This document shows, one piece after another, positions 1-54,778 of a DNA stretch of 54,778 bases (position 1 is the stretch's first letter; every line of letters begins with the position of its first letter). Both the position numbers and the translations under genes were made by a program. The DNA comes from a virus. The notes beneath the pieces were generated by a model. That model was not told where the DNA came from. It saw only the letters and a list, made by a program, of their open reading frames with translations, and searched no databases. Location of the stretch: positions 1-54,778 of the IMG/VR virus record IMGVR_UViG_3300034051_000394, one strand, 5' to 3'.

Positions 1-830
1 ATATCACAACTATTTTGGAATGATAGTGTACCCGAATTCCAATACGCAGATAAACTACTAGCACCGTAATATGTGTCCATAGGATCATCACCTCCTGGTA
101 ATGTATAATAAGTTATGATAGTTCCACCATACGCACTAAGTGTTGGTAATGCCCTATCCACTTTAATGGTTGATCCCGCAATGCTGGTTATATTATAAAC
201 CGTATTTATTGTGGCAGATGTCATTGTTGATCCAGTAATATTACCCAATGTAGGGTTACTAAATCTAAAAATAATGTAATCGTTTACACTAGTTGCAGTT
301 AATGGAGTGTTTAATGTTAAAACACCCTGTGTAAATGTAGTATAATCAGTAGCACCACTAAATTTATTTAAATTAATAGTACCTTGTTCTAAAATAAAAT
401 TAGAACTAGTTTGTGCGACTAAACCACTATCTACCGTAGAACCAGAGAAAAATCCTCTATCGTCCGCTTGATTTGTGACAATGCCTTTTATTAATTGTAT
501 ATTACTTTGTTGATTAAGTGGAAAAATGAATTGATTTGATTGATTAAGTAAAAAAGAAGAAAAGAAAGGGTTATCATCTTTAGGTCGTAAAACTTTAGAA
601 TATATATTTTTAACTATATTCCCATCTGCCTCTGGGAACCAAAATTCTCCAGTTGACGCACCAATATTTGGTACAAATTCACTCCAACCTTTCACATAAT
701 TGTAGTCGACTTCTGAATCACCAATCATATAGTTGGCGAAAGTTAATTGTCCTTTTGCTAATTGTTCTCTACCAATATCAGTTAATTTTACTCTTACTAA
801 GGTAGTACTTTGTTTATTTATATAACTCAT
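1..830 (-). CDS. Phage structural protein, probably tail/baseplate-associated (3' end cut off by window)
   Basis: An open frame on the minus strand starts at ATG 830 and runs off the left edge, giving about 276 codons without a stop. It begins MSYINKQSTTLVRVKLTDIG. The segment IGREQLAKGQLTFANYMIGDSEVDY (residues about 19-43) has the look of N-termini of phage tail appendage proteins, but I cannot name the family. The rest is rich in Ser, Thr, Asn and Gly with alternating beta-type patterns (such as NDYIIFRFSNPTLG), typical of fibrous or beta-sandwich virion proteins. It is the last gene in a run of baseplate genes, 46 bases after the propeller protein's stop, and a TATTTAT element lies 17 bases upstream of its start. 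A fibre or baseplate-peripheral role is inferred from position and composition only. Confidence 0.6.
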   Translation of the reverse strand, partial: MSYINKQSTTLVRVKLTDIGREQLAKGQLTFANYMIGDSEVDYNYVKGWSEFVPNIGASTGEFWFPEADGNIVKNIYSKVLRPKDDNPFFSSFLLNQSNQFIFPLNQQSNIQLIKGIVTNQADDRGFFSGSTVDSGLVAQTSSNFILEQGTINLNKFSGATDYTTFTQGVLTLNTPLTATSVNDYIIFRFSNPTLGNITGSTMTSATINTVYNITSIAGSTIKVDRALPTLSAYGGTIITYYTLPGGDDPMDTYYGASSLSAYWNSGTLSFQNSCD

Positions 831-847
831 TTTTCTCTTTTATTTAT

Positions 848-859
848 TTAATAAATATG
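848..859 (-). promoter_or_regulatory. TATTTAT upstream element (candidate phage promoter)
   Basis: Minus-strand CATATTTATTAA lies 17 bases upstream of the ATG at 830. It is one of at least seven copies of a TATTTAT core placed just upstream of minus-strand starts in this window. The role is inferred. Confidence 0.3.
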
Positions 860-876
860 TTGAATGTTATTATTTT

Positions 877-3783
877 TTAATATGCGTTCCCACTATTATA
901 TTGTATCTCTATAGAACTTACATCACTATAAGAATAACTATATATAACTTCACCTATAATAGGTGTATAAAATTTTTCATTTTTTATTCTATATATAAAT
1001 TTATCACCAGCGGACGCATTTGTCAATGTTACGAATATTTTATAAGTTTTTTCACCTACAACATAATCAGTTACACTACTATATTGTATATTCTGAAAAT
1101 TAGTATCTGAAGGATCAGCAAACTCTATAGTAAATTTACCATTAACACTTATAGGTGCAGAATTTATTGACCAACTTATTGCAGGTGTATTTGTTGGAAC
1201 TAATCCATTTATATTTGAGTTGGGTACATAGAAGGCTTCTATAATATCCCCAACATTTAATGTATCTTCTAAGATAATTCTTCTATCGTTAGATGTAGAC
1301 GAATAGTACTCTATACCTTTTGAAAGTATTGATCCATTTATCGATAAAACTATATCACTTGCAGGGGAAGACACTAAATAAAACTCATATTTATTTTCAG
1401 TCGTATTATAAAAAACTCTATCATTTGTAGTTTGGGTACCTGTGGATCCACTAACTATCGGTGAGGTGATTGAATATACGTCCCCATATAAATTATTAGA
1501 TGTACCATTATCCACATACGCGTATGTCAATATTTGTTTATCTAAAGGTGTGAACAATAACTGTACATAAGGTGTTGAAGCCGTTGTGTTTGCACTATAC
1601 TCTATACCTTTGGCTAAGACTGAACCATTATAACTAACTATTGGGTCAGATAAACCGTTAACTACATATTGTGTAGTACCACTATTAGTGAATACTGTTT
1701 GTACTACTAATGTATCTATACTAGCAGGTGCAGGTGCAACTGAATTATCAAACAACGGTTTTTCTGCCTCAAATAGACTAATAAAATACCAATCAGTTTC
1801 AGGATAATATAAACCATAAAGAATACCTCTTTTATATGTATCTATATTATTCTTCCTAACTTCTTGTTGTTTCGCTAAAAAAGTATTTACATTGTACTGC
1901 CAATAAGATTTAATTAAAAATTCTCCTTCACCTAAATTAACTGAAGGTAAATATATTGTATTACCAGTAGTACCTGTTAGATTTTCATAACCCACACTAA
2001 AATTGTATAATGCAGAATTAGTAAACCCACTATTTGTTTGATCATATTTATAAACCTCACCATAATAAGATAAATTTTTAGATTCAACAACATCGTTAAC
2101 ATTATTTACTAAAAGGTTAAATAAATACCCTAATCTACCACTATTAATTAGATAAACAAATCTATCAGGTGATAATGTTTTATTTGTAATTACATTAGGT
2201 AATCCCCATGTGGATGTTGTTCCAGTCACACCCGAAGTTGTTAAACTAAATCCATTTTCTTCAAAATTACATAGTACTCCTAAACCGTTTGGTCTGTGTA
2301 TCATATGTAAATAATCTTTACCGTAATCTGCAACATATATTTTTTCATCAGGACCCATTTGTAACGCACCTAAACTAGCACCACTTAATTCCGCAACCTT
2401 TATAATATTCTCTTCAATTTTTGTAGATGAACTATAAGATAAATCAAACTGATATATTTCTTCTCCTGCACCTTCCGAAATATAAATTTTAGAAGAGTCA
2501 GAAGAAAATTCTAAACCGTATGGTCCAACATTATATGAAAAACCTGTAATTGTTATTAAATTACTTAAAGTACCAGCAGAAGAATCAAAATCGAAAATGT
2601 CTACAATATCTTCATCATATAATAACGATACTAACTTAGTACCATCAGGTGAAGTTTTCATATATCCTCTCATAGTATTATGAGTACTACCAATACTTGT
2701 TACAACTGGACCACTCAACCCACTTTGTGTTACTAAGTAGGAATAAAAATTTGTATTTCCACTTGTATGTGTTATAACCCAATAATCCTCACCATTACTA
2801 TGTAAACACGATGTAACTTTTTCTGTGGTAGGTGTAGTGAGTAATTTTATATTCTTACTTTCTATTTCTCCGTTACCACTTTGTAAATCCATATTTACAA
2901 TAGAGTATTGAAACCCATTTGTTGATCCACTGTAATCTGTTACAAATATAAAATACTTATTTGTGTTCGGTCTAGGTATTATAATTGATGATTGTGTAGA
3001 TGTTCCTGAACTAGAAAGTCCTGTACCATTAACCATAACAGTATTACCACTCGTATAAACTGTTTGCCCATTCGTATAGAATAGTAAACTACCTTCTTTA
3101 TTAGATATCGAAGATACCCCTTCTTGAGATACTACCGATCCACTAATGGATGTTGGTGTCCCTCCAGATTGTATAGGGTTAAAAGTGATTCCTGCGTTGG
3201 TACCAAAATACCAATTATAATTTAATCTATCATATGTGTAACCCGTATATGTTACTGGACCACAAAGTGTGTCTCCAGTAGATGTTGGGATTTTTCTAGT
3301 TCCACTTATCGTAACTTGTGGAAAATCAAAACTATCGAAATCTGTTCTCTCTATATGTGAGTACTTATAACTATTACTTAAAGGTTCCCAACCAAAATTT
3401 TCAGTTTCACCCCTACTAGATAATAAACTATATTTTTTACCTTTATCTATATACAATAAGTCATTATTCGGTTCTACCGATATAACCATATTACTATCAC
3501 TACTGTTACCCGATAAAGAAAATAATAAGTATTTTTCAGTTAAAAGGTTTGAGAAAATTGTATTACCGTAACTTTGTGGGTTACTTAACACATATAAATT
3601 TTTTGCATTAGATAAATCTAATGGTAGGAATAATGCAGTTTCCGTTTCAATAAAAGTAGTTAAAGATGAAGCATTAAAATGCACATCAGTAGATACTCTT
3701 ACATCCACAGGTGATTCTATTTCACTTATCACATTTGCCGAAACAGAAATTGGATTTTCTATTTTACCTCTTATACTAGCCAT
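877..3783 (-). CDS. Tail/baseplate protein with a Bacteroidota gliding-protein-type beta-propeller
   Basis: This 968-residue protein starts at ATG 3783. Residues about 1-185 show no family I recognise. Residues about 190-535 closely follow the N-terminal propeller of secreted Bacteroidota gliding/type-9-secretion proteins: NWYFGTNAGITF, then GSLLFYTNGQTVY, STQSSIIIPRPN, DYWVITH, MKTSPDGTKL, YGLEFSSDSSKIYIS and a closing WGLPNVI. Residues about 690-860 hold two copies of a phage beta-module of the type NGSxLxKGIEY, about 50 residues, then GDxIxxxYV, as seen in many tail fibres. The sequence therefore joins a host-type adhesive propeller to phage tail modules. It sits between the giant gp7-like protein and a further structural gene. 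A role in host contact is likely but inferred. No type-9 C-terminal sorting domain or signal peptide is seen, which fits a virion protein rather than a secreted one. Confidence 0.75.
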   Translation of the reverse strand: MASIRGKIENPISVSANVISEIESPVDVRVSTDVHFNASSLTTFIETETALFLPLDLSNAKNLYVLSNPQSYGNTIFSNLLTEKYLLFSLSGNSSDSNMVISVEPNNDLLYIDKGKKYSLLSSRGETENFGWEPLSNSYKYSHIERTDFDSFDFPQVTISGTRKIPTSTGDTLCGPVTYTGYTYDRLNYNWYFGTNAGITFNPIQSGGTPTSISGSVVSQEGVSSISNKEGSLLFYTNGQTVYTSGNTVMVNGTGLSSSGTSTQSSIIIPRPNTNKYFIFVTDYSGSTNGFQYSIVNMDLQSGNGEIESKNIKLLTTPTTEKVTSCLHSNGEDYWVITHTSGNTNFYSYLVTQSGLSGPVVTSIGSTHNTMRGYMKTSPDGTKLVSLLYDEDIVDIFDFDSSAGTLSNLITITGFSYNVGPYGLEFSSDSSKIYISEGAGEEIYQFDLSYSSSTKIEENIIKVAELSGASLGALQMGPDEKIYVADYGKDYLHMIHRPNGLGVLCNFEENGFSLTTSGVTGTTSTWGLPNVITNKTLSPDRFVYLINSGRLGYLFNLLVNNVNDVVESKNLSYYGEVYKYDQTNSGFTNSALYNFSVGYENLTGTTGNTIYLPSVNLGEGEFLIKSYWQYNVNTFLAKQQEVRKNNIDTYKRGILYGLYYPETDWYFISLFEAEKPLFDNSVAPAPASIDTLVVQTVFTNSGTTQYVVNGLSDPIVSYNGSVLAKGIEYSANTTASTPYVQLLFTPLDKQILTYAYVDNGTSNNLYGDVYSITSPIVSGSTGTQTTNDRVFYNTTENKYEFYLVSSPASDIVLSINGSILSKGIEYYSSTSNDRRIILEDTLNVGDIIEAFYVPNSNINGLVPTNTPAISWSINSAPISVNGKFTIEFADPSDTNFQNIQYSSVTDYVVGEKTYKIFVTLTNASAGDKFIYRIKNEKFYTPIIGEVIYSYSYSDVSSIEIQYNSGNAY

Positions 3784-3786
3784 TTA

Positions 3787-3797
3787 TATATAAATAC
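3787..3797 (-). promoter_or_regulatory. TATTTAT upstream element
   Basis: Minus-strand GTATTTATATA lies only 3 bases upstream of the ATG at 3783. If it is a promoter, the message would be leaderless or nearly so. An A/T-rich translation-initiation element is an alternative. Confidence 0.25.
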
Positions 3798-3806
3798 TTT
3801 TTAATT

Positions 3807-6800
3807 TTATTCTGTTGTACAATTATGTATTAATTCTTGATTATAAAAATCACCACCATCTTCCCAATCAGGATCCCCAATTATAGTCACATTACCTTCA
3901 TATTCATTTGTATCATATATCTGTGTTATGAATACTGTATTATAATCACTTATTAATGTATTAGATGCCCTAACACATTTATATATTTTATCTCTTAAAA
4001 TTGCAATATAATTTCTTTGTCTTTCATATAGTGTAGTACCATATATAAAGTTATTTAAATTATTTTCTGCCTGTAGTAAAGTTTCAGTAAGTCCACTACA
4101 ACTCATAAAGTTACTATAGTAATTTTGTTGTTGTAACAAATATTTAGTTTCTTCAGCACTTAAGTCAGTATATAAAGTACTTAATTGTGTTTCTAAATTA
4201 TTTAGATTATTAGTTAATAATGTAATTTGTGCACTAACCGAATCAATCTGTGATTGTAAATTAGGGGTATCAAAATCCTGTAAATTAAGTGAACACAATA
4301 TTTTATTTTGTGCAGCAATATTATCTTTTACTAACTCAATTTGTATATTTTTGATTCTTATTTGATTTTTAATATTGTTTATAGTATCATTAGTAGGGAA
4401 CAATGGTATTTGTTCTACTAATGAATAAACATCTTCAGAACCAATACTAAAATCGGTGTACGCACTTAATGGACAACTATTTGTTGTCTCAATAAGATTT
4501 AAACTATATCTTTTATATTGGAATTTATTTTGATCAAAAATAGTATTTCTATAAATTTTACCTGAATTGTCACAACCTTCCCAAATTGTAGTTGCAGGTA
4601 CCACTTGTTCTAATAAATTTAACCAATAATCACCAATTTTATCCATAAATTCAAACATAGTGTTATATGTGAATTTACCAGATAATTCTTTACCACAATT
4701 ATTAGCATTTAAATAAAGTTCGTAGAATAATCTTAGAAGTGGGTAATCACTTATAGTTTGTCTACTCTTTACATCTATTAAATTTGATTGAACTAATTGA
4801 TCAAATACGTCCTTAACATTAATTTCTGACGGTTGTATATCTAAATAATCCAATGGATTAATACAGATATTATATGAACTACCACTATAATACCCATTAG
4901 AACATTCATTTAAAGTTCCACAATATTCACAGTCTCCTTCACAAACACTACATCCGTCAATTGGTTTCCATAGACATTTTGATAAACTACTATCCCACTG
5001 ATAGTTTTTACCTAAACCTAAACCTTCAGTACCCTCACCATTAAGTAAATTATTTATTGTTTTACAACATTCTTCGTTTACAAAGGTTGTTTGGTTAAAT
5101 GTTTGTGCAGTTACCCCACTTAAAACTTGTACTAATGTGCCACCAGTATATGGTGTACTACCACTATAGATATATGATTCGTAAACTGATATTGTACCAT
5201 CATAATTTTCAGTTATTAAACCAAATAAATTATTTGTTTGTTGGTTATTATTAATAACCAATGTATCAGTCCCACAATTATTGTTCTGAATTTCAAAATT
5301 AGAAAGACCATAACCTAAATTTAATAAATCATAATATGTCGCATTTAATGAATTATTATAATCAGAAGTTAAGGTATAATATTGATTTTTTAATTCAGTA
5401 ACTTGATTTTCTAAGATATCAGTAAACGTTGAACAACTAAATGTTAACCCTGTTGTAGATGCAGATAAGTCTAATGTATAATCTAATAATGTGGTAGAAC
5501 TGTATACCATTCCACTATACACTACCGTACTGGCAGATGTACAACTTGTTGGACAACCTCCATCACAGTCTATATTTTTCCAATAATTAAATACGTCACA
5601 CTCTATTGCCTTAGATGGGTCAATACTAAATGTAGTATTTTTAACATTTATTATTAAATCTGAGTGATTAACATCGTAGTTAGTATATCTATATTCTAAA
5701 TCTGTCCACAATCTTTCTTCAGGTGTACCCATTTTAACTACTTGATAGTTATTGGTGGATGCGGTATTACAAGGACCGTCAGGATATACTGTTTCAGTAA
5801 TAATTCCTTGATCAGTATAAACCCAAGATTTTTTATTATCAATAACACAACTTAATTGTGGTATTAAACAATTATTTAATGAAACTAATCTTTCTGTTTT
5901 ACAATCAGATACATTAATAATAATGTTATCTATAAGTAAACATACTGAACAGTTATAATTTTCTATTTCTACTGAGAAGAAAAATTCTTTGTTAGGGTAT
6001 AATCTTCTTAAGTCATCACATACACATTCTGGTATAGTGAAATTAAATGTACCCCAATTAGGTTCAAATAAATTAGAATTATAAGGTGTATTAGAATTAG
6101 ATAGTTCTGTAAATACTGAATCTTGAATTAATGCAATATCTTGTTCACTACCATCTAAAATAATACCACTATACCCAACTGAAGGATCAAATTCCCAAAA
6201 AGGGTTTACCGATTGAGTGTAGGGTAAGTATGTAAGATTTGAGTCTACTTGATTTGTATAAACTAAATTATTATTATCAACAAATAATTTAAAATTAAGT
6301 TTTAAATTATCAATTAATGTTAAATAACTTTCAGTATTATTAATATAATTATTGTACTGTGTTAATATTTCAGAATACCAATCATCATATAAAGATTCAG
6401 TAATATCAGTAATTTCTAAAAGGTTTGTTTCAAGTAATTCTAAAGTATTATTTAAATAATTCAATAATTCTTGAGTACAACAAGGATTAGGTATTGTGGG
6501 ATCACAAGGACTAGGTACTTCAGCCAAATCTTGTGTGATAACATCTACCACTTGTTCTGTAGTAAAAGTAGTTTTATTTACATTAGTTTCATTTATAGTA
6601 ATGTCATATATTAACTCATCTTTTTGTTGTATTAAACTACTAACTTGTGTTTGATTTTTTTGTAATTCAATTGTTAATGTTATTTTTTCACTATCCGTTA
6701 AATCAATATAACCTTCAACATTTGTAATTTCTTTAGGTGTAACACCCAGTATTTTTGCAGTTTCGTTTATAGTATTTTTATAGTCATTTTGATCCATTTG

Positions 6801-9800
6801 GGAAGTTTGTGTAACCTCATTCCCAATAATCAAATAATTTTTAGATAATGTATTTATGTTATCTTGAACTATACCGATTTCTTTAATCAACTGATTAATT
6901 AACTTCTGATTGTTTTGGAATTTAGCGTTTACTAATTCTTGTTCTAATGTATTGTTTTTATTACAATTACTTAATAATTCTAAATATATTTTCTTTTGTG
7001 CCGATAATCTTTCATTTTCTGTTTTAACACAGTTATTGAATAAATCCCTATCTCTTAAAGTAATTTCTTTTTTATCACCATAAATTTGTGTAGTACAGTA
7101 TCCCTCAACATTGAATGAGTCTATAGCGTAAATTTCATTTTCATAAACTATACAATCTAAAGGTAATGTAACATCTGACAACGCTTTATTAATTACGTCA
7201 ATTTGACTATTTTTTTGGTTTATCTGTACATCAATTGCAGTTAAATTAGTTTTTAATTTTGTATTTTCAGTAACTAAAAGATCAACTTGTGTATTCTTTT
7301 CCGAAATTACGGTATTTTTTTGTTTTTCTGAATTAATAATTTCATTTGTTAAAACCGCCTTAGTCGGTAAGTTTTCAGGAGTTTCTTCCACTACACAGTT
7401 TGACTCATATTGCGAAATTACGCCATTAATACCTTCAATAGTATTCTTATAGTCCATATATAAATTAGTCCAAAGCCCATACTCTAATGGTATTTCTAAC
7501 ATACAAATATTTGTAGTAGTAATGTATTTATTAAAATCTATAAAACAACCAGGTTCTACTATATTAAGGAAATAACAGTCCCCAATACTCCTTTCTAATT
7601 CTTTTTTGATAGAATTTAAGTTAGTACCATAAGTAATCAATTCACTATAATCAAAATCAAATGTATTTAATAACTGACTATTAGGTGTTGTTATAATTTC
7701 TCCATATGTGTTAGTAATATTTCTAACCCAATTAAAGTTTACGGAATACGATTCTTTCAATTCGGTGATGTTACCACCAACGGCATTACAACATTGTAAA
7801 ATAGGTTCATTTTGTTGTGTGTTTTGCCATATAACATACTCTTCAGTAACATCTTCATTATCGTTAAAATTATTTTCTAATAATGAACTATCTTCTTCAC
7901 TATTTGTAAATGAAACAAAGTTCATACAATACAAACTATTAAGTGTGTTGTCGTGTATAATCGCAGGATAACAATCTATTCTAGTGACGCACTCTTTCAA
8001 ATTCTCTGTCTGATATTTTATCATATAGTCAAAAGAGAAATCAACTTTACAAGAACAATCTGTTACTTCAGGTAATTTAAAACCTGACCAAGCCTCACTC
8101 GCAAAAACTATCGATACATTATCTAGACTACCACAACCAATGTGGTTTGGATCTACTACCGCATTTGTAATGGAATTAGGGTTTTCAGTATATAAATTAC
8201 CATTATCTACATAAGGTATCAAATTATTAGTAATTGTATCAATATAAAATGAACCATAGGTATATTGAGTGAATAATGCTCCCACTGATTGGTATAATTG
8301 TGCCAATTGACCCGTTGCGTTCCAATCTAATACAAAGTCGTTATAATATTCTGTTGGTGTAAAACTAACTCTACCGTATTCATCTATTGTATGTACCACC
8401 CAATTTGTTGGATCCATAAAATTTGGATCTTCAAATAATGAATTCAATATTGTTTCATAACAATCTATACAATCTTGACCAACACCTTTAACTATAATTG
8501 CTTCTTCTAAACAATCATCGTAAATTGTTGTTGAATAATATTGCGGTACTTCACCTATTGGGTTTTGTAATTCCACGTACCCAATTGTTGTATCATATAA
8601 TGAAGGTGGTATTACAAAAGTTGAACTTAGATTAGGTGGTACTATTTCATGATAGATTTGAATTTGTTCTTGTATTGCGTTTTGTTCAATTTGGAAATTA
8701 ATTTTTTTAAATGTTGCACCTACTAAAGGTGTCTCTACAGTTTCTTTACCACTACCTACCATACCTATTGGATTAGTATTTGGTACTGTGGTACCTGCAA
8801 GACCAATAACTGGTGTTGAGGGTAAAGGAGGTACTGAAGGGTTGGTAAATGGAACAGGTTCACCTTTATCGGGTGTAGTACTAACTACGTTCCCATTAGT
8901 TCCTGATGTACCATCTAATTGTGTCCCTAAATCGTTAATATATTCATCTATATCATTTGTTGTCGATGATGGTGTAGTTAAAGAATTACCTGAAGTACAA
9001 ACAATATAACTTACATTGTTTTCTTCTATTAATTGGTAATTATACCCATACCACGCACAACATTCAGGACTACTAATTATTGTAGTTAATTCACAATTTA
9101 CTTCTTGAAAATATGTATAAAAATCTTTTGGTAATATATTTGTAGTAATCTTATTTAAGTAGGATTGAACTGATCCGCCCTGACCTCCCGTTATAGTGTT
9201 ATTAGATAAGTTAGTAACCCCAATGAAATAAACTTGTCCCGCCTTTGTTAACTGATAACATTTATTATTAAATGAATAAACGTTACTCGGCATTGTATTA
9301 TTATTTAATTCAAATACTATAATACCGTTTGCTAATGTGTCTACTGGATTACCTACACATGGTGCATTTTTAGAACAGTACTCAACCACTCTACATTCTT
9401 CATTAGTATATGTAACATATTGTCCTCCTTCAGAAGTACAACAAGACGCAAATTCATTAAATGATACTTTAGTACCACCAGAATTTACAAAATATATGTA
9501 TGGATCACAAGTTACTGCACTTAATGATGAACAATCAATTTTAAAGTTATCTTGTGGTAATTCATTAACACAAATTTGTAGTGTTTGGTTGATATCACAA
9601 TTTTCACTAGAAACTTCTAAAAGTGCATTGTTTTGTGCCACTGTATAGTTGTTTTGAATTACATACCATTCTGGCGAATACGCTAAATAACTATTTTGTA
9701 GTATCTGTTGTTGGTAATCTAAGTATGCCTCTTCCGCAGCCTCAAATTGTTGTTGGAATGTGGTTTTACCGTCATTCTGTAAAGGAGTTTCAATAATACT

Positions 9801-11861
9801 ATAATTGACATCAACACAGTCTTCAATAAACTGATATGTGTTAATTGCAGGATTAAAAGTTAATTGTGTAGTAAAAAATTCAGTTGTCGCTGAAGGTACG
9901 CTATTAAATAACCCATGATTATAATTTAAAAAATAATTATCCCCTAAAGTTTTTGCAGTAACGGTTACTGTTGGTTCCGAATTAAAGTTTGGTATAAAAC
10001 ATCTACTAAAGTATTGTAAATACTCACTACCACCATCATAAGCCCCAACGTGTGGGTTATTACCATCCAAATTAGTTATTACATTAGAACCATAAGTCTC
10101 TCTATACCAACCACCCGCTTTTTGGAAATACATTTCAGTATAATCATTCTCTACTAATTGTCCAGTGGTTTGATCGATATAATTTGTAATAACCAAATCA
10201 CCGTTTATTGGTGGTAATGGAAAACCATTATCATCATATGGTATATTATTAAAATTTACTTCACCTGTGTAAATATATAATAATTTTTTTATCTCTTCAA
10301 CATCTAAAGGTTTATCTACTATTACAATATATTCATTAAAATTAACTAATGATTCAGGTGCACCGATAAATCTAAATAAAAATTCTACCGCCTTTCTAGT
10401 TCCCTTACTCTTCCATAACCAAGCAATATTTAATATCAATCTTCTATATAGTTCGATATCAATTTCACTTTGTGTCATATTAGTAGAAGTACCACTAAAT
10501 TCACCACCACCATTACTAGGTAAATATAATTTACTAAATGTGTTGTCCGTTATAAATGTTACAGGATCTAACCCTAACATATATGCCAAATCTTTGACTA
10601 ACGCATCAGGTACATTATTTTTCTTGTCGTATGTAACAACGTGAGCCAATTTAATTCCATTAATATATTTTTTAATATAATCAAATTCAACCCCATATAT
10701 CCTCAATAATTTAGTTGCCTTCTCACCATTTAAAACGTAGTCATCTCCATCCGCCCTAGGTACGGTATCAAAACTATTTATCGCTTCAGTAGTATACTTT
10801 CTTATAATGATATCAGTCCTAGAATTATCTAAGTCTTCACCTAACTGATTCATTTTATCTAAGAAAGCAATATAGTAACTATCGAAAAAGTTTAGATTAT
10901 ATCCATCTTCTAATATTGGGAAATCAAATAATTTCTTAGATGTTAGTACCACACCATTGTCAGTGAATTTTGTACTATAAAATTGAGATGTATACTTTGG
11001 GTATATATTTCTATCTAATAAATTTAATTGTAATTCATTTAAACTTGAAAAGAATTTTTCTATTTCAGATTCATTTGGTTTAATAAAATAGGGTATTGAA
11101 CTATCTATAGGTGTACTTAAAAAAGATATTTGTGGTAGAATTAAACCTGTTAATTCTGGAAAAGGATTACCCTCAACAACTAATTCTATTTCAGAGTTAG
11201 TTTTTTGTGTTGCAGGTGTTATACTTTTTATATTTTTTCTTATACCATTATGTTCAATTACATATGAAGTATTTTTTAATGTGAAATTTCTTAACGGATT
11301 TTCCGTTTGTTCTGTAGGTGTGAATTGTGCATCTACAGTATATTTTATATTGTATGGATTAACAAAGAAATTACTATTTACCTTAAATGTAGATTCGTCC
11401 GCAGATAAATCATACACATAATCTGTAATATTATTACCCGTAACACTACCAACCTTATTGTCTACATATATTGCCGCAGGATAATTATTTTGTATCTCAA
11501 TTAAGGATGCCCTAATTAATTCTTTTGATGATCCATACCAAACATAACTTATTGGATTTGTTAGATCTAAATTAAGTTTTGTTTTTAAATTTTTTTGTAT
11601 TTCTAATTGTGGGGTATTTTCAGTTACTATATCATCTAATGTAAAAAATTTAGACTTAGTACCCTGCGTAAATAATACGTTTGGTTTCGGATCTAAATTT
11701 ACTGATATAGAAAAATTACCATTAGTGAAAAGCGTAGTCCCCCCTTCACTAGTGAGTTGGAAACCTACTAAGTCGGGACTGAAATTCCTATATTCAATGT
11801 TATCATTGAAAAATATTCTTTTAGCGTACCCTGCAATTTTTATCCTTTTATTGTTCGCCAT
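3807..11861 (-). CDS. Giant baseplate protein with gp7/P2 gpI-like segment
   Basis: At 2684 residues this is the largest gene in the window. Near residues 460-500 is LYRRLILNIAWLWKSKGT followed by RKAVEFLFRFIGAPE. This resembles the KGT-x-AIExxL-x-x-xG motif of P2 gpI/Mu gp48 tail proteins, which correspond to T4 gp7 and TssG in the wedge. It follows a domain with AYMLGLDPVTF, as gpI proteins do. T4 gp7 is about 1030 residues, so most of this protein is extra. The remainder has beta-rich stretches, at least two coiled coils (residues about 1500-1560 and 2490-2590) and many paired cysteines, including CSVCEGDCEYC (DNA about 4940). It starts at ATG 11861, 7 bases after the upstream stop. With gp6, gp25 and gp53-like proteins also present, a wedge role is reasonable. 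The gpI match is by eye; a long fibre-like protein with a gpI-like anchor is the alternative reading. Confidence 0.6.
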   Translation of the reverse strand: MANNKRIKIAGYAKRIFFNDNIEYRNFSPDLVGFQLTSEGGTTLFTNGNFSISVNLDPKPNVLFTQGTKSKFFTLDDIVTENTPQLEIQKNLKTKLNLDLTNPISYVWYGSSKELIRASLIEIQNNYPAAIYVDNKVGSVTGNNITDYVYDLSADESTFKVNSNFFVNPYNIKYTVDAQFTPTEQTENPLRNFTLKNTSYVIEHNGIRKNIKSITPATQKTNSEIELVVEGNPFPELTGLILPQISFLSTPIDSSIPYFIKPNESEIEKFFSSLNELQLNLLDRNIYPKYTSQFYSTKFTDNGVVLTSKKLFDFPILEDGYNLNFFDSYYIAFLDKMNQLGEDLDNSRTDIIIRKYTTEAINSFDTVPRADGDDYVLNGEKATKLLRIYGVEFDYIKKYINGIKLAHVVTYDKKNNVPDALVKDLAYMLGLDPVTFITDNTFSKLYLPSNGGGEFSGTSTNMTQSEIDIELYRRLILNIAWLWKSKGTRKAVEFLFRFIGAPESLVNFNEYIVIVDKPLDVEEIKKLLYIYTGEVNFNNIPYDDNGFPLPPINGDLVITNYIDQTTGQLVENDYTEMYFQKAGGWYRETYGSNVITNLDGNNPHVGAYDGGSEYLQYFSRCFIPNFNSEPTVTVTAKTLGDNYFLNYNHGLFNSVPSATTEFFTTQLTFNPAINTYQFIEDCVDVNYSIIETPLQNDGKTTFQQQFEAAEEAYLDYQQQILQNSYLAYSPEWYVIQNNYTVAQNNALLEVSSENCDINQTLQICVNELPQDNFKIDCSSLSAVTCDPYIYFVNSGGTKVSFNEFASCCTSEGGQYVTYTNEECRVVEYCSKNAPCVGNPVDTLANGIIVFELNNNTMPSNVYSFNNKCYQLTKAGQVYFIGVTNLSNNTITGGQGGSVQSYLNKITTNILPKDFYTYFQEVNCELTTIISSPECCAWYGYNYQLIEENNVSYIVCTSGNSLTTPSSTTNDIDEYINDLGTQLDGTSGTNGNVVSTTPDKGEPVPFTNPSVPPLPSTPVIGLAGTTVPNTNPIGMVGSGKETVETPLVGATFKKINFQIEQNAIQEQIQIYHEIVPPNLSSTFVIPPSLYDTTIGYVELQNPIGEVPQYYSTTIYDDCLEEAIIVKGVGQDCIDCYETILNSLFEDPNFMDPTNWVVHTIDEYGRVSFTPTEYYNDFVLDWNATGQLAQLYQSVGALFTQYTYGSFYIDTITNNLIPYVDNGNLYTENPNSITNAVVDPNHIGCGSLDNVSIVFASEAWSGFKLPEVTDCSCKVDFSFDYMIKYQTENLKECVTRIDCYPAIIHDNTLNSLYCMNFVSFTNSEEDSSLLENNFNDNEDVTEEYVIWQNTQQNEPILQCCNAVGGNITELKESYSVNFNWVRNITNTYGEIITTPNSQLLNTFDFDYSELITYGTNLNSIKKELERSIGDCYFLNIVEPGCFIDFNKYITTTNICMLEIPLEYGLWTNLYMDYKNTIEGINGVISQYESNCVVEETPENLPTKAVLTNEIINSEKQKNTVISEKNTQVDLLVTENTKLKTNLTAIDVQINQKNSQIDVINKALSDVTLPLDCIVYENEIYAIDSFNVEGYCTTQIYGDKKEITLRDRDLFNNCVKTENERLSAQKKIYLELLSNCNKNNTLEQELVNAKFQNNQKLINQLIKEIGIVQDNINTLSKNYLIIGNEVTQTSQMDQNDYKNTINETAKILGVTPKEITNVEGYIDLTDSEKITLTIELQKNQTQVSSLIQQKDELIYDITINETNVNKTTFTTEQVVDVITQDLAEVPSPCDPTIPNPCCTQELLNYLNNTLELLETNLLEITDITESLYDDWYSEILTQYNNYINNTESYLTLIDNLKLNFKLFVDNNNLVYTNQVDSNLTYLPYTQSVNPFWEFDPSVGYSGIILDGSEQDIALIQDSVFTELSNSNTPYNSNLFEPNWGTFNFTIPECVCDDLRRLYPNKEFFFSVEIENYNCSVCLLIDNIIINVSDCKTERLVSLNNCLIPQLSCVIDNKKSWVYTDQGIITETVYPDGPCNTASTNNYQVVKMGTPEERLWTDLEYRYTNYDVNHSDLIINVKNTTFSIDPSKAIECDVFNYWKNIDCDGGCPTSCTSASTVVYSGMVYSSTTLLDYTLDLSASTTGLTFSCSTFTDILENQVTELKNQYYTLTSDYNNSLNATYYDLLNLGYGLSNFEIQNNNCGTDTLVINNNQQTNNLFGLITENYDGTISVYESYIYSGSTPYTGGTLVQVLSGVTAQTFNQTTFVNEECCKTINNLLNGEGTEGLGLGKNYQWDSSLSKCLWKPIDGCSVCEGDCEYCGTLNECSNGYYSGSSYNICINPLDYLDIQPSEINVKDVFDQLVQSNLIDVKSRQTISDYPLLRLFYELYLNANNCGKELSGKFTYNTMFEFMDKIGDYWLNLLEQVVPATTIWEGCDNSGKIYRNTIFDQNKFQYKRYSLNLIETTNSCPLSAYTDFSIGSEDVYSLVEQIPLFPTNDTINNIKNQIRIKNIQIELVKDNIAAQNKILCSLNLQDFDTPNLQSQIDSVSAQITLLTNNLNNLETQLSTLYTDLSAEETKYLLQQQNYYSNFMSCSGLTETLLQAENNLNNFIYGTTLYERQRNYIAILRDKIYKCVRASNTLISDYNTVFITQIYDTNEYEGNVTIIGDPDWEDGGDFYNQELIHNCTTE

Positions 11862-11868
11862 TTACGTT

Positions 11869-12771
11869 TTAAAAATTAGTTATATCTGTAAAATCTTTTG
11901 TTGGGTCTATGGTAAATTTCTGTTCCCTAACTTCATACAATGGTTTACCTGTAAACTGATCTTTAACTTCATATAAGTTGTATTGTCTGTAAATCTGATT
12001 ACCAAAATTGTATATAGTATAAATACCATCTTCCAAAGATTTTGTTTGGTTAGAGAATAGTGCGTATGCCAATGTTTCTTCATCGAATTCCACCATTTCT
12101 ATTTCCAACATAACTGGATTAAAAAACGTATTTGTTATGATTACATCCTGAAGAGGATTACCTATAAAAGGTATTGCGTTTGGTTTAACTGAAGGTGCCG
12201 AAGAAGGCGATACCGTACAAAATAAACTAGTAGAGTTGTCGTTAAATGTATATGCTTGTGACGCATTTGAGTTACCCTGATTTTGTGATATAGGTAAAGC
12301 CCTATTATTAGACGTTATAATTCTAAATAAATTTTGAATTTTATCTTGTCCCGTACCCGTTTGTTCTTTTAAATATTCTATCCGATAACCAACTAAATTA
12401 CCATTTTCAAACCTATTTTGTAATTCCAAAGGTATTTGATTGATGTCGAATACAATACCTTTTACATCTTGATTATCTATTAATACGCCACAATCTTGTA
12501 TTGTTGTTCTTATTTGTTTAGGTCGTATTACTATACTATAAAACCCTTTAGAACCAAATACTGATGTTGGTAATTTTAATGTATATAATCCACCAAATAT
12601 TTCATTAACGTTGTTTGGATTATTTGCAGGAATCAATACCTCTGCAGGGTCTAATGATTGCAGTTCTACTGTAGTTAATGATTCCCTATTGGGTGTATAA
12701 CTGTAAAATATTTCAACGTCATCTATTGATACATCTGCTGGTCTTATAGTTCCGTAATTTCCTGTTGCCAT
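11869..12771 (-). CDS. Unrecognised structural protein, baseplate cluster
   Basis: A 300-residue protein beginning MATGNYGTIRPADVSIDDVE. It is acidic-to-neutral, rich in Asn, Thr and Pro, with no signal peptide, membrane segment or coiled coil visible. The N-terminal third has a beta pattern (IFGGLYTLKLPTSVFGSKGF, then YSIVIRPKQI). Its stop is 7 bases from the start of the giant gp7-like gene, and the 291-residue gene's stop lies 10 bases upstream of its own start, so all are probably cotranscribed. I cannot assign a family. Position suggests a small wedge or peripheral baseplate subunit, in the place where T4 has gp8 to gp11. Confidence 0.5.
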   Translation of the reverse strand: MATGNYGTIRPADVSIDDVEIFYSYTPNRESLTTVELQSLDPAEVLIPANNPNNVNEIFGGLYTLKLPTSVFGSKGFYSIVIRPKQIRTTIQDCGVLIDNQDVKGIVFDINQIPLELQNRFENGNLVGYRIEYLKEQTGTGQDKIQNLFRIITSNNRALPISQNQGNSNASQAYTFNDNSTSLFCTVSPSSAPSVKPNAIPFIGNPLQDVIITNTFFNPVMLEIEMVEFDEETLAYALFSNQTKSLEDGIYTIYNFGNQIYRQYNLYEVKDQFTGKPLYEVREQKFTIDPTKDFTDITNF

Positions 12772-12781
12772 AACTTTATTT

Positions 12782-13657
12782 TTATATTCTTATAAATCCA
12801 CCTCTATTTGTGTCGATATCATTACTTGTTTTTATTTCAGATAATATTCCGTGTCTTTCAAATATATCCTCTATACCTCTATTTATAAATACTGCACTAT
12901 CAACTTCTGGTTTAAAAACTATACCTAAATATTCTTCTTTTTTTAATGAAGCGTTTAATGACACATTATATTGATTCCATCCACCATTTTTCGATACAAA
13001 TTTAGTAGTATTAAAACTCAAATCTTTATTATATTCATCTACTGTTTTTGTAAATTGATTTTTAAATGTAGTAAATTCAACTCCTGTGTTTAATATATTA
13101 TTATTATTTGCACCAATCTTATAGACTGTTTGTAAATTATTTTCAGATATTACACCACTAAAATTATTTTTAGGGTTATTAGATACATTCAAATTAGGTA
13201 CATATATGTCATTACCTTGTGAATCTTTTCTATATGATTTTACTTGTTTTAATAAGGAATCGTCTGTGTAACCACTAACTGTGACATTATTTGTATAATA
13301 AAAACTAACAGGTGCACCTGCCAATCTACCGTAAGTGAATGAATTAAAGTTATCAGGTTTTACTGTTAATGTACTACTTTTAGGTACGAATGGTTCATCT
13401 GTGAATATACCCATATCGTCAATATCTTGTGTTAAAAATAGTGAAACATCTATTGTATTTACTATTTTTTGACCTAACTGAGTTAATATGTAATTCCCTT
13501 CGGAATCTATCTTATAATCAGGTATTTTCCCATAATAATATTTAGGATTACTTTCATCAATAACCGTTTTACCTTCTGAATTTTTCACTAAAACACTTTT
13601 AGGTATATTCCTTACAGTGTAATATTCTAAATTTATTTTTTTTCTGATATATTCCAT
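12782..13657 (-). CDS. Unrecognised structural protein, baseplate cluster
   Basis: A 291-residue protein beginning MEYIRKKINLEYYTVRNIPK. It has a mixed alpha/beta composition with Asn-rich loops (NNPKNNFSG, IGANNNNILN) and no cysteine cluster or membrane segment. The C-terminus (residues about 225-291) includes KKEEYLGIVFKPEVDSAVFI and IEDIFERHGILSEIKT. It lies 18 bases downstream of the 294-residue gene and 10 bases upstream of the 300-residue gene. No family is recognised; a baseplate-periphery role is inferred from context alone. Confidence 0.5.
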   Translation of the reverse strand: MEYIRKKINLEYYTVRNIPKSVLVKNSEGKTVIDESNPKYYYGKIPDYKIDSEGNYILTQLGQKIVNTIDVSLFLTQDIDDMGIFTDEPFVPKSSTLTVKPDNFNSFTYGRLAGAPVSFYYTNNVTVSGYTDDSLLKQVKSYRKDSQGNDIYVPNLNVSNNPKNNFSGVISENNLQTVYKIGANNNNILNTGVEFTTFKNQFTKTVDEYNKDLSFNTTKFVSKNGGWNQYNVSLNASLKKEEYLGIVFKPEVDSAVFINRGIEDIFERHGILSEIKTSNDIDTNRGGFIRI

Positions 13658-13663
13658 AACTAT

Positions 13664-13675
13664 TTTATAAATATA
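13664..13675 (-). promoter_or_regulatory. TATTTAT upstream element
   Basis: Minus-strand TATATTTATAAA lies 6 bases upstream of the ATG at 13657, in the 18-base gap between two structural genes. It matches the recurrent core seen at several other gene starts. Confidence 0.3.
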
Positions 13676-14560
13676 TTAAAGTATAGTTTGCCAAAATGTT
13701 AATGTAGGTATACCATTACCCGATGGATTTAAATTAACTCCAGGTGGCACCAATTGTTGTCTTGCATTGGGGGTAAATTTGTATTTATATACACCGTTAT
13801 CATTTTTTAATATAACTTTAAGATAGGTTATCCCATTTTCACCTTCTAAATTAGTTAATGTTATATTGTTTGGACTAAAGTCTTTTGACGCAGCCATTTC
13901 ATATATTTTACCATTACCCGCATTATTAAATTGTACCACTGCATACATCTCATATTCTTGGTTTGGTGCATTATCAACCAAATCTTTAAACCAATAGATA
14001 TGAAATCCTTCATGTACTTCTTCAGGTTGTAATACAGGATCACCTATTGTTAATGTAATTGGACAATTATCTAAAGGTAACACAAACCCGTATTGATTCT
14101 CTTGATCTTTACCTACTTGAGTGTAAATGTCTGAAAAAGATAATAGTTGGTTTTTGCCACTATATGGGTTATCGTAAAGAGATAGTCTTATAAAACTATT
14201 GATGAATCTACTAGTTCTACAAAATATATCATCAAAAATAAACCCAATATCTTTATATAAACCAGGTTCTGCCCCATTACCTCTATGTAAAGGATTACCT
14301 ATCAGTATACTCGCTGGGGTGTAAAAATTTAAATTTATTTTAAATTTATCTATAATATTCCAATATTTATCACAAGGTTTAAATATAACTTTTTTATAGT
14401 CAACTATAGGATTTATAGATTTTTCTATCTCATCTTTAACAAACTTATCCTCTATCAATTCCGCGTTATCGACAGGAAAGAAATTAGTCCCCAATGCAAT
14501 ATCGATAGTGGTACCACTACCTAAACTACCTATTAATATTTTTCTTCTATCAACAAACAT
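13676..14560 (-). CDS. Unrecognised structural protein, baseplate cluster
   Basis: I place the start at ATG 14560 (MFVDRRKILIGSLGSG, 294 codons). The frame is open to a TTG two codons earlier, but the ATG is the better start, overlapping the upstream gene by 11 bases and suggesting translational coupling. The protein has a beta-rich layout: FIRLSLYDNPYSGKNQLLSF, a central DNCPITLTIGDPVL and a C-terminal GITYLKVILKNDNGVYKYKF. There is no transmembrane segment or known motif. It belongs to the run of unassigned baseplate genes between the 1387-residue and giant gp7-like proteins. Confidence 0.5.
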   Translation of the reverse strand: MFVDRRKILIGSLGSGTTIDIALGTNFFPVDNAELIEDKFVKDEIEKSINPIVDYKKVIFKPCDKYWNIIDKFKINLNFYTPASILIGNPLHRGNGAEPGLYKDIGFIFDDIFCRTSRFINSFIRLSLYDNPYSGKNQLLSFSDIYTQVGKDQENQYGFVLPLDNCPITLTIGDPVLQPEEVHEGFHIYWFKDLVDNAPNQEYEMYAVVQFNNAGNGKIYEMAASKDFSPNNITLTNLEGENGITYLKVILKNDNGVYKYKFTPNARQQLVPPGVNLNPSGNGIPTLTFWQTIL

Positions 14561-16724
14561 CGTCAATTTCTTTTTGTTTTAAGAATGATAAGTCTAAACA
14601 TCCACCAGCCACATCTCTTTTACCTAATTCATATTCACCAATATAATCAGCCAATGTGACTTCAATATTTAAATTTGCCAAACCATTGTAATTTAATATA
14701 TCTAAAGTATTTGCCGAACCGACATCTAATGTAAATATAACTTTAGTCCAATTATTACCATTGAATTGGTAGTAACCTACTCCGACACCGTTTACTATAT
14801 CTGGATTCGTATTAAATACAATTAATCCTGATTGTGGATTTGGTACCGTAGTATTATCGTTGACGTTAACCAATGACGTTGCAGGTATATCTATCGTATA
14901 ATTTAAGAATGTTGGATCATTTAATAATTTAATTAATTTATCCTGTTGGACGTTATTAACATCAGATGCCCCTAACACTATGTCCTCTGAAATTAATGAA
15001 AACTCACAAGGTGGATCCTGTCTTTGGAAATAAAATCTTTTATCTAAATAAATATAATGTGCACCACTCTCAAAAGGATAGTCTACACCCGCACCTGAAT
15101 TATCAAATTCACCAATTTCTAATAAATCTCTCCATTTAAATACATTTGGTGCAATTTCAGTTGCGTAATCAGGTATTTGGAAGGACTTTCTTAATTCGTC
15201 TATTTCGATGGGATTTGTTATGTTGTACCTATCAATTACTAGTTGTAAATTTACAACTGGATTTATATAATTAGAAAGTTCTCTAATTTTAATTAAATTA
15301 AATGGTGTATATAAGTATCCTTCCCTTTTGTTACGTTTATTACTATCTATAGAATTTAAAAATTCTCTATAAACAGTATTAACTCTATGATATACATTTT
15401 CTAATCTTCTTTCTAATAACTCACTTTCATTGTATTCTACAATATCCCCATCAAAAATATTGTCACTTTCATCTATATTTTCATAATATGTTGACCCCTG
15501 ATAAGTTGTATCCCCATAAGATTTAATGTTATAGTTTACACTGCTATCATCTTCTAATTTATAACCCGCAGAAATTTTAGTCCAAAATCTGATGTTATAC
15601 GGTGGTGGTAACGTTTGTTGTTGTTGTAACCAATATTGTGTGTTTATTGATGCTGGATTTGAGTCATTATCATTTTTTAATATTGATAAGTACAGTTCTG
15701 TTATTGGTCTACCCAAATTATCTACTAATGAACTAACGTCAATGTCATTTTTAAAATTAAATGCAACTACCTCATCGTTAAAATAGGTAACCCCATACGC
15801 TGCAGGATATAAATCATAATCTTTATAATCAGAACTAGTTAAAGATTTAAATCGTCTAACATAATAACTAGATAACTTATTATTTACACTTCTTTTTAAT
15901 GTAGATATACCTAAAGTAAAATCAATGTCTGATGGATTTACATCAATAACAAATGTTCTTAATTTATTATCATTTACTTGATTACCTAACTTAAAAACTC
16001 TATATAATCTAGTAGTTAGATTAAGTGTATTGTTAGGTGTGTTGTCAACAAAATTATATAATCTAATTTTATCACCGACATTTAGTCCGTGATTCATCGG
16101 TGTCCTAAATCCTGTGTATTGTCTACCATTTAAATCAATAGTAAATTGATCTATAATAGGTATACCGTCTTTAAGGGATATGTTTGAGTTGTTTTTAACT
16201 AAGGTAATGTCTCTAGTATTAAACGGATAAACTATTTTTAATAAGTAATTTGAGGCACCGTCACTATCTAACATTTTCAATCTATCATATCCAGGATCAA
16301 AAGGAAAAAATTCACATAACGCACTTTTATTATCATTATATTGTATTTCATCAGTATTTGGTTCATCATTATAGGAACCAACCCAACCATCTTTTTCAAA
16401 AATAGAACTACTCATTATTGTTTTAGCAACAATTTGTGGAACAGGACTTACGTTAGGAATTGGTTTAGGTTCTTTAACATATATTTTTATATTTTCATTA
16501 AATAAAACATTTGTGACGACTGGTTTCACCACACCATAAAAACGATACCTTGTACATTCCTTTCTTTCCTTTTCAAATTGTTCAAATTGACTGACAGTTG
16601 TATCAATATCATTTAACGGTATAGGTTTATTAGTGTTATTTAAACCGAATTGAATTTGTGTGTTTACGTTAACATTATCAGGTAACTTAACACTATTCAA
16701 TAATATTTTATTATTAATATCCAT
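14550..16724 (-). CDS. Large unrecognised structural protein, baseplate cluster
   Basis: A 724-residue protein starting MDINNKILLNSVKLPDNVNV. Its ATG overlaps the preceding gene's stop by one base (TAATG), so translation is probably coupled. It is beta-rich and Asp/Asn-rich, with motifs such as HGLNVGDKIRLYNF near residue 210, which look like small barrel domains of phage tail proteins. A central stretch (LLERRLENVYHRVNTVYREF, residues about 430-450) is helical and charged. The C-terminus ends LSFLKQKEIDDVC. No family is recognised. It lies in the baseplate operon between gp6/gp25-like genes and the giant gp7-like gene, and is likely a wedge or peripheral component. Confidence 0.5.
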   Translation of the reverse strand: MDINNKILLNSVKLPDNVNVNTQIQFGLNNTNKPIPLNDIDTTVSQFEQFEKERKECTRYRFYGVVKPVVTNVLFNENIKIYVKEPKPIPNVSPVPQIVAKTIMSSSIFEKDGWVGSYNDEPNTDEIQYNDNKSALCEFFPFDPGYDRLKMLDSDGASNYLLKIVYPFNTRDITLVKNNSNISLKDGIPIIDQFTIDLNGRQYTGFRTPMNHGLNVGDKIRLYNFVDNTPNNTLNLTTRLYRVFKLGNQVNDNKLRTFVIDVNPSDIDFTLGISTLKRSVNNKLSSYYVRRFKSLTSSDYKDYDLYPAAYGVTYFNDEVVAFNFKNDIDVSSLVDNLGRPITELYLSILKNDNDSNPASINTQYWLQQQQTLPPPYNIRFWTKISAGYKLEDDSSVNYNIKSYGDTTYQGSTYYENIDESDNIFDGDIVEYNESELLERRLENVYHRVNTVYREFLNSIDSNKRNKREGYLYTPFNLIKIRELSNYINPVVNLQLVIDRYNITNPIEIDELRKSFQIPDYATEIAPNVFKWRDLLEIGEFDNSGAGVDYPFESGAHYIYLDKRFYFQRQDPPCEFSLISEDIVLGASDVNNVQQDKLIKLLNDPTFLNYTIDIPATSLVNVNDNTTVPNPQSGLIVFNTNPDIVNGVGVGYYQFNGNNWTKVIFTLDVGSANTLDILNYNGLANLNIEVTLADYIGEYELGKRDVAGGCLDLSFLKQKEIDDVC

Positions 16725-19700
16725 TAGTTAGACGAATTATTAGATACCCCCTGTGTTGTTAAAACAACATTCGGGTTATTTGGTGCAGTTATAGTACCTC
16801 CAACTTGTGTTGTCTGTATTAATGTTTCACCTAAACATGTTCGATAAACGGTAAATGGATTATCTACACCATTATTTATATTAGGTGAATTATTTATATT
16901 TTCACTAACAGTATCATTAGATGCGTTAAGACCTTCTAATGTAACTGCGTCAATTAAATCACCAAAGAATTGTGATACTGTTCTGTGTAATGCAGTTTTA
17001 CCTGGGACTAAACCAAAATAAAGGAAGTAAGGTGTTTGGGTTCTATTGAATTTAATTCCATTAATTAGATTACTTCCATTATTAAAATCATCCACTATAT
17101 TTATACCACTTATTTGGTTAATTTCATCAACCCCATCTAATTGTGCGGTTTGATTAAAATTAATTGTTTGATTACCATTAGGATAATTAATAAATGAAGA
17201 TGTTTGTCCTGGTGCCAATCCATAAAAATAATCCCCACTTCCGTTTGTTTTTTTAAAACCACAGGCATCTCCAGGTATAAATGAATCACCATCATTATAT
17301 TCAGAAAGTATCTGTTCACCATCTAAGTTATAATATAAATTAAAACCGTCAGATAATGTTATTTCAGGATAAGTATTATATAAATTATCAAACTCTAATG
17401 ATCCTGGTCTTTGGTGGTGAAATGTTAAATTAGATGATTGATATCCATTAAATCTTTTACAGAAATAACTTCTAATATCTTCATCATGATCAAATCTTAA
17501 AAAACAATTACCAATCTCAATACCAATATCATTCTTATCTATAATATCTACACCAATTTGGGATTGATTTACACTTGCAGAAGTATTTATACAAACTGTT
17601 TTAAAACAAGATAATTCTACATATGCCCTAAGATTTAACGATATATCTTTTTTATCGTCAAACTTAAGGATAGTTCTATTTCCCGTAGTACCGTTTATCT
17701 GTAACGTACCTAATTTATACTTCACATCCTCATAACTAACATTAAATGTTGTTGGTGGAATGACATCCATTATAAATGGTATATCGTCAATATCACAATA
17801 TGTACTACTACCCAATTCCATTATTGTGGTAGGTAACATCAAATTAGCCTTATATTCATTACTATTATATTTAACATCACCTTTTGGTATATAAGGTGTA
17901 TAATATATACTACCGTCTGCCCAACTAATTAAACCGTGATTTATTAACTTACTAAAATTATTATATTCAGTTTCATTGTAGATACAAGGTGCAACACCAT
18001 TAGTACTACAGTCAGGTGCACATGTGTAGGATGGACATCCTGAAGTTGGTGATGGAGGACTGCTAGGTTCTTCTTCCTCTGGTTGTGAAATATCACCAAA
18101 TCCATCCTGTGCCTCATCTTCTGAAGGTTCATAATTACTAGATTCAACACAATCTAATGATGTTTTGAAGTATTCTTTTCTTTCCATCATTCTAGTGTCG
18201 TCACAAATATTTCTATGATGACCGTGTCCACCAATATTTGTCCATGTTGAGTTACCTGCAGCGTCTTCTGTTTCGACATACTCAGGTTTTCCATGTTCAC
18301 CTTGTACTTCTCTATCTTTTATTTCGTATTGTACACCAAATGTGTTAAATGTGTTTTGGAATGCGGAGAAATTATTAAATACTATTTTACATCCTTCAAA
18401 GTTACTGTTTTTACCTTTAAACTCTAATTCCTTTACCGCCAAATTAAGATTAGGTGTTTGTAAATCATTTTCATTTGTACCATACCAATCCGTAACTCTT
18501 TTTGATCTTACTTTAGCCACACAATCATTAAGTACTATTGTAGGGGCAGAAATAAAGTTAGATGGTATTTTTATTCTCCATTGTTTAAAGGTAGGATCAC
18601 CTTGAAAATTATTAGTGAATGAACCTAATATCGGACCTCTTTCCTTACAATCAAAATCACAAAATTTATCTTTTTTAATTTGTCCGAATTTTCTTTTTCT
18701 CTTTTTTAATTTATACTTTCTTTTAACTAATGGGAAATATAATGAACCACCAACCCAATCGTTATAGAAATCAAATTTTAACATTCTTAAAAATACTGCA
18801 ACAGGTTCCATAACACATGAAACCCAGTCTTTAATACCTGGAGTCTGTATACCACCACAATTTTTACAACTGAATGGTAAAACAAATTGAGCGTTACATC
18901 CCGAATCATCCCCAAACGGAGTTTTTATTAATGTTAATCTATATTCTTTACCTTCATCCGCACACTTTAGTGGTATTAATGGTACTTTAACACAACATTT
19001 AGAACAACATGCTGGAGTATCTGGTACACCAGCAGAAGCAGGAACAGTTATATTTTCATTACTAGGACACCCTTCATCGTATGAATTAGGGCAACAACTA
19101 TGTGGTTCACCACCACATATATCCTTACATTTTTTACATAAAAGTTTACTAAATATACACCTCCAACTAATAGTAAGTGATAACGAAAAAAACGAACCGC
19201 CACTATTTGCACAATCTTCAGAACAGTTACCGCTGTTACACAATTCAATATTAAGCGGTAAGTTTATACAATAGTTCAAGTCTATACCTATACCAACAGG
19301 TATCTTAACCGAACATATTGATGTAATTAAACCATTGATAATATTTAAAATCCCATTTAAAAAACCTACAACGTGTCCAAATATTGTTAATATTAAACAT
19401 ATAATACTATATAATGGGTTAAAATTAGTATCTAATCTATTAGTTGGGAATTTATTAACTCCATCTCCATTTAATATATCCTTTATACCTATAAATCCTC
19501 TAGCCTCGTCACCATTCTTACCACCAATTTTTTGCATCCTTCCGATATACTGTTTAACGGTATATACTTTTTTCCATCTAAATGGATAAAATTCTTCTAA
19601 GTAGTTATATTGATTGGTTAAATCATTTGCGTAGGGAGTATTATCAGTTATAGTTGATAGTTGTTGGTTTATTTTAAAATCTGAACTAGTTTTTAATTCA

Positions 19701-20887
19701 TTAATTCCATATTCCCTAAAATTGAAGTTATTATTAGTGTTTGGTACTAAGTATTTTGCCCTCTCTCTTAATCTTTTGTCGTTAGATGTTGCATCCATAG
19801 ATACCCTAAACCTATAATCACCTTCAGTAGATACTCCTTTTATACCATCAGGTGACGGTACTAAGTTACCAAATTCGTCAGTAACTACTTTTCTTATGTT
19901 CATAGGGACTAATACCGACCAGTTACCATTATCATCAATAGAATTATCTTTAAATGTAAATTTTTCAATGTTACCATCTACCGTTCTTCTAATAGCCTCT
20001 ATTTTACCAGGACCCGTTATTACCTCATTTAGTTTACCCATTTCACGGGCAGGTTTACAATTTTTATTTAGTGAATCTTTTTCATCATCACTAAATATAC
20101 TACCCATAAAGATTGCCGTAGGTATTAATTCTAAACTATCTATTGATATATCCAATCTGTTTATACCTAAACCACTACCCACATTTAAACTATCACACCA
20201 ATAAGGTTCTACTCTAATTGGTATGTTTTCTGAAAATATTTGTGGGAGACTATCTAAGTTATTTGATGATTTAAATTTAAATCTGTCTTTAAATAAGTTA
20301 TCACTATACCCTTGATCAATTAATTCAAATGGTCGAACTGATAAAAATCCGATATCACTGACATCCATATCATAATGAAGGAAATGATCCCCCACAGGTA
20401 CCCCAAATAATATATAATCACCAGAAGTATTAGTTGTTGTGGTATATTTATAATATTTTTCGTAAATTTCTAATGTAGTATTATCATCCAACACCTGTCT
20501 TTTCTTAGGAAAAGTACCCACTGGTGTGTGATCTAATTTTTGTTGATTACTAGGTAGTACATTATACCTTATACCATTTCTATTTTTTTGATCGGGAAAT
20601 GGTTCTGTATATGGATAAATTGCAGACTTTACTGGATCGTTTAAATCTGCATCATCTACTGGTACAAATACCGATACTCTTACGTTTGGTACACCAAACC
20701 CATTGTTAATGATTACCCTACCTGCTATTACACCATATTCCGCACAATAACTTTGGTATTCATCTTTTTGTGAGATTTTTAAACTTAATATTTCTAAATG
20801 ATCATAGTTTTGAGTTAAGTCAACATTAACTTTTAAATATCCATTATCTTCGCCTGGTGTTGTCCTAATTCTATATGATTTAGACAT
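16724..20887 (-). CDS. Large Cys-rich baseplate/tail protein with carboxypeptidase-regulatory-like domain
   Basis: A 1387-residue protein, ATG at 20887. Residues about 50-170 read as a carboxypeptidase-regulatory-like (CarbopepD_reg/Cna-B type) beta-sandwich: VIAGRVIINNGFGVPNVRVS, then SGDYILFGVPVGDHFLHYDM. Residues about 497-530 are strongly hydrophobic (SIICLILTIFGHVVGFLNG and following), long enough to enter a membrane. The next roughly 150 residues hold 20 cysteines, many paired (CKKCKDIC, CCPNS, CCSKCC, CKNCGG), followed by a very basic patch (KRKYKLKKRKRKFGQIKK, residues about 720-740). This suggests metal clusters or disulphides and an unusual membrane-active region for a tail protein. 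Its neighbours are all baseplate genes. The exact role is unknown; I do not see a T4 counterpart. Confidence 0.55.
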   Translation of the reverse strand: MSKSYRIRTTPGEDNGYLKVNVDLTQNYDHLEILSLKISQKDEYQSYCAEYGVIAGRVIINNGFGVPNVRVSVFVPVDDADLNDPVKSAIYPYTEPFPDQKNRNGIRYNVLPSNQQKLDHTPVGTFPKKRQVLDDNTTLEIYEKYYKYTTTTNTSGDYILFGVPVGDHFLHYDMDVSDIGFLSVRPFELIDQGYSDNLFKDRFKFKSSNNLDSLPQIFSENIPIRVEPYWCDSLNVGSGLGINRLDISIDSLELIPTAIFMGSIFSDDEKDSLNKNCKPAREMGKLNEVITGPGKIEAIRRTVDGNIEKFTFKDNSIDDNGNWSVLVPMNIRKVVTDEFGNLVPSPDGIKGVSTEGDYRFRVSMDATSNDKRLRERAKYLVPNTNNNFNFREYGINELKTSSDFKINQQLSTITDNTPYANDLTNQYNYLEEFYPFRWKKVYTVKQYIGRMQKIGGKNGDEARGFIGIKDILNGDGVNKFPTNRLDTNFNPLYSIICLILTIFGHVVGFLNGILNIINGLITSICSVKIPVGIGIDLNYCINLPLNIELCNSGNCSEDCANSGGSFFSLSLTISWRCIFSKLLCKKCKDICGGEPHSCCPNSYDEGCPSNENITVPASAGVPDTPACCSKCCVKVPLIPLKCADEGKEYRLTLIKTPFGDDSGCNAQFVLPFSCKNCGGIQTPGIKDWVSCVMEPVAVFLRMLKFDFYNDWVGGSLYFPLVKRKYKLKKRKRKFGQIKKDKFCDFDCKERGPILGSFTNNFQGDPTFKQWRIKIPSNFISAPTIVLNDCVAKVRSKRVTDWYGTNENDLQTPNLNLAVKELEFKGKNSNFEGCKIVFNNFSAFQNTFNTFGVQYEIKDREVQGEHGKPEYVETEDAAGNSTWTNIGGHGHHRNICDDTRMMERKEYFKTSLDCVESSNYEPSEDEAQDGFGDISQPEEEEPSSPPSPTSGCPSYTCAPDCSTNGVAPCIYNETEYNNFSKLINHGLISWADGSIYYTPYIPKGDVKYNSNEYKANLMLPTTIMELGSSTYCDIDDIPFIMDVIPPTTFNVSYEDVKYKLGTLQINGTTGNRTILKFDDKKDISLNLRAYVELSCFKTVCINTSASVNQSQIGVDIIDKNDIGIEIGNCFLRFDHDEDIRSYFCKRFNGYQSSNLTFHHQRPGSLEFDNLYNTYPEITLSDGFNLYYNLDGEQILSEYNDGDSFIPGDACGFKKTNGSGDYFYGLAPGQTSSFINYPNGNQTINFNQTAQLDGVDEINQISGINIVDDFNNGSNLINGIKFNRTQTPYFLYFGLVPGKTALHRTVSQFFGDLIDAVTLEGLNASNDTVSENINNSPNINNGVDNPFTVYRTCLGETLIQTTQVGGTITAPNNPNVVLTTQGVSNNSSN

Positions 20888-20910
20888 AAAAATTTCACTT
20901 TTTTACTTTT

Positions 20911-21345
20911 TTATTTTTTGTTTTCAAAAATTTCAATGTCGTCAAATTCTGTTTTAACTTCATCTACTTTTTTCTTTTCTTTTTGTTTTTCTACATTACC
21001 TGTATATTCTACATTTTTTTCAAATTGTCTTTCTCTTTTTTTAATTTCCCTATCATATTTAAATTTAGCGTAACTATTTAATATGTTAATAAAAAATCCT
21101 TTAAATTTTTTACTGACTTTAGGTAAATGTTTTGGGAAAAAGAAATTCATGAAAATTTGTCCTAATAAAACTAAAATTATAAATGGTATTGCAATTGTTA
21201 CAACTACAAACGCAATTATTTTAAAAAAGAAATTACCACTATAATCTCCTTCTTGAATAGATTTTGGTATTAGGTTGATTTCTAAATTATCACTATTTGG
21301 TGATTTTTTATTATTACTTTTTTCTTTACATGTTTTACATTCCAT
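20911..21345 (-). CDS. Small single-span membrane protein
   Basis: A 144-residue protein in the baseplate operon. The N-terminus MECKTCKEK carries a CxxC pair. Residues about 40-70 form one long hydrophobic segment (FFFKIIAFVVVTIAIPFIIL and following), and the C-terminal half is highly basic and acidic, probably helical (KFKYDREIKKRERQFEKNVE). It lies 47 bases after the gp6-like gene start region and 23 bases before the 1387-residue gene. No family is recognised. It may be an inner-membrane protein for assembly or lysis, or a minor tail protein; the sequence does not decide. No holin-endolysin pair is seen nearby. Confidence 0.5.
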   Translation of the reverse strand: MECKTCKEKSNNKKSPNSDNLEINLIPKSIQEGDYSGNFFFKIIAFVVVTIAIPFIILVLLGQIFMNFFFPKHLPKVSKKFKGFFINILNSYAKFKYDREIKKRERQFEKNVEYTGNVEKQKEKKKVDEVKTEFDDIEIFENKK

Positions 21346-21392
21346 AACTTATTTTTTTAATAAAACTAACTATATTTTTAGAAAAGTAATTA

Positions 21393-23222
21393 TTATGACG
21401 TAGAAATTGTCACCTTTATGTCTTTATTTGGGTATTTAATCTCAAACATACCATTAGGTTGTCCGAATAAAGTATATTTACCCAATAAATCAATTTGTCT
21501 TGTAGTCTCATCAATATAAGGTTGTGCAATCTCATTTAATGAATATTTACCATTTTCATTAACTTTATTAAAAACCCTTAAATCTGTTACGTTAAGTACG
21601 CCACCTACATTATTAATGTTTTCTATAAGTTGAGATACATAGATGTTATCACCCATTTCCCATTTATTGATGTCAAAATAATCTGTAACACTACTGATAA
21701 CTCCTGCAATAATATCTCCTCTAGGAATTGACTTCTCTGCGAATATATCTATTTCAAAACCTAAGTTAATAACTCTACCGTTTTTAACTGTAACGTAATC
21801 ATTAATCATCCTATAGTCCGCCAAATATTCCGCAATATTTTGTTTCAGTGTTGATGTTGCCTCAGTGGTTAATTTAGAATTAGAATCTAACGCCAATATT
21901 GAAACGTTAATTTTATTTCTTTCTTCCCATACACCCGTTCTAAATGGTACACCAAATTTACCAGGCATTAATGGTATTCTAGACTGATAATCTTTAATAG
22001 TTACACATCTATCTTGTGCGGAGAAATTATATCTAACTAAATTTCTAACCTCATCAATAGAAGGTTCTTCTTTACCACCTAATGCTGGTATTGGGTTATT
22101 AACAGATATACTATTTCTAATTATTCTATTAAGATCTGAAGAGTCACCATTTATAACTACGTTTATCGTACCCAAAGTGTTTATTATATTAACACCTATA
22201 TTACTATCTTCTCCACCACCTACTCTATATCTTACATAAATGGTGTTATTGGTTGGTGGTATTTGACCCAAAGATAAATTATTAACTGTTTTACCAATTC
22301 TCTCAATTTGTCCCTTACATCCAACAAAACTATTTAATTCTGAAGTATCTGCGTCACCCGCACCAAATATAATTTTACAGAAACCATTGTCTGTAAATTC
22401 TTTAATAAATCTACGAGGTGCGTTTAACCATTTACCTACAGATATTCCCTCTCTATCTGATATTGTATTATCATCTATAACGTAAACCTCCGATTGTGCC
22501 AATGCAGGTACCTCATACCAACTTAAATTAAAGTCATTAAATTCTTCTTCTGTTGGTTGGTTTACTAAATTGGTTCCTTCTTTAGTAAGGATATTTTCTA
22601 TAGAAAGTACGTTGTCTTCAGGTAAAACAATTTCAAAAAATGGTCTATAATCACTTCTCGTTAATGTTCTTTTAAAAGTTTTAGTAATACCATTTAACAT
22701 TATTTCTCTTTTAGTAAGTGTATAGTTTTGAATTATACCACTTCCATCTATGTTTGGTACTATTAGTCTGTTTGGTATCCCACCAGTCGTAAATGGTGAT
22801 GCAAAATCAGAATCTTCCATTAATTCAAAGACTTTACCCGCACCAGTGGCTTGTGAACCCTTTAAAATTTTTGGTGCGTAACTTATATCAAATGTATCAC
22901 CTTTAACAGGTATATTGGTTACTGTCCAGTCTACTATCGTAATACTCGGTCTTTTACCTGGTACATTTAATCCGAAAGTTCTTGCCAACTCTAAAAGTGA
23001 AGATCTTTCCTGTGCGTAACTAATTTGTGTTTCATTAAACATTCTATCAGTATGGAATGATAACATATCACCAACCGCAGCATTTAATTCCAATAACATC
23101 ATACCTACAGACGCATCATTAAAATCTGAGAATATTTCTGGATAATATTTTTGTATGAACTCTATTAATTGTTGTCTAACATCTGAGAAGTTCCTAGCGT
23201 TGTAATCTATTTTTTTAGCCAT
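21393..23222 (-). CDS. gp6: Baseplate wedge protein gp6-like (baseplate J family)
   Basis: This 609-residue protein matches the N-terminal pattern of T4 gp6/P2 gpJ wedge proteins: a helical opening (FSDVRQQLIEFIQKYYPEIF), then DFNDASVGMMLLELNAAVGD, then a helix with FHTDRMFNETQISYAQERSS and LELARTFGLNVPGKRPS. The middle contains the J-type beta domain (IYVRYRVGGGEDSNIGVN), and the C-terminus the repeated alpha/beta module with RNLVRYNFSAQDRCVTIKDY. T4 gp6 is about 660 residues, so length fits. Gp6 dimers clamp the wedge together with gp7 and gp53 and trigger baseplate rearrangement. The gp25-like gene lies 2 bases upstream, reproducing the common gp25-gp6 order of contractile tails. Confidence 0.88.
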   Translation of the reverse strand: MAKKIDYNARNFSDVRQQLIEFIQKYYPEIFSDFNDASVGMMLLELNAAVGDMLSFHTDRMFNETQISYAQERSSLLELARTFGLNVPGKRPSITIVDWTVTNIPVKGDTFDISYAPKILKGSQATGAGKVFELMEDSDFASPFTTGGIPNRLIVPNIDGSGIIQNYTLTKREIMLNGITKTFKRTLTRSDYRPFFEIVLPEDNVLSIENILTKEGTNLVNQPTEEEFNDFNLSWYEVPALAQSEVYVIDDNTISDREGISVGKWLNAPRRFIKEFTDNGFCKIIFGAGDADTSELNSFVGCKGQIERIGKTVNNLSLGQIPPTNNTIYVRYRVGGGEDSNIGVNIINTLGTINVVINGDSSDLNRIIRNSISVNNPIPALGGKEEPSIDEVRNLVRYNFSAQDRCVTIKDYQSRIPLMPGKFGVPFRTGVWEERNKINVSILALDSNSKLTTEATSTLKQNIAEYLADYRMINDYVTVKNGRVINLGFEIDIFAEKSIPRGDIIAGVISSVTDYFDINKWEMGDNIYVSQLIENINNVGGVLNVTDLRVFNKVNENGKYSLNEIAQPYIDETTRQIDLLGKYTLFGQPNGMFEIKYPNKDIKVTISTS

Positions 23223-23224
23223 AT

Positions 23225-23608
23225 TTAAAATGTTAATGTAATTGTATCTGTACTTGTGAAAGTCCCTTCAGTAACTGTATAGGTTAATTCCACAATAATT
23301 AATTCTTCGATGGCATCATTTCTAAATGATATATCATTAATCAATAAATTAGGTATAAACCTAATAATAGTTTGATTTAAATTGTCCTTAATTTGTTCAT
23401 GAGTTATTTCATCATTGGGTTCAAAGATGAACTTTTTAAGGTCACTACCAAATTCTGGTAGATATAACCTTTCTCCCTTATTAGTTAACAATAAATGTAA
23501 TAAGTCTGCCCTAATAGCGTCCTTATCAGTTTTGTTCATTTTAAAATAGAAACCATTGTCACTATCTCTAAAAGGAAAATCAATATTTATATAATTAGTC
23601 TTTGCCAT
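23225..23608 (-). CDS. gp25: Baseplate wedge protein gp25-like
   Basis: The 127-residue length and layout match the gp25/gpW (TssE) family. The N-terminal INIDFPFRDSDNGFYFKMNK is followed by a helix with DLLHLLLTNKGERLYLPEFG, the family hallmark, then SDLKKFIFEPND and a C-terminal helix-strand segment (LIVELTYTVTEG). Gp25 joins the wedge to the first sheath ring and nucleates sheath assembly. Its stop is 2 bases from the gp6 gene start, so the two are surely cotranscribed. ATG 23608 is chosen; a TATTTAT element lies just upstream. Confidence 0.92.
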   Translation of the reverse strand: MAKTNYINIDFPFRDSDNGFYFKMNKTDKDAIRADLLHLLLTNKGERLYLPEFGSDLKKFIFEPNDEITHEQIKDNLNQTIIRFIPNLLINDISFRNDAIEELIIVELTYTVTEGTFTSTDTITLTF

Positions 23609-23612
23609 TCTC

Positions 23613-23624
23613 TATATAAATATT
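23613..23624 (-). promoter_or_regulatory. TATTTAT upstream element
   Basis: Minus-strand AATATTTATATA lies 4 bases upstream of the gp25 start, in the 60-base gap after the Cys-rich OmpA-like gene. It is a strong copy of the recurrent element. Confidence 0.35.
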
Positions 23625-23668
23625 GTACTATAAATTTTTTGAAAAGAAATGGTAAAATATTAAAAATT

Positions 23669-25741
23669 TTATTTACACTCAACTTTCATATTAAATATTG
23701 TTCTATCCAATGGTGAAAATACTAATATGTTAATTGGGAAATCTTTTTGTTCTTTTTCTATTGTAAATGAAGCGTTTCTCTTCATAATGTTATCATATCC
23801 AGACCTTATAGATTTAAATTTTTCAACAAAAACTGAGATATTTTCAGTTTTTGTTGTATCAATATCAATATTTTTAATTTCATCTGTTACTTTTTTGGCT
23901 TGCCCATCACCAACTTTAAAAATATCTGTTATTTTTAATTTACCACCTACAGAACCAATCGCAGTATTAATACTTTCAACTAACCCTTCTCTCTCTTTAT
24001 AATACATTAATTCACCAACAAAGTTTCTAGACATATTGTCAATGGTACTTATATCATCATCATTTGTAACTTTTATTTTATGTATTTGACTTTTAGATAG
24101 AATATACATCATTTTCTTTTTTTCCTCTAAACTTAAGGCAACATTTTTATATTCTCCGTTCCAAACATCACCCATAAATCCACTAAAGAATTCTTTATCA
24201 CCGTATTTCACATAAAATGCGTCAGGTACAACTAATGAATCAAAACTTATTGTAATTGTATTACCTTCACCTACTGGAAAAGCACTATTAACCGATGCTG
24301 CTACGAAGTTGTTTGCCTTAACACCTCTAGCACCTTTAGTTTCTGCATTATAATTACACTTTAAAGGTGGTTTTTTTTCAGGTGTACAATTACAACTACC
24401 TAAAACTCTTACAGGTTTATCTGTAGGACAAACACATTCACCTTTATCATTTTTCACTAAATCACCTGTACACTCACATTCTTTTTTATCTACATTATAT
24501 ACTGTACATTCAGGACATTTTGGACAACTACAATCATCTAAAACAGGTATTTTACCTGCCGCATCACAATAACATTTGTCGTTTATTTGGAATGTACCTT
24601 CTTTACATTTACAATTACCATCTTGGTCTTTTTCCATACATTTAGGGCAAGGACAACCACAATTTTCATCAGGTGCCTTCTTACCTTCTTTATCACAATA
24701 ACATTTACCGTCCGCACCTTTAAATAAACCTTCTTTACATTCACATTCACCACCTTCAACTAGTCTCTCCATACATTCAGGACATGGTTCTTTCTTTTTT
24801 TCAATACATTCACAATCTTTTTTTTCTTTTCCCGGTGGACATTCACATTGTTTAGTTTCTTCATTAAACGTCATTCCTTCAGGACATTTACATTTTCCGT
24901 CTTCGTCTTTTTTCATACAAGGATCGGAACAAGGTTCTTCACCTTTAAGTGTGTAACAAACATTTGCGGTAACTGCAACAATTTGTCCAGGATTAAGTTT
25001 ACCTTGACTAATAAATGTTTTCCATTGTTCATCAACGTTATCTTTAGTATACATTGTTCCACCCTCAATATATTTCGGGGTGGTGGTAGGGTCTACTCTC
25101 AAACCAATTGTTTTTCCTTCTTTGTCTAATGTAGTTTTTATTGAATTAAATAGATTTTTTGCCCTATTAGACGCTAATTTAGTATTGGTGGATTGACTAC
25201 CAATATATTTTGTTTTAGATAGTTTTGTACCAGTATATTTTTTAAATTCAAAATCCGTACAAACCCCACCATAACCAGTGTCAGGTGGTATTGTCCATTT
25301 TTTACAATAATCATTATCCCAAATAGGTTCTACTATACCAGAATAATAGTTACTAGCAAAACCTTGAAGGGTAATATCCCTAATATACATAGTACCACTA
25401 TCTAAACCTTTCTTATATTCAGGATTAGATTCAATAATTTGTCTAAATGCGTTTAAGAAATTATTCACTGCCTTAGAACCTGTAGGTACGTCAACAACAA
25501 ATCTACCAGTCGCCTTTACTATAAAACATTCAGTCTTATCCACAGACTGATTTTGTTCTTTATTCTCTGCAGGTTTATTTTCTACTGGTTTATTATCTGT
25601 AGGTTTGTTTTCTACTGGTTTATTCTCTGCAGGTTTATCACCCTCAGGTTCCGCACTAGTACTTACTTCAGTAATTGGTGTGCCTTTCTCATACACCATT
25701 AAATTCTTTATCCTATCTAATTCTTCAAATAAATTTCTCAT
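23669..25741 (-). CDS. Cys-rich protein with OmpA-like domain and LxEExxRIKxL N-terminal signature
   Basis: I choose ATG 25741 (690 codons); the frame extends four codons further to a TTG that has no support. The N-terminus MRNLFEELDRIKNLMVYEKG matches a signature shared with two other sites in this window. Residues about 25-60 are a low-complexity linker of KPxENKP repeats. Residues about 70-260 look OmpA-like (DITLQGFASNYYSG, then TNTKLASNRAKNLFNSIKTT), a peptidoglycan-binding fold. Residues about 270-470 contain repeated short Cys modules of the type CPECM, 4-6 residues, GxCxC, resembling metal- or disulphide-stabilised repeats. The C-terminal 200 residues are unassigned. It is the first gene of the left structural block, back to back with the metzincin cassette. 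A wall-contacting virion protein is a reasonable inference. Confidence 0.5.
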   Translation of the reverse strand: MRNLFEELDRIKNLMVYEKGTPITEVSTSAEPEGDKPAENKPVENKPTDNKPVENKPAENKEQNQSVDKTECFIVKATGRFVVDVPTGSKAVNNFLNAFRQIIESNPEYKKGLDSGTMYIRDITLQGFASNYYSGIVEPIWDNDYCKKWTIPPDTGYGGVCTDFEFKKYTGTKLSKTKYIGSQSTNTKLASNRAKNLFNSIKTTLDKEGKTIGLRVDPTTTPKYIEGGTMYTKDNVDEQWKTFISQGKLNPGQIVAVTANVCYTLKGEEPCSDPCMKKDEDGKCKCPEGMTFNEETKQCECPPGKEKKDCECIEKKKEPCPECMERLVEGGECECKEGLFKGADGKCYCDKEGKKAPDENCGCPCPKCMEKDQDGNCKCKEGTFQINDKCYCDAAGKIPVLDDCSCPKCPECTVYNVDKKECECTGDLVKNDKGECVCPTDKPVRVLGSCNCTPEKKPPLKCNYNAETKGARGVKANNFVAASVNSAFPVGEGNTITISFDSLVVPDAFYVKYGDKEFFSGFMGDVWNGEYKNVALSLEEKKKMMYILSKSQIHKIKVTNDDDISTIDNMSRNFVGELMYYKEREGLVESINTAIGSVGGKLKITDIFKVGDGQAKKVTDEIKNIDIDTTKTENISVFVEKFKSIRSGYDNIMKRNASFTIEKEQKDFPINILVFSPLDRTIFNMKVECK

Positions 25742-25757
25742 ACTTTTAACCAATTTT

Positions 25758-25789
25758 TTTGGCAGTTAAAAAAATATATACTATATTTG
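25758..25789 (+). promoter_or_regulatory. Bacteroidota-type promoter of the metzincin gene
   Basis: TTTG at 25758-25761 and TATATTTG at 25782-25789 are separated by exactly 20 bases, fitting the Bacteroidota housekeeping-sigma consensus (TTTG/TTG at -33, TAnnTTTG at -7). The start would fall near 25795, about 16 bases before ATG 25811. A TATAAATA string follows at 25793-25800. Confidence 0.7.
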
Positions 25790-25810
25790 TTATATAAATA
25801 CTTAACAACT

Positions 25811-26368
25811 ATGAAAAAAATACTTTTTATCCTTTTATTTTTAAATAGTATTTTATGTTTTTCTCAGAAAAACTTTACTATGGATGAGTTTAATAATATA
25901 ACCGATAATGGTGAAAAATGGAAGACTGATATAAAAATTTTTATGTATGGTGATTATCCTATAGAGGATTCGTTATCAGTTATTAAAAGTATAGAATTAT
26001 TTAATAAATTAATAGAAACTGTGGATATATCAATAGTTTCCACTATTGAATTGTCTAATAGTGTGATTTATTTTATAACTGACGATGAATTCATTAAATT
26101 ATTTAAATGGAGTGAGAAAGATATAAAAAATTGTACAGGTATAACATATACATCACATGTTGATGATAGAATTGTTAAGAGTAAAATTCATATTGATATT
26201 GTTGAGTGTAGAAAACATCAATGTACACCTATTACAATTAGACATGAGATGTTTCATATGTTGGGTTTTGATCATCAAGATAATGAAAAAAATACCATCC
26301 TTAAAAGTCATAGTATTGAATTCACTGAAAAGGATAGGGAAATGATTTCTTTATTATATAAAAAATAA
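25811..26368 (+). CDS. Secreted metzincin-type zinc metalloprotease (antisense cassette)
   Basis: This is the only plus-strand gene in the window. I place the start at ATG 25811 (185 codons); an earlier in-frame TTG at 25787 lies inside the promoter -7 box. The first 19 residues are a classic flavobacterial signal peptide (KKILFILLFLNSILCFSQ), with probable cleavage after FSQ; the cysteine lacks a good lipobox. Residues 145-155 read HEMFHMLGFDH, the complete HExxHxxGxxH zinc motif of metzincins. The downstream helix EFTEKDREMISLLY fits the end of a matrixin-like domain (S/TxxDxxxIxxLY). The methionine expected in the Met-turn is replaced by Ile/Leu (NTILKS). It has its own promoter and a terminator, so it behaves as an independent moron. 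Function is probably cleavage of an extracytoplasmic or outside protein; the substrate is unknown. Confidence 0.8.
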   Translation: MKKILFILLFLNSILCFSQKNFTMDEFNNITDNGEKWKTDIKIFMYGDYPIEDSLSVIKSIELFNKLIETVDISIVSTIELSNSVIYFITDDEFIKLFKWSEKDIKNCTGITYTSHVDDRIVKSKIHIDIVECRKHQCTPITIRHEMFHMLGFDHQDNEKNTILKSHSIEFTEKDREMISLLYKK

Positions 26369-26393
26369 AAGTCGGATTTCTCCGACTTTTTTT
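26367..26393 (+). terminator. Intrinsic terminator between convergent genes
   Basis: A perfect 10-base stem (AAAAGTCGGA at 26367-26376, TCCGACTTTT at 26381-26390) with loop TTTC is followed by T residues. It directly follows the metzincin stop and, read from the other strand, the end of the DUF5522-like gene, so it can serve both convergent units. Confidence 0.85.
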
Positions 26394-26604
26394 ATTTTAA
26401 GTTTTTAGTTCCTTTTAAATGTTTTGGTTCATATGGACAGTGTTTACAACCACTTCCACAACAACTACCCCTTCGTTTATGATATTCTTCAGTCATTACA
26501 ATTCTTCCCTGATTATCATAATAGAATTCGTTAGGTTGTAGTTTAGGTCCAAACTCCCTCACATATAATTGTTGTATCCAATCATTAGATGCACCTACAT
26601 TCAT
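26392..26604 (-). CDS. Small DUF5522-like Cys-rich protein
   Basis: A 70-residue protein whose core, YYDNQGRIVMTEEYHKRRG followed by SCCGSGCKHCPYEP, fits the DUF5522 family (related to eukaryotic C1orf53), with the CC-x-x-x-C-x-x-C cluster as signature. DUF5522 proteins are common in Bacteroidota genomes, where their function is unknown; the cysteines probably bind metal. The gene starts 2 bases after the ribonucleotide reductase stop and ends at the shared terminator, so it is the last gene of the replication operon. The N-terminal WIQQLYVREFG may be an added contact segment. It could assist the reductase (thiol or metal chemistry), but that is an inference from adjacency. Confidence 0.7.
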   Translation of the reverse strand: MNVGASNDWIQQLYVREFGPKLQPNEFYYDNQGRIVMTEEYHKRRGSCCGSGCKHCPYEPKHLKGTKNLK

Positions 26605-26606
26605 AA

Positions 26607-28466
26607 TTACACTATTTCACATGCTCCCCCTGCACAAGCTGCCTCACCAGAAAGATTAGTATTATCTTGTAACTCAATTACTTTAGTTAAATCAACACTA
26701 CTCAAAGATTTCATCATCTTTTCATAAGTTTGTTCATCACAATCTTCAAAAGGTGCTTGTTGGTATGTTCCACCATTATATGGTAATACGGATAATCCAT
26801 TATAGAATTTTCTATTTTCCCACATCCATTCACCAGCATATTCCCACTCATCCTCTTTTAAAGATATCGTTGCAGATACGTTGTGACTGTTTTGTCCACC
26901 TCTATGTCCAGGTTTAATCCATTCTTGAGATACTTTTTTAACTCTTTCTAATAAATCAAAAGATGATTCATATCTTAAAATAGAACCCTCAGGTGATTTT
27001 TGTGGAATCGATATTACCGCAGTATCGTGTGGTCTGAATATTTCATCCTCAACTAATTCTGGGTGGTTGTTAGATAAATACGTGTAAATTGCTTCATTTT
27101 TACCTACTCTAATTCTTCTAACGTAGTAATCATTATGCCAAGCATGAATACCTGAAGATGTACCTAAAACTAACGATGACGTACCTGAAGGTTTAACCGT
27201 TGTAGTTCTAGCAGCGTTATTAATACCAATTAATTTCGCAACTCTCTCATTTTCTTCTTTAACCGCCTTAGCCGCCAATTTCATATCATAACCTAAAACT
27301 ACTCCAGATCCAATACCTGTCATACCAACACCAATTAGTGCGTCTTTCTCAGTAGTTCTTTTCCATACATCTCTTAAATAATGGAAGTCTGTATATCCTG
27401 CCTGTAATGTACCAATAAATGCTGCCCCTTTAACTCTAGTTTCGAAATCTTCTTGTGATTCAATATCCGAAGCATTAACCTCACATAAATTACAGAATTG
27501 GTATGGTCTCAATCCAATCTCACAACAAGGATTAGTTCCCCAATCTTTATCGTTTGATAAGTAGATTCCTGGTTCACCTGCACCAGATAATTCGATTCTC
27601 TTCCACAAATCTAAGAAGAATTCTTTTGTGATTTTGTGTCTAAGTAATACTGCTGAGTTGTTAGCCCTTCCTCTTTGTGGGTTTAATTCCCACCAATTAC
27701 CAGATTTACATGAAATCATTTCATTGTCATCCGCACTAAATAAACTAATTAGTGCTGCTCTTCTAATACCACCCGCTAATACCGCATCTGCAATATGACA
27801 AACAATATCATGAACCTCAATAGGTGATAATTTTTCTCCGTCAGATTTTGCATCTAATACTTTTTTAATATTATGTATACAATCTTTTAATGGTTGTGGT
27901 CCAGGTGCTTTTCCACCTGATGTAACTAATAATGCACCCTTTTGTCTAATATCCGAAAAATCAAATATCGGTGTAGATGACTTTATCCCAAAATAAGATT
28001 CTACTAACATCTTAATTGCGTCCGCCCATCCTTCTATAGAATCACTAATTAGATATCTTCTATTTCTATTAGGGTTTGGTTTTTTGATATCAGGTAACGC
28101 CTCAACGTGATGTTTTTGTACTGAGAACCCAACACCTGTTCCACCTAAAAGTAAGAACATTGTTTCTGAAAATGCGTCAACATGATCAATAGGTAAATAT
28201 GCACAGTTATATACTCTGTTAGGTGATATTTCTATCGGTTTTCCACCAAATTGTAAACTTCTCATTGATGGTAATATTTTTTTATCGTACACCAATTGGT
28301 AAACTCCCTCAATCTCATTTTTAATGTTAGGGTATTTTTTTTGATGCATTTCTTTGTTTCTAGTAACTAACTCTTCCCACGTTTCTCGTCTATTTTCTGT
28401 AGGTAGATATTTGGCATATTTCATATATACCGTAATGTCAGATAGAATTCTGTTTGATAACTCCAT
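26607..28466 (-). CDS. nrdJ: Class II (adenosylcobalamin-dependent) ribonucleotide reductase
   Basis: A 619-residue enzyme that reduces ribonucleotides to deoxyribonucleotides. It resembles the monomeric Lactobacillus-type RTPR (about 740 residues). Visible signatures are NCAYLPIDHVDAFSETMF near residue 87 (redox cysteine), GGTGVGFSVQ, GIRRAALISLF, and the active-site NPCCEIGLRPYQFCNLCEVN near residues 311-330, where the first cysteine of NPCCEI would carry the thiyl radical and a cysteine of the QFCNLC segment the second redox thiol. KPSGTSSLVLGTSSG lines the substrate site. The C-terminus ends CAGGACEIV, the Cys-x4-Cys shuttle of this class. No small-subunit or activase gene is present, as expected for class II. 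It needs no oxygen but does need B12 from the host. Confidence 0.95.
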   Translation of the reverse strand: MELSNRILSDITVYMKYAKYLPTENRRETWEELVTRNKEMHQKKYPNIKNEIEGVYQLVYDKKILPSMRSLQFGGKPIEISPNRVYNCAYLPIDHVDAFSETMFLLLGGTGVGFSVQKHHVEALPDIKKPNPNRNRRYLISDSIEGWADAIKMLVESYFGIKSSTPIFDFSDIRQKGALLVTSGGKAPGPQPLKDCIHNIKKVLDAKSDGEKLSPIEVHDIVCHIADAVLAGGIRRAALISLFSADDNEMISCKSGNWWELNPQRGRANNSAVLLRHKITKEFFLDLWKRIELSGAGEPGIYLSNDKDWGTNPCCEIGLRPYQFCNLCEVNASDIESQEDFETRVKGAAFIGTLQAGYTDFHYLRDVWKRTTEKDALIGVGMTGIGSGVVLGYDMKLAAKAVKEENERVAKLIGINNAARTTTVKPSGTSSLVLGTSSGIHAWHNDYYVRRIRVGKNEAIYTYLSNNHPELVEDEIFRPHDTAVISIPQKSPEGSILRYESSFDLLERVKKVSQEWIKPGHRGGQNSHNVSATISLKEDEWEYAGEWMWENRKFYNGLSVLPYNGGTYQQAPFEDCDEQTYEKMMKSLSSVDLTKVIELQDNTNLSGEAACAGGACEIV

Positions 28467-28555
28467 TTTTTATTTTATTTTTTATTATTATTTATTAGGG
28501 TGTTTGTTTCCACAATGACTTATATTATAAACCATTTTTTTTATTAATTTATAAA

Positions 28556-29947
28556 TCAGTTATTATTCATTGGAGTACTTCTTTTCTTTTGTATTGTACT
28601 AGCAATAAAATCTGAATCTTTCTTTTTCAAACCTTTTCCATGTTCTAAAAGTGTGACATCATTACTTTCACTAGTGTCAATAACTAAAGTACCATTATCA
28701 AAAACTATATCATCGAAAACAACACCATCCTTACCAAATCTAGATTTAAGAATTGCCAATGTAGCCCTTCCTTCTTCTTTTTGATCTAATGTTTTTGCTA
28801 CCGATAAAATAAAGTGACCTATCTGCCCCTTTTTAATAGAACCACCCATCATATTAGCCTCCACTAAATCTGCTCCAATAGAACTACGATTTCCTTGTAC
28901 CGCAGTCCATCCAGCGATATCTAGTTCAGATAACATAGTTTCAAATTGTCTCATCACATTTCCTTCACCACTGTATTCGTCTTTAAAAACTTTAGTTGGT
29001 TGTACGCAGTCAATGTAATCTAAAAAAACAATATCAGGTTTAATACCAGAAGAAATTAATTTTCTAAGATATTGTTTGATGTGGGTAATTGTTGTACCAT
29101 CACTAGACATCTTTTTCAAAATTAAATTATTCTCTAAGTTTTGGAATCTTGGTAGGGCTTCTTTTACTTCTTCACTTCTATCACCTAATTCACTTAATCC
29201 GATACCAGTGAAACAAGTAAAGTGTTTTCTTTGGATAACCTTAACATTGTCTTCGAAAAATATCTGAACAACGTTTTTACCCATCAAATACGCAGTGTTT
29301 GCCATTCTAGTCATAATAGTTGTTTTACCAACACCAAATGCGGCTAAAATAACACCCAATTCACCCTTAGATAATCCTCCACCCATAAGGTTATCGATTC
29401 CCGTCAAACCTGTTGCGATAGGGCTTCTAAAATCTTCCGATAACACATCTTCGATAGCGTGAAATATATCAACACCTTCATCCTTCTCTGTACCAACTGA
29501 TATAGCCTGTTTTACTAATTCTTCACATTCTTCATATCTATCAAAATCTCCATTATCTAATATCTTTTGGATTTTCTGAGTAGCCTTCTTAAGTTCTTGT
29601 TGTTTGCAGAACTTAATGGCAACATCTTGTATGTGTAAACAGTCTTTATTATCAGATTCTTTTACCTCTTTAATTAATTCTACTGCCGATTCTCTTGCTA
29701 TTTCTCTACGGACTTGCGTTTTAATTAAATTAAAGATAGTTTCATAAGAAGGTATTGTTTCATACTTTTCATAGTAATCTTTCAAACTAGCCACAATTAG
29801 TCTCATATACTCATTATCAAAATAGTTGGGGTCAACTATTGAAATGATGGTTTCTGAAAATTTATGATCTTCCACTAATTGTTTTACTAACTTTACTTGA
29901 AAACTATAGCCTAAATAGCCTAAGTTAATACTCTCATTTTTCGCCAT
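28556..29947 (-). CDS. gp41: Replicative DNA helicase, DnaB/T4 gp41-like
   Basis: A 463-residue protein, close to T4 gp41 (475). The N-terminal about 160 residues are helical, as in DnaB N-domains. The RecA-like motor follows: Walker A AAFGVGKTT near residues 198-206, an ITHIKQYLRKLISSGIKPD helix, Walker B DIVFLDYIDCV near residue 305, a QGNRSSIGADLVEANMMGGS sensor segment (residues about 345-365), and the gp41-like end ATLAILKSRFGKDGVVFDDI. It unwinds the fork as a hexamer and would normally work with a primase, which is not in this window. It starts at ATG 29947, 14 bases after the 163-residue gene's stop. Confidence 0.92.
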   Translation of the reverse strand: MAKNESINLGYLGYSFQVKLVKQLVEDHKFSETIISIVDPNYFDNEYMRLIVASLKDYYEKYETIPSYETIFNLIKTQVRREIARESAVELIKEVKESDNKDCLHIQDVAIKFCKQQELKKATQKIQKILDNGDFDRYEECEELVKQAISVGTEKDEGVDIFHAIEDVLSEDFRSPIATGLTGIDNLMGGGLSKGELGVILAAFGVGKTTIMTRMANTAYLMGKNVVQIFFEDNVKVIQRKHFTCFTGIGLSELGDRSEEVKEALPRFQNLENNLILKKMSSDGTTITHIKQYLRKLISSGIKPDIVFLDYIDCVQPTKVFKDEYSGEGNVMRQFETMLSELDIAGWTAVQGNRSSIGADLVEANMMGGSIKKGQIGHFILSVAKTLDQKEEGRATLAILKSRFGKDGVVFDDIVFDNGTLVIDTSESNDVTLLEHGKGLKKKDSDFIASTIQKKRSTPMNNN

Positions 29948-29961
29948 TCTTATATCTGATT

Positions 29962-30453
29962 TTAGTTATTAATAAATATGCCATCTAGGTTATAACCGCA
30001 GTAATTTTTTGTATAATTTTCCATACTTAACCCTTGTTGCAAATAATCGATGATTTTAGGGATAATTTTTCTTATATCCACATCGTATCTAACATTTGGC
30101 GGGTAATCGTTACCACTAAATATTTTTTCACATATAACTCTATCCTTAACCTTTAACTGAAAGGTGAAGAAGTCTTCGTTGTCATATATGTCAACCTTTT
30201 CTGTTTCTTCTGCCGTAGTATAAAAATTAGAATACTTTTCCATATAATCATATGTATTATTTTTAAAATGTTCTCTAATAACTTCTACTGCACTATCTAC
30301 TACCTCTTTTACTTCATATGATAAAAGGGAGTCTCTATTGAAATTTTTAATATTAAAATTTCTTCCTACAATTGGGTTTCCGTTAATCATAAATAAGAAT
30401 TCATACGGATAACTTTGATAATTTTGTTGATTTTTTTTCATTTCTTTAAACAT
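29962..30453 (-). CDS. Conserved-looking replication-operon protein of unknown function
   Basis: A 163-residue protein overlapping the exonuclease gene by 8 bases and ending 14 bases before the helicase start, so translation is likely coupled to both. It contains a beta-rich opening (YPYEFLFMINGNPIVGRNFN), a helix (EVVDSAVEVIREHFKNN), an acidic beta segment (DNEDFFTFQLKVKDRVICEK) and a C-terminal helix (DIRKIIPKIIDYLQQGLSME). No nucleic-acid-binding motif is evident. T4 helicase loader gp59 would fit the location but not the sequence as far as I can see, so I do not assign it. Confidence 0.6.
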   Translation of the reverse strand: MFKEMKKNQQNYQSYPYEFLFMINGNPIVGRNFNIKNFNRDSLLSYEVKEVVDSAVEVIREHFKNNTYDYMEKYSNFYTTAEETEKVDIYDNEDFFTFQLKVKDRVICEKIFSGNDYPPNVRYDVDIRKIIPKIIDYLQQGLSMENYTKNYCGYNLDGIFINN

Positions 30454-31489
30454 TAATTTGACTAAAATAACTCTTTTCTTTTTTTATTATTGATAAGAAT
30501 GGTTGTAAAAAATTTATATAACCATCACTACCACCTGGAATCGCCATCATCAAACCATCTTCTATCATCATTTTAATAACATTCTTTACCTCCCTACCTT
30601 CAGGATCTATGGTGGTATTAAATATATAATCTAATTCAGTTTTAGTTGATTCTATTAATAACGGTTTTCTTAGGTTTATAATTTTTTCATTGACTTCAAA
30701 AATCATATCCTTTTGTGAACCTTTGGTAACTTTATTAAGGATGTTATCTAGTGATTTCAATCTATTCTTTCTTTCATTTTGTATAGTTACAATTTTACTA
30801 AAAATATATTCTAAAGTCAAAGTTTTTTCTCTTATTTCGGGAAAAAAATTAACTAAAGTTTTTTCACTGATACCTTGTATACCTTTTATATTGTCACTAG
30901 TATCACCAGTAATGATTTTTATTAATTTAAGATTGGATGGGTGGTGGTTAAAGTATGTTAAATAATTATCCTGTGTAATTATTTTCTTTAGATTTAAAAC
31001 ATATACACCAACTCTATCACTTATTAATTGACATAGATCTCTATCATTACTCATTATCACTACTTTCTCATCATCTGACATATTTTGAACGTAGTAACCA
31101 ATACAATCATCGGCTTCTATTATTTCATCCTTATACTGTCTTATGAAAAGTTCTTCACAATAAGAAATAACTCTTTCTTTTTGAAGATATAATTCTAAAT
31201 CTGAAGGAGGTTGTTCATCATAAAAATTTTTACCTCTATTAGATTTATATTCTTTGTAGATATCATATCTTAATCTACCACTGAATGGTCCGTCCCAAAA
31301 AACATAGACTCTATCGAATTTATATTCATTTAACATTTTTCTAACCATAGTTAGAAATTGAAAAATACCGCCTATGTGGGTGTCTTTATAGTAAAGATCT
31401 TTAGCCCCATGATAGGCGGTTTTAATCAACGAGTCACCATCAACAACAAGTGTTTTTTTAAATTTTTTCTTTTTTTCAGGGAATTTCAC
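30446..31489 (-). CDS. 5'-3' exonuclease / FEN-type RNase H
   Basis: A 347-residue FEN-family nuclease (T4 RNase H is 305). The start is GTG 31489; the same frame is closed by a stop about 24 bases upstream. Acidic metal ligands are visible in order: D17 and D19 in VVDGDSL, VFWDGPFSGRLRYDIYKEYK with the conserved Arg-Lys helix, EIIEADDCIGYYV, VVIMSNDRDLCQLISD, and the helix-three-turn-helix region IITGDTSDNIKGIQGISEKT. It would remove RNA primers and flaps during lagging-strand synthesis. It lies 25 bases after the recombinase stop and overlaps the next gene by 8 bases. The C-terminal 120 residues after the H3TH are less conserved and may bind SSB. Confidence 0.9.
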   Translation of the reverse strand: MKFPEKKKKFKKTLVVDGDSLIKTAYHGAKDLYYKDTHIGGIFQFLTMVRKMLNEYKFDRVYVFWDGPFSGRLRYDIYKEYKSNRGKNFYDEQPPSDLELYLQKERVISYCEELFIRQYKDEIIEADDCIGYYVQNMSDDEKVVIMSNDRDLCQLISDRVGVYVLNLKKIITQDNYLTYFNHHPSNLKLIKIITGDTSDNIKGIQGISEKTLVNFFPEIREKTLTLEYIFSKIVTIQNERKNRLKSLDNILNKVTKGSQKDMIFEVNEKIINLRKPLLIESTKTELDYIFNTTIDPEGREVKNVIKMMIEDGLMMAIPGGSDGYINFLQPFLSIIKKEKSYFSQINV

Positions 31490-31514
31490 ACATTCTTTAT
31501 TGAAGGTTCAACAA

Positions 31515-32564
31515 TCAATCGTCAGAGTAATCTACAGGAGACTCAATTACGTTGTCTTCAACTACATCAAAAGATGTGTCATCAAATACACCATCAAATA
31601 CCTCAGCCCAATAATCTTTGTTATCAGATTTGTATTTGTCAATGTCTTTTTTATCATCTTCAATGAAACCGTGTGTGGTTGCAAGTATTTTGTTATCTGC
31701 GTAACCTAAACCATTCATATGGTTCTTATGGATACCCACTTTAGTTCTAATTGCAAAATTAACTTTTCTACCCTTATTAGTTGCAGAAAGTTTAGATACT
31801 CCAGAACTCTTTTGATTTCCAAACAAAAATACTAATGCACATGATAGGTAAATAGAATTACCCCCTTTAGGTGCAATTGTTGGTTGTCCAAATGGATTAT
31901 CAGGTAATGCTACCCAAGGTTGGTTTACAAATACCATTGTGTTGGTATGTGGATAACTCTCTTTTCTAGAGGATGTTATTCTTTGTGCCAATCCCATACC
32001 CCATTTTTCAGATATTACTCTCGCAGTGTGTTGGTTTCCTCCTTTTCCATCAAAACTCATTTGACAAGGTATTGTACCAATAGAATCCCATAAAAATACT
32101 ATATCATATGGTATTTCACCGTTCTTTTGAGCATCCAATACTTCGGTAACATAATCAAATGCTTGTTCTATATAATCAAAACCTAATTTATATAGTAAGA
32201 ATCCGTCCCAATACGCAGAAACTTCTCCTGTTGATTCATCAACTTCTTCAATATACTCAGTTTCTAAACCCATTTGTTTGGCGTGTTCGAAACTAAATTT
32301 TTGTTCTGTAATAATGAAAACAGGTAAGATATTTTTCTTTTGTGCGTCTACCGCAGTTTGTAAAAGTGCAGTTGTTTTTCCAGTGTCAGAATGACCTAGA
32401 AGCATATTAATCTGACCCATAGCGGGTCCTGGTAATCCAGTCGCCTTTTGAAAGGCTTCCCCTAGATCGAAGTACCTTTGTTCTTTGTACTTCTCACTAG
32501 AGGAAAACTTCTTTCTTATAGACGAAAAATCAGATGCTTTTTTCTTAAGTGGTTGTTTCGCCAT
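31515..32564 (-). CDS. uvsX: UvsX-like RecA recombinase
   Basis: A 349-residue recombinase with a RecA/UvsX core. Walker A is GHSDTGKTT at residues about 56-64, the catalytic-glutamate strand lies in VFIITEQKFSFEHA, Walker B is DIVFLWDSIGT near residue 155, and MVFVNQPWVALPDNPFGQPT with PKGGNSIYLSCALVFLFG forms the L1/L2 region. The C-terminal tail is acidic (ESPVDYSDD), as in RecA proteins, where it tempers DNA binding. T4 UvsX is about 390 residues. It catalyses strand exchange and recombination-dependent replication with the neighbouring SSB, whose stop lies 8 bases upstream. No UvsY-like mediator is recognised, though the unassigned 163-residue protein downstream is a possibility. Confidence 0.93.
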   Translation of the reverse strand: MAKQPLKKKASDFSSIRKKFSSSEKYKEQRYFDLGEAFQKATGLPGPAMGQINMLLGHSDTGKTTALLQTAVDAQKKNILPVFIITEQKFSFEHAKQMGLETEYIEEVDESTGEVSAYWDGFLLYKLGFDYIEQAFDYVTEVLDAQKNGEIPYDIVFLWDSIGTIPCQMSFDGKGGNQHTARVISEKWGMGLAQRITSSRKESYPHTNTMVFVNQPWVALPDNPFGQPTIAPKGGNSIYLSCALVFLFGNQKSSGVSKLSATNKGRKVNFAIRTKVGIHKNHMNGLGYADNKILATTHGFIEDDKKDIDKYKSDNKDYWAEVFDGVFDDTSFDVVEDNVIESPVDYSDD

Positions 32565-32572
32565 AATATATA

Positions 32573-33475
32573 TTAAAACGGTAATTCATCATCATCACCA
32601 TCTAAAGACGTTGATTCAACATCAAAAGAATCTGTTTCATCATCACTGAAGTCCTGTTCAAAGGATTTTGTTGTTTCAGTTCTCATAAAATTAATTTCTT
32701 CTGTTAAAGACGCAGTTTCTTTTTCTTCTTTGTCTTCTTCAGCAACAAACTTCTTCTGTTCTGAATCCCAAATAGGTGTTTTGTTAGTTGCGACAATATC
32801 TAAGTATTCTTGTGTCTTTTTAGAATAAACATCTCTATGTGTTTCATCATTATTAAACCAATCATTAGCCTTTTCTTTGTCTTTAGTTAGGATAGATGAA
32901 TCATCTGCCATAATAGAATTAACAACACTAAAATTTTTGTCGTTTCTACCTGTAGTGATGATAATATCTCTACCTTCTCTAGGATCAGTAATATCACCTT
33001 TTACTTTAAATAAAGGAATGATTTTATCCATAATACCGTCACCAGTATATTTGTGTTTAAATCTCCAAAATTTAACTCCGTGATCTTCATTCTCTCTGTC
33101 GATACCTTTAACTACATAGAATTTTCTAGGTATGAAGTCTTTCGCTAATTTCTTAGCCTTTTCTGAACCATCTTCATATAAGGCATCTTTAGCCTCACAT
33201 AGTGGACAGTGTTCACCATCGTTTAAATGGTTACAATAAATTTTATCCCAATTACCATTAACTAATTTTTCGTGATAGTAAACCTCCGTGAATGGAGAAC
33301 TACCGTCTTTCTTAGGTAAGATTCGGAATGTTTTTGTGTGGGATTTTACCCCTTTAGGTAGTTTCTCACTGAAGTACTTTTTCAGTCGGTCTTCGTTAGA
33401 GAGTTTTTTACCACTTTTCGCTGGCTCAGTGTTTTTTTCGTACTGAGACAGAATTGCATCTAAAGTATTACTCAT
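32573..33475 (-). CDS. gp32: Single-stranded DNA-binding protein, T4 gp32-like
   Basis: A 300-residue protein close to T4 gp32 (301). The N-terminus is basic and helical (KKLSNEDRLKKYFSEKLPKG), then an OB-type core with a zinc site IYCNHLNDGEHCPLCEAK (residues about 79-97; Cys, His, Cys, Cys candidates). The C-terminal 60 residues are strongly acidic and end DGDDDELPF. That last stretch resembles the DDDIPF tip of bacterial SSB rather than the T4 tail, and would recruit partner proteins. It is the first gene of the replication operon, directly behind a promoter at 33502-33530. It coats single strands and partners UvsX, exonuclease and helicase. Confidence 0.9.
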   Translation of the reverse strand: MSNTLDAILSQYEKNTEPAKSGKKLSNEDRLKKYFSEKLPKGVKSHTKTFRILPKKDGSSPFTEVYYHEKLVNGNWDKIYCNHLNDGEHCPLCEAKDALYEDGSEKAKKLAKDFIPRKFYVVKGIDRENEDHGVKFWRFKHKYTGDGIMDKIIPLFKVKGDITDPREGRDIIITTGRNDKNFSVVNSIMADDSSILTKDKEKANDWFNNDETHRDVYSKKTQEYLDIVATNKTPIWDSEQKKFVAEEDKEEKETASLTEEINFMRTETTKSFEQDFSDDETDSFDVESTSLDGDDDELPF

Positions 33476-33499
33476 TGTATAAAAATTTTAAATTATATA

Positions 33500-33530
33500 C
33501 AATTATACTAACGAAATATCAAAAAGTCAA
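33500..33530 (-). promoter_or_regulatory. Promoter of the replication operon
   Basis: The minus strand reads TTGACT (33530-33525), 17 bases, TATAAT (33507-33502). Seen as a Bacteroidota promoter it is TTG, 20 bases, TATAATTG, with the same 20-base spacing as the metzincin promoter. The predicted leader before ATG 33475 is about 20 bases. Confidence 0.7.
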
Positions 33531-33545
33531 TAAAAAAAGGGGTTT

Positions 33546-34277
33546 TTAGTCATTTTCTTCTGTTTTACTAAATGAAAAAGATTTTCTTATGTCCTTTTCA
33601 TTATAGTTGTCAACATCGCTTTGTTTAAGAACAAATTCTTCTTCTTCCTCTGTTGGTTCGTATCCTTCTTTATCTTTCCAAAAATCAGTTAACTTAATAC
33701 TATAAGGGAACGAATCCATAGATCTCATTTCTAATCTTTCGACAGGTGTTGGATTTCTTTTCTCAATTTCCCTTTCCAAATCATCAATTTTATTGATTAC
33801 ATTGTCCATACCAGAAACTTGATTTTCTAAATCAGATAATTTAGTCAACAGTTCATCCATTTTAGTACTCATACCTTCTACAGAAGATTTAGTTTCTTCG
33901 GTTTTATCAACAATATCTGTCACATCTATTTCAACAGAACTATCATCAGTTCCAGTACTAGTCTCAGGAGTCTCAGCAGCAGGTTCATCCGCATCTACAT
34001 CTTCTACTTCCGCATCATCCGCCAATGGATCAGTTTCAGTTTTCTCCGCACCAGCCTCAGGTGCAGTTTCCGCTCCTGCTTCTGGGGCAGTTTCATCACC
34101 ACCTACTGACATAAATGGGTCGTCACCAGCATCACCTGCAGGATCTTGTTCAGTAATGTATTGATCATCTGTAAGTAGATTACCATTTTCATCTTTTTCA
34201 TTTTCAGGTACATAAAATGTGTACTCTAATAATTGTCTATATCTTTTTAATTCCTCGGAAAGTACTTTTTTGTTCAT
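33546..34277 (-). CDS. Acidic coiled-coil protein with LxEExxRxxxL N-terminal signature
   Basis: A 243-residue protein. The N-terminus MNKKVLSEELKRYRQLLEYT matches the signature seen in the Cys-rich 690-residue protein and inside the partial protein at the right edge. Residues about 45-120 are a very acidic, Ala/Pro/Glu-rich linker with repeats of ETAPEAGA. Residues about 130-170 form a heptad coiled coil (KMDELLTKLSDLENQVSGMD). The C-terminus contains KLTDFWKDKEGYEPTEEEEE. No cysteines or enzymatic motifs are seen. It lies in a short unit with the 62-residue protein, upstream of the replication operon. It could be a scaffold-like or core protein, or a tail linker; the sequence does not decide. 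Confidence 0.5.
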   Translation of the reverse strand: MNKKVLSEELKRYRQLLEYTFYVPENEKDENGNLLTDDQYITEQDPAGDAGDDPFMSVGGDETAPEAGAETAPEAGAEKTETDPLADDAEVEDVDADEPAAETPETSTGTDDSSVEIDVTDIVDKTEETKSSVEGMSTKMDELLTKLSDLENQVSGMDNVINKIDDLEREIEKRNPTPVERLEMRSMDSFPYSIKLTDFWKDKEGYEPTEEEEEFVLKQSDVDNYNEKDIRKSFSFSKTEEND

Positions 34278-34278
34278 A

Positions 34279-34467
34279 TTACATTAATAGTTGTCTGCCG
34301 TCATTAGTTTTATATATCTTATTCACTCTTTCCACTATTTCTTTTCCATCGTTAATAAGACATTCTTCACCAACACACTCTTCATTTTTGGTGGTATTAT
34401 CGTTTAAAAAATCATTAAGTGATTTTTCTAAATTTTCGTTTTTTTTAGTATCTCTATTTGTTTCCAT
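34279..34467 (-). CDS. Small unknown protein (62 residues)
   Basis: A 62-residue hydrophilic protein beginning METNRDTKKNENLEKSLNDF, with a CVGEEC pair in the middle and a helical C-terminus (GKEIVERVNKIYKTNDGRQL). It sits directly before the acidic coiled-coil gene (1-base gap), and a strong TATTTAT element lies 10 bases upstream. Its short length makes family assignment impossible here, but tight spacing and the upstream element support it as a real gene. Confidence 0.55.
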   Translation of the reverse strand: METNRDTKKNENLEKSLNDFLNDNTTKNEECVGEECLINDGKEIVERVNKIYKTNDGRQLLM

Positions 34468-34477
34468 AATACTTTTA

Positions 34478-34491
34478 TTATATAAATATTA
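34478..34491 (-). promoter_or_regulatory. TATTTAT upstream element (full-length copy)
   Basis: Minus-strand TAATATTTATATAA, 10 bases upstream of ATG 34467, is identical over 14 bases to copies at 45071-45084 and, but for flanks, 48485-48498. It heads a new short gene unit after the 145-residue gene, supporting a promoter role. Confidence 0.45.
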
Positions 34492-34496
34492 TGATA

Positions 34497-34919
34497 TTAG
34501 GAAAAATGTTTATTTATGTCGATAATTTTTAATTCATCGTTTTTTACGATTATCATTTTATTTTGATATTCGTCCCAATTTATTTTTACATTTTTATAGT
34601 CTATGTTACCAACTTCGTGTTCACTGATTTTCTCTATTAATTTATTTAATGCATTAATAGTATAAAAACACTCACCTTTTTTATGAACAATTATTGTTGA
34701 TGGGAAGAATGAAGAGGTTTCTACTTTTTGACCTTCTTCAACTTTAACTAAAAAAGTTAAAATTTTTTTATTAACTTCTTCAAAATTATATTGAAATATG
34801 TTTTTTTCTTTTATTCCAAATCTTTTATATAAATAATTCTTAAAACTTTCTATTTTATCTTGATATACAAAAGATGCTAATGTTATATTTTTACCGCTCG
34901 ATTCCATTTCCATTTCCAT
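34497..34919 (-). CDS. Unknown protein overlapping its upstream neighbour
   Basis: I use ATG 34919 (140 codons); the frame extends to a TTG at 34934, and ATGs at 34913 and 34907 are also possible. It overlaps the 202-residue gene by 17-29 bases within a GGAAAT repeat. The middle has a hydrophobic strand pattern (KKILTFLVKVEEGQKVETSS) and ECFYTINALNKLIEKI, a motif I associate only loosely with phage proteins of unknown function. The C-terminus has VKINWDEYQNKMIIVKNDEL. The overlap suggests either coupled translation or a split single gene. No function is assigned. Confidence 0.5.
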   Translation of the reverse strand: MEMEMESSGKNITLASFVYQDKIESFKNYLYKRFGIKEKNIFQYNFEEVNKKILTFLVKVEEGQKVETSSFFPSTIIVHKKGECFYTINALNKLIEKISEHEVGNIDYKNVKINWDEYQNKMIIVKNDELKIIDINKHFS

Positions 34920-35499
34920 AAATGTAAGGGACAAATCTGTTTTTATTTTTTAATTTATATATTAAATCCCTACATTTATTAAATATCGTATAATCTATCA
35001 AAGTATTACCATTTAATCTTTTTATCCTTTCGACAATTTTTTCTTTTTTACCTTGAAAATAATTTAAAACATTTAAATCTACCCCAAATATTATATTTTC
35101 ACCATATATGTATACCATATCGTTTTCAGAAAAATAAACAATTGGTGATTTAAGAGATAATATTTTTTTTATTATCCTGTAATTTATTTTTCTACTATTA
35201 TAAAGGATATCTAAATAGACATATGGTATATTACTACCGAAAGATTCAAAACAATATTCTTTAAATTGTTCAATATCACTTTCATATTCAGATTTTCTTT
35301 CTGTTTTTTCAAAAGTCCAAAATAACTTATTACTTACTTTTTTATGTATTATGGAAATACCTTCTCCCAATAGTTCTTTAGATAATTTCCTACCAATTAT
35401 CAATGTAGGTAACTCTTCATTAATACATTCTAAACTTTCACAAATTTTAAAATTTTCAATTTCAATTTTTGTCTTTGAAACAATATTCCCTATATCCAT
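34891..35499 (-). CDS. Unknown phage protein with WTFEKTE-type motif
   Basis: A 202-residue protein starting MDIGNIVSKTKIEIENFKIC. Residues about 30-80 read LPTLIIGRKLSKELLGEG followed by KLFWTFEKTERKSEYESDIE, a pattern I think recurs in T4-like marine phage proteins of unknown function. It is Lys/Ile/Tyr rich with no membrane span. It ends IYGNGNGIER in a short repeat that is shared with the start of the next gene. It is the first gene after the hub-like protein; no good promoter is seen (a TATATTTG at 35504-35511 is too close to the ATG). Confidence 0.55.
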   Translation of the reverse strand: MDIGNIVSKTKIEIENFKICESLECINEELPTLIIGRKLSKELLGEGISIIHKKVSNKLFWTFEKTERKSEYESDIEQFKEYCFESFGSNIPYVYLDILYNSRKINYRIIKKILSLKSPIVYFSENDMVYIYGENIIFGVDLNVLNYFQGKKEKIVERIKRLNGNTLIDYTIFNKCRDLIYKLKNKNRFVPYIYGNGNGIER

Positions 35500-35537
35500 A
35501 TTACAAATATAGTGATTTTTTTTTAAAAAGTTAAGTT

Positions 35538-38500
35538 TTAGGCTGGTTTAAAGTAATCTATTAGTGGTTGTTTATCTTTGCCAACAAAAATTGTGAGTAC
35601 ATTTTGGAATGTATCTATTGATTTATCTATTAATGGTGGTTTATACTGTAATGTAATATCTAAACATTTTTTATATGTCGACAATGTACCATTACCTTTT
35701 TGGGATGTATAAAAATATGGAGGATTACTCCCATTTCCTTTATAGTTTTTCCATTGGGCGATTGATCCTTGTATCGCACCATTGACTGTTTTAGATATTT
35801 CGTAAGGACTTATTATTGCAACTTCACCACTTTTATTAAACGCATCATATATTTCATAATATTGTTTCCTACCAATTATATAAAGGAAACCTCTTGGTCT
35901 AAATCTGTATGCATCTCCTTCAAAAATATTATAGTATTTGGTGGTTGTCAGTTGTTCAGAATCTAATTTTTCTAATTTTTTCAATTCAGATTCCAATTTT
36001 TCAATCTGAACCTTATCTGTAACATTATTTTTGTCTAATGACTGTAATTCTTTATTAATTTCTTTTTTTCTACGTTCAATATTATTGTTTGTCTGATATT
36101 CGTTTAACATTTCTTGTGGAGTACCTGGAAGTTCGTATGCCTTATTTTCGGATGAACCACTAGTTGTTGTAGGTGTTGATGCCAATATACCTTTACCAGG
36201 GATACTATTATAATATCTAGTTTGTCCCGATGCAATTGGGTCACTATCAGGAAATCTAACCACGTGTTCTTCTTTTTTAGGATCATCCCATGGCATTTCT
36301 AAATTAATAAAATTTTCTGAGTTTGATAACATTGCCGATAATAACATTGTCACTTGTGTATTAGTAATAATATTATTATCTTTAAATTCTTGAGTTAGTG
36401 AACCGATTAAAGAAGTTAATTCTGTGTCCGTATATTTTGTTACACCTAAATTTCTGAAATTACTTAAACCTGATGCCCCACCAAAATTAGTTTCAAAGTC
36501 AAATAAATCGTCAGGTGTAATATCTTCCCTAACACCAACACCAGATATCGTAGTTAAATTAGTAAATTCTATTTTAGGAACATCACTAATCTCATTCAAA
36601 TCAATATCTAAATCTGCAGTTATTTCTTTTGTCGGTGGTGATATGAATTTAGATTGTCTAACACCCTCAAAATTTGTGGTCATTTGATTTGGTGTAATGT
36701 TGTGACTTACACTAGTTATAAGATATGCACCGTTAAAAAATGGTACATTCTGTAAATCAAAATACATTAATGGTTGTATATTCATACATCCTAAAGAGTC
36801 TATTTTACATGTGTAAGATCTAGTTTTAAATAACCTTAATAAATCCGTACCAACATAAGTTTTCTGCGTTCCACCTCTTTTATCAACTAAATCTGATAAG
36901 GCTTTAAAATATTCACCTGTTTCTCTATGTTCTTGTTGACTAAGTGAGACATTTTTAAATATTGTTTGATTTTGTGCACCAAAAGCCACTCTAAAAGCCA
37001 CTAAAGAACTATCACCGTTTTCCAACATATCTGGCGGTAATTTACCATCCTTAAAACTGTATCCATCATTAGCAAAAAGGTTATTATTCCTTTCTTTTAT
37101 ATCTAAAACTTCTGAAGCACCACCTATATAGATACAACAAAATATTGGTCCTGTAGATTCATTATCCTCTAAAATAGTTTGTGGTTTAAATATTTTAGCA
37201 ACCTCAGTCCTACTTTTATAATTTATGTATGTCGGTAAAATCTGAAATAAGAAATTACTATCTCTTAATAATTTAGACATAAAAAAGTATACACTAGTAT
37301 CTAAATTACTACCTAAAGTTAAAAAACTTTTAAGATTAAAAGTCGCTTCTCCTCCGATATCTCTCCAACCTCTATCAATAAATTTAAAATATTCAATTAA
37401 AAACTTACTATCTGATCCACCACAAATATTAAACGATTTTTTATCTGAACCAACCCATTTACTATTTATGTTTTTAAAATAGTTATATAATTGTAATTTT
37501 ATTTTTGATGTGCTTTTATTTTCACTTTGTTTAACTTGTTCTGCGTCGTTGTTTGCACCTTTTTCATTCCCAAGTTCTTCTTTTTTGAATGTGTCTTTGA
37601 AATTTTTTATATATGATTTAAGATCTGAATTTTTTATTTTTAACCCTAACTTTTCATACTTATCGTTAAAAATATTAGGATTTAATATAATCATATTAGT
37701 TGTGTCTTTAAGTGTGTTAAGTACAGAACTTTTTGCAGTACCTATGTCATTGGTACTTGCATTTACCACATTTAAAGATGATACATATGTAGATATATTT
37801 TTTTCAAATAATCCATTAAATGTGTTATTAAAATTTTGATTATCTACCCAATTTTTAAATAAACTTATTAATTTGTTTTTAGTCGATATTGGTAATGCCT
37901 TTAAATTTTCTTCTATAGATTTTTTATTACTATTATACCCAATTTTAGATAAATATTCGTCTTTTGGTGTTGAGAATTCTGAGTAATCCTTACCATTAAT
38001 ATTAACAAATTTTAAGGGATCTATTGATTCTTCATATCTCCACAATATACTACCAATAAAATAGATATATAATTTTGGTATATTAACTATTCTAGCACCG
38101 TTAAAGATATTACCTTTAAATACTGAACTTAAAAACCCTTCTTTAAAATCTCTGAATGGGAATGTAGATAATAAAAGGTATGCCCTACTATAATTACTTT
38201 GTTGATTTTTATATAAGTCACTTTCTGTAATCAAATCCTCAAACGCTATCGCAGTTTTACTTTTAAAATTACTTATATTTATATATTTACTATTATATGT
38301 ACCTCCAGATGGGTTGAAATCATCTATTTTTGTATTAGATAGATTACCTAAAATTTCATCCTTACTAGATTTTAAAATATTTTTACATACGTCAACGTCC
38401 CAAACATTGAAAGAATTGTAAGTTGTAAGATTGTTTGATGACGCATAAAAGTTTTTATAGAATAAAGGTCCTTTTTCGACAACATTAATTGCGTTACCCG

Positions 38501-41144
38501 CATTTGGATCCGTTAATGCACCGTATAATGCATCTTCTTTTATTTCTTTTATTAATTTTTTAGAGTTATTAATTATATCATTTTCATCGAATAATACATA
38601 TTCAGCGTTTGAGTTATAAGTACCACTTATATTAAAACCATCTATTTTTGGCAAAGTTACGTCTTCCTTAAGTATTAAATCCCCATTATTATTTATCACA
38701 TTATTTACAAAATAATTAGTGGTTTCATAGACACTACTGTTTCTATCCATTTCATCCAATAAATTTGCAATAATTTCTCTAACGTTTTTAGAGTATATTG
38801 TCTTATTAGCGGCAATTGCCTCTAACTTAGAATAATCATCTATTGAACTTAGTCCAGTTGTTTTATTAAAAAGTGAATAATTATCTAATATTATTGACCT
38901 AATCACAAATTGTTGGGTTAATTCTTCTTTAATTGTGTCAATATCATTTAAAGTGTTTATCTTTAACCAAGGGTTTGTTTTATAATCTATAGGATTTATT
39001 GGAAACCAATTGTCGGTATCTAATCCATTTTTTAAAACAGTTGACTTTGTAACCTCCTCTAAAGTTTTTCTTTTTGAAACTAAAATATCAAATACCTCCT
39101 CAGTAAATTTCCATTCAGGAAAATCATTAGGGTTAATTCCTGTTACATCACCGATATATATCTCTTCTAACCCACCATCAGTATTTTTTTGGTATACTGA
39201 AGGCCAAGCCGCACTATTTACACCTGTTGGTATGTCTGTATCATAACTACTTAAAATAGATTTTCTACTAGTTACCTTACTTTTTTGTTCCGATTCAAAA
39301 CTTATATCATATATAGTTTCTACCATTGCCTGAGTATTGTTGGCAAGAATCTCAAAACAATTATTTACTGTTGGTTTAAATCCAAACTTCTTTTTGAAGT
39401 TATCTAAAATTTGTTTATTAATTTCTGTTTGAACGACTTCTCTTTGTTCTTTTATAATCTCTTCTAATTCTATAATTGAATATTCAACTAGTTCTCTTTG
39501 TTTTCTGAAATCAGCAACTAAAACTTGTGTATTACCACTCATAGTTTTAGAGTAGAAGGTCCCATCATTTTTTAATTTTTTAAATAAATCAATATTAAAA
39601 AAATTGTTTTTACCTGAAGTATCTCCATCGTAACTATTAATTAGGAATAAATTATTTGTACCACCACTAAAATAAAATAAATCTAAAATATCTTCATATC
39701 TTTTAGAAACAACTTTATTATCAATACTTTTAGTTGGTGATACTATGTAATCCTCCCAAGCATTTTCTGAAGTTATATTGAAAAAGGACTTTATTAATTC
39801 TTCATCCTTTGAATTCATTTTGTTTTCTACACCAGATACTTTTTGTATTTTTTTTATATATGTCTCTTTTGCTTCTGAGACAGTATTCGTTGGTTTATAT
39901 TCTATTCTTTTGTCTGACGCCAAATATTCTTGATATTTTTTTATTATATCACTTAGGGTATAAATATAAGATTTAAATGCAGAACGATTGACTGAGTTAA
40001 AAACTATATAATCTCTTATAGAAAAATAATTATTTTTATTTTTTAATTCATCATCATTTATTGTGGTTGTTTCAATAACATCTTTTCTATTTTCTAATTG
40101 TATAAAAGGTTTAGAATCTGTTACGTTTGTTTCCGTACTACCATTATAATTATTGTTACTTTCTTTTGGTAGGCTACCACCGATGAATGACTTCAAAGTT
40201 TTTAAAATATTTAATTTACCATTTAAATCTTTTAGAAATTGAAAACTATTTGAGTCTGTTTTTATGACTTCGGTTTCTATTTGAAGTTTACCTATCTTTG
40301 TCATAAAATCATCGATTTTTCTTATATTTAAACTATCTTCAGAATTTGAAGATGTCAATTCTTGAACAAATCCACCAGTTGGTTGTGCAATCCTATCATT
40401 AAAAATTCTATTCAAATTTGCAAACCCTCTTTCTGTATTGACAACACCTATTATGTTACCCATAACCATATCATTTAGGAAAGCCTGTTGGAATCCTAAA
40501 AAGTTTGCAGAAATATCAAAATTACCTGTACTTCCATCAAAGTTTGATGTCCAATTCACCATGTGTAAACAATAATCTACTTTTTGACCAAAATATCCTT
40601 TTACTGATAACCTAAACACAGGATAAGGCATTTTAAAAAATATACTATAAGGCGATAATCTATTATCATCCTCTATTACATCGAATAGTGCACCACCCCT
40701 TACATCAGTAAATGTTATATCTACCACAGGTACTAAACTAGCGTTATATTTAATGTCAATAGATTTAATACCAAAACCTTCTAAAATTCCTGCACTTCTG
40801 GTTTCTGAATTATTTAAACCACCTATTTGGGTCCATTCTGTTGTTGCATAACTTTTTTGAAGTGATGGGTCTAATTTACCATTATTATTATAACTTATTT
40901 TAGTCGATATAAAGTTTACTTCATCTTCAACACCACTGTCAAAAATTATAGGCTTACCCGCTAATGTATTACCACCATATGTAGTTCTACTTCTAGGGTA
41001 GGCAGAAAATTTTACATAAATAAATAAATCTTCAGGTGGAACTATGTCCATGCCTGGTGGATTCGGATCGACAACGAAAACACTTCCAGTTTTATCGTTA
41101 CCAATCTTATTAGAGCTTAACTCTTGAACATTATTTACATCCAT
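35538..41144 (-). CDS. Very large baseplate hub-like protein with degenerate GH19/lysozyme-like C-terminus
   Basis: An 1868-residue protein. Residues about 80-230 have the feel of tail hub proteins (KSIDIKYNASLVPVVDITFT, VKGYFGQKVDYCLHMVNW). Near residue 1470 is PLMYFDLQNVPFFNGAYLIT followed by SVSHNITPNQMTTNFEGVRQ, a pattern of late-control D/gp27-type hub domains. Residues about 1575-1810 resemble a family-19 glycoside hydrolase: TQVTMLLSAMLSNSENF (usual HESGxF) and, about 145 residues on, EGDAYRFRPRGFLYIIGRKQ (usual YRGRGxxQLTGR). A coiled-coil insertion (about 1685-1730) separates them. The glutamate expected in HES is not there, so the domain may be inactive. The middle 1000 residues are unassigned. 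It lies 3 bases after the gp53-like gene, at the hub position. Confidence 0.6.
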   Translation of the reverse strand: MDVNNVQELSSNKIGNDKTGSVFVVDPNPPGMDIVPPEDLFIYVKFSAYPRSRTTYGGNTLAGKPIIFDSGVEDEVNFISTKISYNNNGKLDPSLQKSYATTEWTQIGGLNNSETRSAGILEGFGIKSIDIKYNASLVPVVDITFTDVRGGALFDVIEDDNRLSPYSIFFKMPYPVFRLSVKGYFGQKVDYCLHMVNWTSNFDGSTGNFDISANFLGFQQAFLNDMVMGNIIGVVNTERGFANLNRIFNDRIAQPTGGFVQELTSSNSEDSLNIRKIDDFMTKIGKLQIETEVIKTDSNSFQFLKDLNGKLNILKTLKSFIGGSLPKESNNNYNGSTETNVTDSKPFIQLENRKDVIETTTINDDELKNKNNYFSIRDYIVFNSVNRSAFKSYIYTLSDIIKKYQEYLASDKRIEYKPTNTVSEAKETYIKKIQKVSGVENKMNSKDEELIKSFFNITSENAWEDYIVSPTKSIDNKVVSKRYEDILDLFYFSGGTNNLFLINSYDGDTSGKNNFFNIDLFKKLKNDGTFYSKTMSGNTQVLVADFRKQRELVEYSIIELEEIIKEQREVVQTEINKQILDNFKKKFGFKPTVNNCFEILANNTQAMVETIYDISFESEQKSKVTSRKSILSSYDTDIPTGVNSAAWPSVYQKNTDGGLEEIYIGDVTGINPNDFPEWKFTEEVFDILVSKRKTLEEVTKSTVLKNGLDTDNWFPINPIDYKTNPWLKINTLNDIDTIKEELTQQFVIRSIILDNYSLFNKTTGLSSIDDYSKLEAIAANKTIYSKNVREIIANLLDEMDRNSSVYETTNYFVNNVINNNGDLILKEDVTLPKIDGFNISGTYNSNAEYVLFDENDIINNSKKLIKEIKEDALYGALTDPNAGNAINVVEKGPLFYKNFYASSNNLTTYNSFNVWDVDVCKNILKSSKDEILGNLSNTKIDDFNPSGGTYNSKYINISNFKSKTAIAFEDLITESDLYKNQQSNYSRAYLLLSTFPFRDFKEGFLSSVFKGNIFNGARIVNIPKLYIYFIGSILWRYEESIDPLKFVNINGKDYSEFSTPKDEYLSKIGYNSNKKSIEENLKALPISTKNKLISLFKNWVDNQNFNNTFNGLFEKNISTYVSSLNVVNASTNDIGTAKSSVLNTLKDTTNMIILNPNIFNDKYEKLGLKIKNSDLKSYIKNFKDTFKKEELGNEKGANNDAEQVKQSENKSTSKIKLQLYNYFKNINSKWVGSDKKSFNICGGSDSKFLIEYFKFIDRGWRDIGGEATFNLKSFLTLGSNLDTSVYFFMSKLLRDSNFLFQILPTYINYKSRTEVAKIFKPQTILEDNESTGPIFCCIYIGGASEVLDIKERNNNLFANDGYSFKDGKLPPDMLENGDSSLVAFRVAFGAQNQTIFKNVSLSQQEHRETGEYFKALSDLVDKRGGTQKTYVGTDLLRLFKTRSYTCKIDSLGCMNIQPLMYFDLQNVPFFNGAYLITSVSHNITPNQMTTNFEGVRQSKFISPPTKEITADLDIDLNEISDVPKIEFTNLTTISGVGVREDITPDDLFDFETNFGGASGLSNFRNLGVTKYTDTELTSLIGSLTQEFKDNNIITNTQVTMLLSAMLSNSENFINLEMPWDDPKKEEHVVRFPDSDPIASGQTRYYNSIPGKGILASTPTTTSGSSENKAYELPGTPQEMLNEYQTNNNIERRKKEINKELQSLDKNNVTDKVQIEKLESELKKLEKLDSEQLTTTKYYNIFEGDAYRFRPRGFLYIIGRKQYYEIYDAFNKSGEVAIISPYEISKTVNGAIQGSIAQWKNYKGNGSNPPYFYTSQKGNGTLSTYKKCLDITLQYKPPLIDKSIDTFQNVLTIFVGKDKQPLIDYFKPA

Positions 41145-41147
41145 AGT

Positions 41148-41477
41148 TTATTGTTTTTGGACATATAATGTCATATATTTATTAACTTGATCAATATATT
41201 GTTGTAAACTATCTCTCAAAGGGAATGGTATTCTAATTATTTCTTTATCAGTAATATTTTCTTCAACACCTCCAAATTGAGGATTCGCCAATAAAATTAA
41301 CCAACCATGATATGGATTATCATAATATTTTTGACTTAATTTATCTAAACGTGTAGTTAAAGTACTATAAACAACTGATTTATCACTACTTTTAGTAGGT
41401 AATATGATATAAGGTAATGGTAAATATTTACCATCAAACTTAAAATTTTGATACCTGTCATAATATTCTTTTCCCAT
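41148..41477 (-). CDS. gp53: Baseplate wedge protein gp53-like (LysM-like fold)
   Basis: A 109-residue protein. The segment TRLDKLSQKYYDNPYHGWLI then LLANPQFGG, 10 residues and EIIRIPFPLRDSLQQYI is the LysM-like layout of T4 gp53-type wedge proteins (RxDxLAxxYYGDPxxWWxIxxANP, then IxIPxP). T4 gp53 is 196 residues; this is the core only. Gp53 locks adjacent wedges together around the hub. It lies 3 bases upstream of the hub-like gene and 4 bases after the 1190-residue gene, in a compact operon. Confidence 0.8.
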   Translation of the reverse strand: MGKEYYDRYQNFKFDGKYLPLPYIILPTKSSDKSVVYSTLTTRLDKLSQKYYDNPYHGWLILLANPQFGGVEENITDKEIIRIPFPLRDSLQQYIDQVNKYMTLYVQKQ

Positions 41478-41481
41478 AGTA

Positions 41482-44400
41482 TTAGTTTATCCCATTTGCA
41501 GTAACTGTAAAGTCTTTCTGAACTTTTGTTTTACCTTTATTTTTTGAAAAGTATGCCTCTACTTTTATTTTTGTTTCTTTACCTTTCAATTGAATTTCTT
41601 TGTATTGTTTAGCATCTTTTAAATTATTTTCTGCAGTTTTTACTGCCTTTTTAGTTGTTGGGTTTTTATCGTTTTCAAAATTTGTTTTAGCAGTAGTTAG
41701 TTCATTTTCTTTAGTAGTAATATTATTATCTAAGTTGGCAATTTCAGTTGGCGTCGCCAATTTAGTAAATAATGATGTTGGTTTGGTTATAGTTGCACTA
41801 TTTTCTTTCGATTCTTCTTTTTGACTACCTACTTTAATTATTACTTCTAATTCGTTTTTATCGTTCGCACTATTTTCTTTATCCGTTGGGTTTGTCTCAC
41901 TTGGTAATTTACCACCTCTAGTTTTTGCAACTATATCAGTACCATTTATTACGATTTCTATTGGATTATCCGATTCAACTTGTTCTGTGGTTGCGTTTTT
42001 TTCATCTTGTTTCACTTGATTAATAGTATCTTGTGTTTTTAAACTACCGTATATAGTTTTAACTTTATCTTTTCCGATTAATTTTTCTTTAAGTTGCCCT
42101 AATTTTACTCCGTCCACTATTTTACCATCTTTAATTGTATCAGAACGTACATCATACATTTCAGTATTTGCGTAATAATTAAAAGATACTGCGTTTTGTA
42201 ACCTATTAATTGGTCCAACTAATGAATGTCCACCTATTAAATCAATACTTAATTGTACTGAAGCAATCATTGGTTGAACACCTATACCCTCAGGATTAAT
42301 GTCCCATTTAGGTCCGTCATAAGAAATTTGTAATGAGTTTATTGCAACTTTAGTGTGGAAGAAATCACCAATTCTTAAAATACATATAGGTGGTCTACCA
42401 AAAGAAAGGTTTTGTGGTTGAACTCCCACTTCAACCCCATCCGCAGATGTTTTTTTATCATAAATACTCGGACCTTGTCTCATACATTGATTAAGAAATG
42501 TTAATCTACTATTTAACCCTTCAGGTGTTATACTATGAAAACCTGCATGAAAATATCTAATCTTTTCAGATATTGTTTTAAAGTAGTTTGGGTAATTTGC
42601 GTCGATAAAATCGAAATAAGGTCCCTCATCAATAATTAGATTGTCAATTAAATTAATTGCCTCTGTTGGATCAATTTCCACAGGTGTCTCGCCTTTTTCA
42701 GGTGGTTGTGCCTCTGTAGAATTTTCAGTATCATTTTCCATCTGTACATCCACTCTATATGAATTAGCATCGTTTGTACTAACACTAACACCACTTTCAA
42801 TTTTTATAGGTGAAATATTTTTAAATGTTTTTACATCTAAATTTTGTTGTAAAAAAGTTAATAATTTTTCTTTCAGATCTTTAGAAAATGAATCTGCCAA
42901 TGGAATTGGTTCTACCTTTTTTGTATCATTTTCCAATACTTCCGTACTTGCAAAACCTTTAAGTGTTATTAAAACTTTAGGATTAGTATTATTTAATTGT
43001 TTTTTTATAAACTCAAGTACTTTAATTTTTATTAAATCAAAAGAAGGTTCATTTATAACTCTTTTTGCAATACAATTTTCAGTTGCAACATTACATTCCT
43101 TTACTTGATCATATAAAACTGAACCTTTCTCCTGATCTTTTTCAGGTAAATTTGTTTTGGGTTTTTCTTTTTCATATATTTTTTTCTCAACCTCATCAAT
43201 ATCAGTTTGTGGTACCGCACATTCTAATGCCCTAAGAAAATCTTCAGGTGTAACACAACCAGCAAAGAACCTTTCAACAAGGTTATTATTTTGTCCTCTA
43301 TAACAATTTATCACTCTTGGGTGATCGACTATTATCTTAAAAGATAAGGATCCACTTCTTTTAGAGTTGTTATATGTATATACAGGTTCACTTCTACCGA
43401 TAAATTCAGTAGGTGTCCAATTTGCACTAGTATTCTCATCAAATGTAAGTTCATAAGGTGGGAACCACATAATTCTACCTTTAGTACCTGTTAATGGATC
43501 ACCAGGACCAATTTCAAATAAAGGTAAATCTGATAAATTATCCGCCCAAGCCAAATTTTCCAAAGATAACATAAATTTCTTCCTTGTAGTCTTTGAATCT
43601 AATATACTAGGATGATACTTAGGTATACCATTCTCCATTAAAACACTAAGTGATGCCTTATCTTGTCTCGATGAAAATCCTTCACCAGGGCTCTCCGCAT
43701 TGAAGAATAGTCCTGTGTTCCTTATTGCGTTGAAATAACTGTATCTATCGTTTACTGTCCACACCCTACAATAATTTGTGTTACCCTCAATAGATAATAA
43801 AGACAATTCTGAAATTGCGTTACCTCTACTTATAACCCTATCTTGTTCTTTATCTCTAAAGTATTTTTTAGTTTGGTTAATAAAGACATCGTTTTCACTA
43901 TTATTAACTAATTGTTGTGTTTTATATAATAATGTCTTAGGGTTAAAGTTTTGTTCCCCACCAGTTGTCCAGAAAAATTTATTTTCTTCACCTGATGGTT
44001 CACCTACACCTTCAATAGTAGTTCTTAACCCATTACCAGTATTATCTGTTTCACCATTAAAGTCTTTACTAGTAAATCTTGTGGTTATCCTATTACCTCT
44101 GTTGGTATTTCTTTCTGTCCCAACATAGTATCTTGAATTAATTCCTGCGTTATCCGTACCTGACAATCTACTATCTTCATATTGTGGTCTGTAACTATTT
44201 CTGTTCAAAAGATTAAATGCGAAGGAAACTTGTTGGGTACTTGTTCTTTCAAACAATACTTTCATTCTCAATTCAGTTGATAGAGTTGGTTCAACACCTT
44301 CTTGAATATCTAAATTTGATTTTAATAACTCATCACCTGATTTAACACTACTATTATATTCATTCCAACCAACTGCCGCATTTGGTAATGTATTATAGAA

Positions 44401-45054
44401 TTGGGCACTACCTCTCATTCTATTAACATATTCGTTAACTCTATTACCTATAGGTTGGGTAATATACCCATGAATTAATTGTTCATCATTGGTGAATCCT
44501 TCTACTTGACCAATTTTATCAATAATTGTTTTCTCCAATTGTTGTCCTCCAATAATACCTAACGAAGTTTCTTTTTGAAAATTTAGTGATTTATATGTAT
44601 CGATAACATTAAAAGGAAAGTCTACACCTTTTTTAACTCCATTATTAATTAATGTGAATTGATCTTGATTATACGATATTGGATAAAATCCATTTGTTTT
44701 AGGACCAAATGATGTAGGTAATGGATACCATAAAACAGGTGGTACTGTTAATTCAAAAGTTATGTATTGATCATTTTGTGGTTTGTATTTATTTAAATTG
44801 ACATTTTGTGTCATTCTAAATAATGTACCTAAAGGAAATAATTTTTTCTCTTCGTTATAATGGATAGGAATATTCTCACTCTGAGTACCCATCACAGGTA
44901 CATTAATAACTTTACCAATGTCTTGTAATTTAGATACAAGTCCTGACTGAACTAATGTTTCGTTTACTGGTGGTGGTAAATTTCTATTTAATAACCTATT
45001 CCTAAATTCTTGTGTAGAATAAATACCTTTATTATAATCTAATATTCCTGCCAT
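41482..45054 (-). CDS. Large tail-tube/baseplate protein (gp48/gp54-type candidate) with OmpA-like insertion
   Basis: A 1190-residue protein. The N-terminus (MAGILDYNKGIYSTQEFRNR) is followed by a beta-rich region up to about residue 600. Residues about 675-775 resemble an OmpA-like fold (FDLIKIKVLEFIKKQLNNTN, then KVLITLKGFAST, PLADSFSKDLKEKLLTFLQQ, SYRVDVQME), though key residues are diverged. Residues about 895-965 read like a tail-tube module (INSLQISYDGPKWDINPEGI, ASVQLSIDLIGGHSLVGPIN, AVSFNYYANTEMYD). The C-terminal 100 residues are a Lys/Glu-rich coiled coil. Position right after the tape measure matches T4 gp48/gp54, which start the tube on the hub. The assignment is by position and fold pattern only. 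Confidence 0.5.
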   Translation of the reverse strand: MAGILDYNKGIYSTQEFRNRLLNRNLPPPVNETLVQSGLVSKLQDIGKVINVPVMGTQSENIPIHYNEEKKLFPLGTLFRMTQNVNLNKYKPQNDQYITFELTVPPVLWYPLPTSFGPKTNGFYPISYNQDQFTLINNGVKKGVDFPFNVIDTYKSLNFQKETSLGIIGGQQLEKTIIDKIGQVEGFTNDEQLIHGYITQPIGNRVNEYVNRMRGSAQFYNTLPNAAVGWNEYNSSVKSGDELLKSNLDIQEGVEPTLSTELRMKVLFERTSTQQVSFAFNLLNRNSYRPQYEDSRLSGTDNAGINSRYYVGTERNTNRGNRITTRFTSKDFNGETDNTGNGLRTTIEGVGEPSGEENKFFWTTGGEQNFNPKTLLYKTQQLVNNSENDVFINQTKKYFRDKEQDRVISRGNAISELSLLSIEGNTNYCRVWTVNDRYSYFNAIRNTGLFFNAESPGEGFSSRQDKASLSVLMENGIPKYHPSILDSKTTRKKFMLSLENLAWADNLSDLPLFEIGPGDPLTGTKGRIMWFPPYELTFDENTSANWTPTEFIGRSEPVYTYNNSKRSGSLSFKIIVDHPRVINCYRGQNNNLVERFFAGCVTPEDFLRALECAVPQTDIDEVEKKIYEKEKPKTNLPEKDQEKGSVLYDQVKECNVATENCIAKRVINEPSFDLIKIKVLEFIKKQLNNTNPKVLITLKGFASTEVLENDTKKVEPIPLADSFSKDLKEKLLTFLQQNLDVKTFKNISPIKIESGVSVSTNDANSYRVDVQMENDTENSTEAQPPEKGETPVEIDPTEAINLIDNLIIDEGPYFDFIDANYPNYFKTISEKIRYFHAGFHSITPEGLNSRLTFLNQCMRQGPSIYDKKTSADGVEVGVQPQNLSFGRPPICILRIGDFFHTKVAINSLQISYDGPKWDINPEGIGVQPMIASVQLSIDLIGGHSLVGPINRLQNAVSFNYYANTEMYDVRSDTIKDGKIVDGVKLGQLKEKLIGKDKVKTIYGSLKTQDTINQVKQDEKNATTEQVESDNPIEIVINGTDIVAKTRGGKLPSETNPTDKENSANDKNELEVIIKVGSQKEESKENSATITKPTSLFTKLATPTEIANLDNNITTKENELTTAKTNFENDKNPTTKKAVKTAENNLKDAKQYKEIQLKGKETKIKVEAYFSKNKGKTKVQKDFTVTANGIN

Positions 45055-45070
45055 ATATAATATTTTCTTA

Positions 45071-45084
45071 TTATATAAATATTA
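45071..45084 (-). promoter_or_regulatory. TATTTAT upstream element (full-length copy)
   Basis: Minus-strand TAATATTTATATAA, 16 bases upstream of ATG 45054, identical over 14 bases to the copy at 34478-34491. It lies in a 187-base intergenic region that also holds a TTGACT-type promoter. Confidence 0.45.
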
Positions 45085-45182
45085 GGTCTATAAAATTCAG
45101 GTGATTATTTATTATATAATATATTCGAGTATTCTTGTTTATTTAAAAATCTAGAATTATTTCTTGAATAAACTGGTCCTTG

Positions 45183-45213
45183 CAATAATAGTAATAATTT
45201 TCTGTAAAGTCAA
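45183..45213 (-). promoter_or_regulatory. TTGACT-type promoter after the tape measure gene
   Basis: The minus strand reads TTGACT (45213-45208), 17 bases, TATTAT (45190-45185), followed by TG to give TATTATTG. This has the same sequence class and spacing (TTG, 20 bases, TAnnATTG) as the replication-operon promoter. It would start transcription about 120 bases before the 1190-residue gene. Confidence 0.55.
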
Positions 45214-45241
45214 TAGTAAATCAAAAATAATTTTATTTTTT

Positions 45242-47317
45242 TTAAGATGCCATATAATCTGTTGCTTCTTTACTAGATGCAACTCCACCATTTCTGAATT
45301 GACCATTTAAATGAGAAATAATAGTTTTCTCAATCATTGGTTTTATAGATGCCATATCCATATTTTTTGTAGAACCGTCAGGTGAAACTAATTCTATCCT
45401 TCCTGTTATATTTAAACTACCAAATTCAACTTTAGATGAACTAGACGGGGCACCATTAGAAGGTAATCCATTACTAAATAATCTATCAATTGGTCCACCT
45501 TTTTTTGCTCCAACAACATCATCCTCTGTTGAAAATTTAGTCATTGCCCCCGAAGATCTCATTAAAAAGTCACCTGCACCTGGATCATTTAAATCATCCG
45601 TTCCTCCACCTAAACCACCATCTCCGTTTGCATTTAATGTTTCTGACAATTTTTCTGAAGATTTAGTTAATTCTTGAAAAGATTTAATTGTACCATCTTT
45701 AATTTCTGTACCCAAATTTTGCATTTCTTCCATTGCAGTGTCAATAGAACTTTTATCACCTTCATTATTCTTAAACATATCTTTAATAAAAACATCTGCT
45801 TTATTAATATATTCAGTTGCTAATGTATCTATACCATCTTTCATACTTTGCATCATAGGTGCAACTTCATCTGCGGTTAATTCATATATATTTGTTAAAC
45901 CAGCAACTTTTGCTTGACCACCTGCCTGCATATTAGTTATCTGATCAGACATCACTTTAGTGTTAGTTGCAATGTCTCTAAGACTTTCTTCAGAAGTTTG
46001 ATTTTCTTCCATTATAGTCTTAGCCATATCATCAGTAACTTGGTCTAAACCTAAATCACCAAATTTCTCCGTTTCTATTACAAATTTACCATCTTTAAAT
46101 TTAGCCATAGATGCTAAACTTTCTTTCATCTCATCATCTCCAACAGAGGTAAATTTCATTTTAATATCTTTGATTTTAGATGTCTGTCTAGCCATCTCAA
46201 TCATTTTATCTGTATTAATACCTAATTGTTCTCCCGCTGATTTCAATTGCATTCTAACTTCCGCAGGAAACTCATATTCACCTGTTTCTTCATTAAACTG
46301 CATCATATTCTCAGTCATCTCACCAACTTTCTTCGCTAACTCTTCAGGTTTATTCCTAGCCATATACATTGTTTCAAATGGATCACCGAAAGCCTTTGCG
46401 ATATCCCCACCTAACATTTGTAAATTTGCAGCCGCTTCAATTGCCGCCTCAGGTTGGTAGAACTTATCTGCCATAGTTAAAACATCTGACACGTCCAAAC
46501 GCATTTTTACTGCTTGTTTAGCCATTTCAGTCATACCTTTAACACCACCAGCGAAAGAATAACTTTGCAAACTACCCATATTCGATTGTAAGGTTTTAAT
46601 TACTTTAGTTGCATTTAATCCCATAGATTGAGAGGATTTATATGTTTCTAAAATATGATCCTCCATTTTTTCTGTACTAACCCCCATTAACATAAATGAT
46701 TCCGCCATTGATGCAGATTCAGAGGCAGACATATCCATAGATTCTGCTACTGCACCTATCCTAATAGCATCTTCTTTGGTAAGTGTACTTACTCTTCCTG
46801 TTGCGTTACTAATATCGGTATAAATTGATGATAAATCATCCGCACTTAAACCCATTTCTAACATTGCAGGTAGAGCCCCTTTGAAACTTTGTTCCATAAA
46901 TTTGGCATTCTTACCTGTCATACCGATCTCTACACCTATTTTTTTATAGGAACGAGCCATATCCTCAGCCAATTTAAGTTGTTTGGTTGAGTCTATTAAA
47001 AATGATCTAAAATCGTTACCTGCTGCGGCAATATTATGGTAAATCTGCCCAGTTGCAGTACCCATCGCCTTAAGAGTTTTTAAACTATCTTTTAATAATC
47101 CTTGAAATTTTTTGGTTTTTTCAACTTCTTCATCGCTAATATCATTGCTTTCGATTGCAACATCTCTTTTCCTTTCTAAGGCTTTAATTTGTTTTTCGTA
47201 CTCTTTTATTTTTTCTTTTTCGTACTCAAGTTCACCAATACTAATTTTTTCTGAATAGAGTTTAAGGTTATTAACCAACTCCTCCATTTTTTTTGAAATA
47301 TCGTCTCCTGTTGCCAT
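45242..47317 (-). CDS. Tail tape measure protein
   Basis: A 691-residue protein that is almost entirely helical. The N-terminal 70 residues form a charged coiled coil (EKEKIKEYEKQIKALERKRD). Residues about 100-420 have the Ala/Gly/Met-rich helices typical of tape measures (AEDMARSYKKIGVEIGMTGK, AVAESMDMSASESASMAESF, GGVKGMTEMAKQAVKMRLDV). The C-terminal part is Gly/Ser-rich and then beta (FGSLNITGRIELVSPDGSTK). By the usual 0.15 nm per residue, it would set a tail of about 100 nm, near that of T4 (gp29, 590 residues). It lies in the T4-like order: gp26-like gene, then tape measure, then tube-starter gene. Confidence 0.8.
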   Translation of the reverse strand: MATGDDISKKMEELVNNLKLYSEKISIGELEYEKEKIKEYEKQIKALERKRDVAIESNDISDEEVEKTKKFQGLLKDSLKTLKAMGTATGQIYHNIAAAGNDFRSFLIDSTKQLKLAEDMARSYKKIGVEIGMTGKNAKFMEQSFKGALPAMLEMGLSADDLSSIYTDISNATGRVSTLTKEDAIRIGAVAESMDMSASESASMAESFMLMGVSTEKMEDHILETYKSSQSMGLNATKVIKTLQSNMGSLQSYSFAGGVKGMTEMAKQAVKMRLDVSDVLTMADKFYQPEAAIEAAANLQMLGGDIAKAFGDPFETMYMARNKPEELAKKVGEMTENMMQFNEETGEYEFPAEVRMQLKSAGEQLGINTDKMIEMARQTSKIKDIKMKFTSVGDDEMKESLASMAKFKDGKFVIETEKFGDLGLDQVTDDMAKTIMEENQTSEESLRDIATNTKVMSDQITNMQAGGQAKVAGLTNIYELTADEVAPMMQSMKDGIDTLATEYINKADVFIKDMFKNNEGDKSSIDTAMEEMQNLGTEIKDGTIKSFQELTKSSEKLSETLNANGDGGLGGGTDDLNDPGAGDFLMRSSGAMTKFSTEDDVVGAKKGGPIDRLFSNGLPSNGAPSSSSKVEFGSLNITGRIELVSPDGSTKNMDMASIKPMIEKTIISHLNGQFRNGGVASSKEATDYMAS

Positions 47318-47325
47318 AAAAATTT

Positions 47326-48471
47326 TTAATTATCTCTAAAAGATTTTATCTTACCGTCCCAAGTAGTTTTGATGTTACTTACTGCACCACTACTATCTAA
47401 AACCCAAAAAGTATTATCACTTTGTGCTTTTTTTACTGTAGCAGTCTCAAAACCTAAAATAAATTTATCCCCACCATGTTGTACTAAAACAGTATCATTT
47501 GCAGAACCATAAGTTTTTAATATCTCAAATAAAATAATATCACCACTGTTAAATAAAACATTAGGGGTTCCACCTCTAGGTGTATGTACTACATCACTAC
47601 TAAATTCTATTTCGACATAATCGTGTAATATTATTTTTTCTGCAGGTGTCTTTTTTTCTTTATTATATTTAGTTTCTTCACTCGATTTTTTATCATAACC
47701 AACAACCTTAAAAGATTTTTGTAAATCTGAAATTAAATCATCTAATATTGACTCACCCTCCTCATACCAACTTTCTAAAAAATCGCAACTTTTTTTTGTA
47801 TCTTGTCTATCATCTTTTTTATTAATTTTAGAACCGTATTTACTTTCACAAAAATCCCAAGTATTGATTAATTCTTCTTGTATAAAATCTGGTTGATCCT
47901 CAACATCTGTTAGATATATCGATTTGTCTGCGTCACCTGTGGCATCATCAGTATGTTCATCAAATAAACGTAAACAATAACATAAACTATGTTCTGATTT
48001 TTTACCATACTTGTCCACGAATCTTTTAGCCTCTACTGCCTTTTTAGCGGCTTGTTGCATTTTTCTAAGAGTTCTAGGACCATATTTAATAATTTTACCA
48101 CCTACTCTTAAAGTAGTTCTCTGTCCTAAAATTATTTTTTCTAAAGTTTTTGCATCAATTTCATCTGATTTAAGGAATTCTAAAATACCTTCTTCATCCA
48201 TAGAATCTAAATCGGCTACCTCTATTTCTATTTCATCACCAACTTTAACACCACTTTTATACATTAGTGCATCTTTTAATTCTATATAGAATTCATTATC
48301 TGTGTTAGGTGGTAATTGACCATTTTCAACTACAATGAATTTTTGTTTTTTTGTTTTCACATTATCACCTCCATATGGTGTGACAACAACATCTTGTTCT
48401 AAAAGATGATCTATGGATTCATTTAGATAAGAAATAATATCTAATACTCTACCATTTTTTTTATATACCAT
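47326..48471 (-). CDS. Unknown tail-cluster protein
   Basis: A 381-residue protein, MVYKKNGRVLDIISYLNESI at the start, with a helical N-terminus that only weakly resembles the LxEExxRIK signature. The region ELKDALMYKSGVKVGDEIEI has a small-barrel look, followed by a helical basic stretch (TLRKMQQAAKKAVEAKRFVD) with KYG nearby. The CYCLRLFDEHTDDATGDADK part is acidic. The C-terminal third (YVEIEFSSDVVHTPRGGTPN) is beta-rich. It lies 8 bases before the tape measure gene. No family is recognised; it may be a hub or tube-associated component or an assembly factor, inferred from location. Confidence 0.5.
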   Translation of the reverse strand: MVYKKNGRVLDIISYLNESIDHLLEQDVVVTPYGGDNVKTKKQKFIVVENGQLPPNTDNEFYIELKDALMYKSGVKVGDEIEIEVADLDSMDEEGILEFLKSDEIDAKTLEKIILGQRTTLRVGGKIIKYGPRTLRKMQQAAKKAVEAKRFVDKYGKKSEHSLCYCLRLFDEHTDDATGDADKSIYLTDVEDQPDFIQEELINTWDFCESKYGSKINKKDDRQDTKKSCDFLESWYEEGESILDDLISDLQKSFKVVGYDKKSSEETKYNKEKKTPAEKIILHDYVEIEFSSDVVHTPRGGTPNVLFNSGDIILFEILKTYGSANDTVLVQHGGDKFILGFETATVKKAQSDNTFWVLDSSGAVSNIKTTWDGKIKSFRDN

Positions 48472-48484
48472 AACGCATTTATTT

Positions 48485-48498
48485 TTATATAAATATTA
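48485..48498 (-). promoter_or_regulatory. TATTTAT upstream element (full-length copy)
   Basis: Minus-strand TAATATTTATATAA lies 13 bases upstream of ATG 48471. It follows the stop of the small chaperone-like gene, consistent with a new transcription start for the tape measure unit. Confidence 0.45.
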
Positions 48499-48518
48499 TA
48501 AAAATGATAAAATATTAA

Positions 48519-48644
48519 TTAATCAGATTTTTTCTGATTTTCGTTTACCATTATTCTTCTTGAGAATGTCGGCATAACCATCAGATCGGAATATGTGTAC
48601 CCACAATATCTAACTAAGAAATTAATTTCTCTATGAAGATACAT
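48519..48644 (-). CDS. Small 41-residue protein after gp26-like gene (tail assembly chaperone/gp51-like candidate)
   Basis: This gene is too short for usual ORF cut-offs. ATG 48644 lies 7 bases after the gp26-like stop, and the frame runs to TAA 48519. It starts MYLHREINFLVRYCGYTYSD and contains LMVMPTFSRRIMVNE. That combination (HREI-hydrophobic, aromatic GY(S/T)Y, M-P-x-x-x-R) reads like the small protein that follows gp26 in T4-like genomes. The same frame stays open upstream into the gp26-like gene for at least 15 codons, so a +1 or -2 frameshift fusion (as in tail chaperones of other phages) is possible, although its own ATG makes this unnecessary. It is compact, with conserved-looking residues, so I accept it as real. 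Confidence 0.65.
   Translation of the reverse strand: MYLHREINFLVRYCGYTYSDLMVMPTFSRRIMVNENQKKSD
48521..48539 (-). other. Hairpin at the 3' end of the small chaperone-like gene
   Basis: AATCAGA (48521-48527), five T residues, TCTGATT (48533-48539) forms a 7-base stem covering the last codons. There is no clear T-run on the minus-strand side, so it may act in RNA processing or partial termination before the next unit rather than as a full terminator. Confidence 0.35.
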
Positions 48645-48651
48645 TAGATAT

Positions 48652-49425
48652 TCAGAGTTCAGGCCAGAAAAAAGTCGAGTTGAATCTAAGAAAGGTTTCT
48701 ACGGACTCTCCCCCCTGAGTCCTTGCAGTAGTTTTAAAATCTAATCCTGGTGTTATCTCATCAATATACTTTCTTAAAGATCTAGAATCTATAATTGGTA
48801 ATTTTTTAATTATATTTGAGATTTTTATTTTATCTCTTTCACCATCAATGGATTTTATTTGTTGTTCTAAATTTAAAATGATTTTGTTAGACACACCATC
48901 AGGATTTCTTTTTGAATCTTCTTTATCTCTAATATCAACTACCTCCTCATCTTTTCCAGTTAAAAGTGAAAAAGTTATCCTTTTTTTAGTTTTTGGTAAA
49001 ACGTAGTCAAATTCACCATTTTCGTCAGATTTTACAGTTAATTTTTTTTGTTTGAGAGTAGATAAATTAATTGTACCCTCAACGATTTCACCCAAACTTG
49101 GACTATAAACTAATTGATTGTATTCTTCCCCAAATGCAGTAACCCTTAAATAAATCATCAGTGCGGTTCTATCACCAACTAATAAATCTTCTACGTTAAA
49201 ACCTAAATCTTTAACTTTTCTTTTTAATAGTACATCTATTATTTTACCACCACTAGAAATATTAGGCGAAGTTAATATGGATTCATCCATTGCAGTTAGA
49301 TATTCTACCTTAACTGACTTAACTTTATTTTTGTATAGGATACCTTGTGAAGGTAATTCTATAATATCATACGGTGTCCTATATTCCTCTGGAACATAAT
49401 CTGGACTTAATTGGTTATCACTCAT
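48652..49425 (-). CDS. Baseplate hub/tail assembly protein, T4 gp26-like
   Basis: A 257-residue protein with IIELPSQGILYKN near residue 20, VEYLTAMDESILTSPNISSG followed by KIIDVLLKRKV, then DLLVGDRTALMIYLRVTAFG and EEYNQLVYSPSLGE. This set (LPSkGxxY; ltakEExILtn; gDrxxlxxxLRixxyG) is that of T4-like gp26 hub proteins. The Cys pairs of some cyanophage gp26 proteins are absent (YSP in place of CPxC). The C-terminus ends FFWPEL. A small gene follows 7 bases later. In T4, gp26 acts in hub assembly with gp51 and the tape measure gp29, which is two genes away here. Start ATG 49425. Confidence 0.75.
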   Translation of the reverse strand: MSDNQLSPDYVPEEYRTPYDIIELPSQGILYKNKVKSVKVEYLTAMDESILTSPNISSGGKIIDVLLKRKVKDLGFNVEDLLVGDRTALMIYLRVTAFGEEYNQLVYSPSLGEIVEGTINLSTLKQKKLTVKSDENGEFDYVLPKTKKRITFSLLTGKDEEVVDIRDKEDSKRNPDGVSNKIILNLEQQIKSIDGERDKIKISNIIKKLPIIDSRSLRKYIDEITPGLDFKTTARTQGGESVETFLRFNSTFFWPEL

Positions 49426-49470
49426 AAATTATATTATATAAAACTTTTATTTCTTGTAAATATTAAAAAA

Positions 49471-51822
49471 TTAATAATTACACAAACTTTTTTGTTTATC
49501 GTACCAGTAGTTGAAAGCGTCATCCCAATCATCATCCATTCTATCTATAGATGGGAATATTGGTTTGAAATATTCATCGAAAATAGAAAATACCTGATAT
49601 TTAGTCATAGTTTTTCTTTCTTGAGTTGGACTAAACATTCCTTCAATACTGTCCGCACCACCACCACAATCTAATTGTGCTACACCCTCTGTCCAAAGAA
49701 ACTCCATTAAACTTTTTGATTTGGTTTCATCTTTACCATTTTCATCACACCATTTTGTAAATTCATCGACAACGTTTTCCGCATTTACAACTTCAGTACT
49801 TTCTGAACCTGTGTTACATTTAGCCTCAATTACTACCTTATTAATCCAATTATTTAATGTTATGAAAAATTCATCTACTGTAGTTACGGAACCAAATATA
49901 TCGGATCTTTTCATTATATCAATGTAAACTTTAGGGATTTCTTTATTTTTGTCACTTACATCCACAGTTAGATATCCTGCGTCTCCATAAGTTTTCATTT
50001 CTTGAATTTTTACATTAACTTCATTTTGTAATGAATTACAATCACTAGATTCGACAATAGTTAAAATTTCATCCCAAAGAGTTTTAACTCTTTCTTCTAC
50101 ACAAGGTAATGCTTTCTTATTACACTCCATTCTTAGAATTTCTACAAAACTCATAGGTTTTCCATCTTTAGTTAAGTACTTACTTACACTCTCATTGTTT
50201 TTTGCCTCATTTAGAATTTCCTGTATTATTACCTCAGGATCTTCAACGCCCATACCTGTTACTTTTCCCTTTAATATATTAGGATCAATATTTCTAACTG
50301 CAGTTTCATATTTATTCCAAAACTCTGGTTTTGCAATAATAGATTTTAACTTTTCATCGTTATTACAGTCCATACAACATTTTTTGTCACCACTATCGTC
50401 TTTAGGACATATTTTATCTACCTCAGTTAAGATATACCCATTAAATTCTTGCATAGGTCCTAATATATCCTCCTCAAAAATTGACATTGCAATATCCTTA
50501 CCTAAATTTTTAATAGATTGAAAAATACTACCAACGCACTCCGCTAATTTAGTGAATATACCTTTTTCTTTAATGGCTCCATCACCGCCACCTTTTTTCC
50601 TTAATGCAATTTGTTCTGGTGTTAATTCATCCGAAGATAAAAGACATATAGATGCCCCAATAATAACTGAAGATGCTATTGTAACGTAGATACCAATTTT
50701 GATGTTTCTAATTCTTAGGTCTCTTCTAGCCAACTCTTCTACCGCATTTGTTCCATTTTCTCTAGTCTTAGCCTCAGTAAAATCTATCCCACCATCTTTT
50801 AATATTTGTTTGTAATTATCTAAATCTTTTTTACTTTTAAATTCTAAAATAAAAATAGTTTCAGGATCATTATTTTTATTGTAAAAAACTATACTATTAT
50901 CCCAATCTAAATCTTTATTTTTAATTTTATCTAATGTAAGTGATAGTTTTTTTGATTGCCATATTTTTAGTTTATTTAAAAAACTACTTTCTAAAACTTT
51001 ATATTTTGGATCTAATGAAAAGGCTTTTTTAAATAAGGTTTTAAAATCAGTACCATCCCACTCATCCAACCCAACTTGAGATTTGATTCTCCTCCATATG
51101 TCATATAATTCTAATTCTTTTGGTGTAGATCCATTTTTTAAATCATCTAACATTTTAATTGTATTTTCAATCTCATCTATTGATTTGACACCATCTTCAC
51201 TGACAAACCCTAAAACAAGTGATCTAAAATCTTCTGGTTTATTAAGTTTATTCCACATCTCACTTATTTTGTTTAATTTATCTAAAGCAAAATCAGTTTT
51301 AGTTAATTGTGACATCAAATAATTAACACTAATTAAATCATTAATTTGTGATTCATTAAGATTTCTAAGTAAGTCAGTTGGTATTTCATTAGACAAACCA
51401 CTAATATAATTTTTCATTGCAGTATAATCTACTACCACACCTAACTCTTTAAAATAGTTCCCTAACGTATTAGCAAATTGAGTACTAAAATTATCCATAG
51501 TAACTCTTAAACTTTTCGCATTTAATAAGTTTTTTAAATTTTCAAAAGAACCTCCTGAGGTAAGATTTCTAATTGCTGAATCATAATCATCTATTGCCTT
51601 ACTCATAGATGAAATGGCAGACTCTATTCTATTTATCATTAGTTCACTACTGGAACCCATACCTCTCACTAAACTTCTTGAAAGTCTAATTAAATCATCA
51701 CCGATTCCTTCCGTAATAATCATTTTTATACCTTCACTTACTTGATTGAACGTTTGTCTACCCTCAATTCGTTCCATCATAAGTCTAAACTTATTTCTAT
51801 CTAAATTTAAATTCTTTTTCAT
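49471..51822 (-). CDS. Large unknown protein with one transmembrane segment
   Basis: A 783-residue protein. The N-terminus (MKKNLNLDRNKFRLMMERIE, then a GIKMIITEG segment ending near residue 40) may be a processed leader. Residues about 40-340 are helical (RNLNESQINDLISVNYLMSQ). Residues about 374-398 form a membrane-length hydrophobic segment (IGIYVTIASSVIIGASICLL). Near residue 475 is CPKDDSGDKKCCMDC. The C-terminal third is helical with scattered cysteines and ends NYWYDKQKSLCNY. It lies 4 bases after the partial protein's stop and just upstream of the gp26-like gene. I cannot name a family. The mix of a short leader and a membrane segment would suit an internal or ejected virion protein, by inference. 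Confidence 0.5.
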   Translation of the reverse strand: MKKNLNLDRNKFRLMMERIEGRQTFNQVSEGIKMIITEGIGDDLIRLSRSLVRGMGSSSELMINRIESAISSMSKAIDDYDSAIRNLTSGGSFENLKNLLNAKSLRVTMDNFSTQFANTLGNYFKELGVVVDYTAMKNYISGLSNEIPTDLLRNLNESQINDLISVNYLMSQLTKTDFALDKLNKISEMWNKLNKPEDFRSLVLGFVSEDGVKSIDEIENTIKMLDDLKNGSTPKELELYDIWRRIKSQVGLDEWDGTDFKTLFKKAFSLDPKYKVLESSFLNKLKIWQSKKLSLTLDKIKNKDLDWDNSIVFYNKNNDPETIFILEFKSKKDLDNYKQILKDGGIDFTEAKTRENGTNAVEELARRDLRIRNIKIGIYVTIASSVIIGASICLLSSDELTPEQIALRKKGGGDGAIKEKGIFTKLAECVGSIFQSIKNLGKDIAMSIFEEDILGPMQEFNGYILTEVDKICPKDDSGDKKCCMDCNNDEKLKSIIAKPEFWNKYETAVRNIDPNILKGKVTGMGVEDPEVIIQEILNEAKNNESVSKYLTKDGKPMSFVEILRMECNKKALPCVEERVKTLWDEILTIVESSDCNSLQNEVNVKIQEMKTYGDAGYLTVDVSDKNKEIPKVYIDIMKRSDIFGSVTTVDEFFITLNNWINKVVIEAKCNTGSESTEVVNAENVVDEFTKWCDENGKDETKSKSLMEFLWTEGVAQLDCGGGADSIEGMFSPTQERKTMTKYQVFSIFDEYFKPIFPSIDRMDDDWDDAFNYWYDKQKSLCNY

Positions 51823-51825
51823 AAA

Positions 51826-54778
51826 TTATATTTTCATTTTACTTATTAAATCACTTAATGTAAATTCCCCACTTAAAGGTGAAACTAACTTTTCTTCTAA
51901 AAACGAAGATAATGTAACACAAGTACCTGTACTGTCTTTAAATATTTCAGCGCTACCTCCTGTATTATTATCTAAATCCACTAAACTATTTAAATTAATA
52001 GGTACATTAGTACCGAGAATATTAATATTAAATAAAAGTTTAATCATTTTATTATTTTTATCCATTAACTTAACTGAACTAGAGCCTTTAAGTTTGTAAT
52101 CAGACCCATCTTTTTCCCAAAAACCTTCAATCTTAACAAATTTTAAACCACTACCTACTACACCAGTCGAATCATCGTAACCATCCTTTGTAATTATTAG
52201 TTTTAAAGATCTACCACCAACATTAATTACCTTTTCACATGCATCGTAGTCATTAAACATATAATACATATTAAATCTATTCTTTTCATTTAATTCTTTT
52301 TCAAAAAGATTTACTAAATAAAAATGTTGTTCCCTATCAACTTTAGTTTTCCTAAATATACCTAAGTAACAACCATCTGGAGATGTACCCGACTGAAAAG
52401 ATAACGTAGTATCATTTTTATATTTTTCATAAATTACACCCAATTCAGTGTTTGGACCTAAACATAAATCTCCTTCATTACCAGCCCTTACAATATACCC
52501 TTTATCTTTAAGAAAATTAATTGCATCTGCTTCATTATCACAAACTTCATTTACTAAATTACCATATAACCTTTCATTTGTAAATAATGATTTTATTCTT
52601 TTTATTTCTTCGTTTAGTTTCATATTTGATTTTTTATATGATTCATTTTTATTGATTTCATCATCAACCTCTTCCTCCACCTCTAATAAAAAGTTTTGAA
52701 AAGTTTTTATTTCGTCAGGAGTTAATTTTTTATTACCTGTTGCAATTACTGCAGTCTTTTCTTCTTTTGGTACCTTAGGTTTTTCAATATCTTTTAATTT
52801 AATAATAACATTAGATATTTTTTGGATGGATTCTGGTTCACCAACAGATTTATTAATTATCCCATCTAAAATAGGTATAACTAAATCAGTAACTTCTTTA
52901 ATATCTTTGTGTTTATATCTCCTACCATCAATTTGATATGATACCTCTTTTTTAAGTGCCGTAACTGAATTTAAAAGAGAATTCCCAATACTACTTTTTA
53001 AAATTTCTGAAATTTTAATAGAAAAATTACTTAATAATGTAGTCTCTTCAATAAAAGTATCTTTATCTATAAAACCACTCTCACTTAATTTATCCGCTAA
53101 TAAATCAATTTTCTCATCATTAGAAATGATGTCAGTGTAATCTGGAGATAATTGTTCTTGATCTATTTCACCTGTTTCTGTAAATATTCCTAATGGGTCA
53201 AAACCGTAATTTAAATAAAGGTTTTGTAACCCTTTTGCAATGTCTTCACTAAATACATATAATCCTGCGAATAGAGAACCTTGTATCACAAATTGTTTCA
53301 CACCTTTAAAGTATGAATTAACCATCTTATTTAAATCTTTACCAGATTTATTATATAATTCTTCTATTTTTTTAGGATCTTCGTTTTTAAATATATTAGT
53401 TAACACACCCTTTTGTTGTGAATCTAAATTTTTTGCTTGTCTATTTAAATCAGTAATTAAATCTCTATATTTTGGATCGTCAATCTTCTTTAATAATTCT
53501 TTAAATTCATCAAACATCTTCAACTCTTCAGGATTTAATGTTCTTGACCATTGGGCGATTTCTCTTTCTAACCCTATTAAATCATCACCATATTGTGTAG
53601 TTATTTTACCTAACTCACCTAATTTGGCGGTAAATTTACTTCCTTTACCTGCCAATTTTAATGCTTCTCCTAAACCACCTAATGCACCTAATGCAGTTAA
53701 ACTGCTATTAATTTCCCATCCTTCATCACCTTCTACAACATAACCTATCGCACTAACTAAATCTATTAATCCACTAACCAATATCCCCACAGGACCAAAT
53801 GCCAATGAAACTATTGAACCTATATCTGCTAAACAATGCCAATCAGACGCACAATCAGATGTCCAATCCTCTACTTTTTCCCATCCACTTCTAATATCTC
53901 CAATAGATTTACCACACCAATCTTTAATGTTAATATCCACAACATAGTCACCCCCAACCCCATTGACAGTCACCTTTGCAGTACCATTTGGTTTAACACA
54001 ACAACAAATAGTTTTATTATCAGTAAATCCTATATTTGACATTCCTGTTGACCTAACTGAAGGATTTGTTGGTGTCATAAACATACCACCATTGTTTTTA
54101 CATACATCACTCCATTCAAAAGTCTCATCTACTTCAGGTGAATGTCCACCAGATCCTGGTGCCCCATAACCTACAGGTAAAGAAACTGTTTTATAAACTG
54201 GATTTGAACAGGCATTTTCATGTCTTTCTTTCGTTTGTAAAGAAATTATAATATTATGTTCATCGATTATCTCTAAAACTTTATCATATTTATTGTAAAA
54301 AATTAAATTTTCTTTAAATTCATCACCTAAACTATTTAATTTTTTTTGCAATTCTATTTTTTCATTATAATCTTTTAAATCATTATTGTATTTAGTTTGT
54401 GCCGCAACATTTAATTGATTAATATTTTGTAAATTTTGATAGTAACTACGTTGTAATCCACCTGAAGGATCTAAAACCATAGTATTCATATCATTGGCAT
54501 CTCTAGGACCACCTGTATATGTATTATCCACCATTTCTTTTGGTCTTTCAGGTTTAAACCCTATAGATAAGTCACCAAAATAATTTTTTAGTTTATCATC
54601 GAAAGAACGACTAGTCAAAATCCTTTCTACATCATCTGATCCAACTACACCTCCAGATAGAGCAGAATTCATCATATCAAATTTCAACTCCTCTAATTTT
54701 TCAATTATATATGAAGGGTTAATACATGTTGAGGCACCTATTTTACTGTTTAATATATCCGATATCTTATCACTGTTT
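51826..54778 (-). CDS. Large protein with hydrophobic region and internal LxEEIxRIKxL signature (5' end outside window)
   Basis: The frame is open to the right window edge with no stop, so this gene is 5'-truncated; an apparent TTG start at 54687 is not credible. At least 984 codons are visible. In the N-terminal half are CC-containing beta segments, then hydrophobic Gly-rich segments (IGSIVSLAFGPVGILVSGLI, then SLTALGALGGLGEALKLAGK) that resemble the pre-toxin linker regions of polymorphic toxins, and another (QFVIQGSLFAGLYVF). An internal Met at 52623 begins MKLNEEIKRIKSLFTNERLY, matching the N-terminal signature of two other proteins here. The following 265 residues (with GCYLGIFRKTK) could be a separately made or cleaved module. 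Function is unknown; virion-ejected or assembly protein are options. Confidence 0.5.
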   Translation of the reverse strand, partial: NSDKISDILNSKIGASTCINPSYIIEKLEELKFDMMNSALSGGVVGSDDVERILTSRSFDDKLKNYFGDLSIGFKPERPKEMVDNTYTGGPRDANDMNTMVLDPSGGLQRSYYQNLQNINQLNVAAQTKYNNDLKDYNEKIELQKKLNSLGDEFKENLIFYNKYDKVLEIIDEHNIIISLQTKERHENACSNPVYKTVSLPVGYGAPGSGGHSPEVDETFEWSDVCKNNGGMFMTPTNPSVRSTGMSNIGFTDNKTICCCVKPNGTAKVTVNGVGGDYVVDINIKDWCGKSIGDIRSGWEKVEDWTSDCASDWHCLADIGSIVSLAFGPVGILVSGLIDLVSAIGYVVEGDEGWEINSSLTALGALGGLGEALKLAGKGSKFTAKLGELGKITTQYGDDLIGLEREIAQWSRTLNPEELKMFDEFKELLKKIDDPKYRDLITDLNRQAKNLDSQQKGVLTNIFKNEDPKKIEELYNKSGKDLNKMVNSYFKGVKQFVIQGSLFAGLYVFSEDIAKGLQNLYLNYGFDPLGIFTETGEIDQEQLSPDYTDIISNDEKIDLLADKLSESGFIDKDTFIEETTLLSNFSIKISEILKSSIGNSLLNSVTALKKEVSYQIDGRRYKHKDIKEVTDLVIPILDGIINKSVGEPESIQKISNVIIKLKDIEKPKVPKEEKTAVIATGNKKLTPDEIKTFQNFLLEVEEEVDDEINKNESYKKSNMKLNEEIKRIKSLFTNERLYGNLVNEVCDNEADAINFLKDKGYIVRAGNEGDLCLGPNTELGVIYEKYKNDTTLSFQSGTSPDGCYLGIFRKTKVDREQHFYLVNLFEKELNEKNRFNMYYMFNDYDACEKVINVGGRSLKLIITKDGYDDSTGVVGSGLKFVKIEGFWEKDGSDYKLKGSSSVKLMDKNNKMIKLLFNINILGTNVPINLNSLVDLDNNTGGSAEIFKDSTGTCVTLSSFLEEKLVSPLSGEFTLSDLISKMKI

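Follow-up and report, generated by a model that had tools for sequence, protein, structure and literature searches.

The window, a stretch of 54,778 nucleotides covering positions 1 to 54,778 of IMG/VR virus record IMGVR_UViG_3300034051_000394, carries near its start a gene whose product, w01, combines a propeller resembling those of secreted Bacteroidota proteins with modules of phage type. This raises the question whether the propeller was captured from a host-type surface protein, and what it may do for the phage that carries it.

The propeller-bearing protein

The open reading frame of w01 lies on the minus strand, and the plus strand at the same positions contains many stops (Table 1). 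Searches of Pfam, PHROGs and NCBIfam and single-sequence searches of the PDB gave no usable family for w01, and the model of the full-length structure, computed with 8 close homologues in the alignment, had a pLDDT of 32. The earlier note on this locus had placed a propeller and two NGSxLxKGIEY motifs in one protein, and all the motifs that it quoted are present in the right order. The propeller contains NWYFGTNAGITF (residues 190-201), GSLLFYTNGQTV (231-242), SPDGTKL (378-384) and WGLPN (526-530), and the two NGSxLxKGIEY motifs are the only ones in any protein of the window. We recognised no signal peptide by eye in w01, as its N-terminus (MASIRGKIENPISVSANV...) has no hydrophobic stretch. 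There was also no NCBIfam match to the T9SS sorting domains TIGR04183 and TIGR04131 in w01, whereas bacterial homologues of the propeller do match them.

Table 1. Features of the propeller gene and its neighbourhood (positions are those of the window)
Feature	Position	Strand	Basis or remark
Propeller-bearing tail-region protein w01, 968 aa	877..3783	-	ORF; IMG/VR relatives of equal architecture
N-terminal segment, residues 1-125	3409..3783	-	varies most; mean pairwise identity 39%
Junction element, residues 146-166, includes TDFDSFDFPQVTISGTRKIP	3286..3348	-	common to propeller-less orthologues; hhalign prob 88, E 3e-6
Beta-propeller domain of Bacteroidota secreted-protein type, residues 188-535	2179..3222	-	homology and fold
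C-terminal phage module, residues 552-968	880..2130	-	wide large-phage protein family; hhalign E 1.9e-86
First NGSxLxKGIEY motif VSYNGSVLAKGIEY, residues 716-729	1597..1638	-	motif search
Second NGSxLxKGIEY motif LSINGSILSKGIEY, residues 813-826	1306..1347	-	motif search
2684-aa protein, directly upstream	3807..11861	-	homologues next to the gene in every propeller-bearing relative examined
300-aa protein	11869..12771	-	conserved between propeller-bearing and propeller-less phages
gp6-like baseplate wedge protein	21393..23222	-	PHROG 219 E 1e-18; synteny
gp25-like baseplate wedge protein	23225..23608	-	PHROG 261 E 3e-20

Using pattern searches, we found an equal architecture on 29 IMG/VR contigs of up to 254 kb, with one propeller gene in every contig checked. 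No relative of w01 was found among named phages. The match on contig L038 was rejected as false, since the pattern there falls in the last part of a primase-like protein of 932 aa.

Homology and predicted fold of the propeller

The search with residues 188-535 against Bacteroidota genomes resulted in 181 bacterial stretches, with identities of 35-41% over nearly the whole domain; 80 of them were kept, and for these the E values range from 1e-58 to 1e-77. The best bacterial match has an identity of about 40% across some 345 aa. When 50 sequences were aligned jointly, the propeller of the window showed 36-44% identity to the bacterial rows from end to end. The propeller profile had matches in 68 of the 396 sampled Bacteroidota genomes (1-5 copies each, E values down to 1e-143), and the matches of this region are not restricted to phages. 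Given these E values, the span of the alignment and the number of genomes, the likeness is far beyond chance. No Pfam or NCBIfam family was found for the propeller itself.

The bacterial proteins typically have a signal peptide directly followed by the propeller. Stand-alone proteins of Hymenobacter consist of these two parts only, and their ends agree with the domain limits that we set in w01. Among ten bacterial homologues, six passed the cutoff for the type A sorting domain (TIGR04183) and two that for type B (TIGR04131), one was just under a sorting-domain cutoff and one had no sorting domain. The propeller therefore belongs to the secreted T9SS type of Bacteroidota, as had been suggested from its motifs. 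The label 'gliding' attached to it at the same time was too specific, since most homologues have an ordinary type A secretion tail, and we found no known gliding function for the propeller. The phage and bacterial proteins thus have in common a propeller of about 345 residues that can be aligned over its whole length; the difference is that the bacterial proteins begin with a signal peptide and usually end in a T9SS tail, whereas the phage protein lacks both and has phage modules fused to the domain.

AlphaFold, run on the joint alignment, predicted a beta-propeller with 27 strands (pLDDT 94.4, pTM 0.93), the fold expected in the earlier note. The Foldseek matches of this model are propellers as well, with TM-scores mostly of 0.4-0.6, so the register and number of blades are not settled; the roughly 27 strands of the model would be compatible with seven blades. 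When PDB sequences were searched with a profile, the matches were overwhelmingly propeller proteins, the top one being an archaeal surface-layer protein.

The C-terminal module and the junction

The profile of the C-terminal module had no match in any of the 396 Bacteroidota genomes, and the same search detected the known carriers that served as positive control. A contig assigned to a Flavobacteriales MAG, L039, also carries the module and for this reason seems to be phage DNA binned with the MAG. Using the 747-aa protein encoded downstream of the propeller gene in relatives as a query, we found contig L311, in which the corresponding slot holds a 489-aa protein without a propeller. This protein is 32% identical to residues 476-968 of w01 (E 1e-50), and the genes on either side encode homologues of w02, the 300-aa protein and the 747-aa protein. 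With a profile headed by L311, 101 stretches were retrieved, from which 80 loci were kept. No propeller was detected in 61 of these loci (L315-L375, on contigs of up to 369 kb), even with filters off. C-terminal modules with and without the propeller were aligned by hhalign with the E value given in Table 1. The same program aligned the element just N-terminal of the junction, which reads SSDxCIFxxPxFxxSGASKI in the propeller-less proteins, with RTDFDSFDFPQVTISGTRKI of w01. The propeller-less core proteins of about 475 aa (L311, L315-L353) thus share the junction element and the C-terminal module with w01, and L311 shares also the flanking genes, and the difference lies in the propeller.

Depending on the lineage, the junction contains nothing, about 150 aa, about 400 aa with a PA14-like domain, or the propeller. 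Domains of the PA14 type frequently bind carbohydrates. In L035 (1218-aa protein, ORF 7476-11129), a PA14-like insert of 257 aa is located inside the propeller, at residues 476-732. It is homologous to the inserts of about 400 aa at the main junction of other phages (E 1e-21 to 1e-30), and its match to Pfam PA14 is weak (E 1.9e-4, just under cutoff). As related phages have either nothing or another domain, often of a sugar-binding type, at this point, we suggest that phages exchange surface-binding modules at the junction. The capture of a host-type domain, proposed in the earlier note from the letters alone, is now better supported than its author could know, because there are propeller-less orthologues with a matching junction.

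Origin of the propeller

In the unrooted tree of the C-terminal module, the propeller is confined to one clade (support 100/100) and a single change explains its distribution. Because the tree has no root, the direction of this change has to be inferred, and parsimony together with the much greater diversity of the propeller in bacteria suggests a gain in the clade of the window rather than a loss elsewhere. The opposite history, in which the ancestor of the core family already had the propeller and the other lineages lost it, also takes one change on this tree, but it appears rather improbable to us, as several other lineages have inserts of variable length at the same junction and a broad bacterial family carries the propeller outside phages. 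In the propeller tree, the sequences from the phage family of the window group together in a single clade (100/100), surrounded by a bush of bacterial branches. The backbone of this tree is weak, so the donor clade cannot be named.

The closest named phage with a Bacteroidota host, judged by gp6, is Flavobacterium phage immuto (27% identity). The host of the phage is probably a member of Bacteroidota, judging only from the source of the domain, the MAG contig and this distant Flavobacterium phage.

A second family of phage propellers was observed on viral contigs of up to 261 kb (L234-L247 and L250, e.g. L235:5923-7299). Its members are small secreted proteins with a signal peptide, the same propeller and often PKD, have no visible T9SS tail, adjoin other genes with signal peptides and form a separate clade. 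A common origin of the two phage families was not rejected by the AU test (p 0.395). More distant viral propellers occur on L254 (1567-12384), L255 and L253 (5983-7497), and among these one protein has 3606 aa and two propeller stretches, while another has 505 aa and lacks a signal peptide.

Baseplate context

In each of the nine contigs where both genes could be located, the gp6-like gene and the propeller gene share a strand, with the former about 18-21 kb upstream. This synteny, with a phage-specific module encoded in a baseplate gene cluster, bears out the context of a phage tail protein that had been claimed for the gene. A weak match to a T4 baseplate protein was found at 48652-49425 (PF12322, E 8.8e-5, just under cutoff), and other genes of the window encode a DnaB-like helicase, a UvsX-like recombinase, an ssDNA-binding protein and a ribonucleotide reductase. 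Downstream of the propeller gene, relatives encode the 747-aa protein, a 431-aa protein with a similar N-terminus, a RuvC-like resolvase and a primase.

Identities to the 300-aa protein are 91% in G004, 60% in L311 and 51-55% in the G409 group. In G409 itself, a contig of 261 kb, the 300-aa protein is 53% and gp6 46% identical to those of the window. The slot of the propeller gene in the G409 group contains an SprB-repeat protein (PF13573, E 1.4e-6, 28.3 bits with a cutoff of 28) and two further proteins. The SprB repeat is named after a Flavobacterium gliding adhesin. With the propeller here and the SprB repeat there, two lineages have host-surface-type modules in one slot. The SprB-repeat protein of G409 is located at L260:2768-5062, and its P0002-like relatives were observed in the majority of contigs L296-L313, which are related.

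Function of the propeller

Taking the established homology, predicted fold, architecture, junction, synteny and single gain or loss on the tree together, we consider w01 to be probably a peripheral baseplate or tail protein that displays exchangeable binding modules, one of which was captured from a secreted protein of Bacteroidota. The phages are large and uncultured, with a T4-type baseplate, and w01 would be a conserved peripheral protein of the baseplate or tail. Its core consists of a short N-terminal part and the C-terminal module of about 415 residues, and the insertion point between them is occupied by the Bacteroidota-type propeller in the clade of the window and is empty or holds other modules, PA14-like ones included, elsewhere. 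The core may anchor w01 in the virion, the inserted module may be displayed outward, and it may bind a glycan or surface protein that is conserved in the host envelope or its matrix, which would aid adsorption.

The display of a binding module is argued for by the exchange of domains, by the PA14-like alternative and by two precedents among phage propellers. The receptor-binding protein Gp45 of Staphylococcus phage phi11 has a beta-propeller within a multidomain baseplate protein (PMC4901313), the placement that we propose for w01, but that propeller is five-bladed, has no sequence match to ours and binds a Gram-positive host via GlcNAc of wall teichoic acid. In Pseudomonas phage phiKZ, a large contractile phage, gp131C has a seven-bladed propeller at the periphery of the baseplate, with a function described as unproven (PMC4901313). 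It differs in that its propeller is a C-terminal domain with no sequence match found and not shown to derive from a host protein family. The succession of an empty junction, a PA14-like insert and the propeller provides an unusually clear natural series for the gain of host-type domains by tail proteins of large phages. It also connects adhesion by phages with the T9SS-exported propellers, a poorly understood family, and results on binding or from cryo-EM on one side would inform the other.

The rate of evolution of the propeller bears on this reading. Mean pairwise identity is 68% in the propeller and 65% in the 62-residue stretch directly before it, compared with 39% in residues 1-125 and about 52% in the C-terminal module. 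No other large region of w01 is as conserved as the propeller, which evolves slowest and lacks the fast divergence typical of receptor-binding domains. Such domains usually vary most, and divergence faster than that of structural neighbours is usual for them but not required. With this unusual conservation, either the target of the propeller is probably conserved or its role is structural; of the two we prefer a conserved surface target that the propeller binds, and see the structural role as its chief rival.

According to this rival, the propeller would be a scaffold or assembly hub of the baseplate rather than an adhesin, acquired in one event and from then on retained for virion assembly. 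The propeller is fixed in 29 of the 29 members found and in the most distant relatives is about as conserved as the gp6 wedge, and propellers occur also in tail tubes and nozzles of short-tailed phages (T7 and SU10 papers). Nevertheless, we hold a scaffold to be unlikely, as many phages with the same core protein manage without a propeller and an unrelated PA14-like domain occurs at the same point, so that the site tolerates exchange, and as the propeller of L035 accommodates an insert of 257 aa.

More specific versions of a display module find less favour. It is unlikely that, on top of a socket for exchangeable surface-binding modules in the conserved baseplate protein of large Bacteroidota phages, the propeller copied by this clade from a host-exported protein engages the partner of that protein by surface mimicry. 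Docking to a partner of the T9SS or gliding machinery, or competition with host proteins for such a partner, is in our opinion very unlikely. The sorting domain by which T9SS recognises its cargo is at the C-terminus and is missing from the phage protein, and the propeller has no known partner. Still, 36-44% identity to T9SS cargo has been kept, the corresponding gene slot of related phages holds SprB repeats, and a place in the gliding machinery has been proposed for phage receptors of Flavobacterium (PMC7345892). An enzyme acting on the envelope or capsule, lactonase-like or glycan-degrading, is the most improbable function, since the weak lactonase/6-phosphogluconolactonase matches (Pfam PF10282 E 0.03, NCBIfam E 0.009) are under curated cutoffs and, despite the structural similarity of the model to lactonases, are explained by the common propeller fold.

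Other genes near the slot

In contig L300, a gene for a GlcNAc-type glycosyltransferase is located inside the tail adhesin slot (L300:4571-5770, PF11397 E 1e-67), and genes in the same slot of L302 and L307 encode proteins with N-termini similar to that of the L300 protein. The glycosyltransferase might glycosylate the tail proteins. In the window, a lone plus-strand gene at 25787-26368 encodes a secreted protein with the sequence HEMFHMLGFDH, a metzincin-like zinc protease motif, and G004 has a plus-strand gene with a signal peptide at the equivalent position.
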